A DNA stretch of 64,000 nt, taken from assembly GCA_903884105.1 (NCBI GenBank), contig CAISDJ010000137.1, forward strand, positions 1-64,000, written 5' to 3'. Below the pieces are notes generated by a model, which was not told the origin of the DNA, searched no databases, and saw only the letters and a list, made by a program, of their open reading frames with translations. Of this stretch, positions 1 to 64,000 are shown in pieces. Origin of the DNA: an uncultured Pseudomonadota bacterium. Lineage in GTDB: Bacteria > Pseudomonadota > Gammaproteobacteria > Steroidobacterales > Steroidobacteraceae. A program made the translations under genes and the position numbers. The stretch's first letter is position 1. Every line of letters begins with the position of its first letter.

Positions 1-108
1 CAGCCCGAAATGCTTCGCGAGCCGCTTGATGTCGGTCTCGGTCACTTCGATGCGCGGATGGCTGCAGCAGTACCCGGGGCACTTGGAACAGTCGAATCGG
101 TCCTTCAA
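1..108 (-). CDS. YkgJ-family cysteine-cluster protein, N-terminal part
   Basis: Only the first 36 codons are inside the window; the gene runs off the left edge. The translation begins [20 protein letters not shown]. The CxxCxxxCC arrangement is the mark of the YkgJ-type zinc/iron-chelating cysteine-cluster family. The start is a TTG: an in-frame TAG lies four codons upstream, and a GGAG Shine-Dalgarno sits six bases before the TTG. A perfect TATAAT hexamer on the same strand (138-143) could be the -10 box, but no convincing -35 accompanies it. The metal bound and the cellular role are unknown for most family members. Confidence 0.7.
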
Positions 109-273
109 GCGGGACTCCTAGTGGATAACCGGGCCGCATTATAGTCAGAACTACGTACTGTCTTGCGGGAAGGCAAGCTGGGCATCCCCGCTGGTCCGTA
201 CTACGGTGGCGCCCCTCGGGTACTCCCGATTTCGACACTCAGGACAACGAACCATGTACGAAGGAGGAAGCGC

Positions 274-456
274 GTGACTATGCAGACCTGGATCCACTGG
301 CAGCTGGAAGTCGTCGAGGCGATCCGCGACCTCTATCACGAGCTGTTCTCCGACATCGAACCCACCGATATCGACTGGTCCGCGTGGCGGTACCTCTATG
401 AAGAGGGTCGGTCCCCGCTCGCCGCCGTCAACAGCGCCTTCGTGCAGGACTTCTAA
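274..456 (+). CDS. small hypothetical protein (60 aa)
   Basis: A 60-residue acidic protein rich in Trp and Tyr (TWIHWQ near the start, DWSAWRYLYEEG in the second half). The GTG at 274 is preferred because a strong AAGGAGG lies six bases upstream; an ATG at 280 is also in frame but is 12 bases from it. The gene is followed after 11 bases by another small protein gene, so the two are probably co-transcribed. I do not recognise a family. The strong ribosome-binding site argues that it is a real gene. Confidence 0.6.
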   Translation: MTMQTWIHWQLEVVEAIRDLYHELFSDIEPTDIDWSAWRYLYEEGRSPLAAVNSAFVQDF

Positions 457-467
457 GGGGCACCTCC

Positions 468-646
468 ATGGAAAACCGATACAGCTGGCAGAGGATGGCC
501 GTGGCGTTGTTCGACAAGGCCACGGCCAGGCTTGGCGAGGATGCACGCCAACTGCAGGACGCCATGTTCTGGTTGCGCGCCGATCAGGCCGAAGCTGCCG
601 AATCCGCCGATACGGAGTGGGCTCTGGCCACGCAGGGCGACTCCGT

Positions 647-656
<10 letters not shown>
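468..656 (+). CDS. small hypothetical protein (62 aa)
   Basis: A 62-residue soluble protein, mostly predicted helical, with an Ala/Glu/Asp-rich second half. It follows the preceding 60-residue gene by 11 bases, with AAGGGG about eight bases before its ATG. Its 3' end overlaps the 3' end of the convergent ABC exporter gene by ten bases. No family is recognised. The pair resembles a toxin-antitoxin locus only in size and spacing, and nothing in either sequence supports that function. Confidence 0.5.
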
Positions 657-2491
<1,835 letters not shown>

Positions 2492-2604
2492 GGCGCAGGA
2501 TTCAAGGGGGGAAGCTGACAATGGTTCCGGCGTCGTCCTATTGCAAGTCCCTGAAGGGACGGACAGAATGATTGCGCGCACCCGCCCATAGCCCCCAAAG
2601 CCCC

Positions 2605-3027
2605 ATGAGCGATCCCAAGGACAAACAGTCCCCTCCCGGAGCTCCGCCGCCCGCACCGACCACCGAGAAGAGTTCGGGCCGTGTGGCTTTCGATGCCCGC
2701 GGCAATCCGACCTGGGAATGGCAGACGTCCACCGGTGTGTTCGGCCGCGAAGTCAGCACGCAACGGCTCAAGAAGCTCGAGGCTTCGGAACTCGCCATCG
2801 TCGAGACGCCACCTACGGCTCCGCAAAAGAAAAAGGGATTTGAGCTGTCGCTCGACGAGCCGCGGCTGCCCAACCGCGAAACGGGCTTCAATCCCTACAA
2901 CAGTGCCTCGGCATCCAAGGCCAAGGTTGCCGATGAACCCCGCAAGCCGGTCAAGGACCCTAAGAAGCTGGATCAGTGGATCCAGATGAAGAAGGGGCTG
3001 GCAGGGACGGACAAGGGCAAGAAGTAG
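2605..3027 (+). CDS. hypothetical charged protein (140 aa)
   Basis: A 140-residue hydrophilic, Lys- and Pro-rich protein that is probably disordered at both ends. It has a proline-rich N-terminus (PPGAPPPAP), a central segment with WEWQTSTGVFGREVSTQRLK, and a basic C-terminal tail ending in KGKK. No signal peptide or membrane segment is seen. The gene diverges from the ABC exporter with 113 bases between the starts. The family is not recognised; conserved unknown proteins of this style occur in related gammaproteobacteria, but I cannot name one. Confidence 0.6.
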   Translation: MSDPKDKQSPPGAPPPAPTTEKSSGRVAFDARGNPTWEWQTSTGVFGREVSTQRLKKLEASELAIVETPPTAPQKKKGFELSLDEPRLPNRETGFNPYNSASASKAKVADEPRKPVKDPKKLDQWIQMKKGLAGTDKGKK

Positions 3028-3174
3028 GGCGCGACGACTCATCGCGCTATCGGCTAGAACTTGGACGGGCTTCCGCCAAGTGCGCTGCCGTAGGTAGGCC
3101 TGCGCCAAGTAGGGCGTTGCCAAGCCGGAAGCGATGGCTGTACCAGACCACGCCGTCTTCGCGCGGAAACCCCG

Positions 3175-3281
<107 letters not shown>

Positions 3282-3317
3282 TACTCTGGCTTGGCGGCAG
3301 CCTTTTTCTTGTTCTCT

Positions 3318-3650
3318 TTAGCGCGCCTTCTTCCCCACCTCCTGCCGATACATCTTCACCAACTCGCCGAAGCGCGGCGTGAGTCCCACGTCCTCATAGA
3401 TCGGGTCGCCCTGTTCGTCGTGCGAGATCACCTTCGCACCCGGGCGATACGGCATCGCGCCCTCGACTTCCTGCAGCGCCACTGAAAGCAGATCGGAGAG
3501 GATGTCTTCTTCGGAGTGGCCGGGAAACAGGTCGGCCAATGCATGGATGCGGGCAGCGTCATCGATGTTGAGGCGGATCGCGTATTCACGCGCGGTCTTC
3601 ACCGGCCGTGAGGTTTCGCGCCACGAATCGAGCAGTTCCTTGAACTTCAT
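3318..3650 (-). CDS. pilin-assembly-like protein, possibly frameshifted at its C-terminus
   Basis: A 110-residue protein starting MKFKELLDSWRETSRPVK, with segments DDAARIHALADLFPGHSEED and EQGDPIYEDVGLTPRF. It resembles short proteins annotated in Pseudomonas and relatives as pilin assembly or type 1 pili tip component; that assignment is from memory and function is not established. A GGGGGAC ribosome-binding site precedes the ATG. As read, it ends GKKAR. If one G in the AAGGCG before the stop were absent, the frame would continue into a Lys/Ala-rich tail ending KKKAAAKPE, stopping at 3281-3283 beside the microsatellite. This looks like a 1-base frameshift or a sequencing error. Confidence 0.7.
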   Translation of the reverse strand: MKFKELLDSWRETSRPVKTAREYAIRLNIDDAARIHALADLFPGHSEEDILSDLLSVALQEVEGAMPYRPGAKVISHDEQGDPIYEDVGLTPRFGELVKMYRQEVGKKAR

Positions 3651-3715
3651 GTCGTCCCCCGCCTCTGGTTACCTGCTTGGGAGGATAACCGAATCGGGCA
3701 CGGCGACGACCCTTC

Positions 3716-5113
3716 CTAGAACTGGCTGGTGATGTTTACCGACAGGAAGCGCGTGTCGCCGGTCTGCGGGGCGTTCGGCGCACGGTCGAGAAAGCGGCCC
3801 TTGGCAAGGATCACGGCATCGACTTCAAGCCGCAGCGATCGCGGGATCACCCAGTAGCGCAGTCGGCCGTCGAACTGGTGGCCTCCGAAGTCGCCCGACC
3901 TGCCGGTGGCATCGCGAACGCCCGTGGTGGAGAAGCTGTCTGTCCGGGACGCAAGCCACAGCGCACGATAGCTGGCCATGTAGTCGAGGCGGGCCGTGGG
4001 CGTGGCTTCAATGCGCAGTCCGAGCGCTTGCAGGTTGGTGCGACCAATCGCGTTGTACATGCCGGATGGCGCGAGGTCGCCGCGACGCATGCCGAACAAC
4101 GTGTCGAAGCGGCCGAACTTCGTATCGCCGTCATCGCCGCTCGCGTAGTCGTACTCGAAAGCGAGGTGGGGCTTGGAGCCTGCAGCCCGCTGGTAACCGA
4201 CTTCCACATGGTAGAACGACGCCGAGACATCGAGGAGCGCAGCGTTGGCCGCCGTGCTTGCACGCACCGTGCCCGTCTGGCGAATGCCTTCGAGCTCGAA
4301 ATCGACGGTCCCCGCCTTCGGATCCCGGAACACCCGAAGCCCGCCGGTATGCAGGTTACGATCGCGAGTGGCGAGGTCCGGTCGATCGCGCTCGCGGACG
4401 CCAAACCACGATCCCTCGAGCGTTGCGAACGGCAGGAGCCTGGGCACGGCAGCGATACCGCCCCAGAGCACGAGGTCCGAACTCTCGCGATCGAGCTTCA
4501 CGTCGTTGCGCAATACGGCCGGCAGCGCGTCGGGCAACCGGACTTGCGGCTCCGTGTAAATGAGTGTTGCCGTGGCGCCGGCAGCAGACTTGAGGTCAAC
4601 GCGCAGGCCCGAGTACCCGTTGGTCGTGTTGCGGTAGTCATCTGCCGCCACGAGACGGCGTGACCCGAGGTTCAGCACGAACCGCCCGAGCTGTGCAGTA
4701 GCAGCCGATCCCTTGCCGAAGGGAGCGCCGAAGTCCGCGCCCACGTAAGCCTGGACGAATTCAAGCGCATTGACGTCGTTGCTGCTGACTCCGCTGGTTG
4801 GCTCCTGCGGATAGGCGCGGCTGTCCCACAGCTCGCCGCCGATCCGGAACCAGTCCTTGTGGTACTCGGCAAACAAGTTCGAGCGCAGGCTGACCAGATT
4901 GAACCTGGTTTCGAGCCCGACCCGCGACTGGCCGGACAACGTCTCGAGACGCGCACGCACCGACCCGGACAACTGCAGGTTCGAGGGAGCACCGACTGCA
5001 TCGTGGAGATTCCACGGCTTCGCCGCGGATTCCGCGGCGGACGCATTGCCTGCGACAGCGAACAACGCGGGCAAGCAGCAAAGGGCACTAACGAACGGCC
5101 GGGATTGGGTCAT
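3716..5113 (-). CDS. outer-membrane porin, alginate-export-like beta-barrel
   Basis: A 465-residue exported beta-barrel. The N-terminal signal peptide ends at ASA-AES around residue 26-29. The mature part alternates hydrophobic and polar residues in strand-like blocks (LSGSVRARLETL, FRIGGELWDSRAY, ARLDYMASYRALWL) and ends in the aromatic NITSQF expected of barrel proteins recognised by the Bam complex. The pattern fits the alginate-export (AlgE-like) porin family, whose members are often general channels; the substrate is unknown. ATG 5113 is preferred to an in-frame TTG at 5125. The gene is alone, downstream of sbp on the same strand with 160 bases between. Confidence 0.75.
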   Translation of the reverse strand: MTQSRPFVSALCCLPALFAVAGNASAAESAAKPWNLHDAVGAPSNLQLSGSVRARLETLSGQSRVGLETRFNLVSLRSNLFAEYHKDWFRIGGELWDSRAYPQEPTSGVSSNDVNALEFVQAYVGADFGAPFGKGSAATAQLGRFVLNLGSRRLVAADDYRNTTNGYSGLRVDLKSAAGATATLIYTEPQVRLPDALPAVLRNDVKLDRESSDLVLWGGIAAVPRLLPFATLEGSWFGVRERDRPDLATRDRNLHTGGLRVFRDPKAGTVDFELEGIRQTGTVRASTAANAALLDVSASFYHVEVGYQRAAGSKPHLAFEYDYASGDDGDTKFGRFDTLFGMRRGDLAPSGMYNAIGRTNLQALGLRIEATPTARLDYMASYRALWLASRTDSFSTTGVRDATGRSGDFGGHQFDGRLRYWVIPRSLRLEVDAVILAKGRFLDRAPNAPQTGDTRFLSVNITSQF

Positions 5114-5273
5114 GGGACAAATCAAGGTAAGTGAGTGCAGTTGGGCCGGCGGATTCTAGCCGAAGCCCCGTTTGGCGAGACCCAAAAAGCCGCCGCGCAA
5201 GAGACTTGGGCGGCGGTCAAAGGTTGCCCGGCCAAAGCGACCTGGCGGGGGATCGATACGTGCGCGCCACGAT

Positions 5274-6293
5274 CTACTGCGGCGTATACACCTGGTCGAA
5301 CACGCCGCCATCGCCGAAGTGCTCCTTCTGCACCTTGGTCCAGCCGCCGAAGTCAGCGATGGTGGTCAGCGGGATCTTTGGATACTGGGCGGCGTACTTG
5401 GCGGCCACCTTCGCATCGCGCGGGCGATAATAATTGCGGGCAATGATTTCCTGGCCTTCTGGCGTATAGAGGTATTCAAGGTAAGCCTGGGCGACGTCCT
5501 TGGTGCCGCGCTTCAATGCGACCTTGTCCACCACGGCCACCGGCGGCTCAGCCAGCACGCTGATCGAGGGAACGACGATCTGCAGCTTGTCTGCGCCGAC
5601 TTCCTTGATCGCGAGGAACGCCTCGTTCTCCCAGGCCAGCAGCACGTCACCGATGCCACGCTGCACGAACGTCGTGGTCGAGCCGCGTGCGCCCGTGTCG
5701 AGTACCGGCACGTTCCCGTACAGCTTGCGGATGAATTCCTTGGCCGTGGCGTCATTGCCGTTCGGCTGCTTCAATGCATAGCCGTAGGCCGCAAGATAAT
5801 TCCAGCGCGCGCCACCCGAAGTCTTCGGATTCGGCGTGATGACCGAGATGCCCGGCTTCACGACATCGCTCCAGTCCTTGATGTTCTTCGGGTTGCCCTT
5901 GCGGACCAGGAACACGATGGTCGATGTGTACGGAGAGCTGTTGTCCGGCAGCCGGCTTTGCCAGTTCACCGGCAGCAGCTTGCCATTGGTAGCGATTCCA
6001 TCGATGTCGGCCGCCAGTGCGAGCGTGACCACATCCGCCTGCAGGCCGTCGATCACGCCGCGAGCCTGGGCGCCCGAGCCGCCATGGGCCTGGTTCACCC
6101 GCACATCATCGCCGGTCTTCGCCTTCCAGTACTTGGCAAACGCCTTGTCGTAGTCGACGTACAGCTCGCGCGTCGGGTCGTAGGACACATTGAGCAGCGT
6201 GACACTCTTGGCATGGGCCGCCATCGATCCACCCAGCAGGGCACCGAGGGCCACCGCCGCGGCAGCGCCATGCAGCCAGCGATTCTTCTTCAT
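5274..6293 (-). CDS. sbp: periplasmic sulfate-binding protein
   Basis: A 339-residue ABC-type solute-binding protein with a Sec signal peptide (MKKNRWLHG... cleaved near AHA-KS). Family motifs of the sulfate/thiosulfate binder Sbp are present: [13 protein letters not shown] at the start of the mature chain, [31 protein letters not shown] and [17 protein letters not shown]. It would deliver sulfate to a CysTWA permease, which is not in this window. ATG 6293 is used; a GTG two codons upstream is better spaced from a GGAG. It shares an upstream region with a divergent TonB receptor and lies near cysB, pointing to CysB-type sulfur control. Confidence 0.93.
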
Positions 6294-6370
6294 GGACACA
6301 GGCACTCCGGTTTCGGTGATACAGGGCAGCATGGTAGTCCGACCGACGGTTATGGGTCAGTCGCATGCCG

Positions 6371-6466
6371 GTTACAGACAGGTAACAAAATCAAGAAATG
6401 CGCCGATGACCTGCGCCTATCCCGAATCTTCACCCACCCCATCGCGTACGTAACCGCTTTGTTACG
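6371..6466. promoter_or_regulatory. two GTTAC/GTAAC inverted repeats between sbp and the TonB receptor
   Basis: Site 1 is GTTAC-N6-GTAAC at 6371-6386. Site 2 is CGTAAC-N6-GTTACG at 6449-6466. Both have six-base spacers and lie in the divergent intergenic region between sbp and the TonB receptor gene, so both genes could be controlled from here. CysB, encoded nearby, is an obvious candidate regulator, but its sites are poorly conserved and I cannot assign these to it from sequence. Confidence 0.45.
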
Positions 6467-6560
6467 GTGACGCGACTGCAATCTCACTCTTCGGTCCCTA
6501 GCATGCTGGTCCATCGGGCGCTGCATGCGCCGTCGTCTTCAATACAGCAGGGAACTACCA

Positions 6561-8975
6561 GTGAGCGCACGACCTACCTTCACGCAACACGCCGGTTACA
6601 CGTTGAGTCTCGCGGCGGCGATTGCCGCGGCGCTTGTGGGGACGGTTCCGGCCCCGGTTCACGCGGCCGAAGCTGCGAAGGCGAACAATCTCGACAACGT
6701 CCTCGTCACGGCGCGTCGCCGCGAAGAGCAGTCCCAAGATGTGCCGCTTGCGATCTCGGTACTCAACTCCGCGACCATCGAGTCGACGGGTACTTTCAAC
6801 GTCGGCAAGCTGACCCAGCTGCAGCCGTCGATCCAGTTCTATTCCAGCAATCCCCGCAACTCGGCGGCCACGATCCGCGGCCTCGGCGCGCCGTTCGGCC
6901 TCACGAACGACGGCATCGAGCAGGGCGTCGGCATCTACATTGATCAAGTCTATTACGCGCGCAGTGCCACTGCGACCTTCGACTTCCTCGACGTGGACCA
7001 GGTGGAAGTGCTGCGCGGACCGCAAGGCACGCTCTACGGCAAGAACACCACGGCTGGCGCCATCAACGTGACGACGCGCAAGCCGAGCTTTACGACGGAA
7101 GGTCGTGCCGAGATCAACTACGGCAACCTGGACTACGTGCAGGCCAAAGGATCCATCTCCGCGCCGTTGATCGACGACACACTGGCGTTCCGGATTGGCA
7201 CGTCGTTCACCGACCGCCGTGGCACGATCTACAACGTCACGACCGGCAAGTGGGTCAACGAGCAGAACAACCTGGGCTTCAAGGGACAACTGCTGTGGAA
7301 GGCAACCGATTCGCTGGACGTTACGTTCTCCACCGACTACTCCCGCCAGAATCCGTACGGTTTCGGTACGGTGTACGTGCGGACCGGCGCGACTCAGCGC
7401 CCGCTCAATCGCCAATACGCCGCGCTCGCAGCGGCGTCCAACAACTATGCCCCGCCCAGCTTGAACGCATTCGACCGCCTTACCGACATCGATGCGACGC
7501 TGTCAGCGGAGCAGCAGTTCGGCGGCGGTTCCGTCCTCGCCGAGTGGAAGGTCGGTCCCGGCCAGTTGACGTCGGTCTCCGCCTACCGCAAGTGGGATTG
7601 GGGTCCGGCGAATGACCGCGACTTCACCGGCCTGCCTATCACGACGATCTCGCAGAACCCGTCGCAGCAGCGGCAGTGGTCGCAGGAAGTGCGATATGCG
7701 GCCGCCGGGGACAGCATCGACTATGTGGTGGGCCTGTACGGCTTCTACCAGACGATCGACACGAAGGGCGTCCAGGAGCAGGGCGCGCTGGCCAGCCGAT
7801 GGCTGTTGAGTGGTGCCAACCAGAGCGTGCCATCCATCCTGAACGGCCTGCGCGCGAACAATGACATCGGTCTCAAGAACACGAGCGCAGCGGCGTTCGG
7901 CCAGTTCACGTGGCATGTGTCGGATTCGTTCCGCTTGCAACCGGGCCTGCGATTCAACTACGACAAGAAGGAAGGCAAGTACATTGCCACGGTCACCAAT
8001 GCCACCAACACGGCGCTGACCGCAGCACAGCTTGGCGTGCTGGCCCCGCAGAGCTACCGGCCCAAGTTCGACGACACGAACATCTCGGGTGACTTCACGG
8101 CCTCGTACGATTTCACGCCGGATGTCCTCGGCTACGCGACGTATGCGCGTTCGTTCAAATCGGGCGGCATCAACCTGTCGGGCCTGCCGCTCGATGCGAA
8201 CAACGCACCGATCACTGCCGTCGAAACCGTGAAGCCGGAGTCCGAGAACCACTATGAGGTGGGGCTCAAGACGCAGCTGCTCAATCGTACGGTCACGTTG
8301 AACCTGGCCGGCTTCTGGACGGAGATCTCGGATTACCAGGCCACGGTGACGAACAGCCAGGCCAACGTGATTCGTGGCTATCTCGCGAACGCCAGGAAGG
8401 TTCGTGTTCGCGGCCTCGAGGCCGACCTCGCAGCGCGTCCTGCTGCAGGCCTGAACCTGTACGTCAACGGCGCGCTCACGGACCACGAGTACGTCGAGTT
8501 CCCCGATGCACCGTGCCCGCCGGAGTTGGCGGGCGGCGCCACCGCGACGGCTGCCAACCCGGCGAGCGCACCGGGCACGGCAGGCGGCTTCAGCCCTGCG
8601 TTCTGCAACATCTCGGGTCAGTGGTTGCCTGGTATCTCGAAGCTGTCGTTCTCGTATGGCTTCCAGTACGAGCGGCCCACATTGCTCTTGGGCAAGTCCG
8701 GTGATGCCTACTTCGGGGCGGACGCGAGCTACCGTTCGAAGTTCTCGTCCAATCCGTCGCGTTCGCTGTACACCGATGTTGCCGGCTATGGCCTGGCCAA
8801 CTTCCGTCTGGGTTTCAAGACAGACAGGGGATGGGAAGTCTACGGCTGGGTGCACAACGCATTTGACCGGCAGTTCTTCGACTACCTGACGACGCAGTCG
8901 GGCAGCACCGGCCTCGTGATTGGCCAGCCGGGCGAACCGCGCACTTACGGCCTGACGGTGAAGGCGTCGTTCTGA
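6561..8975 (+). CDS. TonB-dependent outer-membrane receptor, probable sulfur-source uptake
   Basis: An 804-residue receptor. Signal peptide to about residue 36 (VHA-AEA), TonB-box region LDNVLVTARR, plug domain with IRGLGAP and VEVLRGPQGTLYGKNTTAG, then a beta-barrel ending VKASF. GTG 6561 is chosen because AGGGA lies eight bases upstream and the signal peptide then has normal length; an upstream ATG at 6525 adds an Arg-rich extension. It diverges from the sulfate-binding protein gene and is followed by cysB, so uptake of a large organosulfur compound such as a sulfonate or sulfate ester is a reasonable inference. The ligand is not identifiable from sequence. Confidence 0.9.
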   Translation: MSARPTFTQHAGYTLSLAAAIAAALVGTVPAPVHAAEAAKANNLDNVLVTARRREEQSQDVPLAISVLNSATIESTGTFNVGKLTQLQPSIQFYSSNPRNSAATIRGLGAPFGLTNDGIEQGVGIYIDQVYYARSATATFDFLDVDQVEVLRGPQGTLYGKNTTAGAINVTTRKPSFTTEGRAEINYGNLDYVQAKGSISAPLIDDTLAFRIGTSFTDRRGTIYNVTTGKWVNEQNNLGFKGQLLWKATDSLDVTFSTDYSRQNPYGFGTVYVRTGATQRPLNRQYAALAAASNNYAPPSLNAFDRLTDIDATLSAEQQFGGGSVLAEWKVGPGQLTSVSAYRKWDWGPANDRDFTGLPITTISQNPSQQRQWSQEVRYAAAGDSIDYVVGLYGFYQTIDTKGVQEQGALASRWLLSGANQSVPSILNGLRANNDIGLKNTSAAAFGQFTWHVSDSFRLQPGLRFNYDKKEGKYIATVTNATNTALTAAQLGVLAPQSYRPKFDDTNISGDFTASYDFTPDVLGYATYARSFKSGGINLSGLPLDANNAPITAVETVKPESENHYEVGLKTQLLNRTVTLNLAGFWTEISDYQATVTNSQANVIRGYLANARKVRVRGLEADLAARPAAGLNLYVNGALTDHEYVEFPDAPCPPELAGGATATAANPASAPGTAGGFSPAFCNISGQWLPGISKLSFSYGFQYERPTLLLGKSGDAYFGADASYRSKFSSNPSRSLYTDVAGYGLANFRLGFKTDRGWEVYGWVHNAFDRQFFDYLTTQSGSTGLVIGQPGEPRTYGLTVKASF

Positions 8976-8999
8976 CGCTCAGTCGGCGCTGAAACGAAA

Positions 9000-9032
9000 G
9001 AAGGGCCACCGCGGGGTGGCCCTTCTGCTTTT
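9000..9032 (+). terminator. intrinsic terminator after the TonB receptor
   Basis: A perfect 11-bp stem, GAAGGGCCACC paired with GGTGGCCCTTC around a GCGG loop, is followed by TGCTTTT. It ends the receptor transcript and lies just before the 3' end of the convergent cysB gene. Confidence 0.9.
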
Positions 9033-9066
9033 CAGGAGGGCGAGAGGGGTCGCCGTGGTCGGCCGC

Positions 9067-10041
9067 TCAGCGAATCGGCAGCGCAATATCGGCAAACAGC
9101 GCATCGACTTCCTGCTGGTTTGCGGCATTGGCCGCGTCGTCGATCAGCCGGCGCTTCAGGTGCGGCGCGAACAGCTGCATGAACTCATACATGTACCGAC
9201 GCAGCAGGCCCCCGCGCGAGAAGCCGATCCAGGTGGTATGGAGCGGGAACAGGTGCGAGGCATCGATGGATACGAGATCCTTGTCGGTCTCCGGGTCCAC
9301 GGCGACGTCGGCCAGAATGCCAACGCCAAAGCCCAGGCGAACGTAGGTCTTGATGACGTCTGCGTCACGCGCAGTCAACGCCACGTTTGCAGTCAGTCCC
9401 GCTTTCGCAAAGATCTGCGGCAGCGACGAAGACCCCGTGAAACTGAAGACGTACGTGACGATCGGGTACGCGGCGATCTGCGCCAGCGTCGGCTTCTTCA
9501 CCTGCGCCAGCGGATGACCCGCGGGAACGACGATGCGCCGGTACCACTGGTAGCAGGGCAACAACACCAGGTTCGGGAACAACTCGTGCGATCCCGTGGC
9601 GATGGCAAAGTCGATGCGGTCGAGTGCCGCCATTTCGGCAATCTGTTCCGAAGTGCCCTGATGCAGGTGCAGCCGTACTTCGGGATACCGGGCGCGGAAC
9701 TGCTGGATAACCGAGGGCAGCACATATCGGGCTTGCGTGTGCGTGGTGCCGATGGAGAGCGTGCCGCGGTGCTCGTCCTTGAGGTCGTCAGAGATGCCCT
9801 TGATGTTCTGCACCTCGCGCAGGATCTTGACGGCGCGGTCGATGACCTGCTGGCCGGCCGGCGTGATCTTCGTGAGTGTGCGGCCGCTGCGGACAAAAAT
9901 GCGAAAGCCGAGCTCATCCTCGAGCAGCTTCAGCTGCTTGCTGACGGCCGGCTGGGAGGTATGCAGCTTTTCGGCGGCCGCCGTGATATTCAGGCCGCTC
10001 TGGGCGACGGCAGCCAAGTACCGGAGTTGCTGGAGCTTCAT
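9067..10041 (-). CDS. cysB: LysR-type sulfur regulator CysB
   Basis: A 324-residue LysR-family protein, the same length as enterobacterial CysB. It starts MKLQQLRYLAAVAQSGLNIT, with a winged helix-turn-helix around residues 18-45 (AAAEKLHTSQPAVSKQLKLL). The effector domain carries TTHTQARYVLP and FVSFTGSS-like segments (YVFSFTGSSSLPQIF) that bind sulfate/thiosulfate or acetylserine in the family. CysB activates sulfate and organosulfur uptake under sulfur limitation. It lies convergent to the TonB receptor and within 4 kb of sbp, a coherent sulfur-acquisition group. The upstream region contains GGCTA-CAA-TAGCC, possibly an autoregulatory site. Confidence 0.93.
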   Translation of the reverse strand: MKLQQLRYLAAVAQSGLNITAAAEKLHTSQPAVSKQLKLLEDELGFRIFVRSGRTLTKITPAGQQVIDRAVKILREVQNIKGISDDLKDEHRGTLSIGTTHTQARYVLPSVIQQFRARYPEVRLHLHQGTSEQIAEMAALDRIDFAIATGSHELFPNLVLLPCYQWYRRIVVPAGHPLAQVKKPTLAQIAAYPIVTYVFSFTGSSSLPQIFAKAGLTANVALTARDADVIKTYVRLGFGVGILADVAVDPETDKDLVSIDASHLFPLHTTWIGFSRGGLLRRYMYEFMQLFAPHLKRRLIDDAANAANQQEVDALFADIALPIR

Positions 10042-10098
10042 ATAGGTGTGTTCAAACTTCTCTGGCTACAATAGCCGAAAGCTCACCTGACGGCACCC

Positions 10099-11946
10099 AT
10101 GAAGCCCATTTCGGTATCAGTCCTGCTCCTGGCCGCCAGCGCCGCCCTGCTAGGGGGCTGCGACAAGCCTGGCCCGAACCCCACCGAAGTGGCGGCCGGC
10201 CGGCAGCAGGAGGGCGACTCATTCAATGCGTTTCTGGCGAAGGCCTGGGAGGCCCGCCTGGCAGAGAGCCCTGAGCTCAGGTCCCGGCTTGGCCAGCGTG
10301 CCGACGACAACAAGTGGGATGACGTGTCGGTGGAAGCGCTTGACAAGCGCCAGTTCCGCATCCGCACCGAGCTCGCAAACATGCTGATGCTCGACTACAC
10401 CAAGCTCGATGCCGATCAGCGCGAGAGTTACGAGCTGTTCGAGAACGAGGCTGAGCGCCGCATCGAACTGCATCGCTGGCGCTTGTACCCGTTCCTCATC
10501 AACCCATACGACGGCCTGCATCTCGAGGTCCCCGCATTCCTCGTCAACGTGCACGTGATCAGGAACGATGCCGATGCGGAGGCCTACGTAGCGCGGCTCA
10601 GGGGCATTCAACCGTTGTTCCAGCAGGTGGAGGCGAGGCTGGCTGCGAGCGAGGCAGCCGGGATCATCCCGCCGAAATTCGTCTTCCCGCAGGTTGCGTC
10701 CGACATTCGCGATCTGCTGCAGGGCAGGCCATTCGATCGATCAACGTTCGACAGCCTTCTGCTCGAGGATTTCAGGGGCAAAGTCGCTGCCATTGATCTG
10801 CCTCAAGCGCGGCGGATCGCGCTGATCGAGTCGGCCACCGCCGCACTCGTCGAATCAGTCAAACCGGCCTACGACTCGCTGTCGCGAAAGCTCAAGCAGA
10901 TGGAGAAGAAGGCAACGGACGACGTCGGGGTCTCGAAGCTGCCGAGCGGTGAGGGTTACTACCGCGCGATGCTGCGCTTCTACACGACATCGGACCTCTC
11001 GCCAGGCGAAATGCACGAGATGGGCCTCGCCGAGGTTGCGCGGCTGCAGGGCGAGATTCTGGCCTTGAGCGAGAGGCTCGACACCACCGGGTCCTTGCCG
11101 CACCTGTTCAAGGCCATGAACAGTGGGCCCGACTCCCATTATCCGGACACGGAGGCAGGGCGCGCCGCCTACCTCAAGGAGGCGGCCGAACGCCTTGAAG
11201 CGGTACAGCCACGTCTCGGCAAGCTTTTCAGTGCGACACCTGACGAACCCCTCGTCGTCAAGCAAGTGGAATCGTTGCAGGAGCGATCAGCCGGCAAGGC
11301 GTTCTACGCGAGTGCGACTGTCGACAGCTCGCGGCCCGCAACGTACTACGTGAACCTCGCCCGTATGGCGGACCTGCCGAAGTACGAACTTGAGTCTCAG
11401 GCGTACCACGAAGGGTGGCCTGGCCAGCATCTTGAGCGATCAAGGACTCGTTCGCTCAAGTTGCTCCCGGCGTTCCGGCAGTCCTTCCCTGCCCCTGCAT
11501 TCACGGAGGGCTGGGGACTTTACGCGGCACGACTCGCCAAGGAAGTGGGCGGCTACGATACTGCAGCAGCCGAGTACGGCAGACTCGTCATGGAGTTGAA
11601 TCGTGCTGCAGGCCTTGTCGTCGATACCGGCATGCATACGCGAAAGTGGACGCGGCAGCAGGCCATCCAGTACTGCCTCGACAACACGCCCATGGCGCGT
11701 GATTTGGCGGCAGAGGCGGTCGAGCAGATCAGCGTGTCACCAGGCCAGATCGCGGCCCATACAGTGGGATTGTTGCGAATCCTGGAGCTTCGCCAGCGTG
11801 CGGCGAGTGAACTCGGCGACCGGTTCGACATCCGTGAATTTCACGACGCGGTGCTGGCCAACGGACCCGTCCCGCTGAATGCTCTGACTCGTGAGGTCGA
11901 TACTTACATCAAGCTCAAGCGCGCACCCGGAAAAACGGGTCCCTAG
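10099..11946 (+). CDS. DUF885-family lipoprotein, putative metallopeptidase-like
   Basis: A 615-residue protein with a lipoprotein signal (lipobox LLGGC, Cys 21). The body matches DUF885 proteins, helical and zinc-peptidase-like in fold. Near the C-terminal third it has YHEGWPGQHLE, where most members carry HExxPGHH, and then FTEGWGLYAARLAKE, the usual partner motif. The Q in place of the first of the paired histidines could alter metal binding. Family members are presumed peptidases of the cell envelope; no substrate can be inferred. Its 3' end overlaps that of the convergent TauE gene by four bases. Confidence 0.85.
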   Translation: MKPISVSVLLLAASAALLGGCDKPGPNPTEVAAGRQQEGDSFNAFLAKAWEARLAESPELRSRLGQRADDNKWDDVSVEALDKRQFRIRTELANMLMLDYTKLDADQRESYELFENEAERRIELHRWRLYPFLINPYDGLHLEVPAFLVNVHVIRNDADAEAYVARLRGIQPLFQQVEARLAASEAAGIIPPKFVFPQVASDIRDLLQGRPFDRSTFDSLLLEDFRGKVAAIDLPQARRIALIESATAALVESVKPAYDSLSRKLKQMEKKATDDVGVSKLPSGEGYYRAMLRFYTTSDLSPGEMHEMGLAEVARLQGEILALSERLDTTGSLPHLFKAMNSGPDSHYPDTEAGRAAYLKEAAERLEAVQPRLGKLFSATPDEPLVVKQVESLQERSAGKAFYASATVDSSRPATYYVNLARMADLPKYELESQAYHEGWPGQHLERSRTRSLKLLPAFRQSFPAPAFTEGWGLYAARLAKEVGGYDTAAAEYGRLVMELNRAAGLVVDTGMHTRKWTRQQAIQYCLDNTPMARDLAAEAVEQISVSPGQIAAHTVGLLRILELRQRAASELGDRFDIREFHDAVLANGPVPLNALTREVDTYIKLKRAPGKTGP

Positions 11947-12698
11947 CGCCACATCGTTGCGAAGGCCATGAAGGCCGTCATGCAGAGCAGGAAGACACCG
12001 AATCCACGACGCAAGCTGGTTGCCGGTACGCGTGTCGCGAGCCACTGGCCTCCTGCGCTGGCGAGTACGCCAATCGCGATGAAGAGACCGATGGTCCGCC
12101 AGTCCACCGCCTGACCCGCCAGATCCAGCAAGTGCAGGTGCTTGGCGAATCCGATGGCGGAACTGAGTGCGATCACGACGAGGCTGGTTCCGGTTGCGAG
12201 GCGCAATGAAAGGCCGCCCAGCAGCATCAGTGACGGTACGGAGAGAAAGCCGCCGCCGACACCAACCAGACCACTGAGAATGCCGACGACCAGCCCAGCG
12301 CCACTCAGGCAGAAGGGACGACACAGGCGCGGCTGCACTTCCTTCGGACTCAGCATGCGATAGGCGGCAGGCAACAGCAGCGCAGCGAAGATGAGCATCT
12401 GCACACTGCCGGAAAGCCACTGCGAGGCCCACGCGCCGACGAACGCGCCCGCCATCGACGGCAATCCGAACCAGGTCACGCTGCGCCAGTGCACCTGCTT
12501 CAGGACTGTGCTGGAAGCGGCGCCTACTGCTGCGATGACGGCGACGATCGCGAGCGACTCCGCAATCGCACTCTTTTCAGGGTGCCCTATGAGGAACACC
12601 AGAATCGGCACAGTCAGGATGGAGCCGCCCGACCCGAGCAAGCCGAGGCTCGCACCGACGAGCACCGCGCCCAGCAAAGGGGCGAGCAGGGCAATCAT
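11943..12698 (-). CDS. TauE/SafE-family sulfite/sulfur anion exporter
   Basis: A 251-residue inner-membrane protein with about eight hydrophobic segments and the glycine-rich repeat motifs typical of DUF81/TauE (GLLGSGGSILTVPILVFLIG near the start; GLVGVGGGFLSVPSLMLLGG in the second half). Members export sulfite, sulfoacetate or related anions. It is 33 bases downstream of the persulfide-sensor-like ArsR gene and most likely co-transcribed, which points to removal of sulfite made during sulfide oxidation. The repeated motif reflects the internal duplication known in the family. Confidence 0.85.
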   Translation of the reverse strand: MIALLAPLLGAVLVGASLGLLGSGGSILTVPILVFLIGHPEKSAIAESLAIVAVIAAVGAASSTVLKQVHWRSVTWFGLPSMAGAFVGAWASQWLSGSVQMLIFAALLLPAAYRMLSPKEVQPRLCRPFCLSGAGLVVGILSGLVGVGGGFLSVPSLMLLGGLSLRLATGTSLVVIALSSAIGFAKHLHLLDLAGQAVDWRTIGLFIAIGVLASAGGQWLATRVPATSLRRGFGVFLLCMTAFMAFATMWR

Positions 12699-12731
12699 GT
12701 GTCCCGCCTGTCGCCTTGCGTCAAGATCGGT

Positions 12732-13097
12732 CTACTTTGCACAGAAGATGTCCTGCAACACGCCAAGCACCCGGCGCACATCCCCGTCAGGGACCGAATA
12801 CGTGATGGTCTGCGCCTGACGCTCGGCCGTGACCATGCCACCTGCGCGCAACACGGCAAGGTGTTGCGACAACGCGGACTGGCTGAGGTCCACCTCCTCA
12901 TTCAATTCGCTGACCGACAGCGGCTTGTCCAGCAGCGCACACAGGATGCACAGGCGCTGTTCGTTGGCGAGCGCCTTCAGGAACGCCGACGCCTCGGCGG
13001 CATGCGCCAGGATTTCACCGGGTGCGAGCGCCGTCTTGCCGACGACCCGGGTTTTCGCCCCGGAACGGGCCTGTTTCAGGCGGGTGCTGGTGCTCAT
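12732..13097 (-). CDS. ArsR-family repressor of the BigR/SqrR persulfide-sensor type
   Basis: A 121-residue winged-helix protein. The recognition region is SVSELNEEVDLSQSALSQHLAVLR-like, covering residues 61-84. Cysteines lie at 50, 53 and 119. The spacing from C53 (ILC) to C119 (IFC) is 66 residues, the same as between the two redox cysteines of SqrR (C41/C107) and BigR. That pair forms a tetrasulfide with persulfides in known members. No metal-site motif such as ELCVCDL is seen. It would repress itself, TauE and the divergent YgaP-RND-SQR genes until reactive sulfur appears. The predicted promoter places the start site at or next to the ATG, so the message may be leaderless. Confidence 0.88.
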   Translation of the reverse strand: MSTSTRLKQARSGAKTRVVGKTALAPGEILAHAAEASAFLKALANEQRLCILCALLDKPLSVSELNEEVDLSQSALSQHLAVLRAGGMVTAERQAQTITYSVPDGDVRRVLGVLQDIFCAK

Positions 13098-13103
13098 GGG
13101 CTC

Positions 13104-13144
13104 ATGATATCAGTATTGACTAAATTAGTAAACGCTAATATACC
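13104..13144. promoter_or_regulatory. divergent promoters with palindromic BigR-type operator
   Basis: The palindrome TAAATTAG-TAAACG-CTAATATA (13121-13142) matches in 7 of 8 arm positions. On the plus strand, TTGACT (13116-13121) and TATACC (13139-13144) are 17 bases apart. On the minus strand, TTTACT (127-132 of 13 kb, i.e. 13127-13132) and TATCAT (13104-13109) are also 17 apart. The operator covers both -35 boxes and most of the plus-strand -10, so one bound repressor would block both directions. AT-rich palindromes of this kind are known BigR/SqrR targets. Confidence 0.75.
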
Positions 13145-13432
13145 GTGATCCATCGGGGCGGGGCCTCGGCACCGGCGATGGGCTTTTAGAATGTCACTCT
13201 TGCACAACACATGTCCGGACGGTAGCGGGTCGATTCGCCAGGAAGCAGCGTTGCCGGTATCCGGTCTCCCGCTGCCCGCTAGGTCGTTACGTAGTGTTCC
13301 CGGACTCGCTCGTGACCGGATAGCGAGCATTATGCCGCGCCTGCTTGATGTTCCGCGCCAAGTACCGCCGACACGGTTGCCTGCCCGAACTGTCGCGCAC
13401 CCTTCTTCCATCCTTTGTTGCGGAGATTTCAC
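13145..13432 (+). other. long 5' leader before the YgaP-type gene, no gene seen
   Basis: About 280 bases separate the predicted start site from the first ATG. A hairpin closed by CCATCG/CGATGG (about 13150-13182) is followed by GCTTTTAG and could act as a weak terminator or attenuator. No convincing small reading frame or recognised riboswitch was found. Confidence 0.4.
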
Positions 13433-13633
13433 ATGAGCATCGACCGTTTCGTCCTCGCGTTTGCCGGCACCGTGGTCCTGGTGAGCCTGGGTCTCGGACT
13501 CTATGTCAGTGCCAACTGGTTCTGGCTGACGGCGTTCGTCGGCGCCAACCTGCTGCAGTCCTCGTTCACCGGCTTCTGTCCGCTGGCGATCATCCTGAAG
13601 AAAGCGGGCGTCAAGGCCGGCGCGGCATTCTGA
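13433..13633 (+). CDS. YgaP-type small membrane protein (DUF2892)
   Basis: A 66-residue inner-membrane protein with two hydrophobic helices around residues 6-26 and 28-46, then a basic C-terminus. The segment [17 protein letters not shown] is characteristic of DUF2892, the membrane part of YgaP. Unlike E. coli YgaP it lacks the N-terminal rhodanese domain. GGAG lies about seven bases before the ATG. It is the first gene of the presumed persulfide-induced operon and is followed after 14 bases by the RND adaptor. The conserved Cys in GFCP may take part in sulfur handling; this is inference. Confidence 0.85.
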
Positions 13634-13647
13634 TCCCGTAGAGGTTC

Positions 13648-14694
13648 ATGACCATGGTTCCATGTCGCCATCTCGCTCCGCTGCTGTTCCTGTGTGGAAC
13701 GGTCAGTGCCAGCGGCTACGCCGCCGAACCGCTGCCGACGCTCACCATCCAGCGCGAAAGCGCACCGCTCGAACGACGCGTTGATGGAACCATCGAGGCG
13801 GTGAATCAGGGAACAGTCTCCGCACAGACGTCGGGTCGGGTGCTCGAAGTGCTCTACGACGTGAATGACTTCGTACCCGCCGGTGCGGTGATCGTGCGCT
13901 TGAAGAATACCGAACAACGGGCCGGACTGGATCAGGCCCAGGCTGCCCTGACGGAAGCAACGGCACGTGAGGCTGAAGCCCGCACGCGGTTTGATCGTAT
14001 CGCGGGTCTGCTCGCGGATCGCGCCGTCTCCCGCCAGCAATACGACCAGGCGCTGGCCGACCGCGATGCCGCCGCCGCTCGGCTGGCCGCCGCACGCGCC
14101 GGGTTGAGTGCTGCGCGCGAGGGCGTCAGCTATACCGAAGTCCGCTCGCCGTATGCTGGTGTCGTCACGCGCCGACTGGTGCAGGCCGGCGAATCGGTAC
14201 AGCCAGGCACTCCCCTGATGAGTGGACTGTCGCTGCAGTACCTGCGCGTCAATGTCGACTTGCCCCAGAGCCTTGTCGAGAATGTTCGCGTGATCCGCAA
14301 GGCAGCGATCTATGTCAACGGTCGACGCATTGATGCAACGAAGCTCACCTTGTCGCCGCAGGCCTCTCCGGAGACCAACACCTTCCGCGTCCGGGTGGAC
14401 CTGCCAGAAAACGCCGCCGACCTGTATCCCGGCATGTTCGTGAAAGTGGCATTCGTCGTCGGCGAGTCCGAGCGCTTGCTGATTCCGGTCAAGACACTCG
14501 TCGAGCGCAGTGAAGTGACTGCCGTGTACGTCCAGGGAGCCGAGGGCCATATCGCCCTCAGGCAGGTCCGTGTCGGGCATCGCTTTGACGACAGGGTTGA
14601 AGTCCTCGCGGGGCTTGACCCTTCCGAGGTGCTGATCACCGATCCCCTCCTTGCGCTCGAGCAGCTGCGCACCGGCGCTGCCAAAAAGGATTGA
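13648..14694 (+). CDS. RND efflux periplasmic adaptor (HlyD/MFP family)
   Basis: A 348-residue membrane-fusion protein with a cleavable N-terminal signal (to about residue 26). The lipoyl/barrel-sandwich half-motifs are GTVSAQTSGRVLEVLYDVND and VRSPYAGVVTRRLVQAGESV, flanking a helical hairpin near residues 90-150. A beta-barrel and membrane-proximal domain follow. ATG 13648 is only three bases from an AGAGG; the in-frame ATG at 13654 is better spaced, so the start is uncertain by two codons. The stop overlaps the ribosome-binding region of the RND pump gene, indicating tight coupling. It would join pump and TolC-type channel across the periplasm. Confidence 0.9.
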   Translation: MTMVPCRHLAPLLFLCGTVSASGYAAEPLPTLTIQRESAPLERRVDGTIEAVNQGTVSAQTSGRVLEVLYDVNDFVPAGAVIVRLKNTEQRAGLDQAQAALTEATAREAEARTRFDRIAGLLADRAVSRQQYDQALADRDAAAARLAAARAGLSAAREGVSYTEVRSPYAGVVTRRLVQAGESVQPGTPLMSGLSLQYLRVNVDLPQSLVENVRVIRKAAIYVNGRRIDATKLTLSPQASPETNTFRVRVDLPENAADLYPGMFVKVAFVVGESERLLIPVKTLVERSEVTAVYVQGAEGHIALRQVRVGHRFDDRVEVLAGLDPSEVLITDPLLALEQLRTGAAKKD

Positions 14695-14696
14695 CG

Positions 14697-17600
14697 ATGG
14701 ACTCCCCGAGACTCGGGCTGAGCGGCCGCATCGCAAAGCTGTTCCTGCGCAGCGAACTTACGCCGCTGCTTGCGCTGGCCGCGATGCTGCTCGGCGTGTT
14801 CGCCGTCCTCGTGACGCCACGCGAGGAAGAACCGCAGATCGATGTCACGATGGCGAACATCATCGTCCCGTTCCCGGGAGCCAGCGCGGAGCAGGTCGAG
14901 AGCCTGGTGTCGTCGCCGATGGAGCAGGTGCTGGGAGAGATCGATGGCGTCAAGCACGTGTACTCGGTATCGCGACCCGGCGCTGCGATCCTCACGGTCC
15001 AGTTCGATGTGGGCGAGCCCCGCAACGAAGCCATTGTCCGGCTCTACAACGCGGTGTATTCGAATCGGGACTGGCGCCCGCAAGGACTCGGCGTGCTGGA
15101 GCCGATCATCAAGCCGAAGGGCATTGATGACGTGCCGGTGCTCTCGCTGACGCTCTGGACGCAGGATGCCGACCGTGGAGCCTATGAGCTGCGCCAGGTC
15201 GCCCACGCGATCGAAGCCGAGATCAAGCGGGTCCCGGGCACGCGCAACGTCTACACCCTCGGCGGACCGGACGACACTGTCCATGTCTCACTCGACCCGC
15301 AGCGACTGGCCGGCCATGGCCTGACTGCGCTCGGTCTGATCGAGTCGTTGAAGGCAGCGAATGTCGTCCTGCAAGCGGGCGAGGTCGTGGGCGACGCTGG
15401 CGTGATTCCCGTGCAAGCCGGAGCGTTCCTGGCCCACCGCGATGACGTAGCCGAAGTGGTCGTCGGCATGCAGGAGGGACGTCCTGTCTATCTCGAGGAT
15501 GTCGCTGAGGTGAAAGCTGGTCCGGACCAGCCGGAACAGTATGTGAAGTTCGGTGCGGGCCCTGCTGCCGCCACACGAGGCATCTCGCTTTCCGGGGATG
15601 CGCCCGCTGTCACGATCGCCGTATCCAAGCAGCCAGGCCGCAACGCCATCGAAGTAACCGACCAGGTCATCGAGCGGGTCGAAGCCATCAAGGGCACCTT
15701 CATCCCGGAAGGCATCGAAACGACCGTCACGCGCAACTACGGCGAGACCGCCAATGACAAGGCGAAGAAGCTGATCCAGAAGCTGATGTTCGCCACCGTG
15801 TCCGTGATTGTGCTGGTCATCGTCGCAGTGGGCTGGCGGGAGGCCGTGGTAGTCGGTGCCGCGGTAATCGTCACGCTGGCGGCAACGCTCTTCGCGTCGT
15901 GGGCCTGGGGCTTCACGATCAACCGTGTCTCCTTGTTCGCGCTGATTTTCTCCATCGGCATTCTCGTGGACGATGCCATCGTCGTCGTCGAGAACATCCA
16001 TCGGCACATGCTCATGGGCGGTGGCGCTCCTGACGAGATCGTACCGAAGGCAGTCGATGAAGTCGGCGGCCCCACCATTCTCGCAACGTTCACCGTCATC
16101 GCGGCGTTGCTGCCCATGGCGTTCGTCAGCGGATTGATGGGGCCTTACATGGCGCCCATCCCGATCAACGCCAGCATGGGAATGATCATCTCGCTCGCGA
16201 TTGCCCTGGTGTTCACGCCGTGGTTGTCGCGTCGCCTGCTCGGCAATCTGCAGGCTACGCACGCAGCGCACGACTTGGGGCCGTCAAAAATAGATGCGCT
16301 GGCTGAGAGTATTCTGGGTCGGTTCCTGCGGGGGACGGACAGCCGCAAGCGTCGTCACCGTCTCTATGCGGGCACGGCCATCTCGATCCTCGTGGCGGTC
16401 TCGCTGGTCGGCCTGCAGTGGGTCGTCATGAAGATGCTGCCGTTCGATAACAAGTCGGAGTTCCAGATCGTCGTCGACCTGCCAGAGGGAACGGCGCTCG
16501 AAACCACGACCCGTGTGCTGGATGAACTGGCCGGTTCCGTTGCAACGCTCCCGGAGGTGACGGACTACCAGATCTATGCCGGCACGGCTGCGCCGATCAA
16601 CTTCAATGGACTGGTGCGTCAGTACTACCTGCGCGCAGGTCCGAACGTCGGCGACATCCAGGTGAACCTGACCGACAAGCACCAGCGCGACCGCAAGAGT
16701 CACGAAATCGCACTCGCTGCGCGCCCGGCGCTGACCGCGATCGGCGGGCGCTATGGCGCAACGGTGCAACTCGTGGAAGTCCCTCCCGGTCCGCCTGTCC
16801 AGGCGCCAATCGTGGCCGAGATCTACGGACCTTTCTACGCGGCGATGCGCTCGACCGCATTGCAGGTGCGGGATGTGTTCATGGCAACGCCCGACATTGT
16901 TGATGTCGATTCCAGCATCGAAAAGCCTTCGACCCGCTATGTAGTCAGTGTCGATCGTGGCAAGGCTGCGCTGCTTGGGGTCAGCCAGCAGGCGGTCGCG
17001 CAGACGCTGGCAATGGCGCTGTCCGGGCAGGATGCGACCTACCTGCATGCAGGTCGCGAACGCTATCCGGTGCCGGTCCGGCTCGAGTTGCCGGTGGCAG
17101 AGAAGAGCGAGATCGAAGCCGTGCTGGCGCTCGAGGTGCCGTCATCGGGCGGGAAGGGCATTCCGCTCTCCGAAGTTGTCACCGTCACCGAATCGACCTG
17201 GGACGGCGCGATTTACCACAAGGATCTGCTGCCGGTGGCGTACGTCACGGGGGACATGGCCGGGGACATCGACAGTCCGCTCTACGGCATGTTTGGCATC
17301 ATCGGCAAGCTGCGGGATGCCTACCCCGCGATCGAGCAACGCTTCATTTCCCAGCCGGCCAACCCCGAGGGCTTCTCGATCAAGTGGGACGGTGAGTGGC
17401 AGATCACCTACGAGACCTTCCGCGACATGGGGCTCGCGTACTCGGTGGGGCTGATCCTCATCTACCTGCTCGTGGTCGCGCAGTTCAAGTCGTACGCCGT
17501 GCCGCTTGTCATCATGGCGCCAATTCCGCTGACCATCATCGGCGTGATGCCGGGACATGCGCTCCTCGGCGCCCAGTTCACCGCGACTTCCATGATCGGC

Positions 17601-17915
17601 ATGATCGCGCTGGCCGGCATCATCGTGCGCAATTCCATCCTGCTGGTCGACTTCATCAATCTCGAGGTGGCGGCAGGTCGTGATCTCGTCGACGCCGTCA
17701 TCCGCGCCGCTGCGGTGCGCGCCAAGCCCATTGTCCTGACCGGGCTGGCTGCGATGATCGGCGCCTTCTTCATCATTGATGACCCGATCTTCAACGGACT
17801 CGCGGTGTCATTGATCTTCGGCATTCTCGTGTCCACCGCACTCACGCTCGTGCTCATACCTCTCCTGTACTGCAGCTATCTGCGCAGGGTCGGCACGGCT
17901 TCTCAAGGGGTCTAG
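14697..17915 (+). CDS. RND-family efflux pump, inner-membrane subunit
   Basis: A 1072-residue RND permease with the usual duplicated plan: one membrane helix, a large periplasmic loop, six helices, then a second loop and helices. Early motif TPREEEPQIDV. The proton-relay aspartates are in GILVDDAIVVVENIHR in TM4 (about 422-436). The second half carries the counterpart LAGIIVRNSILLVDF. AAGGA lies six bases before ATG 14697. It sits between the adaptor and the sulfide:quinone oxidoreductase gene, so the exported substrate may be a sulfur-containing metabolite such as a polysulfide or low-molecular-weight persulfide. That is inference from context; drug or metal export cannot be excluded. Confidence 0.93.
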   Translation: MDSPRLGLSGRIAKLFLRSELTPLLALAAMLLGVFAVLVTPREEEPQIDVTMANIIVPFPGASAEQVESLVSSPMEQVLGEIDGVKHVYSVSRPGAAILTVQFDVGEPRNEAIVRLYNAVYSNRDWRPQGLGVLEPIIKPKGIDDVPVLSLTLWTQDADRGAYELRQVAHAIEAEIKRVPGTRNVYTLGGPDDTVHVSLDPQRLAGHGLTALGLIESLKAANVVLQAGEVVGDAGVIPVQAGAFLAHRDDVAEVVVGMQEGRPVYLEDVAEVKAGPDQPEQYVKFGAGPAAATRGISLSGDAPAVTIAVSKQPGRNAIEVTDQVIERVEAIKGTFIPEGIETTVTRNYGETANDKAKKLIQKLMFATVSVIVLVIVAVGWREAVVVGAAVIVTLAATLFASWAWGFTINRVSLFALIFSIGILVDDAIVVVENIHRHMLMGGGAPDEIVPKAVDEVGGPTILATFTVIAALLPMAFVSGLMGPYMAPIPINASMGMIISLAIALVFTPWLSRRLLGNLQATHAAHDLGPSKIDALAESILGRFLRGTDSRKRRHRLYAGTAISILVAVSLVGLQWVVMKMLPFDNKSEFQIVVDLPEGTALETTTRVLDELAGSVATLPEVTDYQIYAGTAAPINFNGLVRQYYLRAGPNVGDIQVNLTDKHQRDRKSHEIALAARPALTAIGGRYGATVQLVEVPPGPPVQAPIVAEIYGPFYAAMRSTALQVRDVFMATPDIVDVDSSIEKPSTRYVVSVDRGKAALLGVSQQAVAQTLAMALSGQDATYLHAGRERYPVPVRLELPVAEKSEIEAVLALEVPSSGGKGIPLSEVVTVTESTWDGAIYHKDLLPVAYVTGDMAGDIDSPLYGMFGIIGKLRDAYPAIEQRFISQPANPEGFSIKWDGEWQITYETFRDMGLAYSVGLILIYLLVVAQFKSYAVPLVIMAPIPLTIIGVMPGHALLGAQFTATSMIGMIALAGIIVRNSILLVDFINLEVAAGRDLVDAVIRAAAVRAKPIVLTGLAAMIGAFFIIDDPIFNGLAVSLIFGILVSTALTLVLIPLLYCSYLRRVGTASQGV

Positions 17916-17918
17916 TCC

Positions 17919-19187
17919 ATGGCACGCATCGTCATTCTGGGAGCTGGGATCGGCGGCGTGCCGAGCGCCTACGAGCTGCGCAAGCTGCTCGGAAAGGAAC
18001 ACCGCATCACGCTTGTGGGCACCAGTCCCTATTTCGAGTTCACTCCCTCCAATCCCTGGGTGGCCGTGGGCTGGAGAACGCGTGAGGAAACCCGTGTCGA
18101 TCTCGCGGAACCGTTGGCAATGAAGGACATTGAGTGGGTTCCGCAAAAAGCGATCGCCATCGATGCGGAAGGATCGACCGTCACTGTTGCCGATGGCACC
18201 GTGCACAAGTACGACTATCTCGTGATCGCAACGGGTCCCCGCCTGGCCTTCGAAGAGGTTCCGGGTCTCGGACCCGATGGCTTCACGCAGTCGATCTGCA
18301 CCCAGGACCACGCGGCGTCAGCCTGGGCCGGCTACCAGGAGTTCCTGAAGAACCCCGGGCCCATCGTCATCGGGGCCGCACCGATGGCCAGCTGTTTCGG
18401 CCCCGCTTATGAGTTCGCGATGATCATCGATGCCGATCTGCGCAAGCGCAAGCTTCGCGACCGCGTGCCCATGACCTACGTCACCAGTGAGCCCTATATC
18501 GGCCATCTGGGCCTCGGCGGCGTCGGCGACAGCAAGGGACTGATGGAAAGCAAAATGCGCCAGCGGCACATCAAGTGGATCACGAATGCAAAGGTCACCT
18601 CCGTTGAAGCCGGCAAGGTCAATGTGATCGAGCTCGGTGAGGATGGGACCGTCAAGAAGGAGCATCAGCTGCCTTTCGCGTACAGCATGATCCTGCCGGC
18701 CTTCAAGGGCGTCGACGTAGTGGCAGCCGTGCCCGGGCTGTGCAATCCCCGTGGCTTCGTGCTGATCGATGCCCACCAGCGCAACCCGAAGTACAAGAAC
18801 ATCTTCTCCGCAGGCGTGTGTGTGGCGATTCCGCCGGTCGAGCCGACTCCAGTCCCGACGGGCGCACCCAAGACCGGCTACATGATCGAATCGATGGCGA
18901 CGGCGCTGGCCCACAACCTTGCGGCCGAGATCGCAGGCAAGCCTCCGGAATCGCGGGCGACCTGGAATGCCATCTGTCTCGCGGACTTCGGAGATACCGG
19001 TGCAGCCTTCGTGGCGCTGCCGCAGATCCCGCCGCGCAACGTCACCTGGGCGAAGGAGGGCAAATGGGTGCATCTGGCGAAGATCGCTTTCGAGAAGTAC
19101 TTCCTGCGCAAGATCCGTACCGGCGAAACGATTCCGGTCTATGAGAAGTACGTCCTCAAGGCCCTCGGCATCGAGCTGCTCAAGTGA
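17919..19187 (+). CDS. sqr: sulfide:quinone oxidoreductase
   Basis: A 422-residue FAD flavoprotein that oxidises sulfide to polysulfur and reduces quinone at the inner-membrane face. The FAD-binding motif GAGIGG is at 8-13 and a second dinucleotide-fold segment YLVIATGP at 100-107. Cysteines at 127 (SICTQD), 159 (MASCFGPAYEF) and 353 (AICLADFGDTG) align in position and context with the three catalytic cysteines 128, 160 and 356 known for the Acidithiobacillus enzyme. The basic C-terminal region is consistent with membrane attachment. It starts three bases after the RND gene and overlaps the TolC gene by four bases, so all are one operon. Confidence 0.88.
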   Translation: MARIVILGAGIGGVPSAYELRKLLGKEHRITLVGTSPYFEFTPSNPWVAVGWRTREETRVDLAEPLAMKDIEWVPQKAIAIDAEGSTVTVADGTVHKYDYLVIATGPRLAFEEVPGLGPDGFTQSICTQDHAASAWAGYQEFLKNPGPIVIGAAPMASCFGPAYEFAMIIDADLRKRKLRDRVPMTYVTSEPYIGHLGLGGVGDSKGLMESKMRQRHIKWITNAKVTSVEAGKVNVIELGEDGTVKKEHQLPFAYSMILPAFKGVDVVAAVPGLCNPRGFVLIDAHQRNPKYKNIFSAGVCVAIPPVEPTPVPTGAPKTGYMIESMATALAHNLAAEIAGKPPESRATWNAICLADFGDTGAAFVALPQIPPRNVTWAKEGKWVHLAKIAFEKYFLRKIRTGETIPVYEKYVLKALGIELLK

Positions 19188-20500
19188 GCAGCCGCTTCCC
19201 TCCATGGCGCGTTGCGACGCTGCCGCTCGCGGCCAGTGCGATGCTGTTCTCCCTCTCTGCGGGAGCGGAAACACTGGAAGAAGCCTGGACGCTGGCTCAG
19301 CGGAACGATCCCGGTCTCGCGGCCGCGCAAAGTGATGCCGAAGCCGCGCGGCTCAGCGTGCAAGCAGCCAAGGGAGAGCGTTGGCCGACGTTGATGGCGA
19401 GCGGCGCGTTCACGCAGATGCAGGATGCCCCGGCATTCAGCTTCGGGACCACCGCGCTGCCCTTCCAGCTGCCCGAAATCTTCAGCCACGACAACTTTGT
19501 CACGGCGGGCGTCAGTGTCGATGTACCGCTGTACACCGGTGGCCGCATCACCAGCCAGATTGCCGCAGCGGAAGCCGGCGGGGCGGCACGATCCGCTGAC
19601 GCCGAGCGCGCGCAGTCGGACTTGCGGTTCGCCGTGGCAGAGAGCTACGTGGCCGTCCAGCGCGCGGAGCGGGCTTTGGCGATTGCTCAAAGCAATGTAG
19701 ATAGCCTCACTCGCTACGTTGCGGACGTCGATGCCATGTTCACTCGCGAGGTCGTGCCGCGCAACGACCTGCTCTCGGCGCAGGTAGCGCGGGCCAATGC
19801 GGAGCAAGGCCGGCTGCAGGCGGCGAACGCATTGGAAATGGCAAAAGCGTTCTACAACCGCCGGATTGGTCTACCACTCGACCGCGATTTCACGCTGTCT
19901 CCGGTTGTGGCCCCGGCCGCCGCCGACATCGGCAGCGCGCCGGTTGCTGCGCTTGAGCGGGAAGCCCTGCAGAATCGGCGTGAGATCGCGGCGCTCGATG
20001 CCCAGGGACAGGCTTTCGGCCATGCAGCCCAAGCAGAACGTTCGAGACTCGCGCCACAGATCAGCCTGAGTGGCGGCTATCAGTACCTGGAGAACCAGGC
20101 GCTGGATCGGGATACGTTTGCAATGGCCGGTGTCGGCTTGAAGTGGGCGCTGTTCGACGGCGGCCAGGTCCGCAACCGCAGCGCCAGCCTGCGCCAGACG
20201 CAGCGGGCAACGGAGCACCGCCTGGTCGATCTGCGGTCGATGATTGCACTGGAAGTGCGGCAGGCATGGTTCACGTTGCAGGAGGCCCGGGCTCGCACCG
20301 AGGTTGCTCGAGGGGCCGTCGAGCAGGCAGAGGAGAACCTGCGCATTGCCAACCAGCAGTACGCGGCTGGCCTCGTCAACAGCACCCGCGTTCTGGAGGC
20401 AGAGGCATTGCGTGTCCAGAGCCTCGGCAATCGGGAGAATGCAGCGCTTGATGCGAGCCTTGCGCAGCTGCGTCTGGCCAGGACGGTCGGCAGGCTGTAA
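19184..20500 (+). CDS. TolC-family outer-membrane efflux channel
   Basis: A 438-residue outer-membrane factor with a signal peptide ending SAGA-ET near residue 27. Two long alternating helical repeats of the TolC type follow (for example ARSADAERAQSDLRFAVAES and its counterpart around residues 330-370). The GTG start overlaps the stop of the sqr gene as GTGA, so translation is likely coupled. It supplies the exit duct for the adaptor and pump encoded upstream, making the tripartite system complete within one operon. Confidence 0.9.
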   Translation: MSSRFPPWRVATLPLAASAMLFSLSAGAETLEEAWTLAQRNDPGLAAAQSDAEAARLSVQAAKGERWPTLMASGAFTQMQDAPAFSFGTTALPFQLPEIFSHDNFVTAGVSVDVPLYTGGRITSQIAAAEAGGAARSADAERAQSDLRFAVAESYVAVQRAERALAIAQSNVDSLTRYVADVDAMFTREVVPRNDLLSAQVARANAEQGRLQAANALEMAKAFYNRRIGLPLDRDFTLSPVVAPAAADIGSAPVAALEREALQNRREIAALDAQGQAFGHAAQAERSRLAPQISLSGGYQYLENQALDRDTFAMAGVGLKWALFDGGQVRNRSASLRQTQRATEHRLVDLRSMIALEVRQAWFTLQEARARTEVARGAVEQAEENLRIANQQYAAGLVNSTRVLEAEALRVQSLGNRENAALDASLAQLRLARTVGRL

Positions 20501-20550
20501 CGGGACGCTTGGGGGTTGAAATCGTCGACCTTGATGCCTAAACAGGACTC

Positions 20551-21003
20551 ATGGAACCAAACGCGCCTTCCTTGCACATCGTCTGTCCCGCGTGCACCGC
20601 GGTCAACCGCGTCCCCGAGAGTCGGCTCGCCGATGCTCCCCATTGCGCCAAGTGCAAGCAGCCGCTGTTCCAGGGAAAGCCCGCGTCGCTCGATGCGGCA
20701 ACGTTCGACCGGCAACTGACGCGCAGCGAGATCCCGCTGATCGTCGACTTCTGGGCGGAGTGGTGTGGCCCCTGCAAGATGATGGCGCCGGTGTTCGCCG
20801 ACGCAGCACGCAGGCTTGAGCCTCGTGTCCGGCTGGCAAAGGTCGATACCGAGGCGGAGCCGGGCATCGCCGGACGCTATGCAATTCGCAGCATTCCAAC
20901 ATTGATTGCCTTCCGCGGCGGTCGCGAGATCGGCAGGCAATCGGGTGCGATGCCGCCTGAGGCATTGCTGAGTTGGTGCCGGCAGGTTACTGGCATCAAG
21001 TAG
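20551..21003 (+). CDS. trxC: thioredoxin 2 with N-terminal zinc finger
   Basis: A 150-residue protein. The N-terminus has two CxxC pairs (CPAC at 12-15 and CAKC at 37-40) forming the zinc finger of thioredoxin 2. The thioredoxin domain has the active site WCGPCK near residue 71-76 and the cis-proline IPTL. TrxC reduces disulfides and can strip sulfur from persulfides. It lies 50 bases after the TolC gene, so it may be the last member of the sulfide-response operon. Its stop codon TAG is the first triplet of a heptamer array, which may influence the 3' end of the transcript. Confidence 0.92.
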   Translation: MEPNAPSLHIVCPACTAVNRVPESRLADAPHCAKCKQPLFQGKPASLDAATFDRQLTRSEIPLIVDFWAEWCGPCKMMAPVFADAARRLEPRVRLAKVDTEAEPGIAGRYAIRSIPTLIAFRGGREIGRQSGAMPPEALLSWCRQVTGIK

Positions 21004-21107
21004 GGGATAGGGGATAGGGGATAGCAAAACGGGAGATCCCGATGGACACCGTCTTCGGGAAAGTAAAGACTCTTCGCTATCCCCTATCCCCTATCCCCTA
21101 TCCCCTA
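21001..21107. repeat. inverted pair of heptamer arrays (TAGGGGA / CTATCCC)
   Basis: The left array is three TAGGGGA units plus TAG (21001-21024). The right array is four CTATCCC units plus CTA (21077-21107). The arrays are mutual reverse complements around a 52-base spacer, so the RNA could form a stem of over 20 bp between trxC and the VIT gene. Confidence 0.95.
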
Positions 21108-21113
21108 CTTCCC

Positions 21114-21803
21114 ATGAGACATCGAGAACTCCACCGCGCATCGCGCATCGGCTGGTTGCGTGCAGCCGTTCTGGGGGCCAACGATGGCCTGATTTCAACG
21201 GCGAGCCTCGTGGTCGGCGTTGCCGCGTCGGCGGCCTCGCGCAACGAGGTGCTGGTGGCGGGCGTCGCCGGACTGGTCGCCGGTGCGCTGTCCATGGCTG
21301 CCGGCGAGTACGTCTCCGTGAGCTCGCAGTCCGATACGGAGCAAGCCGACCTCGCGCGCGAGAGCAAGGAGCTGGCCACCGATCCGGAGTCGGAGCGCGC
21401 TGAGCTTGCCAGCATCTACGTGGGCCGTGGTGTCGAGCCCACGCTGGCCGATCAAGTAGCGACGCAGATGATGGCCAAGGATGCGCTCGGCGCCCACGCA
21501 CGTGATGAGCTCGGCATGTCCGAGATCACGATGGCAAAGCCGCTGCAGGCCGCGTGGGCCTCCGCCGCCACATTTTCGTCAGGCGCCATCATGCCGTTGA
21601 TCGCCGTGACGCTGTTGCCGGACAGCTTCCTGCTGCCGGGGATCGGGATTGTCGTGTTGATCCTGCTAACCGTGCTGGGCGCACTTGCCGCGCGGACGGG
21701 CGGTGCCCCGATGGGCAAAGGCATTCTGCGCGTGACGTTCTGGGGCCTGGTCGCCATGGTTGTGACGGCAGGTGTCGGGCGGCTGTTCGGAGCGGTAGTG
21801 TGA
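21114..21803 (+). CDS. VIT/CCC1-family Fe/Mn transporter
   Basis: A 229-residue membrane protein beginning MRHRELHRASRIGWLRAAVL, followed by GANDGLISTASLVVGVAA. That opening is diagnostic of the VIT1/CCC1-type iron and manganese transporter family. Five membrane helices are expected, with a cytoplasmic helical segment between helices 2 and 3 (residues about 65-130, rich in Glu and Asp). ATG 21114 is preferred because the frame upstream is only the repeat array. It probably exports Fe2+ or Mn2+ from the cytoplasm. Whether it belongs to the preceding sulfide-response operon is unclear. Confidence 0.88.
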   Translation: MRHRELHRASRIGWLRAAVLGANDGLISTASLVVGVAASAASRNEVLVAGVAGLVAGALSMAAGEYVSVSSQSDTEQADLARESKELATDPESERAELASIYVGRGVEPTLADQVATQMMAKDALGAHARDELGMSEITMAKPLQAAWASAATFSSGAIMPLIAVTLLPDSFLLPGIGIVVLILLTVLGALAARTGGAPMGKGILRVTFWGLVAMVVTAGVGRLFGAVV

Positions 21804-22120
21804 GGCGTCTCCACGCTGCTGCGGTGGTCGCGGGCCTCTCGTTCATGGTGGCCTGTGCCACGGCGGTGCCGTATGCGTCCCCTGACGCCGCGGCTTCGGG
21901 CGAAGTGAACGCGGGTCAGCGAGTGGACTGGAATCAGGCGATCGCGCTGTTGCGGTCAGGCCGCGTGTTGGCCGTGACCCAGCTGCACGACCTCAGCGTG
22001 ACCTTGACGACAGACGACGGCAAACACTACGCAACGAAGGAGCCGACGATCGACGCCATCCTGTCGGCGATCATGCTGAATGCCCCTAACGCACAGTCGA
22101 TCGTCGTCGCGACCGAGTAG
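21800..22120 (+). CDS. small hypothetical lipoprotein (106 aa)
   Basis: A 106-residue protein whose GTG start overlaps the VIT stop codon as GTGA, indicating translational coupling. The N-terminus is a lipoprotein signal (GLSFMVAC, Cys about 19). The mature part includes DWNQAIALLRSGRVLAVTQL and VTLTTDDGKHYATKEP, a small alpha/beta segment ending VVATE. The family is not recognised. Coupling suggests a role with the VIT transporter at the periplasmic side, which is inference only. Confidence 0.65.
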   Translation: MRRLHAAAVVAGLSFMVACATAVPYASPDAAASGEVNAGQRVDWNQAIALLRSGRVLAVTQLHDLSVTLTTDDGKHYATKEPTIDAILSAIMLNAPNAQSIVVATE

Positions 22121-22132
22121 CGATTGCTGCAG

Positions 22133-23275
22133 CTATTGCAGCGCCTTGACCGGATTGGTCAGCGTGCCGATGCCCTCGTAGGTGCAGACTGAGACGTCGC
22201 CGTCCTTGAAGAAGATCGGTGGCTTACGCGCATTGCCGACGCCGCCCGGTGTGCCGGTGGCGATCACGTCTCCGATCTGCAGCGTCATGATGTTCGACGC
22301 GTAGACGATCTGCTCGAACACGGTGTGGATCATCAGCGAGGAGTTGTCTTCCTGCAGTACCTGGCCGTTCAGCGAGAAGCGGATCGTGAGGTTCTGCGGA
22401 TTCGGCACAAATTCCTTCGGCACGATGAACGGGCCCATCGGCGCGAAGGTGTCGTGCGACTTGCCCATCATCCAGTCCGAACCGTAACGCGTATCACCGC
22501 GCCCTTCGCGGTCGGACACATCGTTCTCGAGCGTATAGCCGAAGATGTAGTTGGCGGCCTGAGCCAGCGGCACGCGGCTCGCAGTTTTGCCGACGACGAC
22601 GCCCATCTCGCATTCCCAGTCCACCATCTTGCGGCCCGGCGGCAGCAGGATGGTTTCGCCCTCAGAGATGATCGCTGACGGTGCCTTCAGGAACATGTAC
22701 GGATTCCAGCGCTTGTCGTCCGGCGCGCGCTCCCAGATGGCGGTCGCGCTCTTCGTGCCGGGAGGAGGAGCGCCCGGCCCGTTGTTCAAGGGCACGCCCA
22801 TGTCGCGCACGCCGCGCATTTCGGTGTCGTGATCGCGGTAATTGACGGCCACGTTCAGCAGCTTCCCGGGATACATGATCGGCGGACGTACGCGCACCTC
22901 CTTCAATTGATACACGTACGGCAGGCGCTGCGTCGGTGGCGTCGAGTTGACCAGGGCAACGACTTGCAGGATGCGTTCACGGACGCCGGCGTCGTAGCGG
23001 GTGATCAGATCCTTCATGTCCGTGGGCGCGACGATCGACGAGGCGGGCGTGCGGATGGCGGTGTGAGCTGCGGCGAAATCGACGACCACCGAGTCCTTGA
23101 GCACGAGCCCGACGAACGTCTTCCCTTGGGTTTCGAACGTGCCGAGCTTGAAGGCGGGCTGGATGGGCGCGGGGGCAGCCGCTTGCACGGCAACAGCCGA
23201 ACCGAGTCCGATGCTGCCGATGAGAAGCACGCGTCCCGCAAGACGTGCGAGAGAGCGCAGGGGGGTGTTTGTCAT
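22133..23275 (-). CDS. fumarylacetoacetate hydrolase-fold protein with a signal peptide
   Basis: A 380-residue protein. Residues 1-33 look like a Sec signal (Arg near the start, then VLLIGSIGLGSAVAVQAAA). The C-terminal two thirds is an FAH-family domain: KLLNVAVNYRDHDTEM, metal-ligand region VDWECEMGVVVG, NDVSDREGRGD and IGDVIATGTPGGVG. FAH enzymes cleave C-C bonds or act on 2-keto acids and need Mg2+ or Ca2+. Periplasmic members are uncommon. It diverges from an orphan binding-protein gene and precedes a TonB receptor and a tannase, so breakdown of an imported aromatic compound is a plausible context. Confidence 0.82.
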   Translation of the reverse strand: MTNTPLRSLARLAGRVLLIGSIGLGSAVAVQAAAPAPIQPAFKLGTFETQGKTFVGLVLKDSVVVDFAAAHTAIRTPASSIVAPTDMKDLITRYDAGVRERILQVVALVNSTPPTQRLPYVYQLKEVRVRPPIMYPGKLLNVAVNYRDHDTEMRGVRDMGVPLNNGPGAPPPGTKSATAIWERAPDDKRWNPYMFLKAPSAIISEGETILLPPGRKMVDWECEMGVVVGKTASRVPLAQAANYIFGYTLENDVSDREGRGDTRYGSDWMMGKSHDTFAPMGPFIVPKEFVPNPQNLTIRFSLNGQVLQEDNSSLMIHTVFEQIVYASNIMTLQIGDVIATGTPGGVGNARKPPIFFKDGDVSVCTYEGIGTLTNPVKALQ

Positions 23276-23397
23276 GGCAGAATCCCGTGGATGCAGTGGC
23301 GTGTAAAGTAATCTGGATTTGCATGGAAAGCCACGGTCAGCACACGGCGCGGTCGCCGCGGCCAGGCCGAACGTCTTGTTTCCCAAGGAGACCCTCG

Positions 23398-24147
23398 ATG
23401 ATCCTGCGCAGAAGTCTAGTGACCATTGCCCTGTTGTTGTCTTGCCAGGGTGTCAACGCGGCGACGCTCACCGTCCTCGGCACTGGCGCAGTCGAACCTG
23501 GCATTCGATCTGCCGCCGAGGCGTTCCAGAAGGCGACGGGCCACGACGTCCGCATCACTATCCAGACGGCACCCGAGGTAAAACAACGCCTTGAGGCGCG
23601 AGAAGTATGGGATCTCGCGATCGCAACCCCTGCCACCATCGAGGAGCAGACGAAGGCTGGGTTGCTGATCGGCGGCGCCGTTACACTCGGACGCGTCGGT
23701 GTGGGCATGGCAGTGCGTCAGGGCGCAACTCAGCCGGCTATCGCCACCGTTGAGGCGATAAAGCGCGCCGTGCTGGCCGCAGACGCCGTGGTCTTGAGTC
23801 GTGGGACGACCGGTGTGTATTCGGAAGGGTTGTTGAAGAAACTCGGACTTCTCGACCAGATCGGGGGGCGATTGGTCCGTGAGGACCGAGGTTCCGAGGC
23901 CATGCACCGCTTGGCGCAGGGCAAGGGCAACGAACTCGCTTTTGGCGCACTGACCGAGATTGCGTCGGCCCGCGACGAGGGGGTTGTGCTGGTCGGGGAG
24001 CTGCCTGCTGAGCTGCAGAATTACACGACGTATACCATTGCCCAGATGCGGCAGGCCCCCGCCCCCGATGTTGCTGCAGCTTTCCTCAAGTACTTGAATT
24101 CCCCCGCTGCAAAGGCCCTGTTCCGGGCCCGTGGCATTGCAGAATAG
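23398..24147 (+). CDS. ModA-like periplasmic substrate-binding protein
   Basis: A 249-residue type 2 periplasmic binding protein with a signal peptide ending VNA-AT near residue 22. The opening ATLTVLGTGAVEPGIRSAAEAF and the hinge SRGTTGVYSEGLLKKLGL resemble ModA/AcbA-type molybdate-like binders. AAGGAG lies eight bases before the ATG. No permease or ATPase gene is adjacent, so this is an orphan binder; related proteins may bind organic acids instead of molybdate. It diverges from the exported FAH-fold protein gene, with a 122-base shared upstream region. Confidence 0.75.
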   Translation: MILRRSLVTIALLLSCQGVNAATLTVLGTGAVEPGIRSAAEAFQKATGHDVRITIQTAPEVKQRLEAREVWDLAIATPATIEEQTKAGLLIGGAVTLGRVGVGMAVRQGATQPAIATVEAIKRAVLAADAVVLSRGTTGVYSEGLLKKLGLLDQIGGRLVREDRGSEAMHRLAQGKGNELAFGALTEIASARDEGVVLVGELPAELQNYTTYTIAQMRQAPAPDVAAAFLKYLNSPAAKALFRARGIAE

Positions 24148-24463
24148 GCGGGTTCGGAACCCCTCGCGGAATCCGGCGAGGTCCCCCAGTGCGCATATTT
24201 AAGTAAGGCTCTCCTCCGTGGCGGCGAAACCGCCGCAAGCGCTGCCGATGCCCCGGCAGGAGGCGCTCGTCCACGTTCGCGCATCAAAATTGAGCAAGAA
24301 CAGAGACTCATGCACTTTTTCTAGGCGGGCAAACACTGGCATTCTTCAAGCCAGACGTTACGGCATGTCGCTTGCGCCCTGTTCTTCGCGGAGCAGTTCG
24401 CTTATTCGAGTGGCTGGCAGTGCGCCGTTCGTACACCCGAATCACACTGAAACGAGGCATTTC
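24148..24463. other. intergenic region before the second TonB receptor, no gene seen
   Basis: About 316 bases. One short hairpin, GGCGG-CGAAA-CCGCC (24220-24234), lacks a T-run. An AT-rich stretch near 24195-24205 could belong to a promoter. No riboswitch motif for TonB receptors such as a B12 box was recognised. Confidence 0.4.
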
Positions 24464-26887
24464 ATGGATACCCTGACCCAGCGCACCGGTGCCAACCGGT
24501 TGGCCGCAGCGATTTCTGCCGTGCTCGCCGCAGTCTCAGTGCAGGCGGCACAACCGGCGAACGAAATCGCCGAGATCACCGTCACGGCGACGCGTCGCGC
24601 GGAGGACATCCAGGACATCCCCCTCAATATCGCCGCCATCAGCGGCGCGCAGCTGAAGCAGCAAGGCATCACCGACCTCGCGAACCTGGGGCGTGCGGTC
24701 CCTGGCCTGTATGTCATCGACCAGGGCAAGCGCACGTCGAACCAGATCATCGTCCGCGGCCTCAACGTCAGCAACGTCGGTGCACAGGACAGTGCAGGCA
24801 ACGGCAGCGGCGATATCGTGGCCACCTATGTCGGCGAGATTCCGCTCTACATCGACCTTGGCCTCGAAGACATGCAGCGCGTCGAAGTGCTGCTCGGGCC
24901 GCAGGGCACGCTCTATGGTTCAGGCACCATGGGCGGCGTGATCCGCTACATCCCGAACCGGCCGCAGCTCGACGCCACGGCACTCACGCTGCGTGGCAGC
25001 GGCTATAGCCTCTCGCAGAGTGATGAATGGGGCAAGCAAGGGGGATTCACTGTGAATCTTCCCTTCGGCGACATCTTTGCGTTCCGCGCGTCACTCGACT
25101 ACACGGACGATCCCGGTTTCATCGACCAACCTTTTCTGGTGAAGCAGGCAGGATTGTCCGATCCCGAGCCCAACTTCGCGAGTCCGTCGGCCGTGGCGGC
25201 GAACCTGTTCCGCAAGAACGACACGAATTCCACCGAGACGATGTCCGGCCGCGTGGCATTCCGTGCCCAGCCGATGCCCGGCGTCGACGTCAATTTCACT
25301 CACTATTTCCAGGCCATGGATGCGGGCGGCCGAAACGGAAACTCGGTCGCCGCATTCGGTACCGGCCGCTACGAGTCCGCAAGCCGTTACCTCGAGCCCA
25401 ACAAGCGCATCAATCGCCTCACCGCGCTCGAGATCACGGCTGACCTTGGCTTCGCGGAACTGACCTCCGCCACCGCCAAATCGCGCTACAAGGACATCGG
25501 CGGCCGCGACCAGACCGACCTGCTGATCACGCTCGAATACAGCTACGAAGCGTTCCCGACCTTCTCCGCCTTCACGCGTGACCTGGCCAGCGAGGAGACC
25601 TTCAACCAGGAGTTGCGGCTGGTCTCGAAATCCGACGGTCCGCTGAACTGGATCGGCGGCCTGTTCTACAACAAGCTGCACGGCGACCGCATCAGCATCG
25701 AATTCACGCCGCAATACGACGAGTACCTTGCCGCCTTCTCGGGTCGTACGGGCCGTCCGGACGATATCGAGTACATTTCTCCGGCATCCGAAGACCTCAC
25801 CGAGAAGGCCGTGTATGGCGAAATCAGCTACGACTTCACGGAGAAGTGGCAGGTCACGGCAGGCGCCCGCCTGTACAAGTACGATTACGCCGCCGAGAGC
25901 GGTGCCGCCTTCCCGATGCTCTACACGGCCTTGGGCTTGGCGGGACCTGACGACATCAACGTCGATTTGAATCCGAGCGGGCAAAAGGATAGCGGTGCGC
26001 TTTACAAGCTCAATACGCGCTACCAGTTCACCGACGACCTGATGGGCTACCTGACGTTCAGCCAGGGCTATCGCATCGGCAGCAGCAACGGGCTCGATCT
26101 GTGCGAGAGCGGGTCGACTACCCAGACGGTTTGCGCGGGCGCCGGCGAGTTCGAGTACTTTCCGGACAAGACCAACAACTACGAACTCGGTATCCGCAGC
26201 CGGTGGCTGAACAACACGCTGACGCTGAACGGTTCCGTGTTCTTCATCGACTGGGTCGATCCGCAGCTGTCGAGCGCGACACTCGTAGGATCCGCGGCGA
26301 TCACGAAGAACGGCAAAGGCGCGGAGTCCAAGGGCATCGAAGTGTCCGCCAACGCGAAGCTGACGGACCGGCTCACCATGAGCGGCAGCTATGCCTACAC
26401 GAAGGCCGAGTTGTCGGCGGATGCCCCGTCGCTGCTGCTCGGCAGCGGACCTCCCGGCTTCTTCACTGGCACGTTCACGAACGGCCGGGCTGGCGATCGC
26501 CTCCCGGGCTCGCCGGAAAGTCAGGCGACGTTCCAGGCCAATTACCTGATGCCGCTCGGCTCGGACTGGACGCTGGACTTCGACTACGGCCTCGCCATGG
26601 TCGGCAACATCATCACGAAGGTCGGCCTGCGCGAGAGCGGCGAGACGCTGCCCGGATACAGCATCCATCATGCCGCGGCCACGCTGCACAGCGGATCATG
26701 GAGCCTCAGCCTGTACTCCAGGAACCTCCTCAACAAGTACGCGGTGACGGGGGTGCGCTCCAACCGGAACTTCATCCAGACGGTTACGGACGAGAACGGC
26801 GATCCGGTCCGGGTGCGCAGCTACATGGAAGACGTGTTGCGCCCACGCGAGATCGGGCTGCGTTTCACGTACGACTTCAAGCTCTGA
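24464..26887 (+). CDS. TonB-dependent outer-membrane receptor
   Basis: An 807-residue receptor. Signal peptide to about residue 29 (SVQAAQ), TonB-box region EIAEITVTATRR, plug with IIVRGLNVSN and VEVLLGPQGTLYGSGTMGG, and a barrel ending RFTYDFKL. CGAGG lies seven bases before ATG 24464; the longer upstream frame gives no family sequence. The C-terminal residue is Leu after FTYDFK, slightly unusual for a barrel but common in this receptor group. The next gene is a TPR-sulfotransferase 31 bases on, then a tannase-type esterase, so the ligand may be an aromatic ester or glycoside. Receptors of this type serve many small organic ligands. Confidence 0.9.
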   Translation: MDTLTQRTGANRLAAAISAVLAAVSVQAAQPANEIAEITVTATRRAEDIQDIPLNIAAISGAQLKQQGITDLANLGRAVPGLYVIDQGKRTSNQIIVRGLNVSNVGAQDSAGNGSGDIVATYVGEIPLYIDLGLEDMQRVEVLLGPQGTLYGSGTMGGVIRYIPNRPQLDATALTLRGSGYSLSQSDEWGKQGGFTVNLPFGDIFAFRASLDYTDDPGFIDQPFLVKQAGLSDPEPNFASPSAVAANLFRKNDTNSTETMSGRVAFRAQPMPGVDVNFTHYFQAMDAGGRNGNSVAAFGTGRYESASRYLEPNKRINRLTALEITADLGFAELTSATAKSRYKDIGGRDQTDLLITLEYSYEAFPTFSAFTRDLASEETFNQELRLVSKSDGPLNWIGGLFYNKLHGDRISIEFTPQYDEYLAAFSGRTGRPDDIEYISPASEDLTEKAVYGEISYDFTEKWQVTAGARLYKYDYAAESGAAFPMLYTALGLAGPDDINVDLNPSGQKDSGALYKLNTRYQFTDDLMGYLTFSQGYRIGSSNGLDLCESGSTTQTVCAGAGEFEYFPDKTNNYELGIRSRWLNNTLTLNGSVFFIDWVDPQLSSATLVGSAAITKNGKGAESKGIEVSANAKLTDRLTMSGSYAYTKAELSADAPSLLLGSGPPGFFTGTFTNGRAGDRLPGSPESQATFQANYLMPLGSDWTLDFDYGLAMVGNIITKVGLRESGETLPGYSIHHAAATLHSGSWSLSLYSRNLLNKYAVTGVRSNRNFIQTVTDENGDPVRVRSYMEDVLRPREIGLRFTYDFKL

Positions 26888-26918
26888 TGCAGGTGCCTTC
26901 GGCTATCATCCGGGGGGA

Positions 26919-28514
26919 ATGAACGAATCCGCAGAACATGACGAGCTGGTGACGTGGCTGCGGGAGGCGGAGCGGGCCCTCAATCGCCGCGAGTACCGCC
27001 TTGCACACGAGCTCTGCCTGAAGATGTTGACGCGTCGGCCGGATTCGGCCGACGCGTTTTTTCTGCTCGCGATGCTCGCGGCCGCCCACGACAACTTTCC
27101 GAAGGCGGTGGAGCTGGTCGAGCGGGCGTTGCACCTCGATCCCGCCAATGCCGAATACCACGCACAGCTCGGGCGCTGCCTGATCGCACTACAGCGGCCT
27201 CGCGAAGCCTTTGAGGCGGCGGCCAGGGCGCTCTCGTTGCATCCTGCTGGTGCGCTCACGCTCGATACCATCGGTGTGGTCATGACGCGAGCGGGCGCCC
27301 ACGCGGAGGCGCTCGATCCGTTCCGCCGTGCGGTGGCAGCCGACGCTACGAAGGCGCCCTATTTCTACAATCTCGGTGCGTCGCTGCAGTTCACCGGCGA
27401 TTTCACTGCGGCCGCCGACGCCTATCGCCAGGCACTGGCCATTGATCCCGCCTGTTTCAGGGCATGGTCCTCACTTGCGCACGTGCGTCGCGTCCCGTTT
27501 TCTGAAGCGGAAGTCGCGCGGCTGGATGCGCTGCTAAATGAACGCTCGCTGGACCCGGACTCGGAACTCCATCTCTGCCACGCACTCGCCAAGCAATTCG
27601 AGGACCTTGGCGAGTACTCCAGGTCGTTTGCGTATCTCGAGCGGGGCAAGCGACGCAAACGGCAGGCCATCCACTACTCGTTTGCAGCGGATCGCGCGCT
27701 GTTCGCCGCCGCCAAGCAGCAGGTGGCATCGATCATGAACGGTGCTCCCCGAGGCTGCGAGTCGGCGGAGCCGATTTTCATCGTCGGCATGCCGCGAACC
27801 GGGACGACGCTGGTCGAGCGCATCCTGTCCAGTCATCCCGCCGTCTTCGCGGCGGGCGAACTGACGAACTTTGCGCTTGCGCTGAAGCGCGAGGCACGCA
27901 CGTCTTCCCGACTCGTCCTCGACCCGGAGACGCTGGCGGCAGCAGAGGCCGTCAATCTCGGTCGAGTGGGCGCAGAGTACGTGGCGAGCACGCGGCCCAG
28001 AACCGGACACACTCCGCACTTCATCGACAAGATGCCGCTCAATTTTTTCTACGCAGGACTGATCCATCGCGCACTGCCCAATGCAAAGATCATCTGCCTG
28101 CGCCGCAATCCGCTCGACACCGCCTTGAGCAACTATCGCCAGCTGTTCGCGACCAGCTTCTCGTACTACAACTATGCTTACGACCTGCTGGATGCGGGGC
28201 GCTACTACATCGAGTTCGACGTGCTGGCGAACCACTGGCTGCAAACGATTCCGGACAACTACTGCGAAGTCCACTACGAGTCCATCGTCGCCGACACCGA
28301 GTCCGAAGCGCGGCGGCTCGTGGCATTCTGCGGCCTCGACTGGGACCCCGCCTGTCTTGCCTTCGAGCAGAATTCGGCACCGGTCGCCACGGCGAGTTCC
28401 GTGCAAGTGCGGCAGCCCATCTATCGCACCGCAGTGGAGCGCTGGCGCAAGTATGAAAGCGAGATCGCGCCGCTCAAGGCGTTGCTGGCCGATGCCGGGC
28501 TGGTTGCGCCCTGA
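26919..28514 (+). CDS. TPR-repeat sulfotransferase
   Basis: A 531-residue two-domain protein. Residues about 10-240 form tetratricopeptide repeats (for example VERALHLDPANAEYHAQLGR, AYRQALAIDPACFRAWSSLA). Residues 280-530 form a sulfotransferase domain with the PAPS 5'-phosphosulfate loop FIVGMPRTGTTLVERIL and the 3'-phosphate motif RRNPLDTALSNYRQ. It would move a sulfonate group from PAPS to a hydroxyl. Genes of this type frequently sit next to TonB receptors; whether the protein modifies the ligand or a protein is not known. No signal peptide is seen. It is 31 bases from the receptor gene and likely co-transcribed. Confidence 0.87.
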   Translation: MNESAEHDELVTWLREAERALNRREYRLAHELCLKMLTRRPDSADAFFLLAMLAAAHDNFPKAVELVERALHLDPANAEYHAQLGRCLIALQRPREAFEAAARALSLHPAGALTLDTIGVVMTRAGAHAEALDPFRRAVAADATKAPYFYNLGASLQFTGDFTAAADAYRQALAIDPACFRAWSSLAHVRRVPFSEAEVARLDALLNERSLDPDSELHLCHALAKQFEDLGEYSRSFAYLERGKRRKRQAIHYSFAADRALFAAAKQQVASIMNGAPRGCESAEPIFIVGMPRTGTTLVERILSSHPAVFAAGELTNFALALKREARTSSRLVLDPETLAAAEAVNLGRVGAEYVASTRPRTGHTPHFIDKMPLNFFYAGLIHRALPNAKIICLRRNPLDTALSNYRQLFATSFSYYNYAYDLLDAGRYYIEFDVLANHWLQTIPDNYCEVHYESIVADTESEARRLVAFCGLDWDPACLAFEQNSAPVATASSVQVRQPIYRTAVERWRKYESEIAPLKALLADAGLVAP

Positions 28515-28683
28515 TCCGCAGAGCGCCGGTCAGAGCGCAGCAAGGGCTTCGCGGGACTTGCCGGTTCTGTTGCACCGCGCTCGCTGGAATCAGCAGTGTC
28601 CCCGGTTTCGCAGGCGTATTAAGATCGCACGCCTAACGATGAAGCCGAGCGCCTTGCCTGCACCTCTTCGCACGAGAAAGAAC

Positions 28684-30258
28684 ATGACAATGCGGATCAC
28701 CACAACCGGTTCCATGGCGCTCGCGCTCGCCGTTGCCAGTGCCTTGGCGCACACGGCACTGGCCGCAGACGCCGGAGGCGATGTCGCCGCGCGGTGCGCA
28801 GCGCTTGCAAGCCAAGCGTTGCCGAACACGCGCATCACGCTGGCACAGGCCATCCAGCAGTCCGGCTTCACCGTCCCTGGCACCGAGGCCAATCCTGTCG
28901 TCGTGCAAGCGGCCTTCTGCCGTGTGGCCGGTACCGTTGAGCCTGCCATCAACTTCGAGGTATGGATGCCGCTTGCGAACTGGAATGGCCGCTTCCAGGG
29001 CGTGGGCCTGGGTGCACTGCTCGGCGCGATTCAATACCAGCCGATGGCTGCGTCGGTGGCGAAAGGTTATGCAGTCGCCTCCACCGATACCGGGCACAAG
29101 AGCGGCGGTGGTGATGCCACCTGGGTGATCGGCGCGGACGGCAAGTTGAACACGGGCCTCGTCAACGACTGGGCCCATCGCGGCATCCACGAGATGACGG
29201 TGAAGTCGAAGGCGATCGTCAGTGCGTTTTATGGCAATCCGGCGCGGTACAGCTATTTCACCGGTTGCTCGAGCGGTGGTCATCAGGCGCTCACCGAAGC
29301 ACAGCGCTACCCCGAGGACTACAACGGCATTCTCGCAGGCGCACCGGCGAACTACTGGACACACCTGCAGGCGGGCCAGATTGCGTTCGGGCTGCACGCA
29401 CGCGTCGATCCGGCGACGGATCTCGAGAAACCCATCGACAAGTTTGCGCTGATCCACGCCGCCGCACTCAAGGCCTGCGATGCGAACGATGGCGTGAAGG
29501 ACGGCGTCATCGAGAATCCGCTGAAGTGCGAGTTCAAACCGGCATCGTTGTTGTGCAAAGGCGCGGATTCAGCGTCCTGCCTGACCGCACCCCAAGTGAC
29601 GGCCGTCGAGAAGATCTACGCCGATGCAAAAGGCTCGGATGGCAAGAGCGTCTTCCCCGGCTTTGCGCCTGGCAGCGAACCCGGGTGGCAGCGCATGGCC
29701 TCGATCCAGGTGCCGTGGGCAGCGAACTTCTATCGCTATTTCGTCTTCCAGAATCCGGCGTGGAACTACGCAACGCTGGACCTCGTGAAGGACGTGGCGC
29801 TCGCAGACAAGACAGCCGGCCCCATCCTGAATTCCGTCAACGCGGACCTGACGCCGTTCGCGAAGCGCGGCGGCAAGTTGATCCAGTATCACGGCTGGGC
29901 AGACTGGGGCATCTCGCCGTACAACAGCATCAATTACTACGAGAGCGTCGTTGGGCATACTGCAGGTGGCCACCCGGAGAGCGTCGCGTTGCCCGAGACG
30001 CAGAAGTTCCACCGCCTGTTCATGGTTCCCGGTATGGAACACTGCCGCGGCGGCCCCGGCCCCGATTCGTTCGACGGGTTGAGTTCGCTCGAGGGCTGGG
30101 TCGAGAAGGGCATCGCGCCCGAGCAGATCGTGGCGTCGAAGATCGAGGGTGGCAAGACCACGCGGACACGGCCGCTGTGCGCGTATCCCAAAGTCGCGAA
30201 GTACAAGGGACCCGGCAGCACGGATGAAGCCACCAGCTTCGAGTGCGCGTTGCCGTAA
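28684..30258 (+). CDS. exported tannase/feruloyl esterase-family hydrolase
   Basis: A 524-residue secreted esterase with a signal peptide ending ALA-AD at about residue 28. The catalytic Ser is in GCSSGG (194-199), the Asp in HGWADWGI and the His in GMEHCRGGPG. Cys next to Ser and His give the CS-D-HC pattern of the tannase family, in which a disulfide joins the active-site residues. It would cleave ester bonds in hydroxycinnamate, gallate or similar substrates outside the cytoplasm. ATG 28684 has GAGAAAG upstream; ATG 28690 is an alternative. A degraded copy of the family's C-terminus lies downstream of the kinase gene. Confidence 0.88.
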   Translation: MTMRITTTGSMALALAVASALAHTALAADAGGDVAARCAALASQALPNTRITLAQAIQQSGFTVPGTEANPVVVQAAFCRVAGTVEPAINFEVWMPLANWNGRFQGVGLGALLGAIQYQPMAASVAKGYAVASTDTGHKSGGGDATWVIGADGKLNTGLVNDWAHRGIHEMTVKSKAIVSAFYGNPARYSYFTGCSSGGHQALTEAQRYPEDYNGILAGAPANYWTHLQAGQIAFGLHARVDPATDLEKPIDKFALIHAAALKACDANDGVKDGVIENPLKCEFKPASLLCKGADSASCLTAPQVTAVEKIYADAKGSDGKSVFPGFAPGSEPGWQRMASIQVPWAANFYRYFVFQNPAWNYATLDLVKDVALADKTAGPILNSVNADLTPFAKRGGKLIQYHGWADWGISPYNSINYYESVVGHTAGGHPESVALPETQKFHRLFMVPGMEHCRGGPGPDSFDGLSSLEGWVEKGIAPEQIVASKIEGGKTTRTRPLCAYPKVAKYKGPGSTDEATSFECALP

Positions 30259-30359
30259 CGGCAGCCGCATGGCTGGTCGCGCGCAAGCAAAGGTTGGTCG
30301 AATGCTATAGGTACTAGCCGGGCTGGCGGGTCCCGCCCGGTGCGTCCAGTGTGCAAATC

Positions 30360-31814
30360 ATGAGTGTCATCGATGCCACGATTGATCGCGACTTTCAGGC
30401 CGTCAGCGCTGAGACGCTGCGCAGCATGTGCGCCGCGCTGGCTGAAGGCGTGGTGCTGCACGCGCGGGATGGCAGCCTCGTGGAGGCCAACGTTGCTGCC
30501 GAGGCCATTCTCGGGTTGACTCGCGACCAGATGCTGGGCAGGACTTCGATGGATCCGGCCTGGCGCGCGACCCACGAAGACGGAACGCCGTATCCGGGAA
30601 ACGATCATCCGGCGATGGTGACGCTGCGCACGGGTCGCCCACTGCGAGAAAAAGTCATGGGCGTTCATGACGGACGTGGCGAAGTCCGCTGGCTGAGCGT
30701 CAATTCCCAACCGATCTTTTCCACGGGAGTGAGCGGACCCGTTGCGGTCGTGGCCACGTTCATCGATATCACGCGACAAAGGCAGCTCACCGACGAACTG
30801 CGTGTCGCCAAAGCGGACTTGCAGACCATCCTCGACAACGTTCCCGCGCGGATCACCTCGTGGCATATGGACGGCTGGACCAACCGGTTCGCAAACCGTG
30901 CCGCCGAGGTGCATTTCGGGCTGCCTCCTGGGGGAGGGGCTGGCAAGCACGCCAGAGAGATTCTAGGTGAATCGGCCTTTACCAAGTTGACGCCCTTCCT
31001 CGAAGCGGCGCTCAACGGTGAACGGCAGTCTTATGAGCAGGTCGAGTCCCAGCCCGATGGCACCATCCGCTATACGCAGGTCAAGTACGCTCCGCTGAAG
31101 CAGCAAGGCAAGGTTGTCGGCCTGTACGCGCTTGCCACAGACATTACGGACCTGCGCGCGTCGTACCAGAAGATCCGCGACCTGGCACAGCGGCTCGAGT
31201 CGATCCGCGAACAGGAACGTCGCTCCATCGCGCAGGCGCTGCACGAAGGCATCGCCCAGGAGTTGTTCGCCATGCGGCTCGGGCTTGAGCATTTGAAGTC
31301 GATGGCGTTGCGCAACGAGGTGGATGTTGAGCTCTGTGAAAGGCTCGCCGCTGCGGCGGTCCGCTCAATGGAGGAGATCCGCCGGATTGCCAACGATCTT
31401 CGCCCTACGGCGCTCGCCCATCTGTCTGTCTTTGTCGCATTGAGCGAACTTGCTGACCGTTTCGGAGCGGATTCCGGACTCACCATCCATGTGAGGGAAA
31501 TCGGCCGGTTTCCGATGCTCGATGAAGGAACCCGGCTCGTGCTCTTCCGCGCTGCGCAGGAACTGCTGACCAACGTCGCAAAGCATGCGCGGGCGACGAA
31601 GGTCGACGTGGACCTCAAGGCGGAGGCGGGTCACCTCGTCCTTGAAGTTACGGATGACGGAATTGGCCTCGCCAAAGCCGATCTGTCAAAACCGGGCTCC
31701 ATTGGCCTGCTCGGCCTCCGCGAGAAATTCGAGGCGCTCGGCGGCACGCTCAAGATTCTTCGCCCACCCGGGCGCGGCACGAGTGTCTCGGTCCGGATGC
31801 CCGTCGTCGCCTAG
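30360..31814 (+). CDS. PAS-PAS sensor histidine kinase (NarL-partner type)
   Basis: A 484-residue soluble kinase with no membrane segment. Two PAS domains span about 10-145 and 150-270. The dimerisation/phosphoacceptor region is EQERRSIAQALHEGIAQELF with His at about 295, of the HisKA_3 class. The HATPase_c domain has QELLTNVAKHARAT and VTDDGIGLAKADL, then GLLGLREKFEALGG. Kinases of this class phosphorylate LuxR/NarL-type response regulators, but none is encoded beside it, so it is an orphan here. It may control the tannase locus in response to a cytoplasmic signal; that is inference. Confidence 0.87.
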   Translation: MSVIDATIDRDFQAVSAETLRSMCAALAEGVVLHARDGSLVEANVAAEAILGLTRDQMLGRTSMDPAWRATHEDGTPYPGNDHPAMVTLRTGRPLREKVMGVHDGRGEVRWLSVNSQPIFSTGVSGPVAVVATFIDITRQRQLTDELRVAKADLQTILDNVPARITSWHMDGWTNRFANRAAEVHFGLPPGGGAGKHAREILGESAFTKLTPFLEAALNGERQSYEQVESQPDGTIRYTQVKYAPLKQQGKVVGLYALATDITDLRASYQKIRDLAQRLESIREQERRSIAQALHEGIAQELFAMRLGLEHLKSMALRNEVDVELCERLAAAAVRSMEEIRRIANDLRPTALAHLSVFVALSELADRFGADSGLTIHVREIGRFPMLDEGTRLVLFRAAQELLTNVAKHARATKVDVDLKAEAGHLVLEVTDDGIGLAKADLSKPGSIGLLGLREKFEALGGTLKILRPPGRGTSVSVRMPVVA

Positions 31815-31830
31815 CACCATTCCAGGGACA

Positions 31831-31945
31831 GTTGCCCGCCCCAAGGCACAGAAGTTCCATCGGCTCGTCATGCCGCGTCTATCCGAAGGTCGTGAAGTAC
31901 AAAGCCGCGGGCAGCACGGACGACGCGGCGAGCTGCGAGTGCAGG
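31831..31945 (+). pseudogene. decayed C-terminal remnant of a tannase-family gene
   Basis: Two short stretches match the C-terminus of the intact tannase upstream. VARPKAQKFHRLVMP (31831-31875) corresponds to VALPETQKFHRLFMVP. In a +1 frame, CRVYPKVVKYKAAGSTDD and the following residues (from 31871) correspond to LCAYPKVAKYKGPGSTDE. The roughly 50 residues between them, including the catalytic His region, are deleted. No start or upstream part remains. It is what is left of a second tannase copy, and it lies just after the kinase stop codon. Confidence 0.8.
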
Positions 31946-31971
31946 ACCGAAGAGCAGCGGTGCAGGCGACC

Positions 31972-32826
31972 TCAGCCCGCCGCGATGTCGACCAGCAGCT
32001 GTGCCAGCGCAGCCGGTGCCGAGATGAATGGCGAGTGGCTGGTGTCGAGCGCATGCACGCGCGTACGGTTGCCGGGAGTTGCGGCATCCGCCTCGTCGAT
32101 GAAACGCTGTTGCAGCGCCGGCAGGATGGCGCGGTCCTGCAGGGCCTTGATGTAGTGGCGGGGCACTGATCCCCATCGATCCGCAGTGGTGGCAATCGGC
32201 GTTGCAAACGGAACGACCGGGACATCCGGGATCATCAGGTTCTGCGCAGCGTCGAATTCCGCGTCACTGACATCGGCGTAGAACGCCTGCTTCGCCGCGG
32301 CCCGGTAAGCCGGATCGGGGCTGCGATGATCCATGCGCAGGGCGGCTGTCACTGCGGGGTCCGAGCGCAGCAGCGGCGCAACCTGTTCACCTTCATTCTC
32401 CGGTGCATGAATGTAGTCCGTTGCGGGCACGCCCGCGCGGGGCAGGAAAGCCGTCAGGTACACCAGTCGACTGATCTTCTCGGGCGCCCGCTGCGCCGTG
32501 GCCGTGATGGCGACACCGCCCATGCTGTGGCCGACGAGAATGACCTTGTCATGCCCGCCGGCGCGTACGGCGTCGATCGTTGCAATAATGCTGTCCGAGT
32601 AGTCATCGAGCTTCGTACCCGCCACCGGCGAGACTTCGGTCGCGAACACGGCCGGATCGAGCGGCCGCACACCGTACGAGACGGGGAAGCGCGCGTTGAG
32701 TCCGTGTGCGGGCAGGTCACGGGCGACCGCCGTGAAACCGTGACCGGCGAGGAGTGGAATCACCCGTTCATAGCACCAAGCGCCATGCCAGGCCCCGTGG
32801 ACGAGAACGAACGCTGTCTTGTTCAT
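31972..32826 (-). CDS. alpha/beta hydrolase (esterase, EstC-like)
   Basis: A 284-residue cytoplasmic hydrolase. Oxyanion-hole region LVHGAWHGAWCYE lies near the N-terminus, the nucleophile elbow is GHSMGG with Ser 101, and the C-terminal DTSHSPF supplies the His. This pattern fits the family that includes EstC and plant methyl-ester and hydroxynitrile hydrolases. It runs convergent to the kinase and the tannase remnant. Its likely job is hydrolysis of a small ester, perhaps from the same substrate range as the tannase; the specific substrate is unknown. Confidence 0.82.
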   Translation of the reverse strand: MNKTAFVLVHGAWHGAWCYERVIPLLAGHGFTAVARDLPAHGLNARFPVSYGVRPLDPAVFATEVSPVAGTKLDDYSDSIIATIDAVRAGGHDKVILVGHSMGGVAITATAQRAPEKISRLVYLTAFLPRAGVPATDYIHAPENEGEQVAPLLRSDPAVTAALRMDHRSPDPAYRAAAKQAFYADVSDAEFDAAQNLMIPDVPVVPFATPIATTADRWGSVPRHYIKALQDRAILPALQQRFIDEADAATPGNRTRVHALDTSHSPFISAPAALAQLLVDIAAG

Positions 32827-33265
32827 CGCCCAAGCTTACACTGCCTTGCATCCTGGACGCATTCCCCGGTGCCGGTTCCGTCCTTAGCGCTGCGCTCTTT
32901 GCGATCGCCCTCTCTCCAGTAAATGGTACGGGTGTCTGCGACACCGGGCCGCGATACGAACAAGACGTCCCAGCAGCCCGAATCTGCATTCTGTGACGGC
33001 AATGGCTCGCGAAGGTTGCCCCTCGTGAAGTGGCCGATGCCGTCGGTCCGGGCGGACCCAAGCCCCCCGATCGGGTAGGTATGTCCGGTACAGAGCGGAG
33101 CACGACGCCTGGCGTGGGTTATACGATACGGGACCAGTGGGCTGCGCCAATCCCGCTCTTGCAGGGCGACCGCGGGAGCCCGTTAAGTCTGGCTTAAGGC
33201 GACAAGACCTAGGGTGGCTTCCAAGGCGGGGCACACCGCCTGCACTCATCCCGAGCGAGGTCGTC
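32827..33265. other. intergenic region without a recognisable gene
   Basis: About 440 bases between a leftward hydrolase gene and a rightward CBS-domain gene. It holds an inverted repeat TTAAG-TCTGG-CTTAA at 33183-33197, about 70 bases before the CBS start, which may be a regulator site. Reading frames that cross it show no family features. Confidence 0.45.
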
Positions 33266-33781
33266 ATGCACATCCTGACCCTGAAGCCCATCACCAGCCC
33301 CGACCTGCCGATACCGGGTGCTGATCCGTGGTTCTCCAACCCGGACGATCCGGCCATCACGGTCATGACCGATTTCCGCGAACGCCATTCCGTGGTCGTG
33401 GGTGAGCGCTTGCCGATCGACGAGGCACTCGAGCACATGAAGCACGCGGGCGTCCGCTGCGCATTCGTCACCAGCGAGGCGCGTCGGGTCGTGGGTCTCA
33501 TTACCGCGTACGACATCATGAGCGAGAAGCCCCTGAGCCACATCCAGTCCGTCGCCGGACAGCGCAAGGATGTAGAGGTGCGGGACATCATGACGAGACT
33601 GACCGACTGGCGGGCACTGGACGTGAAGGATCTCGAACGCGCGACTGTGGCGTCGGTCCACCGCTTGTTCGAGTCATCGCGGCTGACCCACATCCCGGTC
33701 ACGGAGTCGAATGCAGGCGAGCCTCGGCGACTCAGGGGACTGTTGTCCGGCGCAAACGTCAGGCGACTGCTTGCCAGATAG
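33266..33781 (+). CDS. CBS-domain protein
   Basis: A 171-residue protein. After a short N-terminal segment, two CBS motifs follow: HSVVVGERLPIDEALEHMKH with FVTSEARRVVGLITAYD, and VRDIMTRL with SVHRLFESSRLTHIPVTES and LRGLLSG. CBS pairs bind adenine nucleotides and regulate partner proteins. There is no second catalytic domain, so it is a stand-alone sensor module. A possible GAGG lies nine bases before the ATG. The inverted repeat upstream may control it. Confidence 0.8.
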   Translation: MHILTLKPITSPDLPIPGADPWFSNPDDPAITVMTDFRERHSVVVGERLPIDEALEHMKHAGVRCAFVTSEARRVVGLITAYDIMSEKPLSHIQSVAGQRKDVEVRDIMTRLTDWRALDVKDLERATVASVHRLFESSRLTHIPVTESNAGEPRRLRGLLSGANVRRLLAR

Positions 33782-33802
33782 CCGGGCAGGCGCGCTGCCC
33801 GG
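33782..33802 (+). terminator. hairpin directly after the CBS gene
   Basis: CCGGGCAG-GCGCG-CTGCCCGG is a perfect 8-bp stem starting one base after the stop codon. It lacks a T-run, so it may stabilise the 3' end or terminate weakly. Confidence 0.45.
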
Positions 33803-33970
33803 AACAGGTATAGGGAAGTTCACCTGCGGAGTGGGTGGTTCTGCTGCTGGTTGGAGACCCGCGAAAGGAGTATCTCTTCTGCGAGGCGCCTTCTTGAAGC
33901 AAGACGGGTTCCGTCGAGCCGTAGCGCCCGCCCGGTCGCTACCGAGTGTCAGATTGACGGAGGACTTGCC

Positions 33971-34408
33971 ATGAACAGGCGCGGAACGTGGATTGCGATG
34001 CTTGCTGCGACGACGGTGCTTGCCGTCTCCGGCTGCAGTCCGGAGCCGACCAATGCACAACGGCCCATTGCGATGAACTGGCAGAGCGTGGTTGAGATTC
34101 AGCAAGCAGCGGCTGCGTCGTCGAAGCACGAAGCGGCAGCCATCGAGGTCACCCGCAACCAGTACCACATCGTGGTGTCGATCACCGGACCCGACGGAGA
34201 TACGGCTGCAGTCGCGGACATGGAGGCTGAGTCGGCGATGATTGTCGGTGCAGTGGAAAAGAAGCTGGCTGGAATGCGAGAGCTGGATGCGATCCAGGGA
34301 ATCAGCGTGGCCTTTGTCCACCAGCATGCCGGGAGCGCGAGACACACCGACGATGTCTTCGAGTTCCGCAAGGGGCCGAGCGGCTCTTTCCAGCTGCACA
34401 CGACCTGA
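33971..34408 (+). CDS. hypothetical lipoprotein (145 aa)
   Basis: A 145-residue envelope protein with a lipoprotein signal (lipobox AVSGC, Cys 22). GGAGG lies seven to eight bases before ATG 33971. The mature part is hydrophilic with VEIQQAAAASSKHEAAAIEV and VAFVHQHAGSARHTDDVF, and is rich in His in the second half. No family is recognised. It stands alone between a CBS gene and a pair of membrane protein genes. Confidence 0.65.
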   Translation: MNRRGTWIAMLAATTVLAVSGCSPEPTNAQRPIAMNWQSVVEIQQAAAASSKHEAAAIEVTRNQYHIVVSITGPDGDTAAVADMEAESAMIVGAVEKKLAGMRELDAIQGISVAFVHQHAGSARHTDDVFEFRKGPSGSFQLHTT

Positions 34409-34640
34409 GCCTTGGCAGGCTCGCCGCAATTTAAAGACATTCCGGCGCCGAACAGGGGTAGTCCGGCTCGCCCCGCGCCAATCGTCGTGCGAATGCCGCC
34501 CTGCAAGGGCGCAGCAGCGCTACCCTTCTGCACTGCCGGTGTGCGCTGCGGCAAAGGCACCAAATCCCGAACGAACTGAGCCAATGCCTCTGTTAGCATA
34601 CGAGCAGTCCTTCCTTATCGACTCCCCATCCATCAACCCA

Positions 34641-35117
34641 ATGTCAGTCTTCGACTCCCTTGCTGCCTGGCTCGAATCCACGCACGTGGCCCAGGTGGTG
34701 GGCACGTCGATGTGGGTCGTCGCTTCCTTGAGCGCCGTCCACGTGGTCGGCTATGCGCTCGTGATGGGCGGCGCGCTCGTTGGCAATCTCCGGCTGCTCG
34801 GCATGATCGTACCGTCGGTGCCGGTGATGGATGTCGTTCGACCGGCGAGCCGTGGCATCGCATGGGGTCTCGTCATCAGCATCGTCACGGGCGTGTTGCT
34901 GGTGTCGTGGAAAGCCGTCGCTGCGATCGGCAATGACATTTTCCGGATCAAGATGCTGTTGTTGCTGTTGGCTGCGCTGTTGCACTTCGCGTGGCAAGCC
35001 CGCGTGGCGCGCAACTCAGGTATCGACGGGGCGGCGCTCAAGATCGCCGGGGCAGTCGGCCTCCTGTTGTGGCTTGGCCTGGCAGTCGCCGCTGCCGCCT
35101 ACATCCTCTTCGAATAG
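34641..35117 (+). CDS. DUF6644-like four-helix membrane protein (first of pair)
   Basis: A 158-residue inner-membrane protein with about four hydrophobic helices (residues 20-50, 65-90, 95-115 and 130-157). The segment FRIKMLLLLLAALLHFAWQ matches FRIKIAVIVLAGLNALYFHF in the next gene, so the two are paralogous. ATG 34641 is preferred because it leaves a compact membrane protein; ATG 34584 would add 19 polar residues. The next gene starts three bases after the stop. Function unknown; the pair may form a heterodimer. Confidence 0.65.
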   Translation: MSVFDSLAAWLESTHVAQVVGTSMWVVASLSAVHVVGYALVMGGALVGNLRLLGMIVPSVPVMDVVRPASRGIAWGLVISIVTGVLLVSWKAVAAIGNDIFRIKMLLLLLAALLHFAWQARVARNSGIDGAALKIAGAVGLLLWLGLAVAAAAYILFE

Positions 35118-35120
35118 AGC

Positions 35121-35615
35121 ATGACACTCCTCGAACTCTGCGAATGGCTGTACGAGACGGGGCCCGCGGTGCTGGTTCGCGAGTCGCCCTATGGCTTCCA
35201 GATCCTGGTCGGGGTTCATCTGCTCGGCATCGTCCTGTCGGTGGGCGCTCTCATGTGGCTCGACCTGCGGCTGATGGGCCTCTCCATGACACGCGCCCGG
35301 GTATCCGAAATGAACCGCAGCCTTGCGCCGTGGTTCCTGACCGGCTTTGCGTTGATGTTCGCAAGCGGCTTGCTGCTGTTTGCGGGCTTTGCCACGGCGG
35401 CGTACGGCAACCTGTTCTTTCGCATCAAGATCGCCGTCATCGTGCTTGCGGGCCTGAACGCCCTCTACTTCCATTTCACGACGGGGCGCACGCGGCCGGA
35501 ATGGGACGCCTCGCCCCAGCCTCCGGCGGCCGTCCGTTTCGCGGGCCTGTCGTCACTGGTGATGTGGACGATCGTGATCCTGGCGGGTCGGATGATGTCG
35601 TATACGATGTTCTAG
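35121..35615 (+). CDS. DUF6644-like four-helix membrane protein (second of pair)
   Basis: A 164-residue membrane protein, the partner of the gene three bases upstream. Hydrophobic helices lie around residues 25-50, 70-95, 100-120 and 140-160, with MWLDLRLMGLSMTRARVSEM in the first loop. The end MWTIVILAGRMMSYTMF is membrane-embedded. Tandem copies of this family are seen in related genomes, as far as I recall. No catalytic motif is visible. Confidence 0.65.
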   Translation: MTLLELCEWLYETGPAVLVRESPYGFQILVGVHLLGIVLSVGALMWLDLRLMGLSMTRARVSEMNRSLAPWFLTGFALMFASGLLLFAGFATAAYGNLFFRIKIAVIVLAGLNALYFHFTTGRTRPEWDASPQPPAAVRFAGLSSLVMWTIVILAGRMMSYTMF

Positions 35616-35739
35616 GTGCCTGGCCAGTCTTGACGCGGTCCTGACCGACTTCGGCCATTGCGGGCCACCCATAAGTTGGTCAAGAATCGGCATTGTGGTC
35701 CCTTACCCTGATGCCCCCTTACGCCTTGAGGCAAAACCC

Positions 35740-36312
35740 ATGAAGAAGACTCTGTTTGGTGCCCTGCTGTCCACGGTCGTCGCGCTACCCGCCCTGGCCG
35801 ACCTGCAGCCCGGTGCCGCCGCCCCGGATTTCACTGCTCCGTCGTCCTTCAACGGCAAGACCCAGAAGTTCTCGCTGAACGACGCACTGAAGAAGGGCCC
35901 GGTGGTGGTCTATTTCTACCCGGGCGCCTACACGAACGGCTGCAACCTGCAGGCCCACACGTTCGCCGTCAACTACGACAAGTTTGCAGCTGCCGGCGCC
36001 ACGGTTGTCGGCGTGTCGCTCGACAAGATCGATCGTCTGAACGAGTTCTCTGCCGATCCGGAATTCTGCGCCGGCAAGTTCGCTACCGTGTCCGATGCCG
36101 ACGGCAAGATCGCCAAGGCGTACGACCTCGAAGTGGCTGTTCGTGAAGGCGCCAAGGACACACAGGGCCGCGCCATCGACCACGGATTCGCGGAGCGCTC
36201 CACCTTCATCGTCACGCCCGACCACAAGGTGGTGGTGACCATCGCCAACGTGGCTCCCATTGCGAACGTCGAGGCTGCCCTCCAGGCAGTCCAGGGCCTC
36301 GCCAAGAAGTAA
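35740..36312 (+). CDS. exported peroxiredoxin
   Basis: A 190-residue AhpC/TSA-type peroxiredoxin carrying a Sec signal peptide (MKKTLFGALLSTVVALPALA, cleaved before DLQ). The peroxidatic Cys 68 is in YPGAYTNGCNLQ, a variant of the usual PxxxTxxC motif. Cys 110 in EFCAGKF is a candidate resolving residue. It would reduce peroxides in the periplasm; the electron donor is unknown. ATG 35740 has no strong Shine-Dalgarno. The gene is monocistronic and ends at a strong terminator. Confidence 0.85.
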   Translation: MKKTLFGALLSTVVALPALADLQPGAAAPDFTAPSSFNGKTQKFSLNDALKKGPVVVYFYPGAYTNGCNLQAHTFAVNYDKFAAAGATVVGVSLDKIDRLNEFSADPEFCAGKFATVSDADGKIAKAYDLEVAVREGAKDTQGRAIDHGFAERSTFIVTPDHKVVVTIANVAPIANVEAALQAVQGLAKK

Positions 36313-36360
36313 TCGCTGACTTGAGCCGGCCGGCGCAGCGCGGGTCGGCAAGGCAAGCAG

Positions 36361-36396
36361 GGCGGAATCCTCTCAAGGGGTTCCGCCTTTTTCTTT
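36361..36396 (+). terminator. intrinsic terminator after the peroxiredoxin
   Basis: GGCGGAATCC pairs with GGGTTCCGCC around TCTCAAG, followed by TTTTTCTTT. It lies 48 bases after the peroxiredoxin stop and overlaps the 3' end of the decayed gene on the other strand. Confidence 0.88.
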
Positions 36397-36610
36397 GGCA
36401 GGGTGTTTCCCCCTCACGATGATCGTGATCACCGCCCAGCGGGCAAAGACCACGCACGTCATCGCCATCAGCAACGCATTCAGCAGGTCGCGCAGCTCGC
36501 GCGCCGAAAAAGAGCGCGATCAACGCCAACGCGAACGCGAGGACCAGTCGTGTGGTGCCTGCAACGAGGCGCTTGGGTCAGCGGCAGGCCGCCCCGATGA
36601 CGTCTGACAT
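36373..36610 (-). pseudogene. decayed gene for a small two-helix membrane protein
   Basis: The minus strand reads MSDVIGAACR, then a TGA at 36578-36580, then PKRLVAGTTRLVLAFALALI with ALFFGA in the same frame. After a 1-base shift near 36500 it continues ELRDLLNALLMAMTCVVFAR with WAVITIIVRGKHPAKEKGGT and stops at 36373. The hydrophobic segments and basic tail look like a real small membrane protein broken by one stop and one frameshift. Family not recognised. Sequencing error could explain the shift but less easily both lesions. Confidence 0.6.
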
Positions 36611-36986
36611 ATGTCAAGAAAGCTTACATTGTCTTGACTATTCATTACGTTTCCGGAAAAGTCTCTACTTGGCAACAGTGATCAGTGGCAGCGAGATCGC
36701 AGCGTGCGAACCCCCTGAGCTGCCATTCGAGCCTCTCAGCCTGCCCTGACCGGCAGGCTCTTCAGAAATCAACTGATTTACCAGCGACAAGGAGTCCAGC
36801 CGGCACCGCGAAGTGCCGGTGGCATGGTTGCGGTTTGCACTCGCGCAGGTCGGTTCCTGCAACGGCAGTAAACGGTTTGGTCGGAGATGAGCATGACGAC
36901 TCGCGCAAGAGGTCCTTCGGCGTTTCCTTCCGACACGAACCGTGGCTGCACCTGTCACCGCAGCTCCGCTACGCAGGGGGGCGACC
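36611..36986 (+). other. structured leader region with hairpins and a short reading frame
   Basis: Three perfect hairpins: AGCCTGCC/GGCAGGCT (36738-36759), CCGGCAC/GTGCCGG (36800-36819) and GCAGG/CCTGC (36845-36860). A 33-codon frame at 36893-36994, with GGAG six bases before its ATG, overlaps the start of the GT39-like gene and could couple translation. No known riboswitch consensus was matched. Confidence 0.4.
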
Positions 36987-38150
36987 ATGGTTGAGCAAAA
37001 AGCCACGGCGACCCTGTCACCGCTCGCGTTACCGCAACGGCAGGCGCGCACCGAAGCCTGGTGGCTGGCCGCTTTCTTTCTGGGTTACTTGCTGTTGTGG
37101 ACGTTGTTGCCGCAGATCGCGGGCTCTGAAGTGCCCGGCGACAACTTCGAGCAGCTGCGGTGGGCCACGGAACCGGCCTGGGGCTATGACAAGCATCCGC
37201 CGTGGCCGACGATCGTGCTATGGCTCCTCGAACACGTCCTGCCGACAGGCGTACCGCTGACGTACTTCCTTGGCACTGTCCAGACAGCGCTCGTGGCGCT
37301 GGGCGCGGCACTGGTCGCGCGCGAAACCTTGCCTTCGACCGCGAAGTGGCTCGCGCCCTTGCTGATCACGTGCATTTCCTACTACACGTTTCGCATGCAC
37401 TTCTACAACCACAACACTGCGTTGATGGTGGCCTACGCAGGTTCCTTGTACTGTTGCTGGCGAGTCAGGTCGACATGGCAGCTCCGCTGGTGGAGCGCAC
37501 TAGGCATCTGCTGGGGACTCGGCATGCTGTCCAAGTACCAGATGGCAGTGCCCATCGCGTGCAATCTCGCCTTCTTCTGGACGGTGCGCGAAGGTCGCCT
37601 CAAGTCCATCTTGAGAGGTGTGGTCGTGGCCGGCCTGGTCGCATCCGTGATCCTGATCCCGCATGCGCTCTGGCTGTTCAATAACCACTTTCCAAGCTTC
37701 CAGTATGCGGCGACGCGCCTGGCCGCGGATCTCAGCATGCTGGGGCGGCTTGATGACATCTTCCGCTTCGTCACTCACCAGATGCTGCGTCTCGCCCCGA
37801 TTCTGGTGTTCCTGGGATTGCTCAAGTGGGGCAGTCGCACGGATCGGCCAACCGGCCCAGAGGTCGATCAACCCACGATTGACCCGGAAGTGCGGCGCTT
37901 CTTCGCCATTCATTTCTGGGGCCCCTTCGTCGCGATGGTGATGCTCTGCGCCCTAGTCGGAATCGACTTGCAGTCGCATTGGGGCACGGCCTTCCTGTGG
38001 GTGTTGCCCTTGTATCTGTTAGCCACCCCTTTCGGAGCGCGTCTGACTGAGTTGCCCCTGCCGCTTGTCTTGCGGTCGGCGGCCATCGTGCAGGTGTTGT
38101 CTGCGTTGAGCTTTGTGTCCGGGAGGTTCGGGGGGGGCTTCGGCGGCTAG
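36987..38150 (+). CDS. GT39-like membrane glycosyltransferase, possibly truncated
   Basis: A 387-residue polytopic protein. The first periplasmic loop, GDNFEQLRWATEPAWGYDKH with PPWPTI, carries the acidic residue and the KHPP motif of the GT-C/ArnT-like (PMT_2) family, which transfers sugars from polyprenyl phosphate. About nine or ten helices follow. Relatives are usually over 500 residues, so the C-terminal periplasmic domain seems to be missing. The frame ends in a Gly-rich stretch encoded over a run of eight G (38130-38137), which could be a slippage site. GGGGGG lies five bases before ATG 36987. Acceptor unknown. Confidence 0.72.
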   Translation: MVEQKATATLSPLALPQRQARTEAWWLAAFFLGYLLLWTLLPQIAGSEVPGDNFEQLRWATEPAWGYDKHPPWPTIVLWLLEHVLPTGVPLTYFLGTVQTALVALGAALVARETLPSTAKWLAPLLITCISYYTFRMHFYNHNTALMVAYAGSLYCCWRVRSTWQLRWWSALGICWGLGMLSKYQMAVPIACNLAFFWTVREGRLKSILRGVVVAGLVASVILIPHALWLFNNHFPSFQYAATRLAADLSMLGRLDDIFRFVTHQMLRLAPILVFLGLLKWGSRTDRPTGPEVDQPTIDPEVRRFFAIHFWGPFVAMVMLCALVGIDLQSHWGTAFLWVLPLYLLATPFGARLTELPLPLVLRSAAIVQVLSALSFVSGRFGGGFGG

Positions 38151-38310
38151 GGCGACTGGCCCGGCGTCAGCCATTGGAACGGGCGGTTGCTTGCAATACA
38201 GTAGCTGCCCTGCCACTGGCTCGGGGGATCGTGACTGCCGCTTGAGGCAGGGAGCCGTTCGCAGGTTACGGACCGGAACCGGGCTTCGTGCAAGGCAGTG
38301 AACGCGCTTC

Positions 38311-39681
38311 ATGACAACACCACATCACGGGACGTCCGGCCGGTCGCCCCAGACCCGGCGTGCGACGGCCAGTGGCTGGGTTGGCTCGGTCCTCGAGTAC
38401 TACGACTTCTTCATCTACGCCACTGCGGCGTCGCTGATCTTTCCACAGCTGTTTTTCCCCTCGGGCAATCCGCAGGTGGCCATCGTCGCGTCGCTGGCCA
38501 CCTACGGCGTGGGCTATGTTGCGCGGCCCGTTGGCGCCTTCTTTCTCGGGCACTGGGGCGATACGCACGGCCGCAAGAATGTATTGCTCGTGTGTCTCTT
38601 CATCATGGGTGCATCGACGCTGGCAGTGGGCTTGCTGCCGACCTATTCACAAGTCGGTGTTCTAGCCCCGATCCTGCTGGTCACGCTGCGCCTCATCCAG
38701 GGCTTTGCCGTTGCGGGCGAGTTGTCCGGTGCCAGTTCGATGATCCTCGAGCACGCGCCCCCGGGGCATCGCGGCTACTACGCGAGCTTTACGCTGCAGG
38801 GCGTGCAGGCCGGACAGATCCTGGCTGCCGCCGTGTTCCTGCCGCTCGCCCATTACCTGCCTGAGGAAGACTTCAACTCGTGGGGCTGGCGCGTGCCCTT
38901 CCTGCTAAGCTTTTTCGTGATCGTTGCCGGCTACGTGATTCGCCGCGAGGTGGAGGAGACGCCGGCTTTCGAGGCGGAGCGGGCACAGGGTGCGGTGGCG
39001 AAAGCGCCAGTCCTCGAGGCGCTCAAGCACTCCTGGAAGGACATGCTGCGTGTCGTCTGCATGGCGCTGATGAATGTCATCGCCGTCGTTGCGACGATTT
39101 TCGGCGCGGCCTATGCAGTGCAACCCGCCTACGGCATCGGTTTCAGCAAAGACGTCTACCTGTGGATCCCCGTGCTCGGCAACCTGGTGGCCGTGCTCGT
39201 CATTCCGTTTGTCGGGCGGTTGTCGGACAGGATTGGCCGCCGGCCGCTCATCATCGGCGGTTCGCTTGGCGCGGGGCTGTTGTCGTTCGGCTATCTCTAT
39301 GCGATCAGTATCGGCAGCGTGCCGCTCGCAATCGGCCTGTCGTTGCTGATGTGGGGCGTGATCTACCAGGGTTACAACGCCGTCTTCCCGAGCTTCTATC
39401 CCGAGCTGTTTCCGACGCGCACCCGCGTGTCGGCCATGGCGATCTCGCAGAACGTAGGCACGTTCATCACCGCGATGTTGCCTGCGCTGTTCGCATGGGT
39501 AGCGGCGCCTGGCGTGACCAATATTCCGCTGGTAGTGGGCTCGATCACGTTTGCGGTGACGATCATCGCGGCGATTGCGGCCTTCAGCACCCGCGAAACC
39601 TATCGACTGCGGCTCGCCGACCTCGGGGACCCGGACGCAGTCCCGCTCGGCGCAGGCGACTACCGCCGCTTGCGCGAGTAA
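38311..39681 (+). CDS. MHS-family major facilitator transporter, possible shikimate type
   Basis: A 456-residue transporter with 12 hydrophobic helices. The metabolite:H+ symporter features are GWVGSVLEYYDFFIYATAAS in helix 1, GHWGDTHGRKN in loop 2-3, RLIQGFAVAGELSGASSMI in helix 4 and GRLSDRIGRRP in loop 8-9. It belongs with ProP, KgtP and ShiA. The gene converges directly on aroQ (no gap between stops), so uptake of shikimate or a related acid is a reasonable guess from position only. Confidence 0.85.
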   Translation: MTTPHHGTSGRSPQTRRATASGWVGSVLEYYDFFIYATAASLIFPQLFFPSGNPQVAIVASLATYGVGYVARPVGAFFLGHWGDTHGRKNVLLVCLFIMGASTLAVGLLPTYSQVGVLAPILLVTLRLIQGFAVAGELSGASSMILEHAPPGHRGYYASFTLQGVQAGQILAAAVFLPLAHYLPEEDFNSWGWRVPFLLSFFVIVAGYVIRREVEETPAFEAERAQGAVAKAPVLEALKHSWKDMLRVVCMALMNVIAVVATIFGAAYAVQPAYGIGFSKDVYLWIPVLGNLVAVLVIPFVGRLSDRIGRRPLIIGGSLGAGLLSFGYLYAISIGSVPLAIGLSLLMWGVIYQGYNAVFPSFYPELFPTRTRVSAMAISQNVGTFITAMLPALFAWVAAPGVTNIPLVVGSITFAVTIIAAIAAFSTRETYRLRLADLGDPDAVPLGAGDYRRLRE

Positions 39682-40131
39682 TTACTTCTTGCCGGATGCG
39701 CCGGCAGCCGACACCGCGGCCCGCAATCCCATCAGGTAGCTGTCGACCCCAAGGCCGCTGATCTGTCCCTTTACGATCGCCGCGAACACCGAGTGGTGCC
39801 TGAATTCCTCGCGCGCGTGAATGTTCGACATGTGGACTTCGATGACGGGCACGGTCAGGATCTCGAGCGCATCGCGGATCCCGTAGCTGTAATGTGTCCA
39901 GGCACCCGCATTGATCAGCACGCCGTCGATGCCCTCGGCATGGGCCCGATGGATGCGGTCGACCATCGCGCCTTCATGGTTGGTCTGGAAGGTCTCGACT
40001 TCCGTGCCTAGCTCCTTCGCCAAAGCCTGCAGCTGGGCGTCGATCTGTGCGAGCGTGACCGTGCCGTACAGCTTCGGGTCGCGCTTGCCGAACAGGTTCA
40101 GGTTGATGCCGTGCAGAACCAGAATCTTCAT
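39682..40131 (-). CDS. aroQ: type II 3-dehydroquinate dehydratase
   Basis: A 149-residue enzyme, normal family length. It begins MKILVLHGINLNLFGKRDP, with the catalytic Tyr in LYGT, then FQTNHEGAMVDRIH, INAGAWTHYSYGIRDAL and IEVHMSNIHAREEFRHHS, which supply the other active-site residues. It converts 3-dehydroquinate to 3-dehydroshikimate in the shikimate pathway. GAGGATAAGGACA precedes the ATG. It diverges from the trp operon, which uses chorismate made by this pathway; the trp promoter lies 115 bases away. Confidence 0.96.
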   Translation of the reverse strand: MKILVLHGINLNLFGKRDPKLYGTVTLAQIDAQLQALAKELGTEVETFQTNHEGAMVDRIHRAHAEGIDGVLINAGAWTHYSYGIRDALEILTVPVIEVHMSNIHAREEFRHHSVFAAIVKGQISGLGVDSYLMGLRAAVSAAGASGKK

Positions 40132-40245
40132 TGTCCTTATCCTCGCGTCGGGCGCCGGGCCGTCTGCATTGTAAGGCTTTCGCTGGTACGTGCGGCGACG
40201 GGGTGCACATCGGGCGGGCACGGGGTCGCCGCCGCAGCTTCCCGC

Positions 40246-40274
40246 TTGACGCTCCCCGCCGCGGACGGTAATAC
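40246..40274 (+). promoter_or_regulatory. trp operon sigma-70 promoter
   Basis: TTGACG (40246-40251) and TAATAC (40269-40274) are separated by exactly 17 bases. The predicted start site is near 40281, only about three bases before the trpL start codon, so the leader message would have almost no 5' untranslated region. Confidence 0.82.
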
Positions 40275-40283
40275 TGCCTCCCC

Positions 40284-40340
40284 ATGAAACCCCTTGCCCC
40301 CCTCATCCGCATTGCCCGCTGGTGGTGGCCCAACTCTTGA
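40284..40340 (+). CDS. trpL: trp operon leader peptide
   Basis: Eighteen codons encode MKPLAPLIRIARWWWPNS. Three consecutive Trp codons (40320-40328) make it sensitive to charged tRNA-Trp. It is followed by alternative hairpins and a terminator before trpE. No Shine-Dalgarno precedes the ATG, and the predicted start site is about three bases upstream, so initiation on a leaderless message is likely. The peptide has no role other than sensing. Confidence 0.93.
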   Translation: MKPLAPLIRIARWWWPNS

Positions 40341-40432
40341 GGGAGTGGGTCCCGGATAGGCTTTAAGGCGCGCGCCGACTTAAAATAGAATCCCGAAAAA
40401 CCCATCTCCCGAGCTCCGGGGATGGGTTTTTT
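40329..40432 (+). promoter_or_regulatory. trp attenuator (segments 1-4)
   Basis: Segment 1 CCCAACTC (40329-40336) can pair with segment 2 GAGTGGG (40343-40349). Segment 2 GGGAGTGGG (40341-40349) can instead pair with segment 3 CCCATCTCCC (40401-40410). Segment 3 can pair with segment 4 GGGGATGGG (40418-40426) to form the terminator. Segment 1 follows directly on the Trp codons, so a ribosome stalled there would hide it and favour the 2:3 antiterminator. Confidence 0.9.
40401..40432 (+). terminator. trp attenuator terminator
   Basis: CCCATC-T-CCC pairs with GGG-GATGGG (one bulged T, loop GAGCTCC), followed by six T. It lies 56 bases before trpE. Confidence 0.92.
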
Positions 40433-40487
40433 GTTGCCCGCTCCTCGGGTTTCTGGAACACGCGAAGAACGACTGGTAGAGGAGCCG

Positions 40488-41869
40488 ATGAAACCGCCAT
40501 TTGACATAGCTGCCGACCTGGACACCCCAGTCTCGGCCTTCCTGAAACTCAAGCCGTTCAAGCCCCGCTTCCTGCTCGAAAGCGTCGAGGGTGGCGAGCG
40601 GTTTGCCCGGTACTCGTTCATCGGCTTCGGCGACTGCCTGGAAGTCCGGCTGGACCACACCGGCCTCAAAGTCGATGGCAAGTCCCTGCCGGTGCCGACA
40701 AGCCAAGTCGAGCTGCTGGCCGCCTTGCGCGACGCGCTGGCTCTTGCGCCACTGCCTCAGCCCGCCATTCCGGGCCTGCCGTTGCTCGGTGGACTGGTGG
40801 GCGTCGCCGGCTACGACCTGGTGCGGCACTTCGAGAAGCTGCCCTCGCTGGCGAAGGCGGATACGCAGGCGCCGGTCGCCCATTACCTTGCACCGAAGTC
40901 CATGCTGGTCTTCGACCACGTTTCCCACAACATTGCCCTGCTGCATGCGGGCAGTGAAGCCGAACGGCAGGTGCTCCGCACCGAAGTCATCCGCGCCATG
41001 CGGGGCGCATTGCCCGGCAATGGTCGCAAGGCGAAGTACTCCGAGCCGGTGGCGAGCCTCACGCGTGACGAATACATCGAACGCGTGCTGCGTACGCAGG
41101 AGTACATCGCGGCAGGCGATGTCTACCAGCTCGTGCTGTCGTCGCGCTTTTCAGGCCGCTGTGAACTCGATCCGTTCGAGACTTATCGGGCGCTGCGACT
41201 GCTCAATCCTTCTCCGTACATGTACTACTGCGACCTCGGCGACAACGTGATCGTCGGGTCGTCTCCGGAAGCGCTGGTGAAGCTGATCGGCGGACGGGCA
41301 TACCTTCGTCCCATCGCCGGCACACGACCGCGCGGCGCCGACGACGCCACGGATCGTGCACTCGAAGCCGAACTCCGCGCAGACCCCAAGGAGAATTCAG
41401 AGCACGTCATGCTCGTCGATCTCGCGCGGAACGACTTAGGCCGCGTCGCGAAGGCGGGCACCGTGCGGGTCGAGCCCTACAAGTCCATTGAGCGCTACAG
41501 CCACGTCATGCACATGGTCAGCGGCGTGACGGGTGAACTGGCAGCAGGCTACGATGCGTTCGACCTGTTTGCAGCCGCATTCCCTGCGGGCACGCTCGTC
41601 GGCGCACCGAAAGTACGAGCCATGGAAATCATCGATGAACTCGAGCCGGTACGGCGGGGTCTGTACGGCGGCACCGTCGGCTACTTCGGACATGGCGGCG
41701 ACATGGACCAGGCCATCACCATCCGCACACTCGTGTTCAGCGGCGACACCTACAGCTTCCAGGCAGGCGCCGGCATCGTGGCCGACAGCAAGCCCGACAT
41801 GGAGTACGAGGAAGTGTTGGCCAAGAGCGCCATCCTGCGCCGCGCACTCAAGCTTGCCGAGGAGGGATT

Positions 41870-41873
<4 letters not shown>
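40488..41873 (+). CDS. trpE: anthranilate synthase component I
   Basis: A 461-residue enzyme that makes anthranilate from chorismate using ammonia from TrpG. The feedback site LLES is near residue 30 ([19 protein letters not shown]). The chorismate-binding domain carries [48 protein letters not shown] and [18 protein letters not shown] precedes ATG 40488. It is the first structural gene after the attenuator. Its TGA overlaps the GTG of trpG, so the two subunits are probably made in equal amounts. Confidence 0.97.
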
Positions 41874-42471
<598 letters not shown>

Positions 42472-42472
<1 letters not shown>

Positions 42473-42764
42473 GGAACCTCTGATTGACCTATCCGCACTC
42501 GCGTTGCGTCTCCAATCCTCTGCTGCGAGGCATCGGTCCGCAGGCGATATCGGGAATATCGACAAGGACCGTAACGACGCAGCAGAGGATTAGAGGCGCA
42601 ACCCATATAATGTTGAATTCATTCATTGATCGGGACGGGATCCATTTCGTGCATGGCAGCGTTGCTCCTCCCTTGAGTACATCAAGTACACAGCGGTCGT
42701 CGCGCCTCGCCCTGCACGAAATGGCTCGCCGTCGCGAGCGCGGATAGGTCAATCAGAGGTTCCC
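42472..42764. mobile_element. MITE-like element between trpG and trpD
   Basis: A 293-bp segment bounded by about 32-bp inverted repeats (42472-42503 and 42733-42764) with one mismatch; the outer 25 bases, beginning GGGAACCTCTGATTG, are identical. Inside are two further hairpins: 42506-42527 with 42578-42599 (two mismatches) and CCATTTCGTGCA (42642-42653) with its complement at 42713-42724. It contains no credible reading frame, so it is non-autonomous. No clear target duplication is seen. The right end supplies an AGAGG ten bases before the trpD start. The ends remind me of some IS5-type elements, but that is unverified. Confidence 0.85.
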
Positions 42765-42769
42765 AGACC

Positions 42770-43831
42770 ATGGCGTTGCGAAAGACGCTTGAGCAGCTCC
42801 TCGCCGGGGAGGACCTCACTGAGTCCGAGGCCGCGGACCTGTTGCTGGCCCTGACCGAGTCGAGCGTCTCGCCGGCGATGGCGGGCGGGTTGTTGATTGC
42901 GCTCCGCTGCAAGGGCGTAACGCCTGCCGAAGTCCGCGGCTTTGCCGGCGCCATGCGGGGTCTTGCCCGCCGTCCGCATATCGATCGCGGCGTACCGCTG
43001 GTCGATATCGTGGGAACCGGCGGCGACGCCTCGGGCAGCTTCAATCTGTCGACCGGCACGGCATTGCTGATCGCGGCGATGGGACTGCGTGTGGTGAAGC
43101 ACGGCAACCGCTCCATCTCGAGCAAGTCGGGTAGTGCGGACCTGATGGAAGCGTTGGGTCTCAGGTTGCCGCTCGACGAAGCGGCCGCCGGCGCATGCCT
43201 CGACCAGACGAACTTCACGTTCCTGTTTGCACCTCACTATCACCCGGCGATGAAAGCCGTGGCGCCCATTCGCCAGGCACTCGGTGTGCGAACTGTGTTC
43301 AACATCCTCGGACCTCTCACGAATCCTGCCGAGCCGCAGTACCACCTGATCGGCGCGTTCAACCTCGACACCGCGAAGCTGATGGCCGACACGTTGAGTG
43401 GCATGAACCTCGAGCGCGCCTTCGTCGTGCACGGCGAGCCAGGCTGGGATGAAGCGACGCCCGTGGGTCCATTCACATTGTTCGATGTTCGCCCGGGTTC
43501 GGTCCGCGCGTCGGTGCGCGATGCCGATGTCTTCGGCTTGCCAAAGTGCACCGCCGATGAGCTGAAGGGCGGCGATGCCGAGTTCAACGCAGCCCACCTG
43601 CGGACCGTGTTGTCCGGCCAGGAGCGGGGCGCGCATCGCAATGCCATCGTCCTCGGTGCAGCGCTGGTCCTTGAGCTTACCGGCACGATCACGGATCCGC
43701 GCGCGGCGGCGCGCGCGGCCGAAGCAGCGATCGATGCAGGCAAGGGCTTGCAGTTGCTCGAACGCTTGGCCGCGTTCAACGCTGAAAACACGAAAGTTGC
43801 TGCCGCGTCGCAGTCGGTCCCCAGGAGCTAG
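42770..43831 (+). CDS. trpD: anthranilate phosphoribosyltransferase
   Basis: A 353-residue enzyme that joins anthranilate and PRPP. Motifs: DIVGTGGDASGSFNLST (PRPP loop), VVKHGNRSISSKSGSADLME, FLFAPHYHPAMKAVAPIRQ and the following GVRTVFNILGPLTNPA. ATG 42770 is just outside the MITE-like element, whose terminal repeat provides the only visible Shine-Dalgarno. It is separated from trpG by 297 bases, while the rest of the operon is compact, so expression of trpDCFBA may differ from trpEG. Confidence 0.97.
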   Translation: MALRKTLEQLLAGEDLTESEAADLLLALTESSVSPAMAGGLLIALRCKGVTPAEVRGFAGAMRGLARRPHIDRGVPLVDIVGTGGDASGSFNLSTGTALLIAAMGLRVVKHGNRSISSKSGSADLMEALGLRLPLDEAAAGACLDQTNFTFLFAPHYHPAMKAVAPIRQALGVRTVFNILGPLTNPAEPQYHLIGAFNLDTAKLMADTLSGMNLERAFVVHGEPGWDEATPVGPFTLFDVRPGSVRASVRDADVFGLPKCTADELKGGDAEFNAAHLRTVLSGQERGAHRNAIVLGAALVLELTGTITDPRAAARAAEAAIDAGKGLQLLERLAAFNAENTKVAAASQSVPRS

Positions 43832-43851
43832 TGAAAGCCATGAAGTCCTGT

Positions 43852-43879
43852 CACCCGTCACCGGCCACCGGCCACCGGT
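43852..43879. repeat. CACCGGC heptamer array between trpD and trpC
   Basis: Four heptamers, CACCCGT, CACCGGC, CACCGGC and CACCGGT, lie immediately before trpC. No inverted partner is present. Confidence 0.85.
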
Positions 43880-43887
43880 ACTGACCC

Positions 43888-44736
43888 ATGTCCGGTCTAC
43901 TGACAGAAATGGCGCAGACCAGCCTCGCAAGGCTCGAAGCCGCGCGCGCCCATGAAACCGAACAAGCGCTGTGGAGCCGCGTCATCGATATGGCACCCGC
44001 GCCGCCCCTCACGCTGTCGAGCGAAGGCTTCGACCTGATTGCCGAGTGCAAGCTGCACTCACCGTCGGCGGGCGACCTCTCTGCGAATACGACGGATGTC
44101 GAGAGCCGCGTGGCAGCCTACGGGTTGGGTGGTGCAGCTGCGGTCTCGGTGCTCACCGAACCCAAGCGATTTGGCGGCAGCCTCGCGCATCTCGCGCAGG
44201 CGGTTCGTGTACTGGCGCCGCTCAACGTGCCGGTGATGAGAAAGGACTTTCTCGTCGACCCGTACCAGGTGATGGAGGGCCGCGCGGCGGGTGCCGGCGG
44301 CGTGCTTGTCATCGTGCGCATGTTGAATCCCGGACGGATTACTGAAATGCTCGACTGCGCGGCCATGCTGAAGATGTTCGTGCTCATCGAGGCCTTTGAT
44401 GCTGTCGATCTCGCAGTCACAAAGGAGATCCTCAAGCACCGTCAGGGACGCGAGGAGCAGCTGCTCGTGGGCGTGAACTGCCGCGATCTCGAGACACTGT
44501 CGGTCGACTTCGCGCGCCTCGGCGAAGTGGCTGAGCTTCTGCCAGAGGGCTACCCCAAGGTGGCGGAAAGCGGAGTCGGCACTGTCGATGACGTGCGCCG
44601 GATTGTCGATCAGGGCTATACGATGGCGCTCGTCGGCAGCTCGTTGATGAACTCGGATCGTCCACGTGAGCTCGCCAGCGAATTGATCGTTGCCGGCCGT
44701 GAGCATGCTCTTGCGCGGCGCGCGGCGAAGCCCTGA
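43888..44736 (+). CDS. trpC: indole-3-glycerol-phosphate synthase
   Basis: A 282-residue TIM-barrel enzyme. Active-site segments are IAECKLHSPSAGDL (family ExKxxSPS), VMRKDFLVDPYQV, VLIEAFD, GVNCRDLETL, VAESGV and LVGSSLM. It closes the indole ring from carboxyphenylamino-deoxyribulose phosphate. It is a separate protein from TrpF, unlike the E. coli fusion. No clear Shine-Dalgarno is visible; the heptamer array ends nine bases before the ATG. Confidence 0.96.
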   Translation: MSGLLTEMAQTSLARLEAARAHETEQALWSRVIDMAPAPPLTLSSEGFDLIAECKLHSPSAGDLSANTTDVESRVAAYGLGGAAAVSVLTEPKRFGGSLAHLAQAVRVLAPLNVPVMRKDFLVDPYQVMEGRAAGAGGVLVIVRMLNPGRITEMLDCAAMLKMFVLIEAFDAVDLAVTKEILKHRQGREEQLLVGVNCRDLETLSVDFARLGEVAELLPEGYPKVAESGVGTVDDVRRIVDQGYTMALVGSSLMNSDRPRELASELIVAGREHALARRAAKP

Positions 44737-44741
44737 CCACC

Positions 44742-45395
44742 ATGTCGCTGCCGCCCCAAAGCCACCAGCATGCCTCGCCATCAGCGCCGCTGTGGGTGAA
44801 GGTATGCGGGCTGACGACAGCGGAGGGGATCGATGCAGCCGTGGCGGCGGGCGTGGATGCCGTCGGCTTCGTTTTCTTTTCGCAGTCAAAGCGCTACGTC
44901 AGTCCACAGGAAGCTGCGCGCCTCGCGGCACAGGTGCCCAGGCGCATCCTGAAAGTAGCCGTATTCCTGCATCCATCGCAAGCCGAGCTGGATGCGGTGC
45001 TGGGCGCGTTCCAGCCGGATATCGTCCAGACTGACTACGAGGACTTTGCCCACCTTGCTGTCCCGACCGGCATGACTGTCCTGCCGGTGTTGCGTAGTGG
45101 CGGGGTATTGCCAACACCGCTGCCGCGACGCGTGCTGTTCGAGGGGCCGGTCAGCGGCACCGGCACCACGGCGGACTGGTCGAGTGCACTGACGCTGGCG
45201 CGTCGGTGCGAGGTGATCCTGGCGGGCGGGCTGACGCCGGCCAACGTCGCTGAGGCGATTCGCGCCGTGCGGCCCGCTGGCGTTGACGTCAGCAGTGGTG
45301 TCGAGCAAGCGCCGGGCATCAAGGATCCCGCGCGGATTGCAGAGTTTGTCCGGGCAGCGCGGCAGCAGCGCCGCGGGCCTGGCGCTGAACAATGA
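44742..45395 (+). CDS. trpF: phosphoribosylanthranilate isomerase, divergent
   Basis: A 217-residue TIM-barrel isomerase. The N-terminal catalytic Cys is present in VKVCGLT. The phosphate-binding parts are [21 protein letters not shown] and GVDVSSGVE. Two positions depart from the usual pattern: VQTDYEDF replaces the common VQLHGDE-like strand, and [10 protein letters not shown] has Glu where the general-acid Asp normally sits (LxD...GGTG). It is probably still functional, since it is in an otherwise complete operon. It follows trpC by five bases. Confidence 0.92.
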
Positions 45396-45423
45396 ACAGA
45401 GTACGACTAGTGAGAGAGCCGAG

Positions 45424-46668
45424 ATGAGAGCTGACCTGAAGGGCCTGGACACCGCGGCGCTGATGGCCAACGTGATGAACGACATGTATCCGGACGAGCA
45501 CGGCCGCTTTGGCCCGTTCGGCGGCCGCTACGTACCCGAGACGCTCGTCCCGGCGCTCGATCGGCTTGAAGCCGGCGTGAAGCGCTACCTGCGCGATCCG
45601 GATTTCCTGAAGGAGTTTCACGCCGAGCTGTCGTCGTGGGTGGGCCGCCCGACTGCGCTTACCCATGCGCGCGAGTTGTCGCGTCGCTGGGGCGCGGACA
45701 TCTGGCTGAAGCGCGAAGACCTTGCGCACACCGGCGCGCACAAGATCAACAACTCGATCGGTCAGGTGCTGCTCGCGAAGCGACTCGGCGCCAAGCGGGT
45801 GATTGCCGAGACAGGCGCAGGCCAGCATGGCGTCGCATCGGCCGCAGCGTGCGCACGGGTCGGTCTGCCTTGCGTCGTCTACATGGGCGCTGTCGACATG
45901 GAGCGCCAGGCACCCAACGTCGGCCGAATGAAGCTGCTCGGAGCGACCGTCATGCCGGTAACGAGTGGCGACAAGACGCTGCGGGCAGCCGTTGACGAGG
46001 CACTGCGCGACTGGGTCTCCGATCCGAACGGCACGTACTATTGTCTCGGCTCGGCGATCGGGCCGCATCCGTATCCTTACATTGTCCGTGAACTGCAGTC
46101 GGTCATCGGACGCGAGGCGCGTGAGCAGATGCTGAAAGCCACCGGCGTATTGCCCGATATCGCCATTGCCTGCGTCGGCGGCGGCTCGAATGCCATCGGC
46201 CTGTTCCATCCGTTCGTCAAGGATCGGTCGGTCCAGTTGCTCGGTCTCGAAGCAGGCGGTCTCGGCACAGGGCTCGGCCAGAACGCGGCATCGCTCGCGT
46301 ATGGCAAGCCGGGTGTGCTGCAAGGCTGCTACTCATTGCTGCTGCAGGACGATGACGGGCAGATCCAGGAGACGCACTCCGTGTCGGCCGGCCTCGATTA
46401 CCCGGGCGTGGGACCCGAGCACGCATTGCTGCAAACCATCGGTCGCGTCCGTTACGAAGCGGCCACCGATGCAGAAGCGCTCGACGCGCTCGCCGAGGTC
46501 TGCGCCGCCGAGGGCATTCTTCCAGCGATCGAATCGTCGCATGCCTTTGCCGGCGCCAAGCGCTGGGCCAAGCAGAATCCTGGCAAGCGGGTGCTGATTG
46601 GCTTGTCGGGCCGGGGTGACAAGGACATGCCTACGCTGCAGCGGACGCTGTTGAAAGGAGTCCTGTGA
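45424..46668 (+). CDS. trpB: tryptophan synthase beta subunit
   Basis: A 414-residue PLP enzyme joining indole to serine. It has [13 protein letters not shown] near residue 30, the PLP-binding Lys in [22 protein letters not shown], the phosphate loop GGGSNAIG and the C-terminal [11 protein letters not shown] 45424 follows GAGAGCCGAG; a start about a dozen codons later would also give a normal protein. The TGA overlaps the ATG of trpA (TGATG), coupling the two subunits. Confidence 0.97.
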
Positions 46669-47441
46669 TGCTTCCGCGCGATACGATCAGCGCCGCGATC
46701 AACGCGGCCCGCGCCAAGGGGCAGCCGGCCATCGTCGCCTTCATGACGGGTGGATTCCCCGACCGAATCTCCTTTGCAAAGCATCTGCATGCGGTGGCCG
46801 ATGCGGCCGATGTCGTCGAGATCGGCGTTCCGTTCACCGACCCGATGGCGGATGGCACGACCATCCAACGTTCGAGCCGTGCTGCGCTGGCCGCGGGCAC
46901 CACGCTCAAGTGGATTCTGGCCGAGCTGGGAGCGCAGACTCCGAAGCCGAAGGCGCCGATCCTGCTGATGAGCTACCTGAACCCGTTGCTCGCCTTCGGG
47001 CTGGATGAGCTGCCGCAGGCCGCGGCCAAGGCGGGCGTGTCGGGTTTCATCATTCCGGATCTGCCGTTTGAAGAGAGCGCCGACATGCGCGCGGCGCTCG
47101 AGCCGGTCGGCCTCGCGCTGGTACAGCTGGTGACACCCGTGACCCCGCCCGAGCGGCTCGCAATGTTGTGCAAGGCAAGCCAGGGCTTCGTGTACGCTGT
47201 GACCATGACCGGGACCACCGGCAAGAACGTCGACTTGCCTGAGGAAGTCGTCGAGTACATGCAGCGCGTGAAGGCCGTGTCGCCGCTGCCCGTGTGTGCC
47301 GGTTTCGGCATCCGCAGCCGCAAACAGGTTGAGCGCATGGGGCCGGCCGTGGATGGTGTCGTCGTGGGGTCCGCGCTGGTGGAAGTGCTCGAACGGGGTG
47401 AAGACCCTGCCGCGTTCCTGCGGGGCCTGAAAGCATCGTGA
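46668..47441 (+). CDS. trpA: tryptophan synthase alpha subunit
   Basis: A 257-residue TIM-barrel subunit that cleaves indole-glycerol phosphate. The catalytic Glu is in DVVEIGVPFTDPMADG together with the Asp of that motif region, and YLNPLLAFG, FIIPDLPFEE, VTMTGTTG and CAGFGIRSRKQVE complete the site. AGGAG lies seven bases before ATG 46668. It is the last trp gene; no strong terminator follows, only a GGAAGC-type repeat. Confidence 0.97.
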   Translation: MLPRDTISAAINAARAKGQPAIVAFMTGGFPDRISFAKHLHAVADAADVVEIGVPFTDPMADGTTIQRSSRAALAAGTTLKWILAELGAQTPKPKAPILLMSYLNPLLAFGLDELPQAAAKAGVSGFIIPDLPFEESADMRAALEPVGLALVQLVTPVTPPERLAMLCKASQGFVYAVTMTGTTGKNVDLPEEVVEYMQRVKAVSPLPVCAGFGIRSRKQVERMGPAVDGVVVGSALVEVLERGEDPAAFLRGLKAS

Positions 47442-47460
47442 ACCGAGTAGCATGACAACG

Positions 47461-47571
47461 CCAGGAAGCGGGGAAGCGACGTAAGCCAGGGAAGCCAGCG
47501 CAGAGTAGCGTTGTGCCGATTCTCTGCCTCACCTCCGGCTTCCTTCACTTCCGGGCATCCCCAACTTCCCC
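47461..47571. repeat. GGAAGC-type inverted repeat arrays after trpA
   Basis: Degenerate GGAAGC units (47461-47500) are followed by complementary GCTTCC/CTTCC units (47532-47571) across a 31-base spacer. The same motif recurs at 56.4 and 60.9 kb. Confidence 0.8.
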
Positions 47572-47593
47572 GATTCATCAGAGGACGTATTTT

Positions 47594-47821
47594 ATGGCCA
47601 GACTCTCCAAGGAAAAGATCGAGGAGTTGCGCGAGGACTTCGCGTTCAACGATGCGAACGAAGACGGCCGGATCACGTTCGAGGAGTTCTGCGAGTTCCT
47701 GACGGATCTCGATTCCGATGTGGCGCCGGACGAGGCACTGATGGGCTTCTACGAGATTGACAAGAGCGGCAATGGCTCGATCGACTTCGATGAATTCGTC
47801 GCCTGGTGGACGTCGAAGTAG
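47594..47821 (+). CDS. EF-hand calcium-binding protein (75 aa)
   Basis: A 75-residue acidic protein with two canonical EF-hand loops: DANEDGRITFEE near residue 20 and DKSGNGSIDFDE near residue 55. Spacing between the loops fits a paired EF-hand domain. No signal peptide, so it would act in the cytoplasm as a calcium buffer or sensor. GAGG lies nine bases before the ATG. It precedes a DedA-family membrane gene by six bases and is likely co-transcribed. Confidence 0.85.
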   Translation: MARLSKEKIEELREDFAFNDANEDGRITFEEFCEFLTDLDSDVAPDEALMGFYEIDKSGNGSIDFDEFVAWWTSK

Positions 47822-47827
47822 CAGGCC

Positions 47828-48472
47828 ATGCCGCTAGTCACCTGGTTCGTCGACTTCATCCTGCACCTCGATCGGCATCTTACCGATCTGGTGGCGATGT
47901 ACCAGTACTGGATGTACGGCATCCTGTTCCTGATCGTGTTTGCCGAGACGGGCTTCGTCGTCACGCCGTTCCTGCCGGGCGATTCGCTGCTGTTCGCGGT
48001 GGGTGCGCTGGCCGCAGTGGACCAGAGCGGTACGCTGAATCCGGTGTTCCTCTGGCTGCTGCTGATTGTGGCCGCTGTTTTCGGTAACGAACTCAATTAC
48101 CGGATCGGCCACTACATCGGACCCCGGGCATTCACCGGCAAGATCCCCGGGTTGAAGCGCGAGTACCTGTTCAAGACCCAGGCGTTCTACGACAAGCATG
48201 GCGGCAAGACCATCGTGCTGTCCCGCTTCCTGCCCATCATCCGCACGTTTGCGCCGTTCGTCGCCGGCATCGGCCACATGAAGAAAACCACCTTCTCCAC
48301 CTACAATCTGGGCGGTGCCATCGCCTGGGTGTCCCTGTTCATCTGGGGCGGGTTCCTGTTCGGCAACGTGCCACTGGTCAAGAACAACTTCGGGATCGTG
48401 ACCATCGTGATCATCGTTGTGTCGCTGCTGCCGCTGGCCTGGGGGCTCCTGCAGTCCCGCAAGTCGCATTGA
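47828..48472 (+). CDS. DedA-family membrane protein
   Basis: A 214-residue inner-membrane protein of the DedA/VTT family. Marks are FAETGFVVTPFLPGDSLLF near residue 40, the central GNELNYRIGHYIG, and FLPIIRTFAPFVAGIGHM with the essential Arg. DedA proteins flip or recycle lipid carriers such as undecaprenyl phosphate and phosphatidylethanolamine. Five or six hydrophobic stretches are visible. It lies between the EF-hand gene and a DUF2007 gene. Confidence 0.92.
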   Translation: MPLVTWFVDFILHLDRHLTDLVAMYQYWMYGILFLIVFAETGFVVTPFLPGDSLLFAVGALAAVDQSGTLNPVFLWLLLIVAAVFGNELNYRIGHYIGPRAFTGKIPGLKREYLFKTQAFYDKHGGKTIVLSRFLPIIRTFAPFVAGIGHMKKTTFSTYNLGGAIAWVSLFIWGGFLFGNVPLVKNNFGIVTIVIIVVSLLPLAWGLLQSRKSH

Positions 48473-48491
48473 GTCAACCCGGCGGCACCGG

Positions 48492-48800
48492 ATGCGCAAG
48501 ATCCACACTGCAGAGTCGCTGATCGAGATCGCTCACCTGCGCAACGTTTTGGTAGCGTCGGGTATCGCCTGCCAGATCCGCAACGATCGGCTGATGGGTG
48601 CGCTAGGTGAGATCCCGTTCGTCGACTGCTGGCCCGAGCTCTGGCTCGAGAACGACCGCGATGCGTTGACCGCCAAGGGCCTGATCGACGGCGAGTTTCG
48701 ACCCCTCAAGCCTTCTGCCGACTGGACATGTCCTGCGTGCGGCGAGACTATCGAGGGGCAGTTCTCCGACTGCTGGCACTGCAGCCCGCCCCGAGATTGA
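48492..48800 (+). CDS. DUF2007-like protein with zinc ribbon
   Basis: A 102-residue protein. The first 65 residues resemble DUF2007 (VLVASGIACQIRNDRL...ELWLENDRDA), a PII-like fold suspected of signal transduction. The C-terminus has a four-Cys zinc ribbon, WTCPACGE and DCWHCSPP. It follows DedA by 19 bases and precedes the thioesterase-like gene by four bases. No defined role is known. Confidence 0.8.
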   Translation: MRKIHTAESLIEIAHLRNVLVASGIACQIRNDRLMGALGEIPFVDCWPELWLENDRDALTAKGLIDGEFRPLKPSADWTCPACGETIEGQFSDCWHCSPPRD

Positions 48801-48804
48801 GATC

Positions 48805-49533
48805 ATGATGGCTTCACCGGAAGTTTCGTTCGTCATCGATCCCCGCTTCAACGGCCCGCGCGATTCGGGCAACGGCGGGTACGTCTGTGGACTCATCGCG
48901 AGCCTCATCGGCGACCAGGTCAAGATCCGGCTGCAGAAAGTGTTGCCGCTTGGGGTGCTCCTCACCATCCGGCGCCTGCAAAGCGAAGCCTGGCAGGATC
49001 AATGGCAGGTCCTGAACGGCGAGGACGTGATTGCAACAGTCTTCAAGACCGAAGTCGTCGTTGATGTGCCCAATCCGCCGACGTATCTCGATGCCCTGGC
49101 GGCCTCAAAGCACTACGCAGGCTTTCAGAACAACCTGTATCCCACGTGCTTCGTCTGCGGCCCCGAGCGCCATCGCGGCGACGGGATGCGGATCTTTGCC
49201 TCCGCAGTCCCCGGTAGGGACATCGTTGCTGCGCCCTGGCTGCCCGACGCCACGCTCGGTGACGACAACGGCAAGATAAAACCGGAATTCGTCTGGGCTG
49301 CGCTCGATTGCCCCGGCGCCTTCGCTTCTATTCCCTATGGTCGTCAAGCGTTGCTTGGCGAATTTGCCGTACACGTGAGTCGCTTGGTCCATGTCGATGA
49401 ACCCTGCGTCGTCACGGGCTGGAAGATCTCGATCGACGGCCGAAAATATCGCGCCGGTACCGCGCTGTTTGATGAAGACGGTGAGCTCTGCGCCTTCGGC
49501 CACGCGACATGGATTGAGTTGCTCAAGCCTTGA
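48805..49533 (+). CDS. hotdog-fold thioesterase-like protein
   Basis: A 242-residue protein that seems to contain two half-hotdog units: GPRDSGNGGYVCGLIASLIG near the start, and a second with FVWAALDCPGAFASI and LGEFAVHVSRLVHVDEPCVV. The CxxC in PTCFVCGPERH may bind a metal. Proteins like this are annotated as thioesterase superfamily; substrate unknown. ATG 48805 is followed at once by a second ATG. It ends the string of co-oriented genes from the EF-hand protein. Confidence 0.7.
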   Translation: MMASPEVSFVIDPRFNGPRDSGNGGYVCGLIASLIGDQVKIRLQKVLPLGVLLTIRRLQSEAWQDQWQVLNGEDVIATVFKTEVVVDVPNPPTYLDALAASKHYAGFQNNLYPTCFVCGPERHRGDGMRIFASAVPGRDIVAAPWLPDATLGDDNGKIKPEFVWAALDCPGAFASIPYGRQALLGEFAVHVSRLVHVDEPCVVTGWKISIDGRKYRAGTALFDEDGELCAFGHATWIELLKP

Positions 49534-49610
49534 AGGGATGCCGTGCAGTTCTGCATGTCCGCCAGGTCCGGCACGAGCGCGCGTCCGAATCGTCTAATGA
49601 AAGCAGGGGA

Positions 49611-49793
49611 ATGATCAATATTCCAGTGCGTCTTCTGATTGCATTCGCTTCGCTACCTCTCGCGAGCGGCTGCGACAGGTTATGGGCTGAGGTCGCGCGG
49701 CTCCATGGCAATGAAGTCGTCATGTGCCCCGGGTCGGAGAAAGCGGCACCGCGGCTGCCCCGACCGGAGGCGGGAGCCGAAGGGAGCTTCTGA
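49611..49793 (+). CDS. small hypothetical lipoprotein (60 aa)
   Basis: A 60-residue protein with a short lipoprotein signal (FASLPLASGC, Cys about 21). The mature part is basic, with WAEVARLHGNEVVMCPGSEK, and ends in a Pro/Ala/Gly-rich tail. AGGGGA abuts the ATG, which is tighter than usual. It converges on the EamA gene. No family recognised; a real gene is probable because of the lipobox. Confidence 0.5.
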   Translation: MINIPVRLLIAFASLPLASGCDRLWAEVARLHGNEVVMCPGSEKAAPRLPRPEAGAEGSF

Positions 49794-49799
49794 AACGCT

Positions 49800-50672
49800 T
49801 CAGAGCAACACAGCAGTCGCACCGATGACGACGAGAACAGCGCCGGCAACTTCCCACGGCGCGACCTTCTCGCGGAACATGTGCCGAGAGACGGCCCAGG
49901 CGATCAACACATCGACGAGCTGGACGGTTTTCACTGCGGCAACTGAAGGGCCTGTGGCAAAGGCCGTCAGTAGCAGCGCAGAGGCAATGGATCCTGCGCC
50001 ACCGGGAATGAGGGAAGGGCGCCATGCCGTGAGTACCCCGCGCAAGGCGACCCGATCGTGGAAAAACATGAATACGCCGCCCATGAGCGTCTGCAGCGTG
50101 AGCGTTGACGAGAGCGCTGCCGCCGCGCCGATCCACGGTTCTCCTCCCCATGCCAACGCGGCGGCGCGATAGCCCACTGCCGTGAACGCAAACAGAATCC
50201 CGGAGCCTGCGCCGGCGAAGGCAGCGGACAACGCGCTGCGATCTACGCTGACGTGTGCCATCAAGAGCACGCCGACAGTACCAATGGAGGCGCCGAGCCA
50301 GTCGCCAGCGGACAGCCGGTCACCGATCAGGAAGAAGCCAATGACGGCAGAGCCCAGGACTTCTGTCTTCAGGAGGGCGGTGGTGACGGCGAAGGCCCGC
50401 GTGCGCATCGCGATGATGAGTGCAGCCGTCCCCGCGATCTGCGTCGTTGCGCCGAGGAACACCCAGCCGACAAAGGCCCAGGAAGGCAACCCGCTCGGGC
50501 CATAGAGGTAAAGGATGACTGCCGACCAGATCAGCGCGAACGGCAAGCCGTACAGAAAGCGGATGTACGTGGCACCCCACAGGCCGAGTCGCTCGGTGAG
50601 GGAACGCTGCGAGGCATTGCGCACGACTTGAAGGCCGGCGGCGCCGATCGCGAGCAACGGCCAGACGGTCAT
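49800..50672 (-). CDS. EamA/DMT-family transporter
   Basis: A 290-residue polytopic protein with ten hydrophobic segments arranged as two five-helix repeats, typical of the drug/metabolite transporter superfamily. Segments such as YIRFLYGLPFALIW and TVQLVDVLIAWAVSRHMFRE (repeat ends) fit EamA. No substrate can be assigned. It lies 19 bases downstream of ubiB on the same strand and may share its transcript. Confidence 0.8.
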   Translation of the reverse strand: MTVWPLLAIGAAGLQVVRNASQRSLTERLGLWGATYIRFLYGLPFALIWSAVILYLYGPSGLPSWAFVGWVFLGATTQIAGTAALIIAMRTRAFAVTTALLKTEVLGSAVIGFFLIGDRLSAGDWLGASIGTVGVLLMAHVSVDRSALSAAFAGAGSGILFAFTAVGYRAAALAWGGEPWIGAAAALSSTLTLQTLMGGVFMFFHDRVALRGVLTAWRPSLIPGGAGSIASALLLTAFATGPSVAAVKTVQLVDVLIAWAVSRHMFREKVAPWEVAGAVLVVIGATAVLL

Positions 50673-50691
50673 CGGTGTACCCGAGACCGGA

Positions 50692-52338
50692 TCAAGTGCG
50701 GCGTCTCGAATACCAGTAGTTCACGATCGCCGCGGCGAACAACGCCACGCCTGGCCACTTGGGATCGAGCACGAGCGCGAACCACAGGACGCCGCTGAGT
50801 CCGGCCGCTGCAGAAAGAATCGTGGCATCGCGACGGTCGGCACTGGCCTTGGCTTCGCAGCGCATCTCCTCTAGATGGTCGGTCTGCACGGGCAAACGCA
50901 AGCGACCTTCGGCTGCACGCTGGATCGTCGATTGCAGTAGCTGTGGCGTCAGCTTCAACGCTTCGACCAGATCGGGCAGCTGGGTCCGAACGCTTTGCAC
51001 GACAGCGCGCACGCTGTACCGCGTCTGCATCCACTCGCGCAGCACTGGCTGAGCCGTCTTCCACAGGTCGAGGTCCGGATACAGTTGGCGCCCGAGGCCT
51101 TCGATCTGCAGCAGCGTCTTCTGCAGCAGGATCAGCTGCGGCTGCACGGTCATCTCGAAACGCTGCGCTGTCTCGAACAGACGGATCAGCACCTGGCCGA
51201 AGGAGATCTCCTTCAGCGGCTTGTTGAAGATCGGCTCGCACACCGTGCGCACAGCGGATTCCAGTTCGTCGACGCGAGTGCCGGCAGGGACCCAGCCCGA
51301 GTCGACATGCAACTGGGCCACTCGACGGTAGTCGCGGTCGAAGAACGCCATGAAGTTCTCGGCGAGGTAATGCTGGTCGCGCGGGGCGAGCGTGCCAACG
51401 ATGCCGAAGTCCACGGCAGCGTAGCGCGGGAACTCGGGATCGTCGATCTGCACGAACACGTTGCCGGGATGCATGTCGGCATGGAAGAAGTTGTGGCGGA
51501 ACACCTGCGTGAAGAAGATCTCCACGCCGTTCTCGGCGAGCCGCTGGAAGTTCGTGCCGCGCCGGCGCAGCTCCTCCAGGTCGCTGATCATCACGCCGTG
51601 GATGCGCTCCATCACCATGACGTTCTTGCGGCACAGATCCCAGTAGATGCCGGGCACATAAAGGAGCTTGGACGTCGCGAAGTTGCGCTTGAGCTGGGCC
51701 GCATTCGCCGCCTCGCGCATCAGGTCGAGCTCGTCGAGGATGGTCTTCTCGTACTCGCGGACGACTTCGACCGGACGCAGCCGATGGCCTTCGCTCCAGT
51801 ACCTCCGCGCAAGCTCTGCCAGTGCGAGCATCACTTCTATGTCGCGCTCGATCAGCGCGCGGATGCCCGGGCGCACGATTTTCGCAATGACCTCGCTGCC
51901 ATCCTTGAGTCTGGCCACGTGCACTTGCGCGATGGTGGCTGCTGCGAGCGGGTTCTCGTCAAAGCTCGCAAAGACCTCGTTCACCGGCTTGCCGTAAGCG
52001 TCTTCCACGAGCTTGCGCGCGACAGCGCTGGGGAAGGGCGGTACCCGGTCCTGCAGCTTGGCGAGTTCATCGGCGATGTCGGCCGGCAGCAGGTCGCGGC
52101 GTGTAGACAGCGTTTGGCCGAACTTCATGAAGATCGGGCCGAGCTCCTCGAGTGCCCGCCGCAGCCGTTCTGCGCGCGTGCCCTTGACCTTGCCGCTCTG
52201 GAACCATGCGCCTGGCGACAGGTAGAACGCAAACCGCAGCGGTCGGAACAGATGCGTGGCGAGGATGATGTCATCGAGCCCGTGCTTGATAAGCACGCGC
52301 TGGATGGTGAGCAGCCGGGACAGGACGCGAAGCTTCAT
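50692..52338 (-). CDS. ubiB: UbiB atypical kinase-like protein of ubiquinone synthesis
   Basis: A 548-residue protein of the ABC1/ADCK family. The KxGQ motif is in GPIFMKFGQTLSTRRDLLP (about 70-90), the Ala-rich nucleotide loop is PLAAATIAQVHVARL, and the metal-binding DFG motif is AVDFGIVG. Two C-terminal hydrophobic helices (about 500-545) anchor it to the inner membrane. It supports coenzyme Q biosynthesis, probably as an ATPase. It is the downstream partner of ubiE and ubiJ. Confidence 0.94.
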   Translation of the reverse strand: MKLRVLSRLLTIQRVLIKHGLDDIILATHLFRPLRFAFYLSPGAWFQSGKVKGTRAERLRRALEELGPIFMKFGQTLSTRRDLLPADIADELAKLQDRVPPFPSAVARKLVEDAYGKPVNEVFASFDENPLAAATIAQVHVARLKDGSEVIAKIVRPGIRALIERDIEVMLALAELARRYWSEGHRLRPVEVVREYEKTILDELDLMREAANAAQLKRNFATSKLLYVPGIYWDLCRKNVMVMERIHGVMISDLEELRRRGTNFQRLAENGVEIFFTQVFRHNFFHADMHPGNVFVQIDDPEFPRYAAVDFGIVGTLAPRDQHYLAENFMAFFDRDYRRVAQLHVDSGWVPAGTRVDELESAVRTVCEPIFNKPLKEISFGQVLIRLFETAQRFEMTVQPQLILLQKTLLQIEGLGRQLYPDLDLWKTAQPVLREWMQTRYSVRAVVQSVRTQLPDLVEALKLTPQLLQSTIQRAAEGRLRLPVQTDHLEEMRCEAKASADRRDATILSAAAGLSGVLWFALVLDPKWPGVALFAAAIVNYWYSRRRT

Positions 52339-52340
52339 GG

Positions 52341-52437
52341 CTGGTGGTCGGTGGTCAGTGGTCGGTGTGCAGTCATTCCAGCAGAAAGTCCGGGGTTGCG
52401 GGGTGGCGAATGCGCCCTAATCACCGGCCACCGGTCA
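52341..52437. repeat. GGTCGGT / CACCGGC heptamer arrays between ubiB and ubiJ
   Basis: GGTCGGT-GGTCAGT-GGTCGGT-type units (52341-52370) are followed after about 50 bases by CACCGGC-type units (52421-52437) in the opposite sense. The last units overlap the ubiJ stop codon. Confidence 0.85.
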
Positions 52438-53031
52438 CTTCGCGAGCCTGCGCTCAATGAGCGCGAGCTTCGCTTCCGCCCGTTCGACATCGTCGCGGAT
52501 GCGATCGACGCCGGAGCCGAATTCGTTGACCTCGAGGCGGGTCGGCAGGTCGCGGCCTTCTTCCTGCAGGTACTCGGTGAGGTTCTGGCCGAAGGTCTTC
52601 GTAGCCTTCTGGCCAAAGCTCAACGCGCTACGGGCAATGGAGCCGATCTGGTGAGCCGCCACGTCGCCGACGACGCGTGACAGCTCCTCTTCCACATCGG
52701 GCCGCGCGGCTTTCAGCAGGTTCTGGAAACTCTGCGCCGCCTCTGCATCGCCTTCGATGCGCACCACGCCGGAGCGGATCTGGGACTCGGGTGGCTTCGT
52801 CACGAGGCCGAACAGCGCAAGCGGGCTGCCCGAGATCGTGGCGTCCGCCGCGCCTTCGTGTGTTGTCGACAGGACCAGTTTCTGGCCATCCGAGCGGCAG
52901 TAGATCGATACATTCATGCCGGTGACGTGCAGCGCGAGCACGCGGCCCGACAGTTTGCGGCACAGTGCGGCAGCGGTCGTCGAATCCGCAATGGTCCGGT
53001 TCAGCAGGCTTGCGATGGGAGAGAGGAGCAT
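52435..53031 (-). CDS. ubiJ: UbiJ, SCP2-domain ubiquinone accessory factor
   Basis: A 198-residue protein. Residues about 15-115 are an SCP2-like lipid-binding domain (LALHVTGMNVSIYC... GVVRIEGDAEAAQSFQNLL), and residues 160-198 form a charged C-terminal coiled coil (RLEVNEFGSGVDRIRDDVER). UbiJ scaffolds the ubiquinone enzyme complex. ATG 53031 with GAGAGGAGC nearby is chosen; the frame upstream is open only because it reads through a heptamer array as Thr-Thr-Asp-His-Arg repeats. Lies between ubiE and ubiB, the standard order. Confidence 0.92.
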   Translation of the reverse strand: MLLSPIASLLNRTIADSTTAAALCRKLSGRVLALHVTGMNVSIYCRSDGQKLVLSTTHEGAADATISGSPLALFGLVTKPPESQIRSGVVRIEGDAEAAQSFQNLLKAARPDVEEELSRVVGDVAAHQIGSIARSALSFGQKATKTFGQNLTEYLQEEGRDLPTRLEVNEFGSGVDRIRDDVERAEAKLALIERRLAK

Positions 53032-53033
53032 GG

Positions 53034-53228
53034 GGTCGGTGGTCGGTGGTCGGTGATCGGTGGTCGGTGGTCGGTGATCGGTGATCGGTGATCGGTGATC
53101 GGTGGTCAGGATGCACATACCCAAGACGGTGCATTCAAGGTTACCGATCGGCCGAGGAATGAGGTTCGCGTGCCTGTCGGAAGAGCGGCTCCTGCCGGCC
53201 ACCGGCCACCGATCACCGACCACCGGCC
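53034..53228. repeat. G[G/A]TCGGT heptamer array with inverted partner
   Basis: Ten consecutive heptamers GGTCGGT or GATCGGT (53034-53103) begin three bases before the ubiJ start on that strand. Reverse-complement units ACCGGCC, ACCGATC, ACCGACC and ACCGGCC follow at 53201-53228. The spacer is about 97 bases. Confidence 0.95.
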
Positions 53229-53245
53229 ACTGTCCGCGCCCGCCC

Positions 53246-54019
53246 TCACAGCTTGAATCCGCGGTGCAAGGCGACGATGCCGCCACTCAGGTTGTTGTAA
53301 CGGACCTGCTCGAAACCGGCAGTGCGCATCATGTCGGCGAGGTCGTCCTGCTTCGGGAACCGGCGAATGGACTCGGCAAGGTAGCGATAGCTGGCCTCGT
53401 CGTTGGCAACGACCTTGCCCAGCCACGGCAGGACGCTGAACGAGTACGCGTCGTACACGGGCTTGAGGCCGGGTGCGGTCGGGTGCGAGAACTCGAGGAT
53501 CAGCAGCCGCCCACCGGGCTTGAGCACGCGATACATCGACGCAATCGCAGCCTGCTTGTCCGTGACATTGCGCAGCCCGAAGCCGATGGTGACGCAGTCA
53601 AAGGACTCATTGGCAAACGGCAGGCACTCGGCATTGGCCAGCGCGAACTCGACGCCGCGAACGATGCCTTGATTCAGGAGACTGTCGCGGCCCTGGGCGA
53701 GCATCGCGGCATTGATGTCGGAGAGGACGACCTTGCCGTCCTGGCCCACCTGCCTCCACATGCCGGCCGCGAGATCGCCGGTGCCGCCCGCAACATCGAG
53801 CGCCGCCTGACCCGGGCGCAATCCCGTCTGTCCCAGCGTGAAGCGTTTCCATAGCCGGTGCATGCCACCCGACATGAGGTCGTTCATCAGGTCGTACTTG
53901 CCGGCGACCGACTCGAACACCTCGCGCACGCGCCGCGCCTTGTCGGCAACGGGAACTTCCGTGTAGCCGAAGTCGACGGTGCCTGAGGCGGATTTCCCGG
54001 ATTCGTTAGGCGCGTTCAT
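53246..54019 (-). CDS. ubiE: ubiquinone/menaquinone methyltransferase UbiE
   Basis: A 257-residue SAM-dependent C-methyltransferase. [20 protein letters not shown] near the start and the SAM motif [11 protein letters not shown], then [10 protein letters not shown] and [13 protein letters not shown], are diagnostic of UbiE. It methylates the benzoquinol ring. ATG 54019 gives a length close to other UbiE proteins; ATG 54031 is possible. A repeat array separates it from ubiJ. Confidence 0.96.
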
Positions 54020-54046
54020 GAAGGCCTGCATTGTAGCAGGGTGAGA

Positions 54047-54129
54047 CTTGAGGCTTGAGGCTTGAGGAAGCGGGATCCCTGAGAGCTGCTGGCTCCAGCC
54101 ACCAGCCACCAGCCACCGGCCACCGGCCA
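54047..54129. repeat. CTTGAGG and CCAGCCA heptamer arrays
   Basis: Three exact CTTGAGG units (54047-54067) are followed by five CC[A/G]GCCA units (54095-54129). The two units differ in sequence, but both are 7 bp. The block sits between ubiE and the MazG-like gene. Confidence 0.9.
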
Positions 54130-54139
54130 CTAGCCCTCC

Positions 54140-54490
54140 TCAATATTCCGTGTATTTCCGGCTGCTGCCGCGGGCCTTGTCGACCGGGTACTTCAGGGCA
54201 TTGAGCCCGAGCTTGGCCTTTGCGGCGGCGATCAGGTCCACGTCCAGCTTGTCGGCCAGCCGGACGAGGTACAGCAGGACATCGGCCAGCTCCTGGCGCA
54301 CGGCTTCAAGCTGGGCGGAGTCGAGTGCACGGCTTTGCTGTTCCGACAGCCACTGGAACTGCTCAAGCAACTCGGCTGCCTCGACGGACAGTGCGGCGGC
54401 CAGGTTCTTCGGGCTGTGGAACTGATCCCAGTCGCGCTCGGCGGCGAACTCGCGCAAGGCATCTCGCAGCGATGCGAGTTCCTGGCTCAT
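54140..54490 (-). CDS. MazG-like nucleotide pyrophosphohydrolase
   Basis: A 116-residue single-domain protein. The metal-binding helices are SVEAAELLEQFQWLSE (ExxE) and VRQELADVLLYLVRLADKLD (ExxD), the hallmark of the MazG/dCTPase (RS21-C6) fold. It would hydrolyse non-canonical or excess nucleoside triphosphates to monophosphates. Its start overlaps the DUF971 stop by four bases, so the two are translated together. Confidence 0.88.
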   Translation of the reverse strand: MSQELASLRDALREFAAERDWDQFHSPKNLAAALSVEAAELLEQFQWLSEQQSRALDSAQLEAVRQELADVLLYLVRLADKLDVDLIAAAKAKLGLNALKYPVDKARGSSRKYTEY

Positions 54491-54858
54491 GTGGGTTTCA
54501 CGCCCAGAGTAGGGTAGGGGATGCCAAGGTCATTGATTCGATCGAGATACTGCTGCCACTTGATGGCGCGGGTCTCGCCCAGTTCCTTGAGATAGGCCCA
54601 CGTGTAGAGGCCAGTGTCGTGGCCGTCGTCAAACACCAGCTTCAGCGCGTAGTGCCCCACCGGCTCCACCGACGTGACGCGGACTTCATGCTTGCCGAGC
54701 TGCAGGGTTTCCTGTCCCTGGCCATGGCCCCGCACTTCTGCCGACGGTGAGTAGACGCGCAGGTACTCGAATGGCAGCTCGAAGTGGCCGCCATCGTCGA
54801 ACGTCACGTCTAGGACGCGCGACCTGGTGCGAAGCTTGATGGAAGTGGGGTGGGGCAT
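54487..54858 (-). CDS. DUF971 protein (gamma-butyrobetaine hydroxylase N-terminal-like)
   Basis: A 123-residue protein matching DUF971: FELPFEYLRVYSPSAEVRGHG, a spaced HYALKLVFDDGHDTGLYTW and the conserved YLKELGE. The family resembles the small N-terminal domain of gamma-butyrobetaine dioxygenase and has been linked to iron-sulfur or metal handling. It overlaps the MazG-like gene and follows hslU on the same strand, separated by a heptamer array. Confidence 0.87.
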   Translation of the reverse strand: MPHPTSIKLRTRSRVLDVTFDDGGHFELPFEYLRVYSPSAEVRGHGQGQETLQLGKHEVRVTSVEPVGHYALKLVFDDGHDTGLYTWAYLKELGETRAIKWQQYLDRINDLGIPYPTLGVKPT

Positions 54859-54873
54859 GGGGAAGTGACTGGT

Positions 54874-54983
54874 GATCGGTGGTCAGTGGTCGGTGGCAGC
54901 ACGGCGATGGAGGAGTTCGACTGCGGCAAGCTGCACTGAGAGCATCTGTGCCGACCACCGACCACCGACCACCGACCACCGAT
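54874..54983. repeat. GGTCGGT / ACCGACC heptamer arrays between hslU and DUF971
   Basis: GATCGGT, GGTCAGT and GGTCGGT (54874-54894) are followed after about 56 bases by ACCGACC-type units (54951-54983), their reverse complement, ending at the hslU stop codon. Confidence 0.93.
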
Positions 54984-56321
54984 TCAGAGAATATACCTCG
55001 TCAAATCCTCGTCCTTCACCAGTTCGCCGAGGTACCGATCCACATACGCGGCATCGACCGTGACTTCTCGTGTCCCGCCCTCGGCGGCATCGAACGACAC
55101 CTGTTCCAGCAGCCGCTCCATGACGGTGTGCAGCCGACGGGCGCCGATGTTTTCGGTGCGTTCATTGACCTGGAAAGCGACCTCGGCAATCCGCCGGACG
55201 CCGCTCTCTGCATACGTCAGTTCCAGGCCTTCGGTTCGCAGCAGCGCCTGATATTGCGCACACAGCGAAGCATCCGGTTCGGTAAGGATGCGCACGAAAT
55301 CATCGACCTTGAGCGCTTCGAGTTCGACGCGGATCGGGAAGCGGCCCTGCAGCTCCGGAATGAGGTCCGACGGCTTCGACATGTGGAAAGCGCCGGACGC
55401 GATGAACAGCATGTGGTCCGTCTTGACGATGCCGTACTTGGTGGTAACGGTGCTGCCTTCCACGAGCGGCAACAGGTCGCGCTGCACGCCTTCGCGGGAC
55501 ACATCGGCGCCTACCGCTTCCTGGCGGCGGGCAATCTTGTCGATTTCGTCGATGAAGACAATGCCGTTCTCCTCGGCATTCTTCAGAGCCCGCGCCTTGA
55601 GCTCTTCCTCGTTGACCAGCTTGCCGGCTTCTTCGTCGGTCAGCAGCTTGAGGGCTTCTTTTACCTTCAGCTTCCGGGCCTTCGTGCGCGATTGTCCCAG
55701 ATTCTGGAACATGCCCTGCAGCTGTTGTGACAGTTCCTCCATGCCGGGAGGCGCCATGATCTCGACGCCGGTGGGCAGCGCGCGCACCTCAATCTCGACT
55801 TCCTTGTCGTCAAGCGCGCCCTCGCGCAGCATCTTGCGGAAGCGCTGTCGCGTGTCGTTGTCCTTCGCGGCGGTGTCGCCCTCCGCAGTGAAGCCCATCG
55901 ACCGGGGACGCGGCAACAGCGCGTCCAGCACGCGATCCTCGGCCGCATCCATCGCGCGGTGCCGGACCTTCTCCACCTCCATCTCGCGCGTCATCTTCAC
56001 GGCGACGTCGAGCAGGTCCTTGATGATCGAATCCACCTCGCGGCCGACGTAGCCGACCTCGGTGAACTTGGTGGCTTCCACCTTGATGAACGGTGCGCGC
56101 GCCAGTCGTGCAAGGCGGCGCGCAATCTCCGTCTTGCCGACGCCCGTCGGCCCGATCATCAGGATGTTCTTCGGCGTGATCTCGGCACGCAGCGGCTCTG
56201 CCACCTGCATGCGGCGCCAGCGGTTGCGCAGCGCGATTGCCACCGCACGCTTGGCGGCGCTCTGCCCGACGATGTGCTTGTCGAGTTCCTGGACGATTTC
56301 ACGGGGAGTCATGTCGGACAT
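54984..56321 (-). CDS. hslU: HslU, ATPase of the HslVU protease
   Basis: A 445-residue AAA+ unfoldase. It starts [20 protein letters not shown]. Walker A is GPTGVGKTE, the pore loop GYVGRE, Walker [10 protein letters not shown], and the sensor region [20 protein letters not shown]. The C-terminal tail ends DLTRYIL, which docks into HslV. The intermediate domain spans about 110-240. It unfolds substrates for the HslV peptidase. A repeat block of 171 bases separates it from hslV; in most relatives the two genes are nearly adjacent. Confidence 0.97.
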
Positions 56322-56334
56322 GGTGGCAAGAGAG

Positions 56335-56470
56335 TGGTCGGTGGTCAGGTAAATGAAAAAAGGGAGTGACAAGTCCAGGAAGCCGGGAAGCTCAGGAAGT
56401 CTGGAAGCCAGATAGGGCCTCTTTCCGCTTACCCTCCGGCCTCCTCACTTCCCAGCTTCGTTGCTTCCCC
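56335..56470. repeat. heptamer and GGAAGC-type arrays between hslV and hslU
   Basis: GTGGTCGGTGGTCAGG (56334-56349) is followed by GGAAGCC/GGAAGTC-like units (56380-56409) and then complementary CTTCC/GCTTCC units (56433-56470). It combines both repeat types found elsewhere in the window. Confidence 0.85.
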
Positions 56471-56492
56471 GAGCTTGGCGGGAAGTGATTCA

Positions 56493-57044
56493 CTATCCCC
56501 TCAGCTCTTCAATCGTCAGATTCCGGTTCGTGTAGATGCAGATGTCGGCCGCGATATTGAGCGCCTTCTCGACGATGGTGCGTGCATCGAGCTCTGTATT
56601 CTGCAGGAGCGCACGGGCTGCGGCTTGGGCAAACGTCCCGCCCGAGCCGATCGCCATCAGGTCTTCTTCGGGCTCGATGACATCGCCGTTGCCCGAGATG
56701 ATGAACGAGCTGCGCACGTCGGCCACGCACAGCAGCGCTTCAAGGCGGCGCAGGCTGCGGTCGGAGCGCCAGTCTTTCGCCAGCTCGATCGCCGCGCGGG
56801 TCAGGTTGCCGTACAGCTGCAGCTTGCCCTCGAAGCGCTCGAACAGCGTGAACGCATCGGCGGTGCCTCCGGCGAACCCGGCCAGCACCTTGCCGTCGTA
56901 CAGGCCCCGTACCTTGCGGGCGTTGCCCTTCATGACGGTGCTGCCGATCGTGACCTGCCCGTCCCCGCCAATGGCAACGACGCCGTTGCGCCGGACCGAG
57001 AGGATGGTCGTGCCGTGGAAGTCTGCTGCGGAGGGTGTGGTCAT
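56493..57044 (-). CDS. hslV: HslV, peptidase of the HslVU protease
   Basis: A 183-residue threonine peptidase. After the propeptide the mature N-terminal Thr is expected in [11 protein letters not shown], with the GGDGQVTIG and [21 protein letters not shown] segments of the family. It forms a dodecamer that degrades proteins fed by HslU. ATG 57044 is nine bases after the xerC stop; an in-frame TTG at 57053 is less likely. Order xerC-hslV-hslU is standard for gammaproteobacteria. Confidence 0.97.
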
Positions 57045-57053
57045 GGGATTCAA

Positions 57054-57962
57054 CTAGCCGGCGGTCTTGCGCTTCGCGCGGGGATGCGCCGCATCGTATG
57101 TTTTGGCGAGATGCTGGAAATCAAGGTGGGTATAGATCTGCGTCGTGGAAATATTTGCGTGGCCGAGCAGTTCCTGCACGCCGCGCAGGTCGTGGCTGGA
57201 TTCAAGCAGGTGCGTCGCGAAGGAATGCCGGAACATGTGCGGATGCATCGGGATGCCGATGCCTTGCAACCGCGCCCACCGGGCCACGCGGAGCTGGATG
57301 GCGCGGGCGCCCAGGCGTCCTCCGTTCCGGCCCAGAAACACTGCCAATTCGCCGGGTCCCGCGAGCGCGCCCCGCTCCTTGAGCCAGAGGCCGAGCGCCG
57401 TGACCGCGTGACCGCCCACCGGCACGATGCGCGTCTTGCTGCCCTTGCCGAGGACTCGCACCGTGCGGTCCTTGAGGTCGAGGTCCTGAAGATCGAGCTG
57501 CACCAGCTCGGACAGGCGGAGGCCCGACGAATACAGCAATTCCATCAACGCCTTGTCGCGTGTGTCGAGCCGGTCGTCGGTGCGGAACTCGAGCAATCGC
57601 GCCATCTGGTCGGCATCGAGCGTGTGCGGCAGGTGTTTGCGGCCCTTGGGTGCCTTGATGTCGACGCCCGGATTGATGCGCAGAACACCTTCGCGCAGCA
57701 GGAATTCGCAGAACGAGCGAACCGCAGCAAGCCGGCGCTGGATGCTCGCCGACGACATGCCAAGACGATGCTCGCGTGCGGCGAACGCGCGGACGCGGTG
57801 GGTGTCCAGTTCAGGCCAGTCGTCAAGCCGCTCGTGGTCGCAGAACGCCACGAACTTGGCGAGGTCGCGTTCATAAGCCGACGACGTGTGGGGCGACAGC
57901 CGCCGTTCGCTCCTCAAGTGGGTGAGGAAACGGGGAATCCAGGCGAGTGCAGAGTCGAGCAT
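57054..57962 (-). CDS. xerC: tyrosine recombinase XerC
   Basis: A 302-residue recombinase with a core-binding domain (residues 1-90) and a catalytic domain. Active-site residues: Arg in SSGLRLSEL, Lys in GKGSKTR, His-x-x-Arg in HMFRHSFATHLL, His in LLGHANIST and the nucleophilic Tyr in IYTH. With XerD it resolves chromosome dimers at dif. No dif site was recognised in the window. It lies between DUF484 and hslV. Confidence 0.96.
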   Translation of the reverse strand: MLDSALAWIPRFLTHLRSERRLSPHTSSAYERDLAKFVAFCDHERLDDWPELDTHRVRAFAAREHRLGMSSASIQRRLAAVRSFCEFLLREGVLRINPGVDIKAPKGRKHLPHTLDADQMARLLEFRTDDRLDTRDKALMELLYSSGLRLSELVQLDLQDLDLKDRTVRVLGKGSKTRIVPVGGHAVTALGLWLKERGALAGPGELAVFLGRNGGRLGARAIQLRVARWARLQGIGIPMHPHMFRHSFATHLLESSHDLRGVQELLGHANISTTQIYTHLDFQHLAKTYDAAHPRAKRKTAG

Positions 57963-57990
57963 GGGCGTGAGCGACCCCCGACTCTGGTGC

Positions 57991-58698
57991 CTACAGCGCG
58001 CCGACGGCCTCGCTGACGAGCTCGCCGATCCGGGCCAGGAATTCCGTGCTCATCGTGGGGTGGAAGCGGTCGACGTCCGGGCTGCCGATGGCGAGCAGGC
58101 CGAAGGCCGAGTTCGGGCCCAGGGGCAGGAGAGCAGCCGAACCGATGGCTACGGTCCCTTCGCCGAACAGGTAGTCACGCTGGCTGTCGCGGACCTGGCC
58201 ACAGCGGGGCCGGGCCGACTCGAAGAACGTATCGAACATCTTGAGCTCGGCATTCGAGCGTTCCACTACCCGCAGATGGCGGCTCGTGAGCTGCTTCAGC
58301 TCAGGAACGTCGGTGCGGTTCAGGACCAGCAGCCACTGCGAAGCGCCGAAATCCTCGCGCAGGGAGGCCTCCAGCGTGTCGATCAGCTGCGTAGCACCGC
58401 GGGCGCGGATCAGCCGGCGGGCGAGGTGATGGATCTTGTCGGACAGGGCGTCGTTCGCACGGGCGACGTCGACGAACTCGCGAACCTTGCTCTCGAGCTT
58501 CTGGTTCTTGTCGCGCAGCACGAGCACCTGGCGTTCGACCAGCGAGACGGTGGAGACGCCGCGCTCATGCGGCACGCGCAGGCGGGCCAGCACATTCGCG
58601 TTGCGCTCGAAGAAGTCGGGGTGGTTCTGCAGGTAGTCTGCCACCGCTTCTTCCGACGTGGCGACCGTGTCTACGCCGCGAATGCTCTGTTTGGTCAT
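57991..58698 (-). CDS. DUF484 family protein
   Basis: A 235-residue cytoplasmic protein with an N-terminal helical region (EEAVADYLQNHPDFFERNA, the family's typical opening) and a coiled-coil VLRDKNQKLESKVREFVDV. A GAF-like C-terminal half follows. It is almost always encoded between dapF and xerC, as here (25 and 28 bases apart). Function unknown. Confidence 0.93.
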   Translation of the reverse strand: MTKQSIRGVDTVATSEEAVADYLQNHPDFFERNANVLARLRVPHERGVSTVSLVERQVLVLRDKNQKLESKVREFVDVARANDALSDKIHHLARRLIRARGATQLIDTLEASLREDFGASQWLLVLNRTDVPELKQLTSRHLRVVERSNAELKMFDTFFESARPRCGQVRDSQRDYLFGEGTVAIGSAALLPLGPNSAFGLLAIGSPDVDRFHPTMSTEFLARIGELVSEAVGAL

Positions 58699-58723
58699 TA
58701 GGTCTTTCTCACGCTTCAGTCTT

Positions 58724-59551
58724 TCACACTTCGATCTTGCCTTCGAAGACCTTCTCGGCAGGGCCTGTCAGCCACAGCGGCTTATTCAAGCCTTCCCATT
58801 CGACGGTCAAGCGGCCACCGGGCAGGTCGACCTGGACCGAAGACCCAAGCAGTCCGAGGCGGCGGCCCACGGCCACGGCGCCACATGCACCGGTGCCGCA
58901 TGCGAGCGTCTCGCCGACCCCGCGCTCGAACACGCGCAGCCGGATCTGCCCGCTGTCCACCACTTCCATGAAACCGATGTTCGCCCGCTTCGGGAAGCGC
59001 GGATGATTCTCCATGGCGGGACCCACACTGTCCACCGGCGCGCTGGCGACCGAAGGCACCCGCAGCACGGCGTGGGGATTGCCCATCGACACCGCGCCGA
59101 TCTCGAAGTGCTGGCCGAGCACGTTGATGGGGTACAGGTCCTCCTCACGGTCAGCGACGAACGGGAGCGACTTCGGGTCGAAGTTCGGGACCCCCATATC
59201 GACGGACACGAGGCCGTCGTCGCGGATCCGCGCATTCACGAGGCCGCCCAGGCTGTCCATCTTGAGGCCACCCGTGTTCGCTCGCCGGTTGCTCACGAGG
59301 CGGGCGATGCAACGCGCGCCATTGCCACACTGTTCCACTTCGGAGCCGTCGGCGTTGAAGATCCGGTAGAAGACGTCCGTGCCGGGTCGGCGCGGCGGCT
59401 GGAGCACGAGCGCCTGATCGAAGCCGATGCCGGTCCGGCGATCGGCGAGTTTGCGGAACGTGGCTGCATCCGGCAGTCGGGCATCTGCGGGAGCGTCGAA
59501 CACAATGAAGTCGTTCCCGACGCCTTGCATCTTCGTAAAGGACAGCAGCAT
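58724..59551 (-). CDS. dapF: diaminopimelate epimerase
   Basis: A 275-residue epimerase that converts LL- to meso-diaminopimelate for lysine and peptidoglycan. The two catalytic cysteines are in EQCGNGARC and LACGTGACG. MQGVGNDFIVFD begins the chain. ATG 59551 matches the family length. It starts two bases after the CoA-binding gene's stop and precedes DUF484. Confidence 0.97.
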   Translation of the reverse strand: MLLSFTKMQGVGNDFIVFDAPADARLPDAATFRKLADRRTGIGFDQALVLQPPRRPGTDVFYRIFNADGSEVEQCGNGARCIARLVSNRRANTGGLKMDSLGGLVNARIRDDGLVSVDMGVPNFDPKSLPFVADREEDLYPINVLGQHFEIGAVSMGNPHAVLRVPSVASAPVDSVGPAMENHPRFPKRANIGFMEVVDSGQIRLRVFERGVGETLACGTGACGAVAVGRRLGLLGSSVQVDLPGGRLTVEWEGLNKPLWLTGPAEKVFEGKIEV

Positions 59552-59553
59552 GG

Positions 59554-60012
59554 TCAAAGGATAGCAGAGGCGGACGGCGATGGCCGGAGCGCGGCGCGGT
59601 CGACGTAGATGCATCGGTCCATCACGACGGTCATGCCGCCCGCCCGGGCCCGTTCGGCTGCGACCTCGTTCACGACACCCAGCTGCAACCAGAGTACGGG
59701 CAGCCCGAGCGCGAGGCACTGGTCGACGATGGCGTCCACGTGGCGGGCTTGACGGAAGACGTTGACGATATCGACCTTGTCGCCCGGTCTGATAACGGAC
59801 TCCAGATGGTCGAGGTCCGGGACGGACGCGATGCCCTGCCAGGTTCGGATGCCCGGGTTCACCGGAATGATCCGGTACCCATAGCGTTGCATGGCCAGCG
59901 AGACGCTGCAGCTTGGCCGGGACGGGTTCTCTGACAGGCCAATAACCGCGAGGGTGCGGGCGGACTTCAGCAGGGCCGCGATGCCCTCGCGCGGGGGATT
60001 GTGAAACGCCAT
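59554..60012 (-). CDS. CoA-binding domain protein (YccU-like)
   Basis: A 152-residue single-domain protein of the CoA_binding_2 family. The Rossmann-like segments are LAVIGLSENPSRPSCSVSLA, YRIIPVNP, VDIVNVFRQA and LWLQLGVVNEVAAERA. It resembles the CoA-binding part of succinyl-CoA synthetase. ATG 60012 is chosen; the upstream extension has no family sequence. It heads the dapF gene string. Confidence 0.87.
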   Translation of the reverse strand: MAFHNPPREGIAALLKSARTLAVIGLSENPSRPSCSVSLAMQRYGYRIIPVNPGIRTWQGIASVPDLDHLESVIRPGDKVDIVNVFRQARHVDAIVDQCLALGLPVLWLQLGVVNEVAAERARAGGMTVVMDRCIYVDRAALRPSPSASAIL

Positions 60013-60268
60013 CCGGGAATACCCCAAGTATTGATTACTCCGAATCCGTAGACATTTGTCCAATGCCACCTTAAGTTAACACCTGCAAGGAAGCTCGGAA
60101 CCATTCGTGATGCTTTGTGCCGCGTCATGGCAACGCCACCGGAAGCGGAGGACCGGGTGTTGTCGTGGGCGGGCTGATCCCTGCCCCCCCTTGAGCGAGG
60201 CAGTTCGGCAAGGGCGTCCCTGAAACAGTCCTGGGTGATGGATCAATAAAGAGGAGTAAGGGGACTCA

Positions 60269-60910
60269 ATGCGCCACGTCATGGTCATGAACGCCAAAGG
60301 CGGCTGTGGAAAGAGCACCTTGGCAACGAACATCGCAGGATATTTCGCCAAGGAGGGAGCCAAGGTCGCCCTCGCCGACTACGATCCGCAGCGAACCGGC
60401 CTCGACTGGCTGGAAGTCCGCCCTGAAGAATTGCCGAAGATCACGGGCGTCGCTGCCTTCGACGATGGCTTGCGCAGCGTTCCGCGCGACACCGAAGTGC
60501 TGGTCATCGACGCTCCGGCGCGCACGCATGGTGCCGAAATGAATGAACTCGTCCGCCGCGCCGAAACCATCATCGTGCCCGTCCTCGCGTCACCGATCGA
60601 CATGAAAGCCGCCGCCCATTTTATGGGTGAGCTGCTGGAACTCGGTCGCGTGCAGCGCGAGCAGGCCCGCCTGGCCGTGGTCGCCAATCGCGTCCGTGAA
60701 AACACGCTGATTTTCGAGGAACTCGACAAGTACCTGAACAAGGTCAAAGTGCCCTATCTGACGGCGCTGCGGCAATCGACCAACTACCTGCGTGCCTATC
60801 AGCGCGGCATGAGCGTGTTCGACCTGCCCGAGTACCTCGCCTGGCCGGACTGGCAGCAGTGGGAGCCGGTCACCAAGTGGCTCGGCAGCAAGAAGAGCTT
60901 ACCGGCCTGA
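60269..60910 (+). CDS. ParA-family ATPase
   Basis: A 213-residue orphan ParA/MinD-type ATPase. The deviant Walker A is KGGCGKST near residue 10, followed by YDPQRTG (switch I) and VLVIDAPA (switch II). No parB or plasmid genes are nearby, so it may position a chromosomal or envelope structure. GTAAGGGGA precedes the ATG by six bases. It is transcribed against its neighbours. Confidence 0.87.
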   Translation: MRHVMVMNAKGGCGKSTLATNIAGYFAKEGAKVALADYDPQRTGLDWLEVRPEELPKITGVAAFDDGLRSVPRDTEVLVIDAPARTHGAEMNELVRRAETIIVPVLASPIDMKAAAHFMGELLELGRVQREQARLAVVANRVRENTLIFEELDKYLNKVKVPYLTALRQSTNYLRAYQRGMSVFDLPEYLAWPDWQQWEPVTKWLGSKKSLPA

Positions 60911-60943
60911 CGGAGCCGCAGGCAGAAAGCCAGGCAAGCTAAT

Positions 60944-61031
60944 GAAGCCGGGAAGCCGGGAAGCAAGAGGTCGGGAGATGCGGAATCTCTTGCTCCGGCT
61001 TCCTCACCTTCCTCCACTTCCACTGCTTCCT
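60944..61031. repeat. GAAGCCGG tandem units with inverted partner
   Basis: GAAGCCGG occurs twice in tandem (60944-60959). The region 60952-60969 pairs with 60987-61002 over 16 bp with a 2-base bulge. Complementary CTTCC units continue to 61031 inside the 3' end of the epimerase gene. Confidence 0.88.
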
Positions 61032-61921
61032 TGGCCTTCTTCAGCAAGGCTCTGCCGGATCCCCTCGTCCACGTCCGCGTAGCGCAGTTGCACCTTCAGC
61101 TCGTGCAGCATCCTGCGATTGCTGACCTGCCGGGATTCATTGAGGAATGACAACCGCGACGGGCTCAGCACCAGCTGCGCTTCGTCCATGGAGATCTGCG
61201 GCGGCTCCGGCAATCCCGCCTCGCGGGCCACACGCAACAGGAACTCCGTTGAGTTCATCGGTGAACCATCGGTGACGTTGTAGATTCCGCGTGCATCCGG
61301 CATATCGAGTGTGGCAATGCAGGCTGAGACCAGGTCGTCGACGTGAATCCGGTTGCCGATGCCGGCCTCCTCGACCCTCACCGCAGGCTCGCGGGTTGCG
61401 AGCCGTCCGAGCGGTAGTCGCCCAGGGCCATAGATGCCGGGGACCCTGAGGACTACGCGTCGTACTTCCCGTTCTGTGCACCATACGCGCACCATGCCCT
61501 CGGCAGTCACGCGCCGACGCGCCCGCGCGGTGAGCGGATTCACCGGGGTCTGTTCCGTCACCTCGCTTCCCTCGGCGTCGCCGTATACGCCCGTGGTACT
61601 CATGTACACGAACAACCGCGGACGGCGACGCATGCCGTTCAACAGGTGCGCGAGCCGCACGTCACTTTCGCTATCGGTCGCGGGCGGGACGAGATAGAAA
61701 ACGACCGCGTCGCGGGCCCAGTCAGGGGACAGCGGAGCGCCCGCATCCAGATCCACCCCTTGGCCGGGCAGGCCGATAGCCTCAAGGCCTGCCAGGCTCG
61801 CCGCGCGGCTCACGATGCCGAGCACGTCGCACCGCGACCTGAGCGCGAGCCCGAGTCGCTTGCCGACGTAACCGCAGCCAACGATGACAACGCGTTGTAC
61901 GGCTGGGATCGCCGAGATCAT
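61004..61921 (-). CDS. NAD-dependent epimerase/dehydratase-family protein
   Basis: A 305-residue extended SDR. The dinucleotide motif is VVIVGCGYVGKRLG at the start, and YMSTTGVYGDAEGSEV marks the catalytic Ser/Thr region. It resembles the YeeZ-type subgroup. The last ten residues (GQGSSGSGGR) are encoded by the right arm of an intergenic repeat, so they are probably not conserved. Its start overlaps the stop of the 2Fe-2S reductase by four bases. Confidence 0.82.
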   Translation of the reverse strand: MISAIPAVQRVVIVGCGYVGKRLGLALRSRCDVLGIVSRAASLAGLEAIGLPGQGVDLDAGAPLSPDWARDAVVFYLVPPATDSESDVRLAHLLNGMRRRPRLFVYMSTTGVYGDAEGSEVTEQTPVNPLTARARRRVTAEGMVRVWCTEREVRRVVLRVPGIYGPGRLPLGRLATREPAVRVEEAGIGNRIHVDDLVSACIATLDMPDARGIYNVTDGSPMNSTEFLLRVAREAGLPEPPQISMDEAQLVLSPSRLSFLNESRQVSNRRMLHELKVQLRYADVDEGIRQSLAEEGQGSSGSGGR

Positions 61922-62970
61922 GGGACAGAGCCCGCAGCCTTGAGCTTGGCGAGTGCGTCGGGCGCGTAGTCGAACGAGTCGAAAAACAATTGTTCCTGCG
62001 GCAGCCCGGCCGCAATGAACTCGTGGCGGATCGCCTCGATCATTGCGGGAGGTCCCGCGGCGTAGACGTCGTAGTCGGCAAGGCGAGGATGCTCCGCGAG
62101 CACTGCCTTGTGGACGAGGCCGATTGGGCCGCTCCATCCTGCCGACGGTGCCGACAGGACCGGCGTGAATCGCAGGTTGGGGTGCTGCTGCATCCACATG
62201 CGGATTTCAGGTTCGGCATAGAGGTCTGCTTGCGCCGCCGCCCCCCAGTAGAGTTCGAGCGGCCGCGTGTCGCCCCGCTCCAGCAGCGACATCAGCATGG
62301 CCCGCAGCGGTGCGTAACCCGTCCCGCCGCCCACGAACAGTGCCGCACGGGGAGACGCTTCCCGGAACGCGAACTGGCCGAGCGGTCCTTCAATGCGCAG
62401 CAGCGTCTTTTCCTTCATCGACTCGAACAGTTGTTGAGTGAATTCACCACCCCGCACCCGCCGGACGTGCAGTACCAGACGCGCGCTCTCGTGCGGAGGA
62501 TTGGCCAGAGAGAAACTGCGGCGCCGGCTGCCCGGCAACATGATGTCGATGTACTGCCCTGCGACGAAGCTGAAGAGTTCCGTTTGCGGCAGACGCAGCG
62601 TGACTTCCATGACGTCGGGCGCAAGCGGTGCCATGTGCTCGATGCGGCAGGGAATACTGCGGACCTGCGTGTCGACGGCAGGCAGGTGGGTGTGGCGCAG
62701 TTCGATCGTAAGCTCGGCACTGGCCGGACGGGCCTGGCACAGCAGCGCGAAGCCTTCGCTCTGCTCCTGTGGAGTGAGGCCGGGCGGCAACTCGAATGGG
62801 TAGCGCACGTTGCCCGACAGGATCCGCGCGCGGCACGATGCGCAATGGCCACCCTTGCAGCTGTGCGGCAAGTTGATCCCTGCGCGGAGCGCGGCATCGA
62901 GGATCGACTCGAACTCGCTGACCAACAGCACTCGCTGGCTGGGGAGGAGCGTGACGGTCGCGTTCTTCAC
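61918..62970 (-). CDS. 2Fe-2S flavin reductase (CDP-6-deoxyglucoseen reductase-like)
   Basis: A 350-residue electron-transfer enzyme. The plant-type 2Fe-2S centre uses Cys 38, 43, 46 and 78 (HSCKGGHCASC and LLCQA). An FAD domain follows (RRRSFSLANPP), then an NAD(P) domain (GGGTGYAPLRAML). It resembles CDP-6-deoxy-delta-3,4-glucoseen reductase and related oxygenase reductases. No matching oxygenase is present. It overlaps hemY and the epimerase by four bases each, so it is within an operon. Confidence 0.87.
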   Translation of the reverse strand: MKNATVTLLPSQRVLLVSEFESILDAALRAGINLPHSCKGGHCASCRARILSGNVRYPFELPPGLTPQEQSEGFALLCQARPASAELTIELRHTHLPAVDTQVRSIPCRIEHMAPLAPDVMEVTLRLPQTELFSFVAGQYIDIMLPGSRRRSFSLANPPHESARLVLHVRRVRGGEFTQQLFESMKEKTLLRIEGPLGQFAFREASPRAALFVGGGTGYAPLRAMLMSLLERGDTRPLELYWGAAAQADLYAEPEIRMWMQQHPNLRFTPVLSAPSAGWSGPIGLVHKAVLAEHPRLADYDVYAAGPPAMIEAIRHEFIAAGLPQEQLFFDSFDYAPDALAKLKAAGSVP

Positions 62971-64000
62971 GAGCGGCGGCGATCCGTGCTGTGCCGTCGG
63001 TCCAGCAGGCGCTGCGCACGCAGCTTGGGCAGATTTGGCCTGCGGCCCACGGCAAGGACCAGCGCCTCGCTCATCGCGCTGAACGCCCGGTTGCGTTCCC
63101 CCAGCTGATCGAGCAGCGTCGCCAGCGTGTGCAGCGTTTCAGGACGCGGCCTGATCAGTACGCTGGCTTCAAGGTAGCTGCGGGCCTTGCCGTAGAGTTC
63201 GGCGCGCATACAGAATCGTGCGCAGGTCAGCAGCAGCGCGGGATCCTCGGGGTGCTTGCGCAGCCACTTCTCCGCCGTATCGAGGGCCTCGAGCGGATCG
63301 GCGGGCTCAAGCTCACCGAACGCGAGCACGGCGGGTTCGTCCCATTGCCGATTGAGCAACTCGCGCAGTGCCTTCGTCGCGGGCCGTTGTTCGCGGCAGG
63401 CCATCGCTGCACGGGCATAGGCGATGACGACGTCAGTCCGGCGGCTCACGGAATCGGGCGCCGCATCCCAGGCGGCTTCGACCTTCGCGAAGTCAAGGGA
63501 ACCGCCTGCCGCTTTGAGCCGGTCGAGGTAGATCTGCACGACGATTTCGTCGATGGTTGCCGCCGAAATGCCGCGGGCACCGCGCAGGCGGGGCTCGAGT
63601 TGCTGCAGCCGTTCCCAGTCGCCTGTCTGCCGGTAGATCCTCGCGAGCAGCACCACTGCGCGAGTATTGCGTTCGCCGCTGGCTTCGAGCTGCTGCAGGA
63701 CCGTCAGCGCTGCCTGGGGCTGCTTGTGCCGCAGCAGGATCTCGGCCTGCGTTATCAGGACCGGAGCTCGGTCTCCTGCCGTCGAATCGAGTGCCTTGGT
63801 CAACCATTCCTCGCAGCGAGTGCGCTCGCCCTGCAGGTCCGCGGCGCGGGCGGCGACGAGGTAATGCACGAGCGGCGACTCGCTGTCGCGCGCTGATCGC
63901 GTGACGGTGTCTTCCGCGACCCGCCATTCGCCTTGCGACAGTTCGAGCAGCCCCTGGGCCAGCGAGCGGCGCGCGCGGTCACGGCGTCTCCCGAGTTGTG
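62967..64000 (-). CDS. hemY: HemY-type TPR protein, N-terminus outside the window
   Basis: The visible 344 codons are open to the window edge. The beginning of the visible part reads RRRDRARRSLAQGLLELSQG, followed by EWRVAEDTV, a HemY signature. Tetratricopeptide-like repeats follow through LARIYRQTGDWERLQQLEPRL and WLRKHPEDPALLLTCARFCM to a basic tail. HemY is an inner-membrane protein encoded near heme or ubiquinone genes, with an unclear role in late porphyrin metabolism. The membrane-anchor N-terminus is missing because of the window border. Confidence 0.88.
   Translation of the reverse strand, partial: QLGRRRDRARRSLAQGLLELSQGEWRVAEDTVTRSARDSESPLVHYLVAARAADLQGERTRCEEWLTKALDSTAGDRAPVLITQAEILLRHKQPQAALTVLQQLEASGERNTRAVVLLARIYRQTGDWERLQQLEPRLRGARGISAATIDEIVVQIYLDRLKAAGGSLDFAKVEAAWDAAPDSVSRRTDVVIAYARAAMACREQRPATKALRELLNRQWDEPAVLAFGELEPADPLEALDTAEKWLRKHPEDPALLLTCARFCMRAELYGKARSYLEASVLIRPRPETLHTLATLLDQLGERNRAFSAMSEALVLAVGRRPNLPKLRAQRLLDRRHSTDRRRS

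Follow-up and report, generated by a model that had tools for sequence, protein, structure and literature searches.

A mobile inverted-repeat element between trpG and trpD as a probable donor of the trpD ribosome-binding site

The trp operon encoded in the DNA analysed here, a stretch of 64,000 nucleotides (the window), is interrupted by a 293-bp non-coding segment between trpG and trpD, which raises the question of where this segment came from and how trpD might be translated behind it. Family models identify the gene order as trpE-trpG-element-trpD-trpC-trpF-trpB-trpA, with matches for trpE, trpC and trpF that are strong yet below the NCBI curated cut-offs, and these identities bear out the claim of an earlier note on this DNA that the element splits trpEG from trpDCFBA. 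Related bacteria commonly join the two genes closely. In 101 of 106 related loci the distance from the trpG stop to the trpD start lies between -29 and +43 nt, most often at -4; some genomes count twice in this survey, gaps were taken from the start codon nearest the TrpD match so that single values may err by some codons, and three further loci had no trpG nearby. The exceptions are a sister species of the same genus with 309 nt (L052 and L154, one contig), one sequence with 357 nt (L057 and L226) and a locus with 90 nt (L211). At about 4638-4936 of L226, trpG and trpD are likewise kept apart by an insert, GC-rich and palindromic, that contains a 21-nt inverted repeat; considered as a relative of the element, it was set aside as unrelated, the two sharing only a 15-nt chance-like match.

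The segment has the architecture of a miniature inverted-repeat transposable element (MITE; Table 1). Specifically, its terminal inverted repeats (TIRs) are 32 nt long with 97% complementarity, and they enclose two further inverted repeats, 42503-42539/42566-42602 (37 nt, 81%) and 42639-42657/42709-42727 (19 nt, 89%). The predicted RNA fold of 42440-42800 reaches -198.5 kcal/mol, whereas shuffled sequences average -126.9 (z -12.3), none of 100 reaching so low. The terminal repeats of about 32 bp, the two long internal hairpins, the left repeat that begins with the final base of the trpG stop, and the internal TATAAT, all described in the earlier note, are thus borne out. The element is too short for a transposase gene and has none inside. 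An Rfam scan returned only two miRNA matches, both sub-threshold and taken as hairpin artefacts.

Table 1. Features of the trpG-trpD junction in window coordinates
Feature	Position	Strand	Basis
MITE copy of the GATT type, between trpG and trpD	42472..42764	+	homologous copies in own genome and sister species
Left terminal inverted repeat; first base is the last base of the trpG stop	42472..42503	+	inverted-repeat detection
Right terminal inverted repeat; carries the Shine-Dalgarno-like site of trpD	42733..42764	+	inverted-repeat detection
CTAG target site, including the TAG stop of trpG	42469..42472	+	young copies with CTAG on both sides
C-AG, read as second CTAG target copy minus T; identical in sister species	42764..42766	+	comparison of flanks; ancestral junction inferred
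First inner hairpin	42503..42602	+	inverted repeat, fold, covariation
Second inner hairpin	42639..42727	+	inverted repeat, fold, covariation
AGAGGT, Shine-Dalgarno-like; buried in the TIR stem when folded	42755..42760	+	sequence and fold
TATAAT in AT-rich linker; no -35 partner in consensus scan	42606..42611	+	sequence
trpG, gene upstream of the element	41870..42472	+	family model; TAG stop 42470-42472
trpD, gene downstream of the element	42770..43831	+	family model

The comparison with other genomes indicates that the segment is almost certainly a MITE of a recently mobile family. The host genome holds ten near-full copies and one more split across two contigs, plus fragments, deletion derivatives and end remnants, and among 59 genomes searched, matches at E 1e-5 occurred only in this genome and in its same-genus sister (57 of 59 without a match). 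A plasmid collection searched with the element gave no match. Named relatives of the host TrpD include Steroidobacter and Peristeroidobacter, which suggests that the host probably belongs in or close to the Steroidobacteraceae. When the joined flanks of ten host copies were searched in the sister, and those of nine sister copies in the host, the element proved to be missing from the other species at 8 of 10 and 6 of 9 sites, respectively, giving 14 filled/empty sites; at one of these (g1C223) the flanks matched in two separate pieces and the junction is not clean. The remaining sites are the shared hslO site, present once in each set, and one host and two sister sites with no usable match. At C135 and C96, the filled allele reads CTA-element-TAG and the allele of the other species has a single TAG. 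The window itself contains two such vacant places. The minus-strand start of a DUF484 gene at 58698 carries no element (CCTAATG), and the sister has a MITE there with AGAGG 7 nt 5' of the ATG; the start of a dedA/VTT gene at 47828 is likewise free of the element, and in the sister (locus L149) the GTG of this gene follows 11 nt behind the AGAGG of a MITE end. Copies stand at the hslO start in both species (L032 2059-2349 and L115 1222-1514); they lie in opposite orientation, are not nearest relatives, and point either to an inversion or to repeated insertion into a single site. Micro-palindromes of about 22-30 bp, comprising little beyond the two element ends (L133 about 1372-1394, L137 about 1393-1422, L135 near 1363), are apparently extreme deletion derivatives.

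The copies fall into two types with one common core, named after their ends: GCAC copies end in GGGAACCTCTGCACAGG and GATT copies in GGGAACCTCTGATTGACC. An exact CTAG stands on both sides of all three full GCAC copies (C135, C96 and g1C155), and none of 16 GATT rows has an exact target duplication, the trp copy being flanked by CTAG and CAGA. The 4-mers beside GATT copies are often close to CTAG (CTTG, CTGG, CCAG, CTAA) and not exact duplicates, and their terminal repeats are still nearly perfect. YTAR or CTAG is typical of IS5-type targets. In L300, a locus from a genome of the same family, an IS5-family transposase gene (Pfam DDE_Tnp_1 and DUF772; NCBIfam NF033581 at 331 bits, cut-off 140) lies between ends GGGAAGCTCTGCRCAGGTG, flanked by CTA and TAG. 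The ends of this insertion sequence, GGGAAGCTCTGCACAGG, are similar, though not identical, to those of the GCAC MITE, and both adjoin CTA/TAG; the insertion sequence differs in its internal transposase, of which the MITE has none, and in ending with GAGC where the MITE has GAGG, which makes the Shine-Dalgarno-like site a feature of the MITE. Searches of the host and sister genomes with PF01609 and with the L300 transposase found no intact gene; the sole matches were a remnant on C20 and an edge fragment on C15, near which an end-like GGGATTCTCTGAACAAGG is readable. For the full-length insertion sequence with the same ends that the earlier note had proposed to look for, the outcome is an IS5-family element in L300 with similar, not identical, ends, and no intact transposase was found in either species. 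Judged from these ends and target sites, the family likely belongs to IS5. Repeated copies, CTAG duplicated at young copies, empty sister sites and IS5-like ends together lend strong support to the mobile element that the earlier note had suspected. Both the further copies and the empty sites for which it had suggested a search turned up, in the two species and at the 14 sites, and the pattern that it had held to speak against mobility, a single copy at the same place in distant relatives, was not found, the relatives lacking the element.

Parts of the element reach further than the family itself. Core positions 30-260 match at 71-74% in four genomes of genus g4, with parts in others, and core matches at E 1e-5 occur in 14 of 396 genomes, the host included (two candidates scored per genome). 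In L309 and L313, which belong to another genus, the same two-hairpin core (about 1470-1760) lies between quite different terminal repeats, GGGCCTGTTAACAC, so core and ends look exchangeable. A scan of 200 family genomes with a TIR pattern gave many matches near chance, as a control pattern matches too, yet it led to related MITEs and insertion-sequence copies in other genera. Among those MITEs, in unchecked frames, 2 of 4 copies in G151 and 0 of 4 in G084 are start-adjacent, a weaker habit.

How the element came to lie at the trp junction can be partly reconstructed. Removing the element and one target copy gives GAGGGCTAGACCATGG as the inferred ancestral trpG-trpD junction. The right target copy is without its T in the trp copies of both species, which speaks for one shared insertion. 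In the model that we propose, the ancestor shared by this species and its sister would have received a non-autonomous, probably IS5-type MITE in the CTAG at the trpG stop; the duplicated target would have preserved the trpG stop, the tight junction would have been replaced, and the outward-facing AGAGGT of the terminal repeat would have become the ribosome-binding site of trpD.

That the right TIR donates the Shine-Dalgarno site of trpD is probable. The 3' end of AGAGG (42755-42759) lies 10 nt ahead of the trpD ATG at 42770, and the earlier claim that the right repeat holds the only visible Shine-Dalgarno site of this gene is supported and found to describe much of the family. Specifically, 15 distinct GATT sites are visible at both ends, and at 12 of them a start codon lies 5-13 nt past AGAGG (GGAGG in C130), a range set after the data were seen, and the downstream protein matches a Pfam model at all 12; the count takes hslO once and treats C63 and C130, matched by eye, as one copy over two contigs with a common 31-nt end. 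In the host genome these sites precede trpD (10 nt), hslO (7), gltS (7), gloB (10), a SPOR-domain gene (7) and an amidohydrolase gene (7), and in the sister a glpD-like gene (9), the DUF484 gene (7), a tgpA-like gene (5), a fatty acid hydroxylase gene (7), a GNAT gene (12) and a cysH-like gene (13). The misses are C5 (15 nt), C42 and C128. Two of six GCAC sites (full C135, C96 and g1C155; derivatives C61, C60 and C28) also qualify, at uvrD and truB with 11 nt each, and the difference between the two types is not significant (Fisher p 0.12). That other copies of the family often stand in the corresponding place ahead of other genes suggests a mobile element able to settle between genes and leave them active.

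These counts also bear on a plainer account, in which the element is an ordinary MITE that prefers YTAR sites, some of which happen to lie near starts, with AGAGG merely rendering insertions harmless and nothing being regulated. The CTAG at young copies, the intermixing of copies of both species and the opposite-orientation, non-nearest hslO copies, a pattern that repeated hits on a single site (or an inversion) would produce, all agree with it. However, gene calls in the 64-kb window (46 genes called by a codon score devised for this analysis, coding fraction 0.79) place only 5 of 63 YTAR sites next to a start, although 45 of the 63 are intergenic, so motif preference and harmlessness do not yield 12 of 15. 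The corresponding start-adjacent share is 1.5% of all positions and 3.1% of intergenic ones. The 12 of 15 GATT sites exceed the 5 of 63 YTAR sites (Fisher p 5e-8) and would exceed even a null rate of 25% (P 1e-5). A cruder null from open reading frames alone is higher (11 of 63 YTAR sites and 1772 of 8858 positions), since any 100-codon frame then counts as a gene.

The copies outside the 15-site count speak for the plainer account, the start bias there being slight. Among ten GATT copies seen at one end because of contig ends (C272, C55, C49, C137, C216, C264, C275, C277 and, in the sister, C183:182 and C142:95), only the last, at dedA, has a start in range. The rate of 12 of 15, with one end visible at random, would predict 40% for these copies, and the observed share is lower (P 0.046). 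With these pooled and every unseen end taken as a miss, 13 of 25 copies qualify (P 1e-8 against 5 of 63; 0.003 against 25%). Solitary GATT-like end remnants (L045, L046, L047, with a TTG frame left unchecked, L049, L050, L137, L138, L139, one in L143 and one in L151) face a family-supported start in 2 of 10 cases, pheS (12 nt) and pepA (8 nt); the micro-palindromes, too, were left out of the 15. Weighing also the conservation of the trp copy far beyond synonymous sites, described below, we regard the ordinary-MITE account as unlikely.

If the repeat provides this site, the fold of the element becomes relevant, since the same repeat is one arm of a stem. The outer ends of the terminal repeats are paired in the fold of all 19 aligned copies, and 94.5% of cells in the alignment pair under the trp structure. 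Furthermore, 26 pairs are altered on both sides against a shuffled mean of 10.7 (0 of 500 shuffles; slid controls 2-7), among them 15 of the 30 pairs of the TIR stem. DNA-level palindrome correction could also make arms covary, and the structure was derived from one of the aligned sequences; the covariation therefore shows that pairing is kept, not why. At trp the TIR stem comprises about 25 unbroken pairs. In the full fold, the probability that the Shine-Dalgarno site is unpaired is 0.00 in all eight copies tested; with the first 12 nt of the element and the 2 nt before it blocked, it rises to 0.32-0.80 in all eight (trp 0.32, sister trp 0.41).

Taken with the Shine-Dalgarno consensus and the footprint of a ribosome, these predictions suggest a way in which trpD translation could depend on trpG. 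In read-through mRNA the two terminal repeats would pair and hide the Shine-Dalgarno site; a ribosome finishing trpG would cover the first 10-12 nt of the left repeat, thereby freeing the site, and this release would couple trpD translation to that of trpG. As the hiding strand is the one that a ribosome stopped on trpG would cover, we propose a stem-mediated coupling, though the stop-dependent unmasking itself, predicted from the fold, remains tentative and short of an even chance. A likeness exists to coupling by RNA unfolding, as described for MS2 coat-lysis and rpmI-rplT, where a Shine-Dalgarno site buried in structure is opened by the upstream ribosome (available text of PMC12548453); here this is predicted, and the structure would come from a transposable element, a source of which that text makes no mention under 'transpos'. 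According to the same text, coupling shows a negative correlation with structure just past the stop of the upstream gene and declines with distance, trends which, with 297 nt between the trpG stop and the trpD start, count against strong coupling here. Verified upstream genes stop on the first base of the element in two cases, trpG before trpD and, in the sister species, rbfA before truB; the other two of four candidate upstream frames, at C135 and g1C192, gave no match to a Pfam family. Since the stop of a verified upstream gene at the element border is missing from most start-adjacent copies, coupling cannot account for the family as a whole.

The stem could serve a different purpose. RNase III might cut the TIR stem, or RNase E the AU-rich linker, which would separate the trpEG from the trpDCFBA mRNA and free the Shine-Dalgarno site. 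The stem that family covariation maintains would be a fitting substrate, the site is unpaired with a probability of 0.17-0.63 once the left arm is absent, and RNase III is reported to cut Correia-containing transcripts at the TIRs (available text of PMC10969869). Sequence alone, however, cannot show cleavage, and the covariation of the arms could also stem from palindrome correction in DNA; processing of this kind, which the earlier note had also proposed, appears possible but rather unlikely. Very improbable, in turn, is the internal promoter or polarity element that the earlier note had considered. The two trp copies share the TATAAT, which the family consensus lacks, but consensus scans of 42400-42850 returned no promoter-like site, in a search confined to sigma-70 types, and no terminator-like site. 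Neither the promoter, with a TATAAT that has no -35 partner, nor a terminator-like polarity thus finds support in these scans.

Whether the trp copy has acquired a function can be judged from its conservation. Between the two species, 4-fold sites differ by 35% in trpG (3' 118 codons) and by 42% in trpD, whereas the element differs by one substitution and, within 42622-42651, a single altered stretch of 5 mismatches and 16 gap columns. Each trp copy has the other as its closest relative (0.021; support 100/99), and the copies of the two species are otherwise intermixed by relatedness. At the altered stretch, a hairpin arm, the sister copy (L150 5468-5772) has a longer variant like family copy g1C79, as if by conversion between copies. 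Being unusually conserved between the sister species, the trp copy may be mobile in origin and functional now, and selection explains this most simply. The two copies could also have become nearly identical through a short tract transferred recently. Identity reaches past the element on both sides, by about 26 nt in trpG and 11 nt in trpD, copies of both species intermix elsewhere in the family, and the altered stretch has a conversion-like resemblance to another family variant. Yet the genes right beside the element differ by 11% and 15% of nucleotides and the identical runs outside it are short, and transfer in place of selection strikes us as comparatively unlikely.

The combined reading, in which an inserted MITE provides AGAGGT as the ribosome-binding site of trpD, its stem couples trpD to trpG, and the element serves between cistrons as a coupling device that is tolerated and, at trp, probably kept, is one that we hold with slightly better than even confidence. 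A wider version is possible, though less likely than not: the whole family may act as a mobile intercistronic cassette, in which YTAR keeps the stop, a TIR gives the ribosome-binding site and the paired TIRs couple the flanking genes, with the copy at trpG-trpD, and possibly that at rbfA-truB in the sister, domesticated and under selection.

Among known systems, the Correia/NEMIS elements of Neisseria are similar by description, being short TIR elements with hairpins near genes, and processing of their transcripts by RNase III is reported in the available text of PMC10969869 and PMC2229807. They are, however, described with promoters and IHF sites (available text of PMC2649163 and PMC2229807), whereas no sigma-70 consensus promoter was found in the element here; its host is not Neisseria, and its recurrent feature, unlike those in the Correia descriptions, is a TIR-borne Shine-Dalgarno site near start codons. 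ERIC and RUP repeats are likewise mobile hairpin repeats within transcribed regions, but the effect given for them in the accounts available is on the stability of the upstream transcript, with Shine-Dalgarno donation not mentioned there. More generally, reports on bacterial MITEs credit them with introducing RNase sites, small RNAs, promoters and protein segments. A 2024 MITE review contains neither 'ribosome' nor 'start codon', and in the open-licence literature we found no case of a MITE whose TIR donates a Shine-Dalgarno site and no text pairing 'miniature inverted-repeat' with 'translational coupling'. The findings present the TIRs of this family as recurrent candidate ribosome-binding sites of ordinary genes, namely trpD, gltS, gloB, hslO, uvrD, truB, cysH and dedA, with remnants at pheS and pepA. 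If true, this would show how an element lives inside the operons of a gene-dense genome and how transposition may rewire translational coupling.
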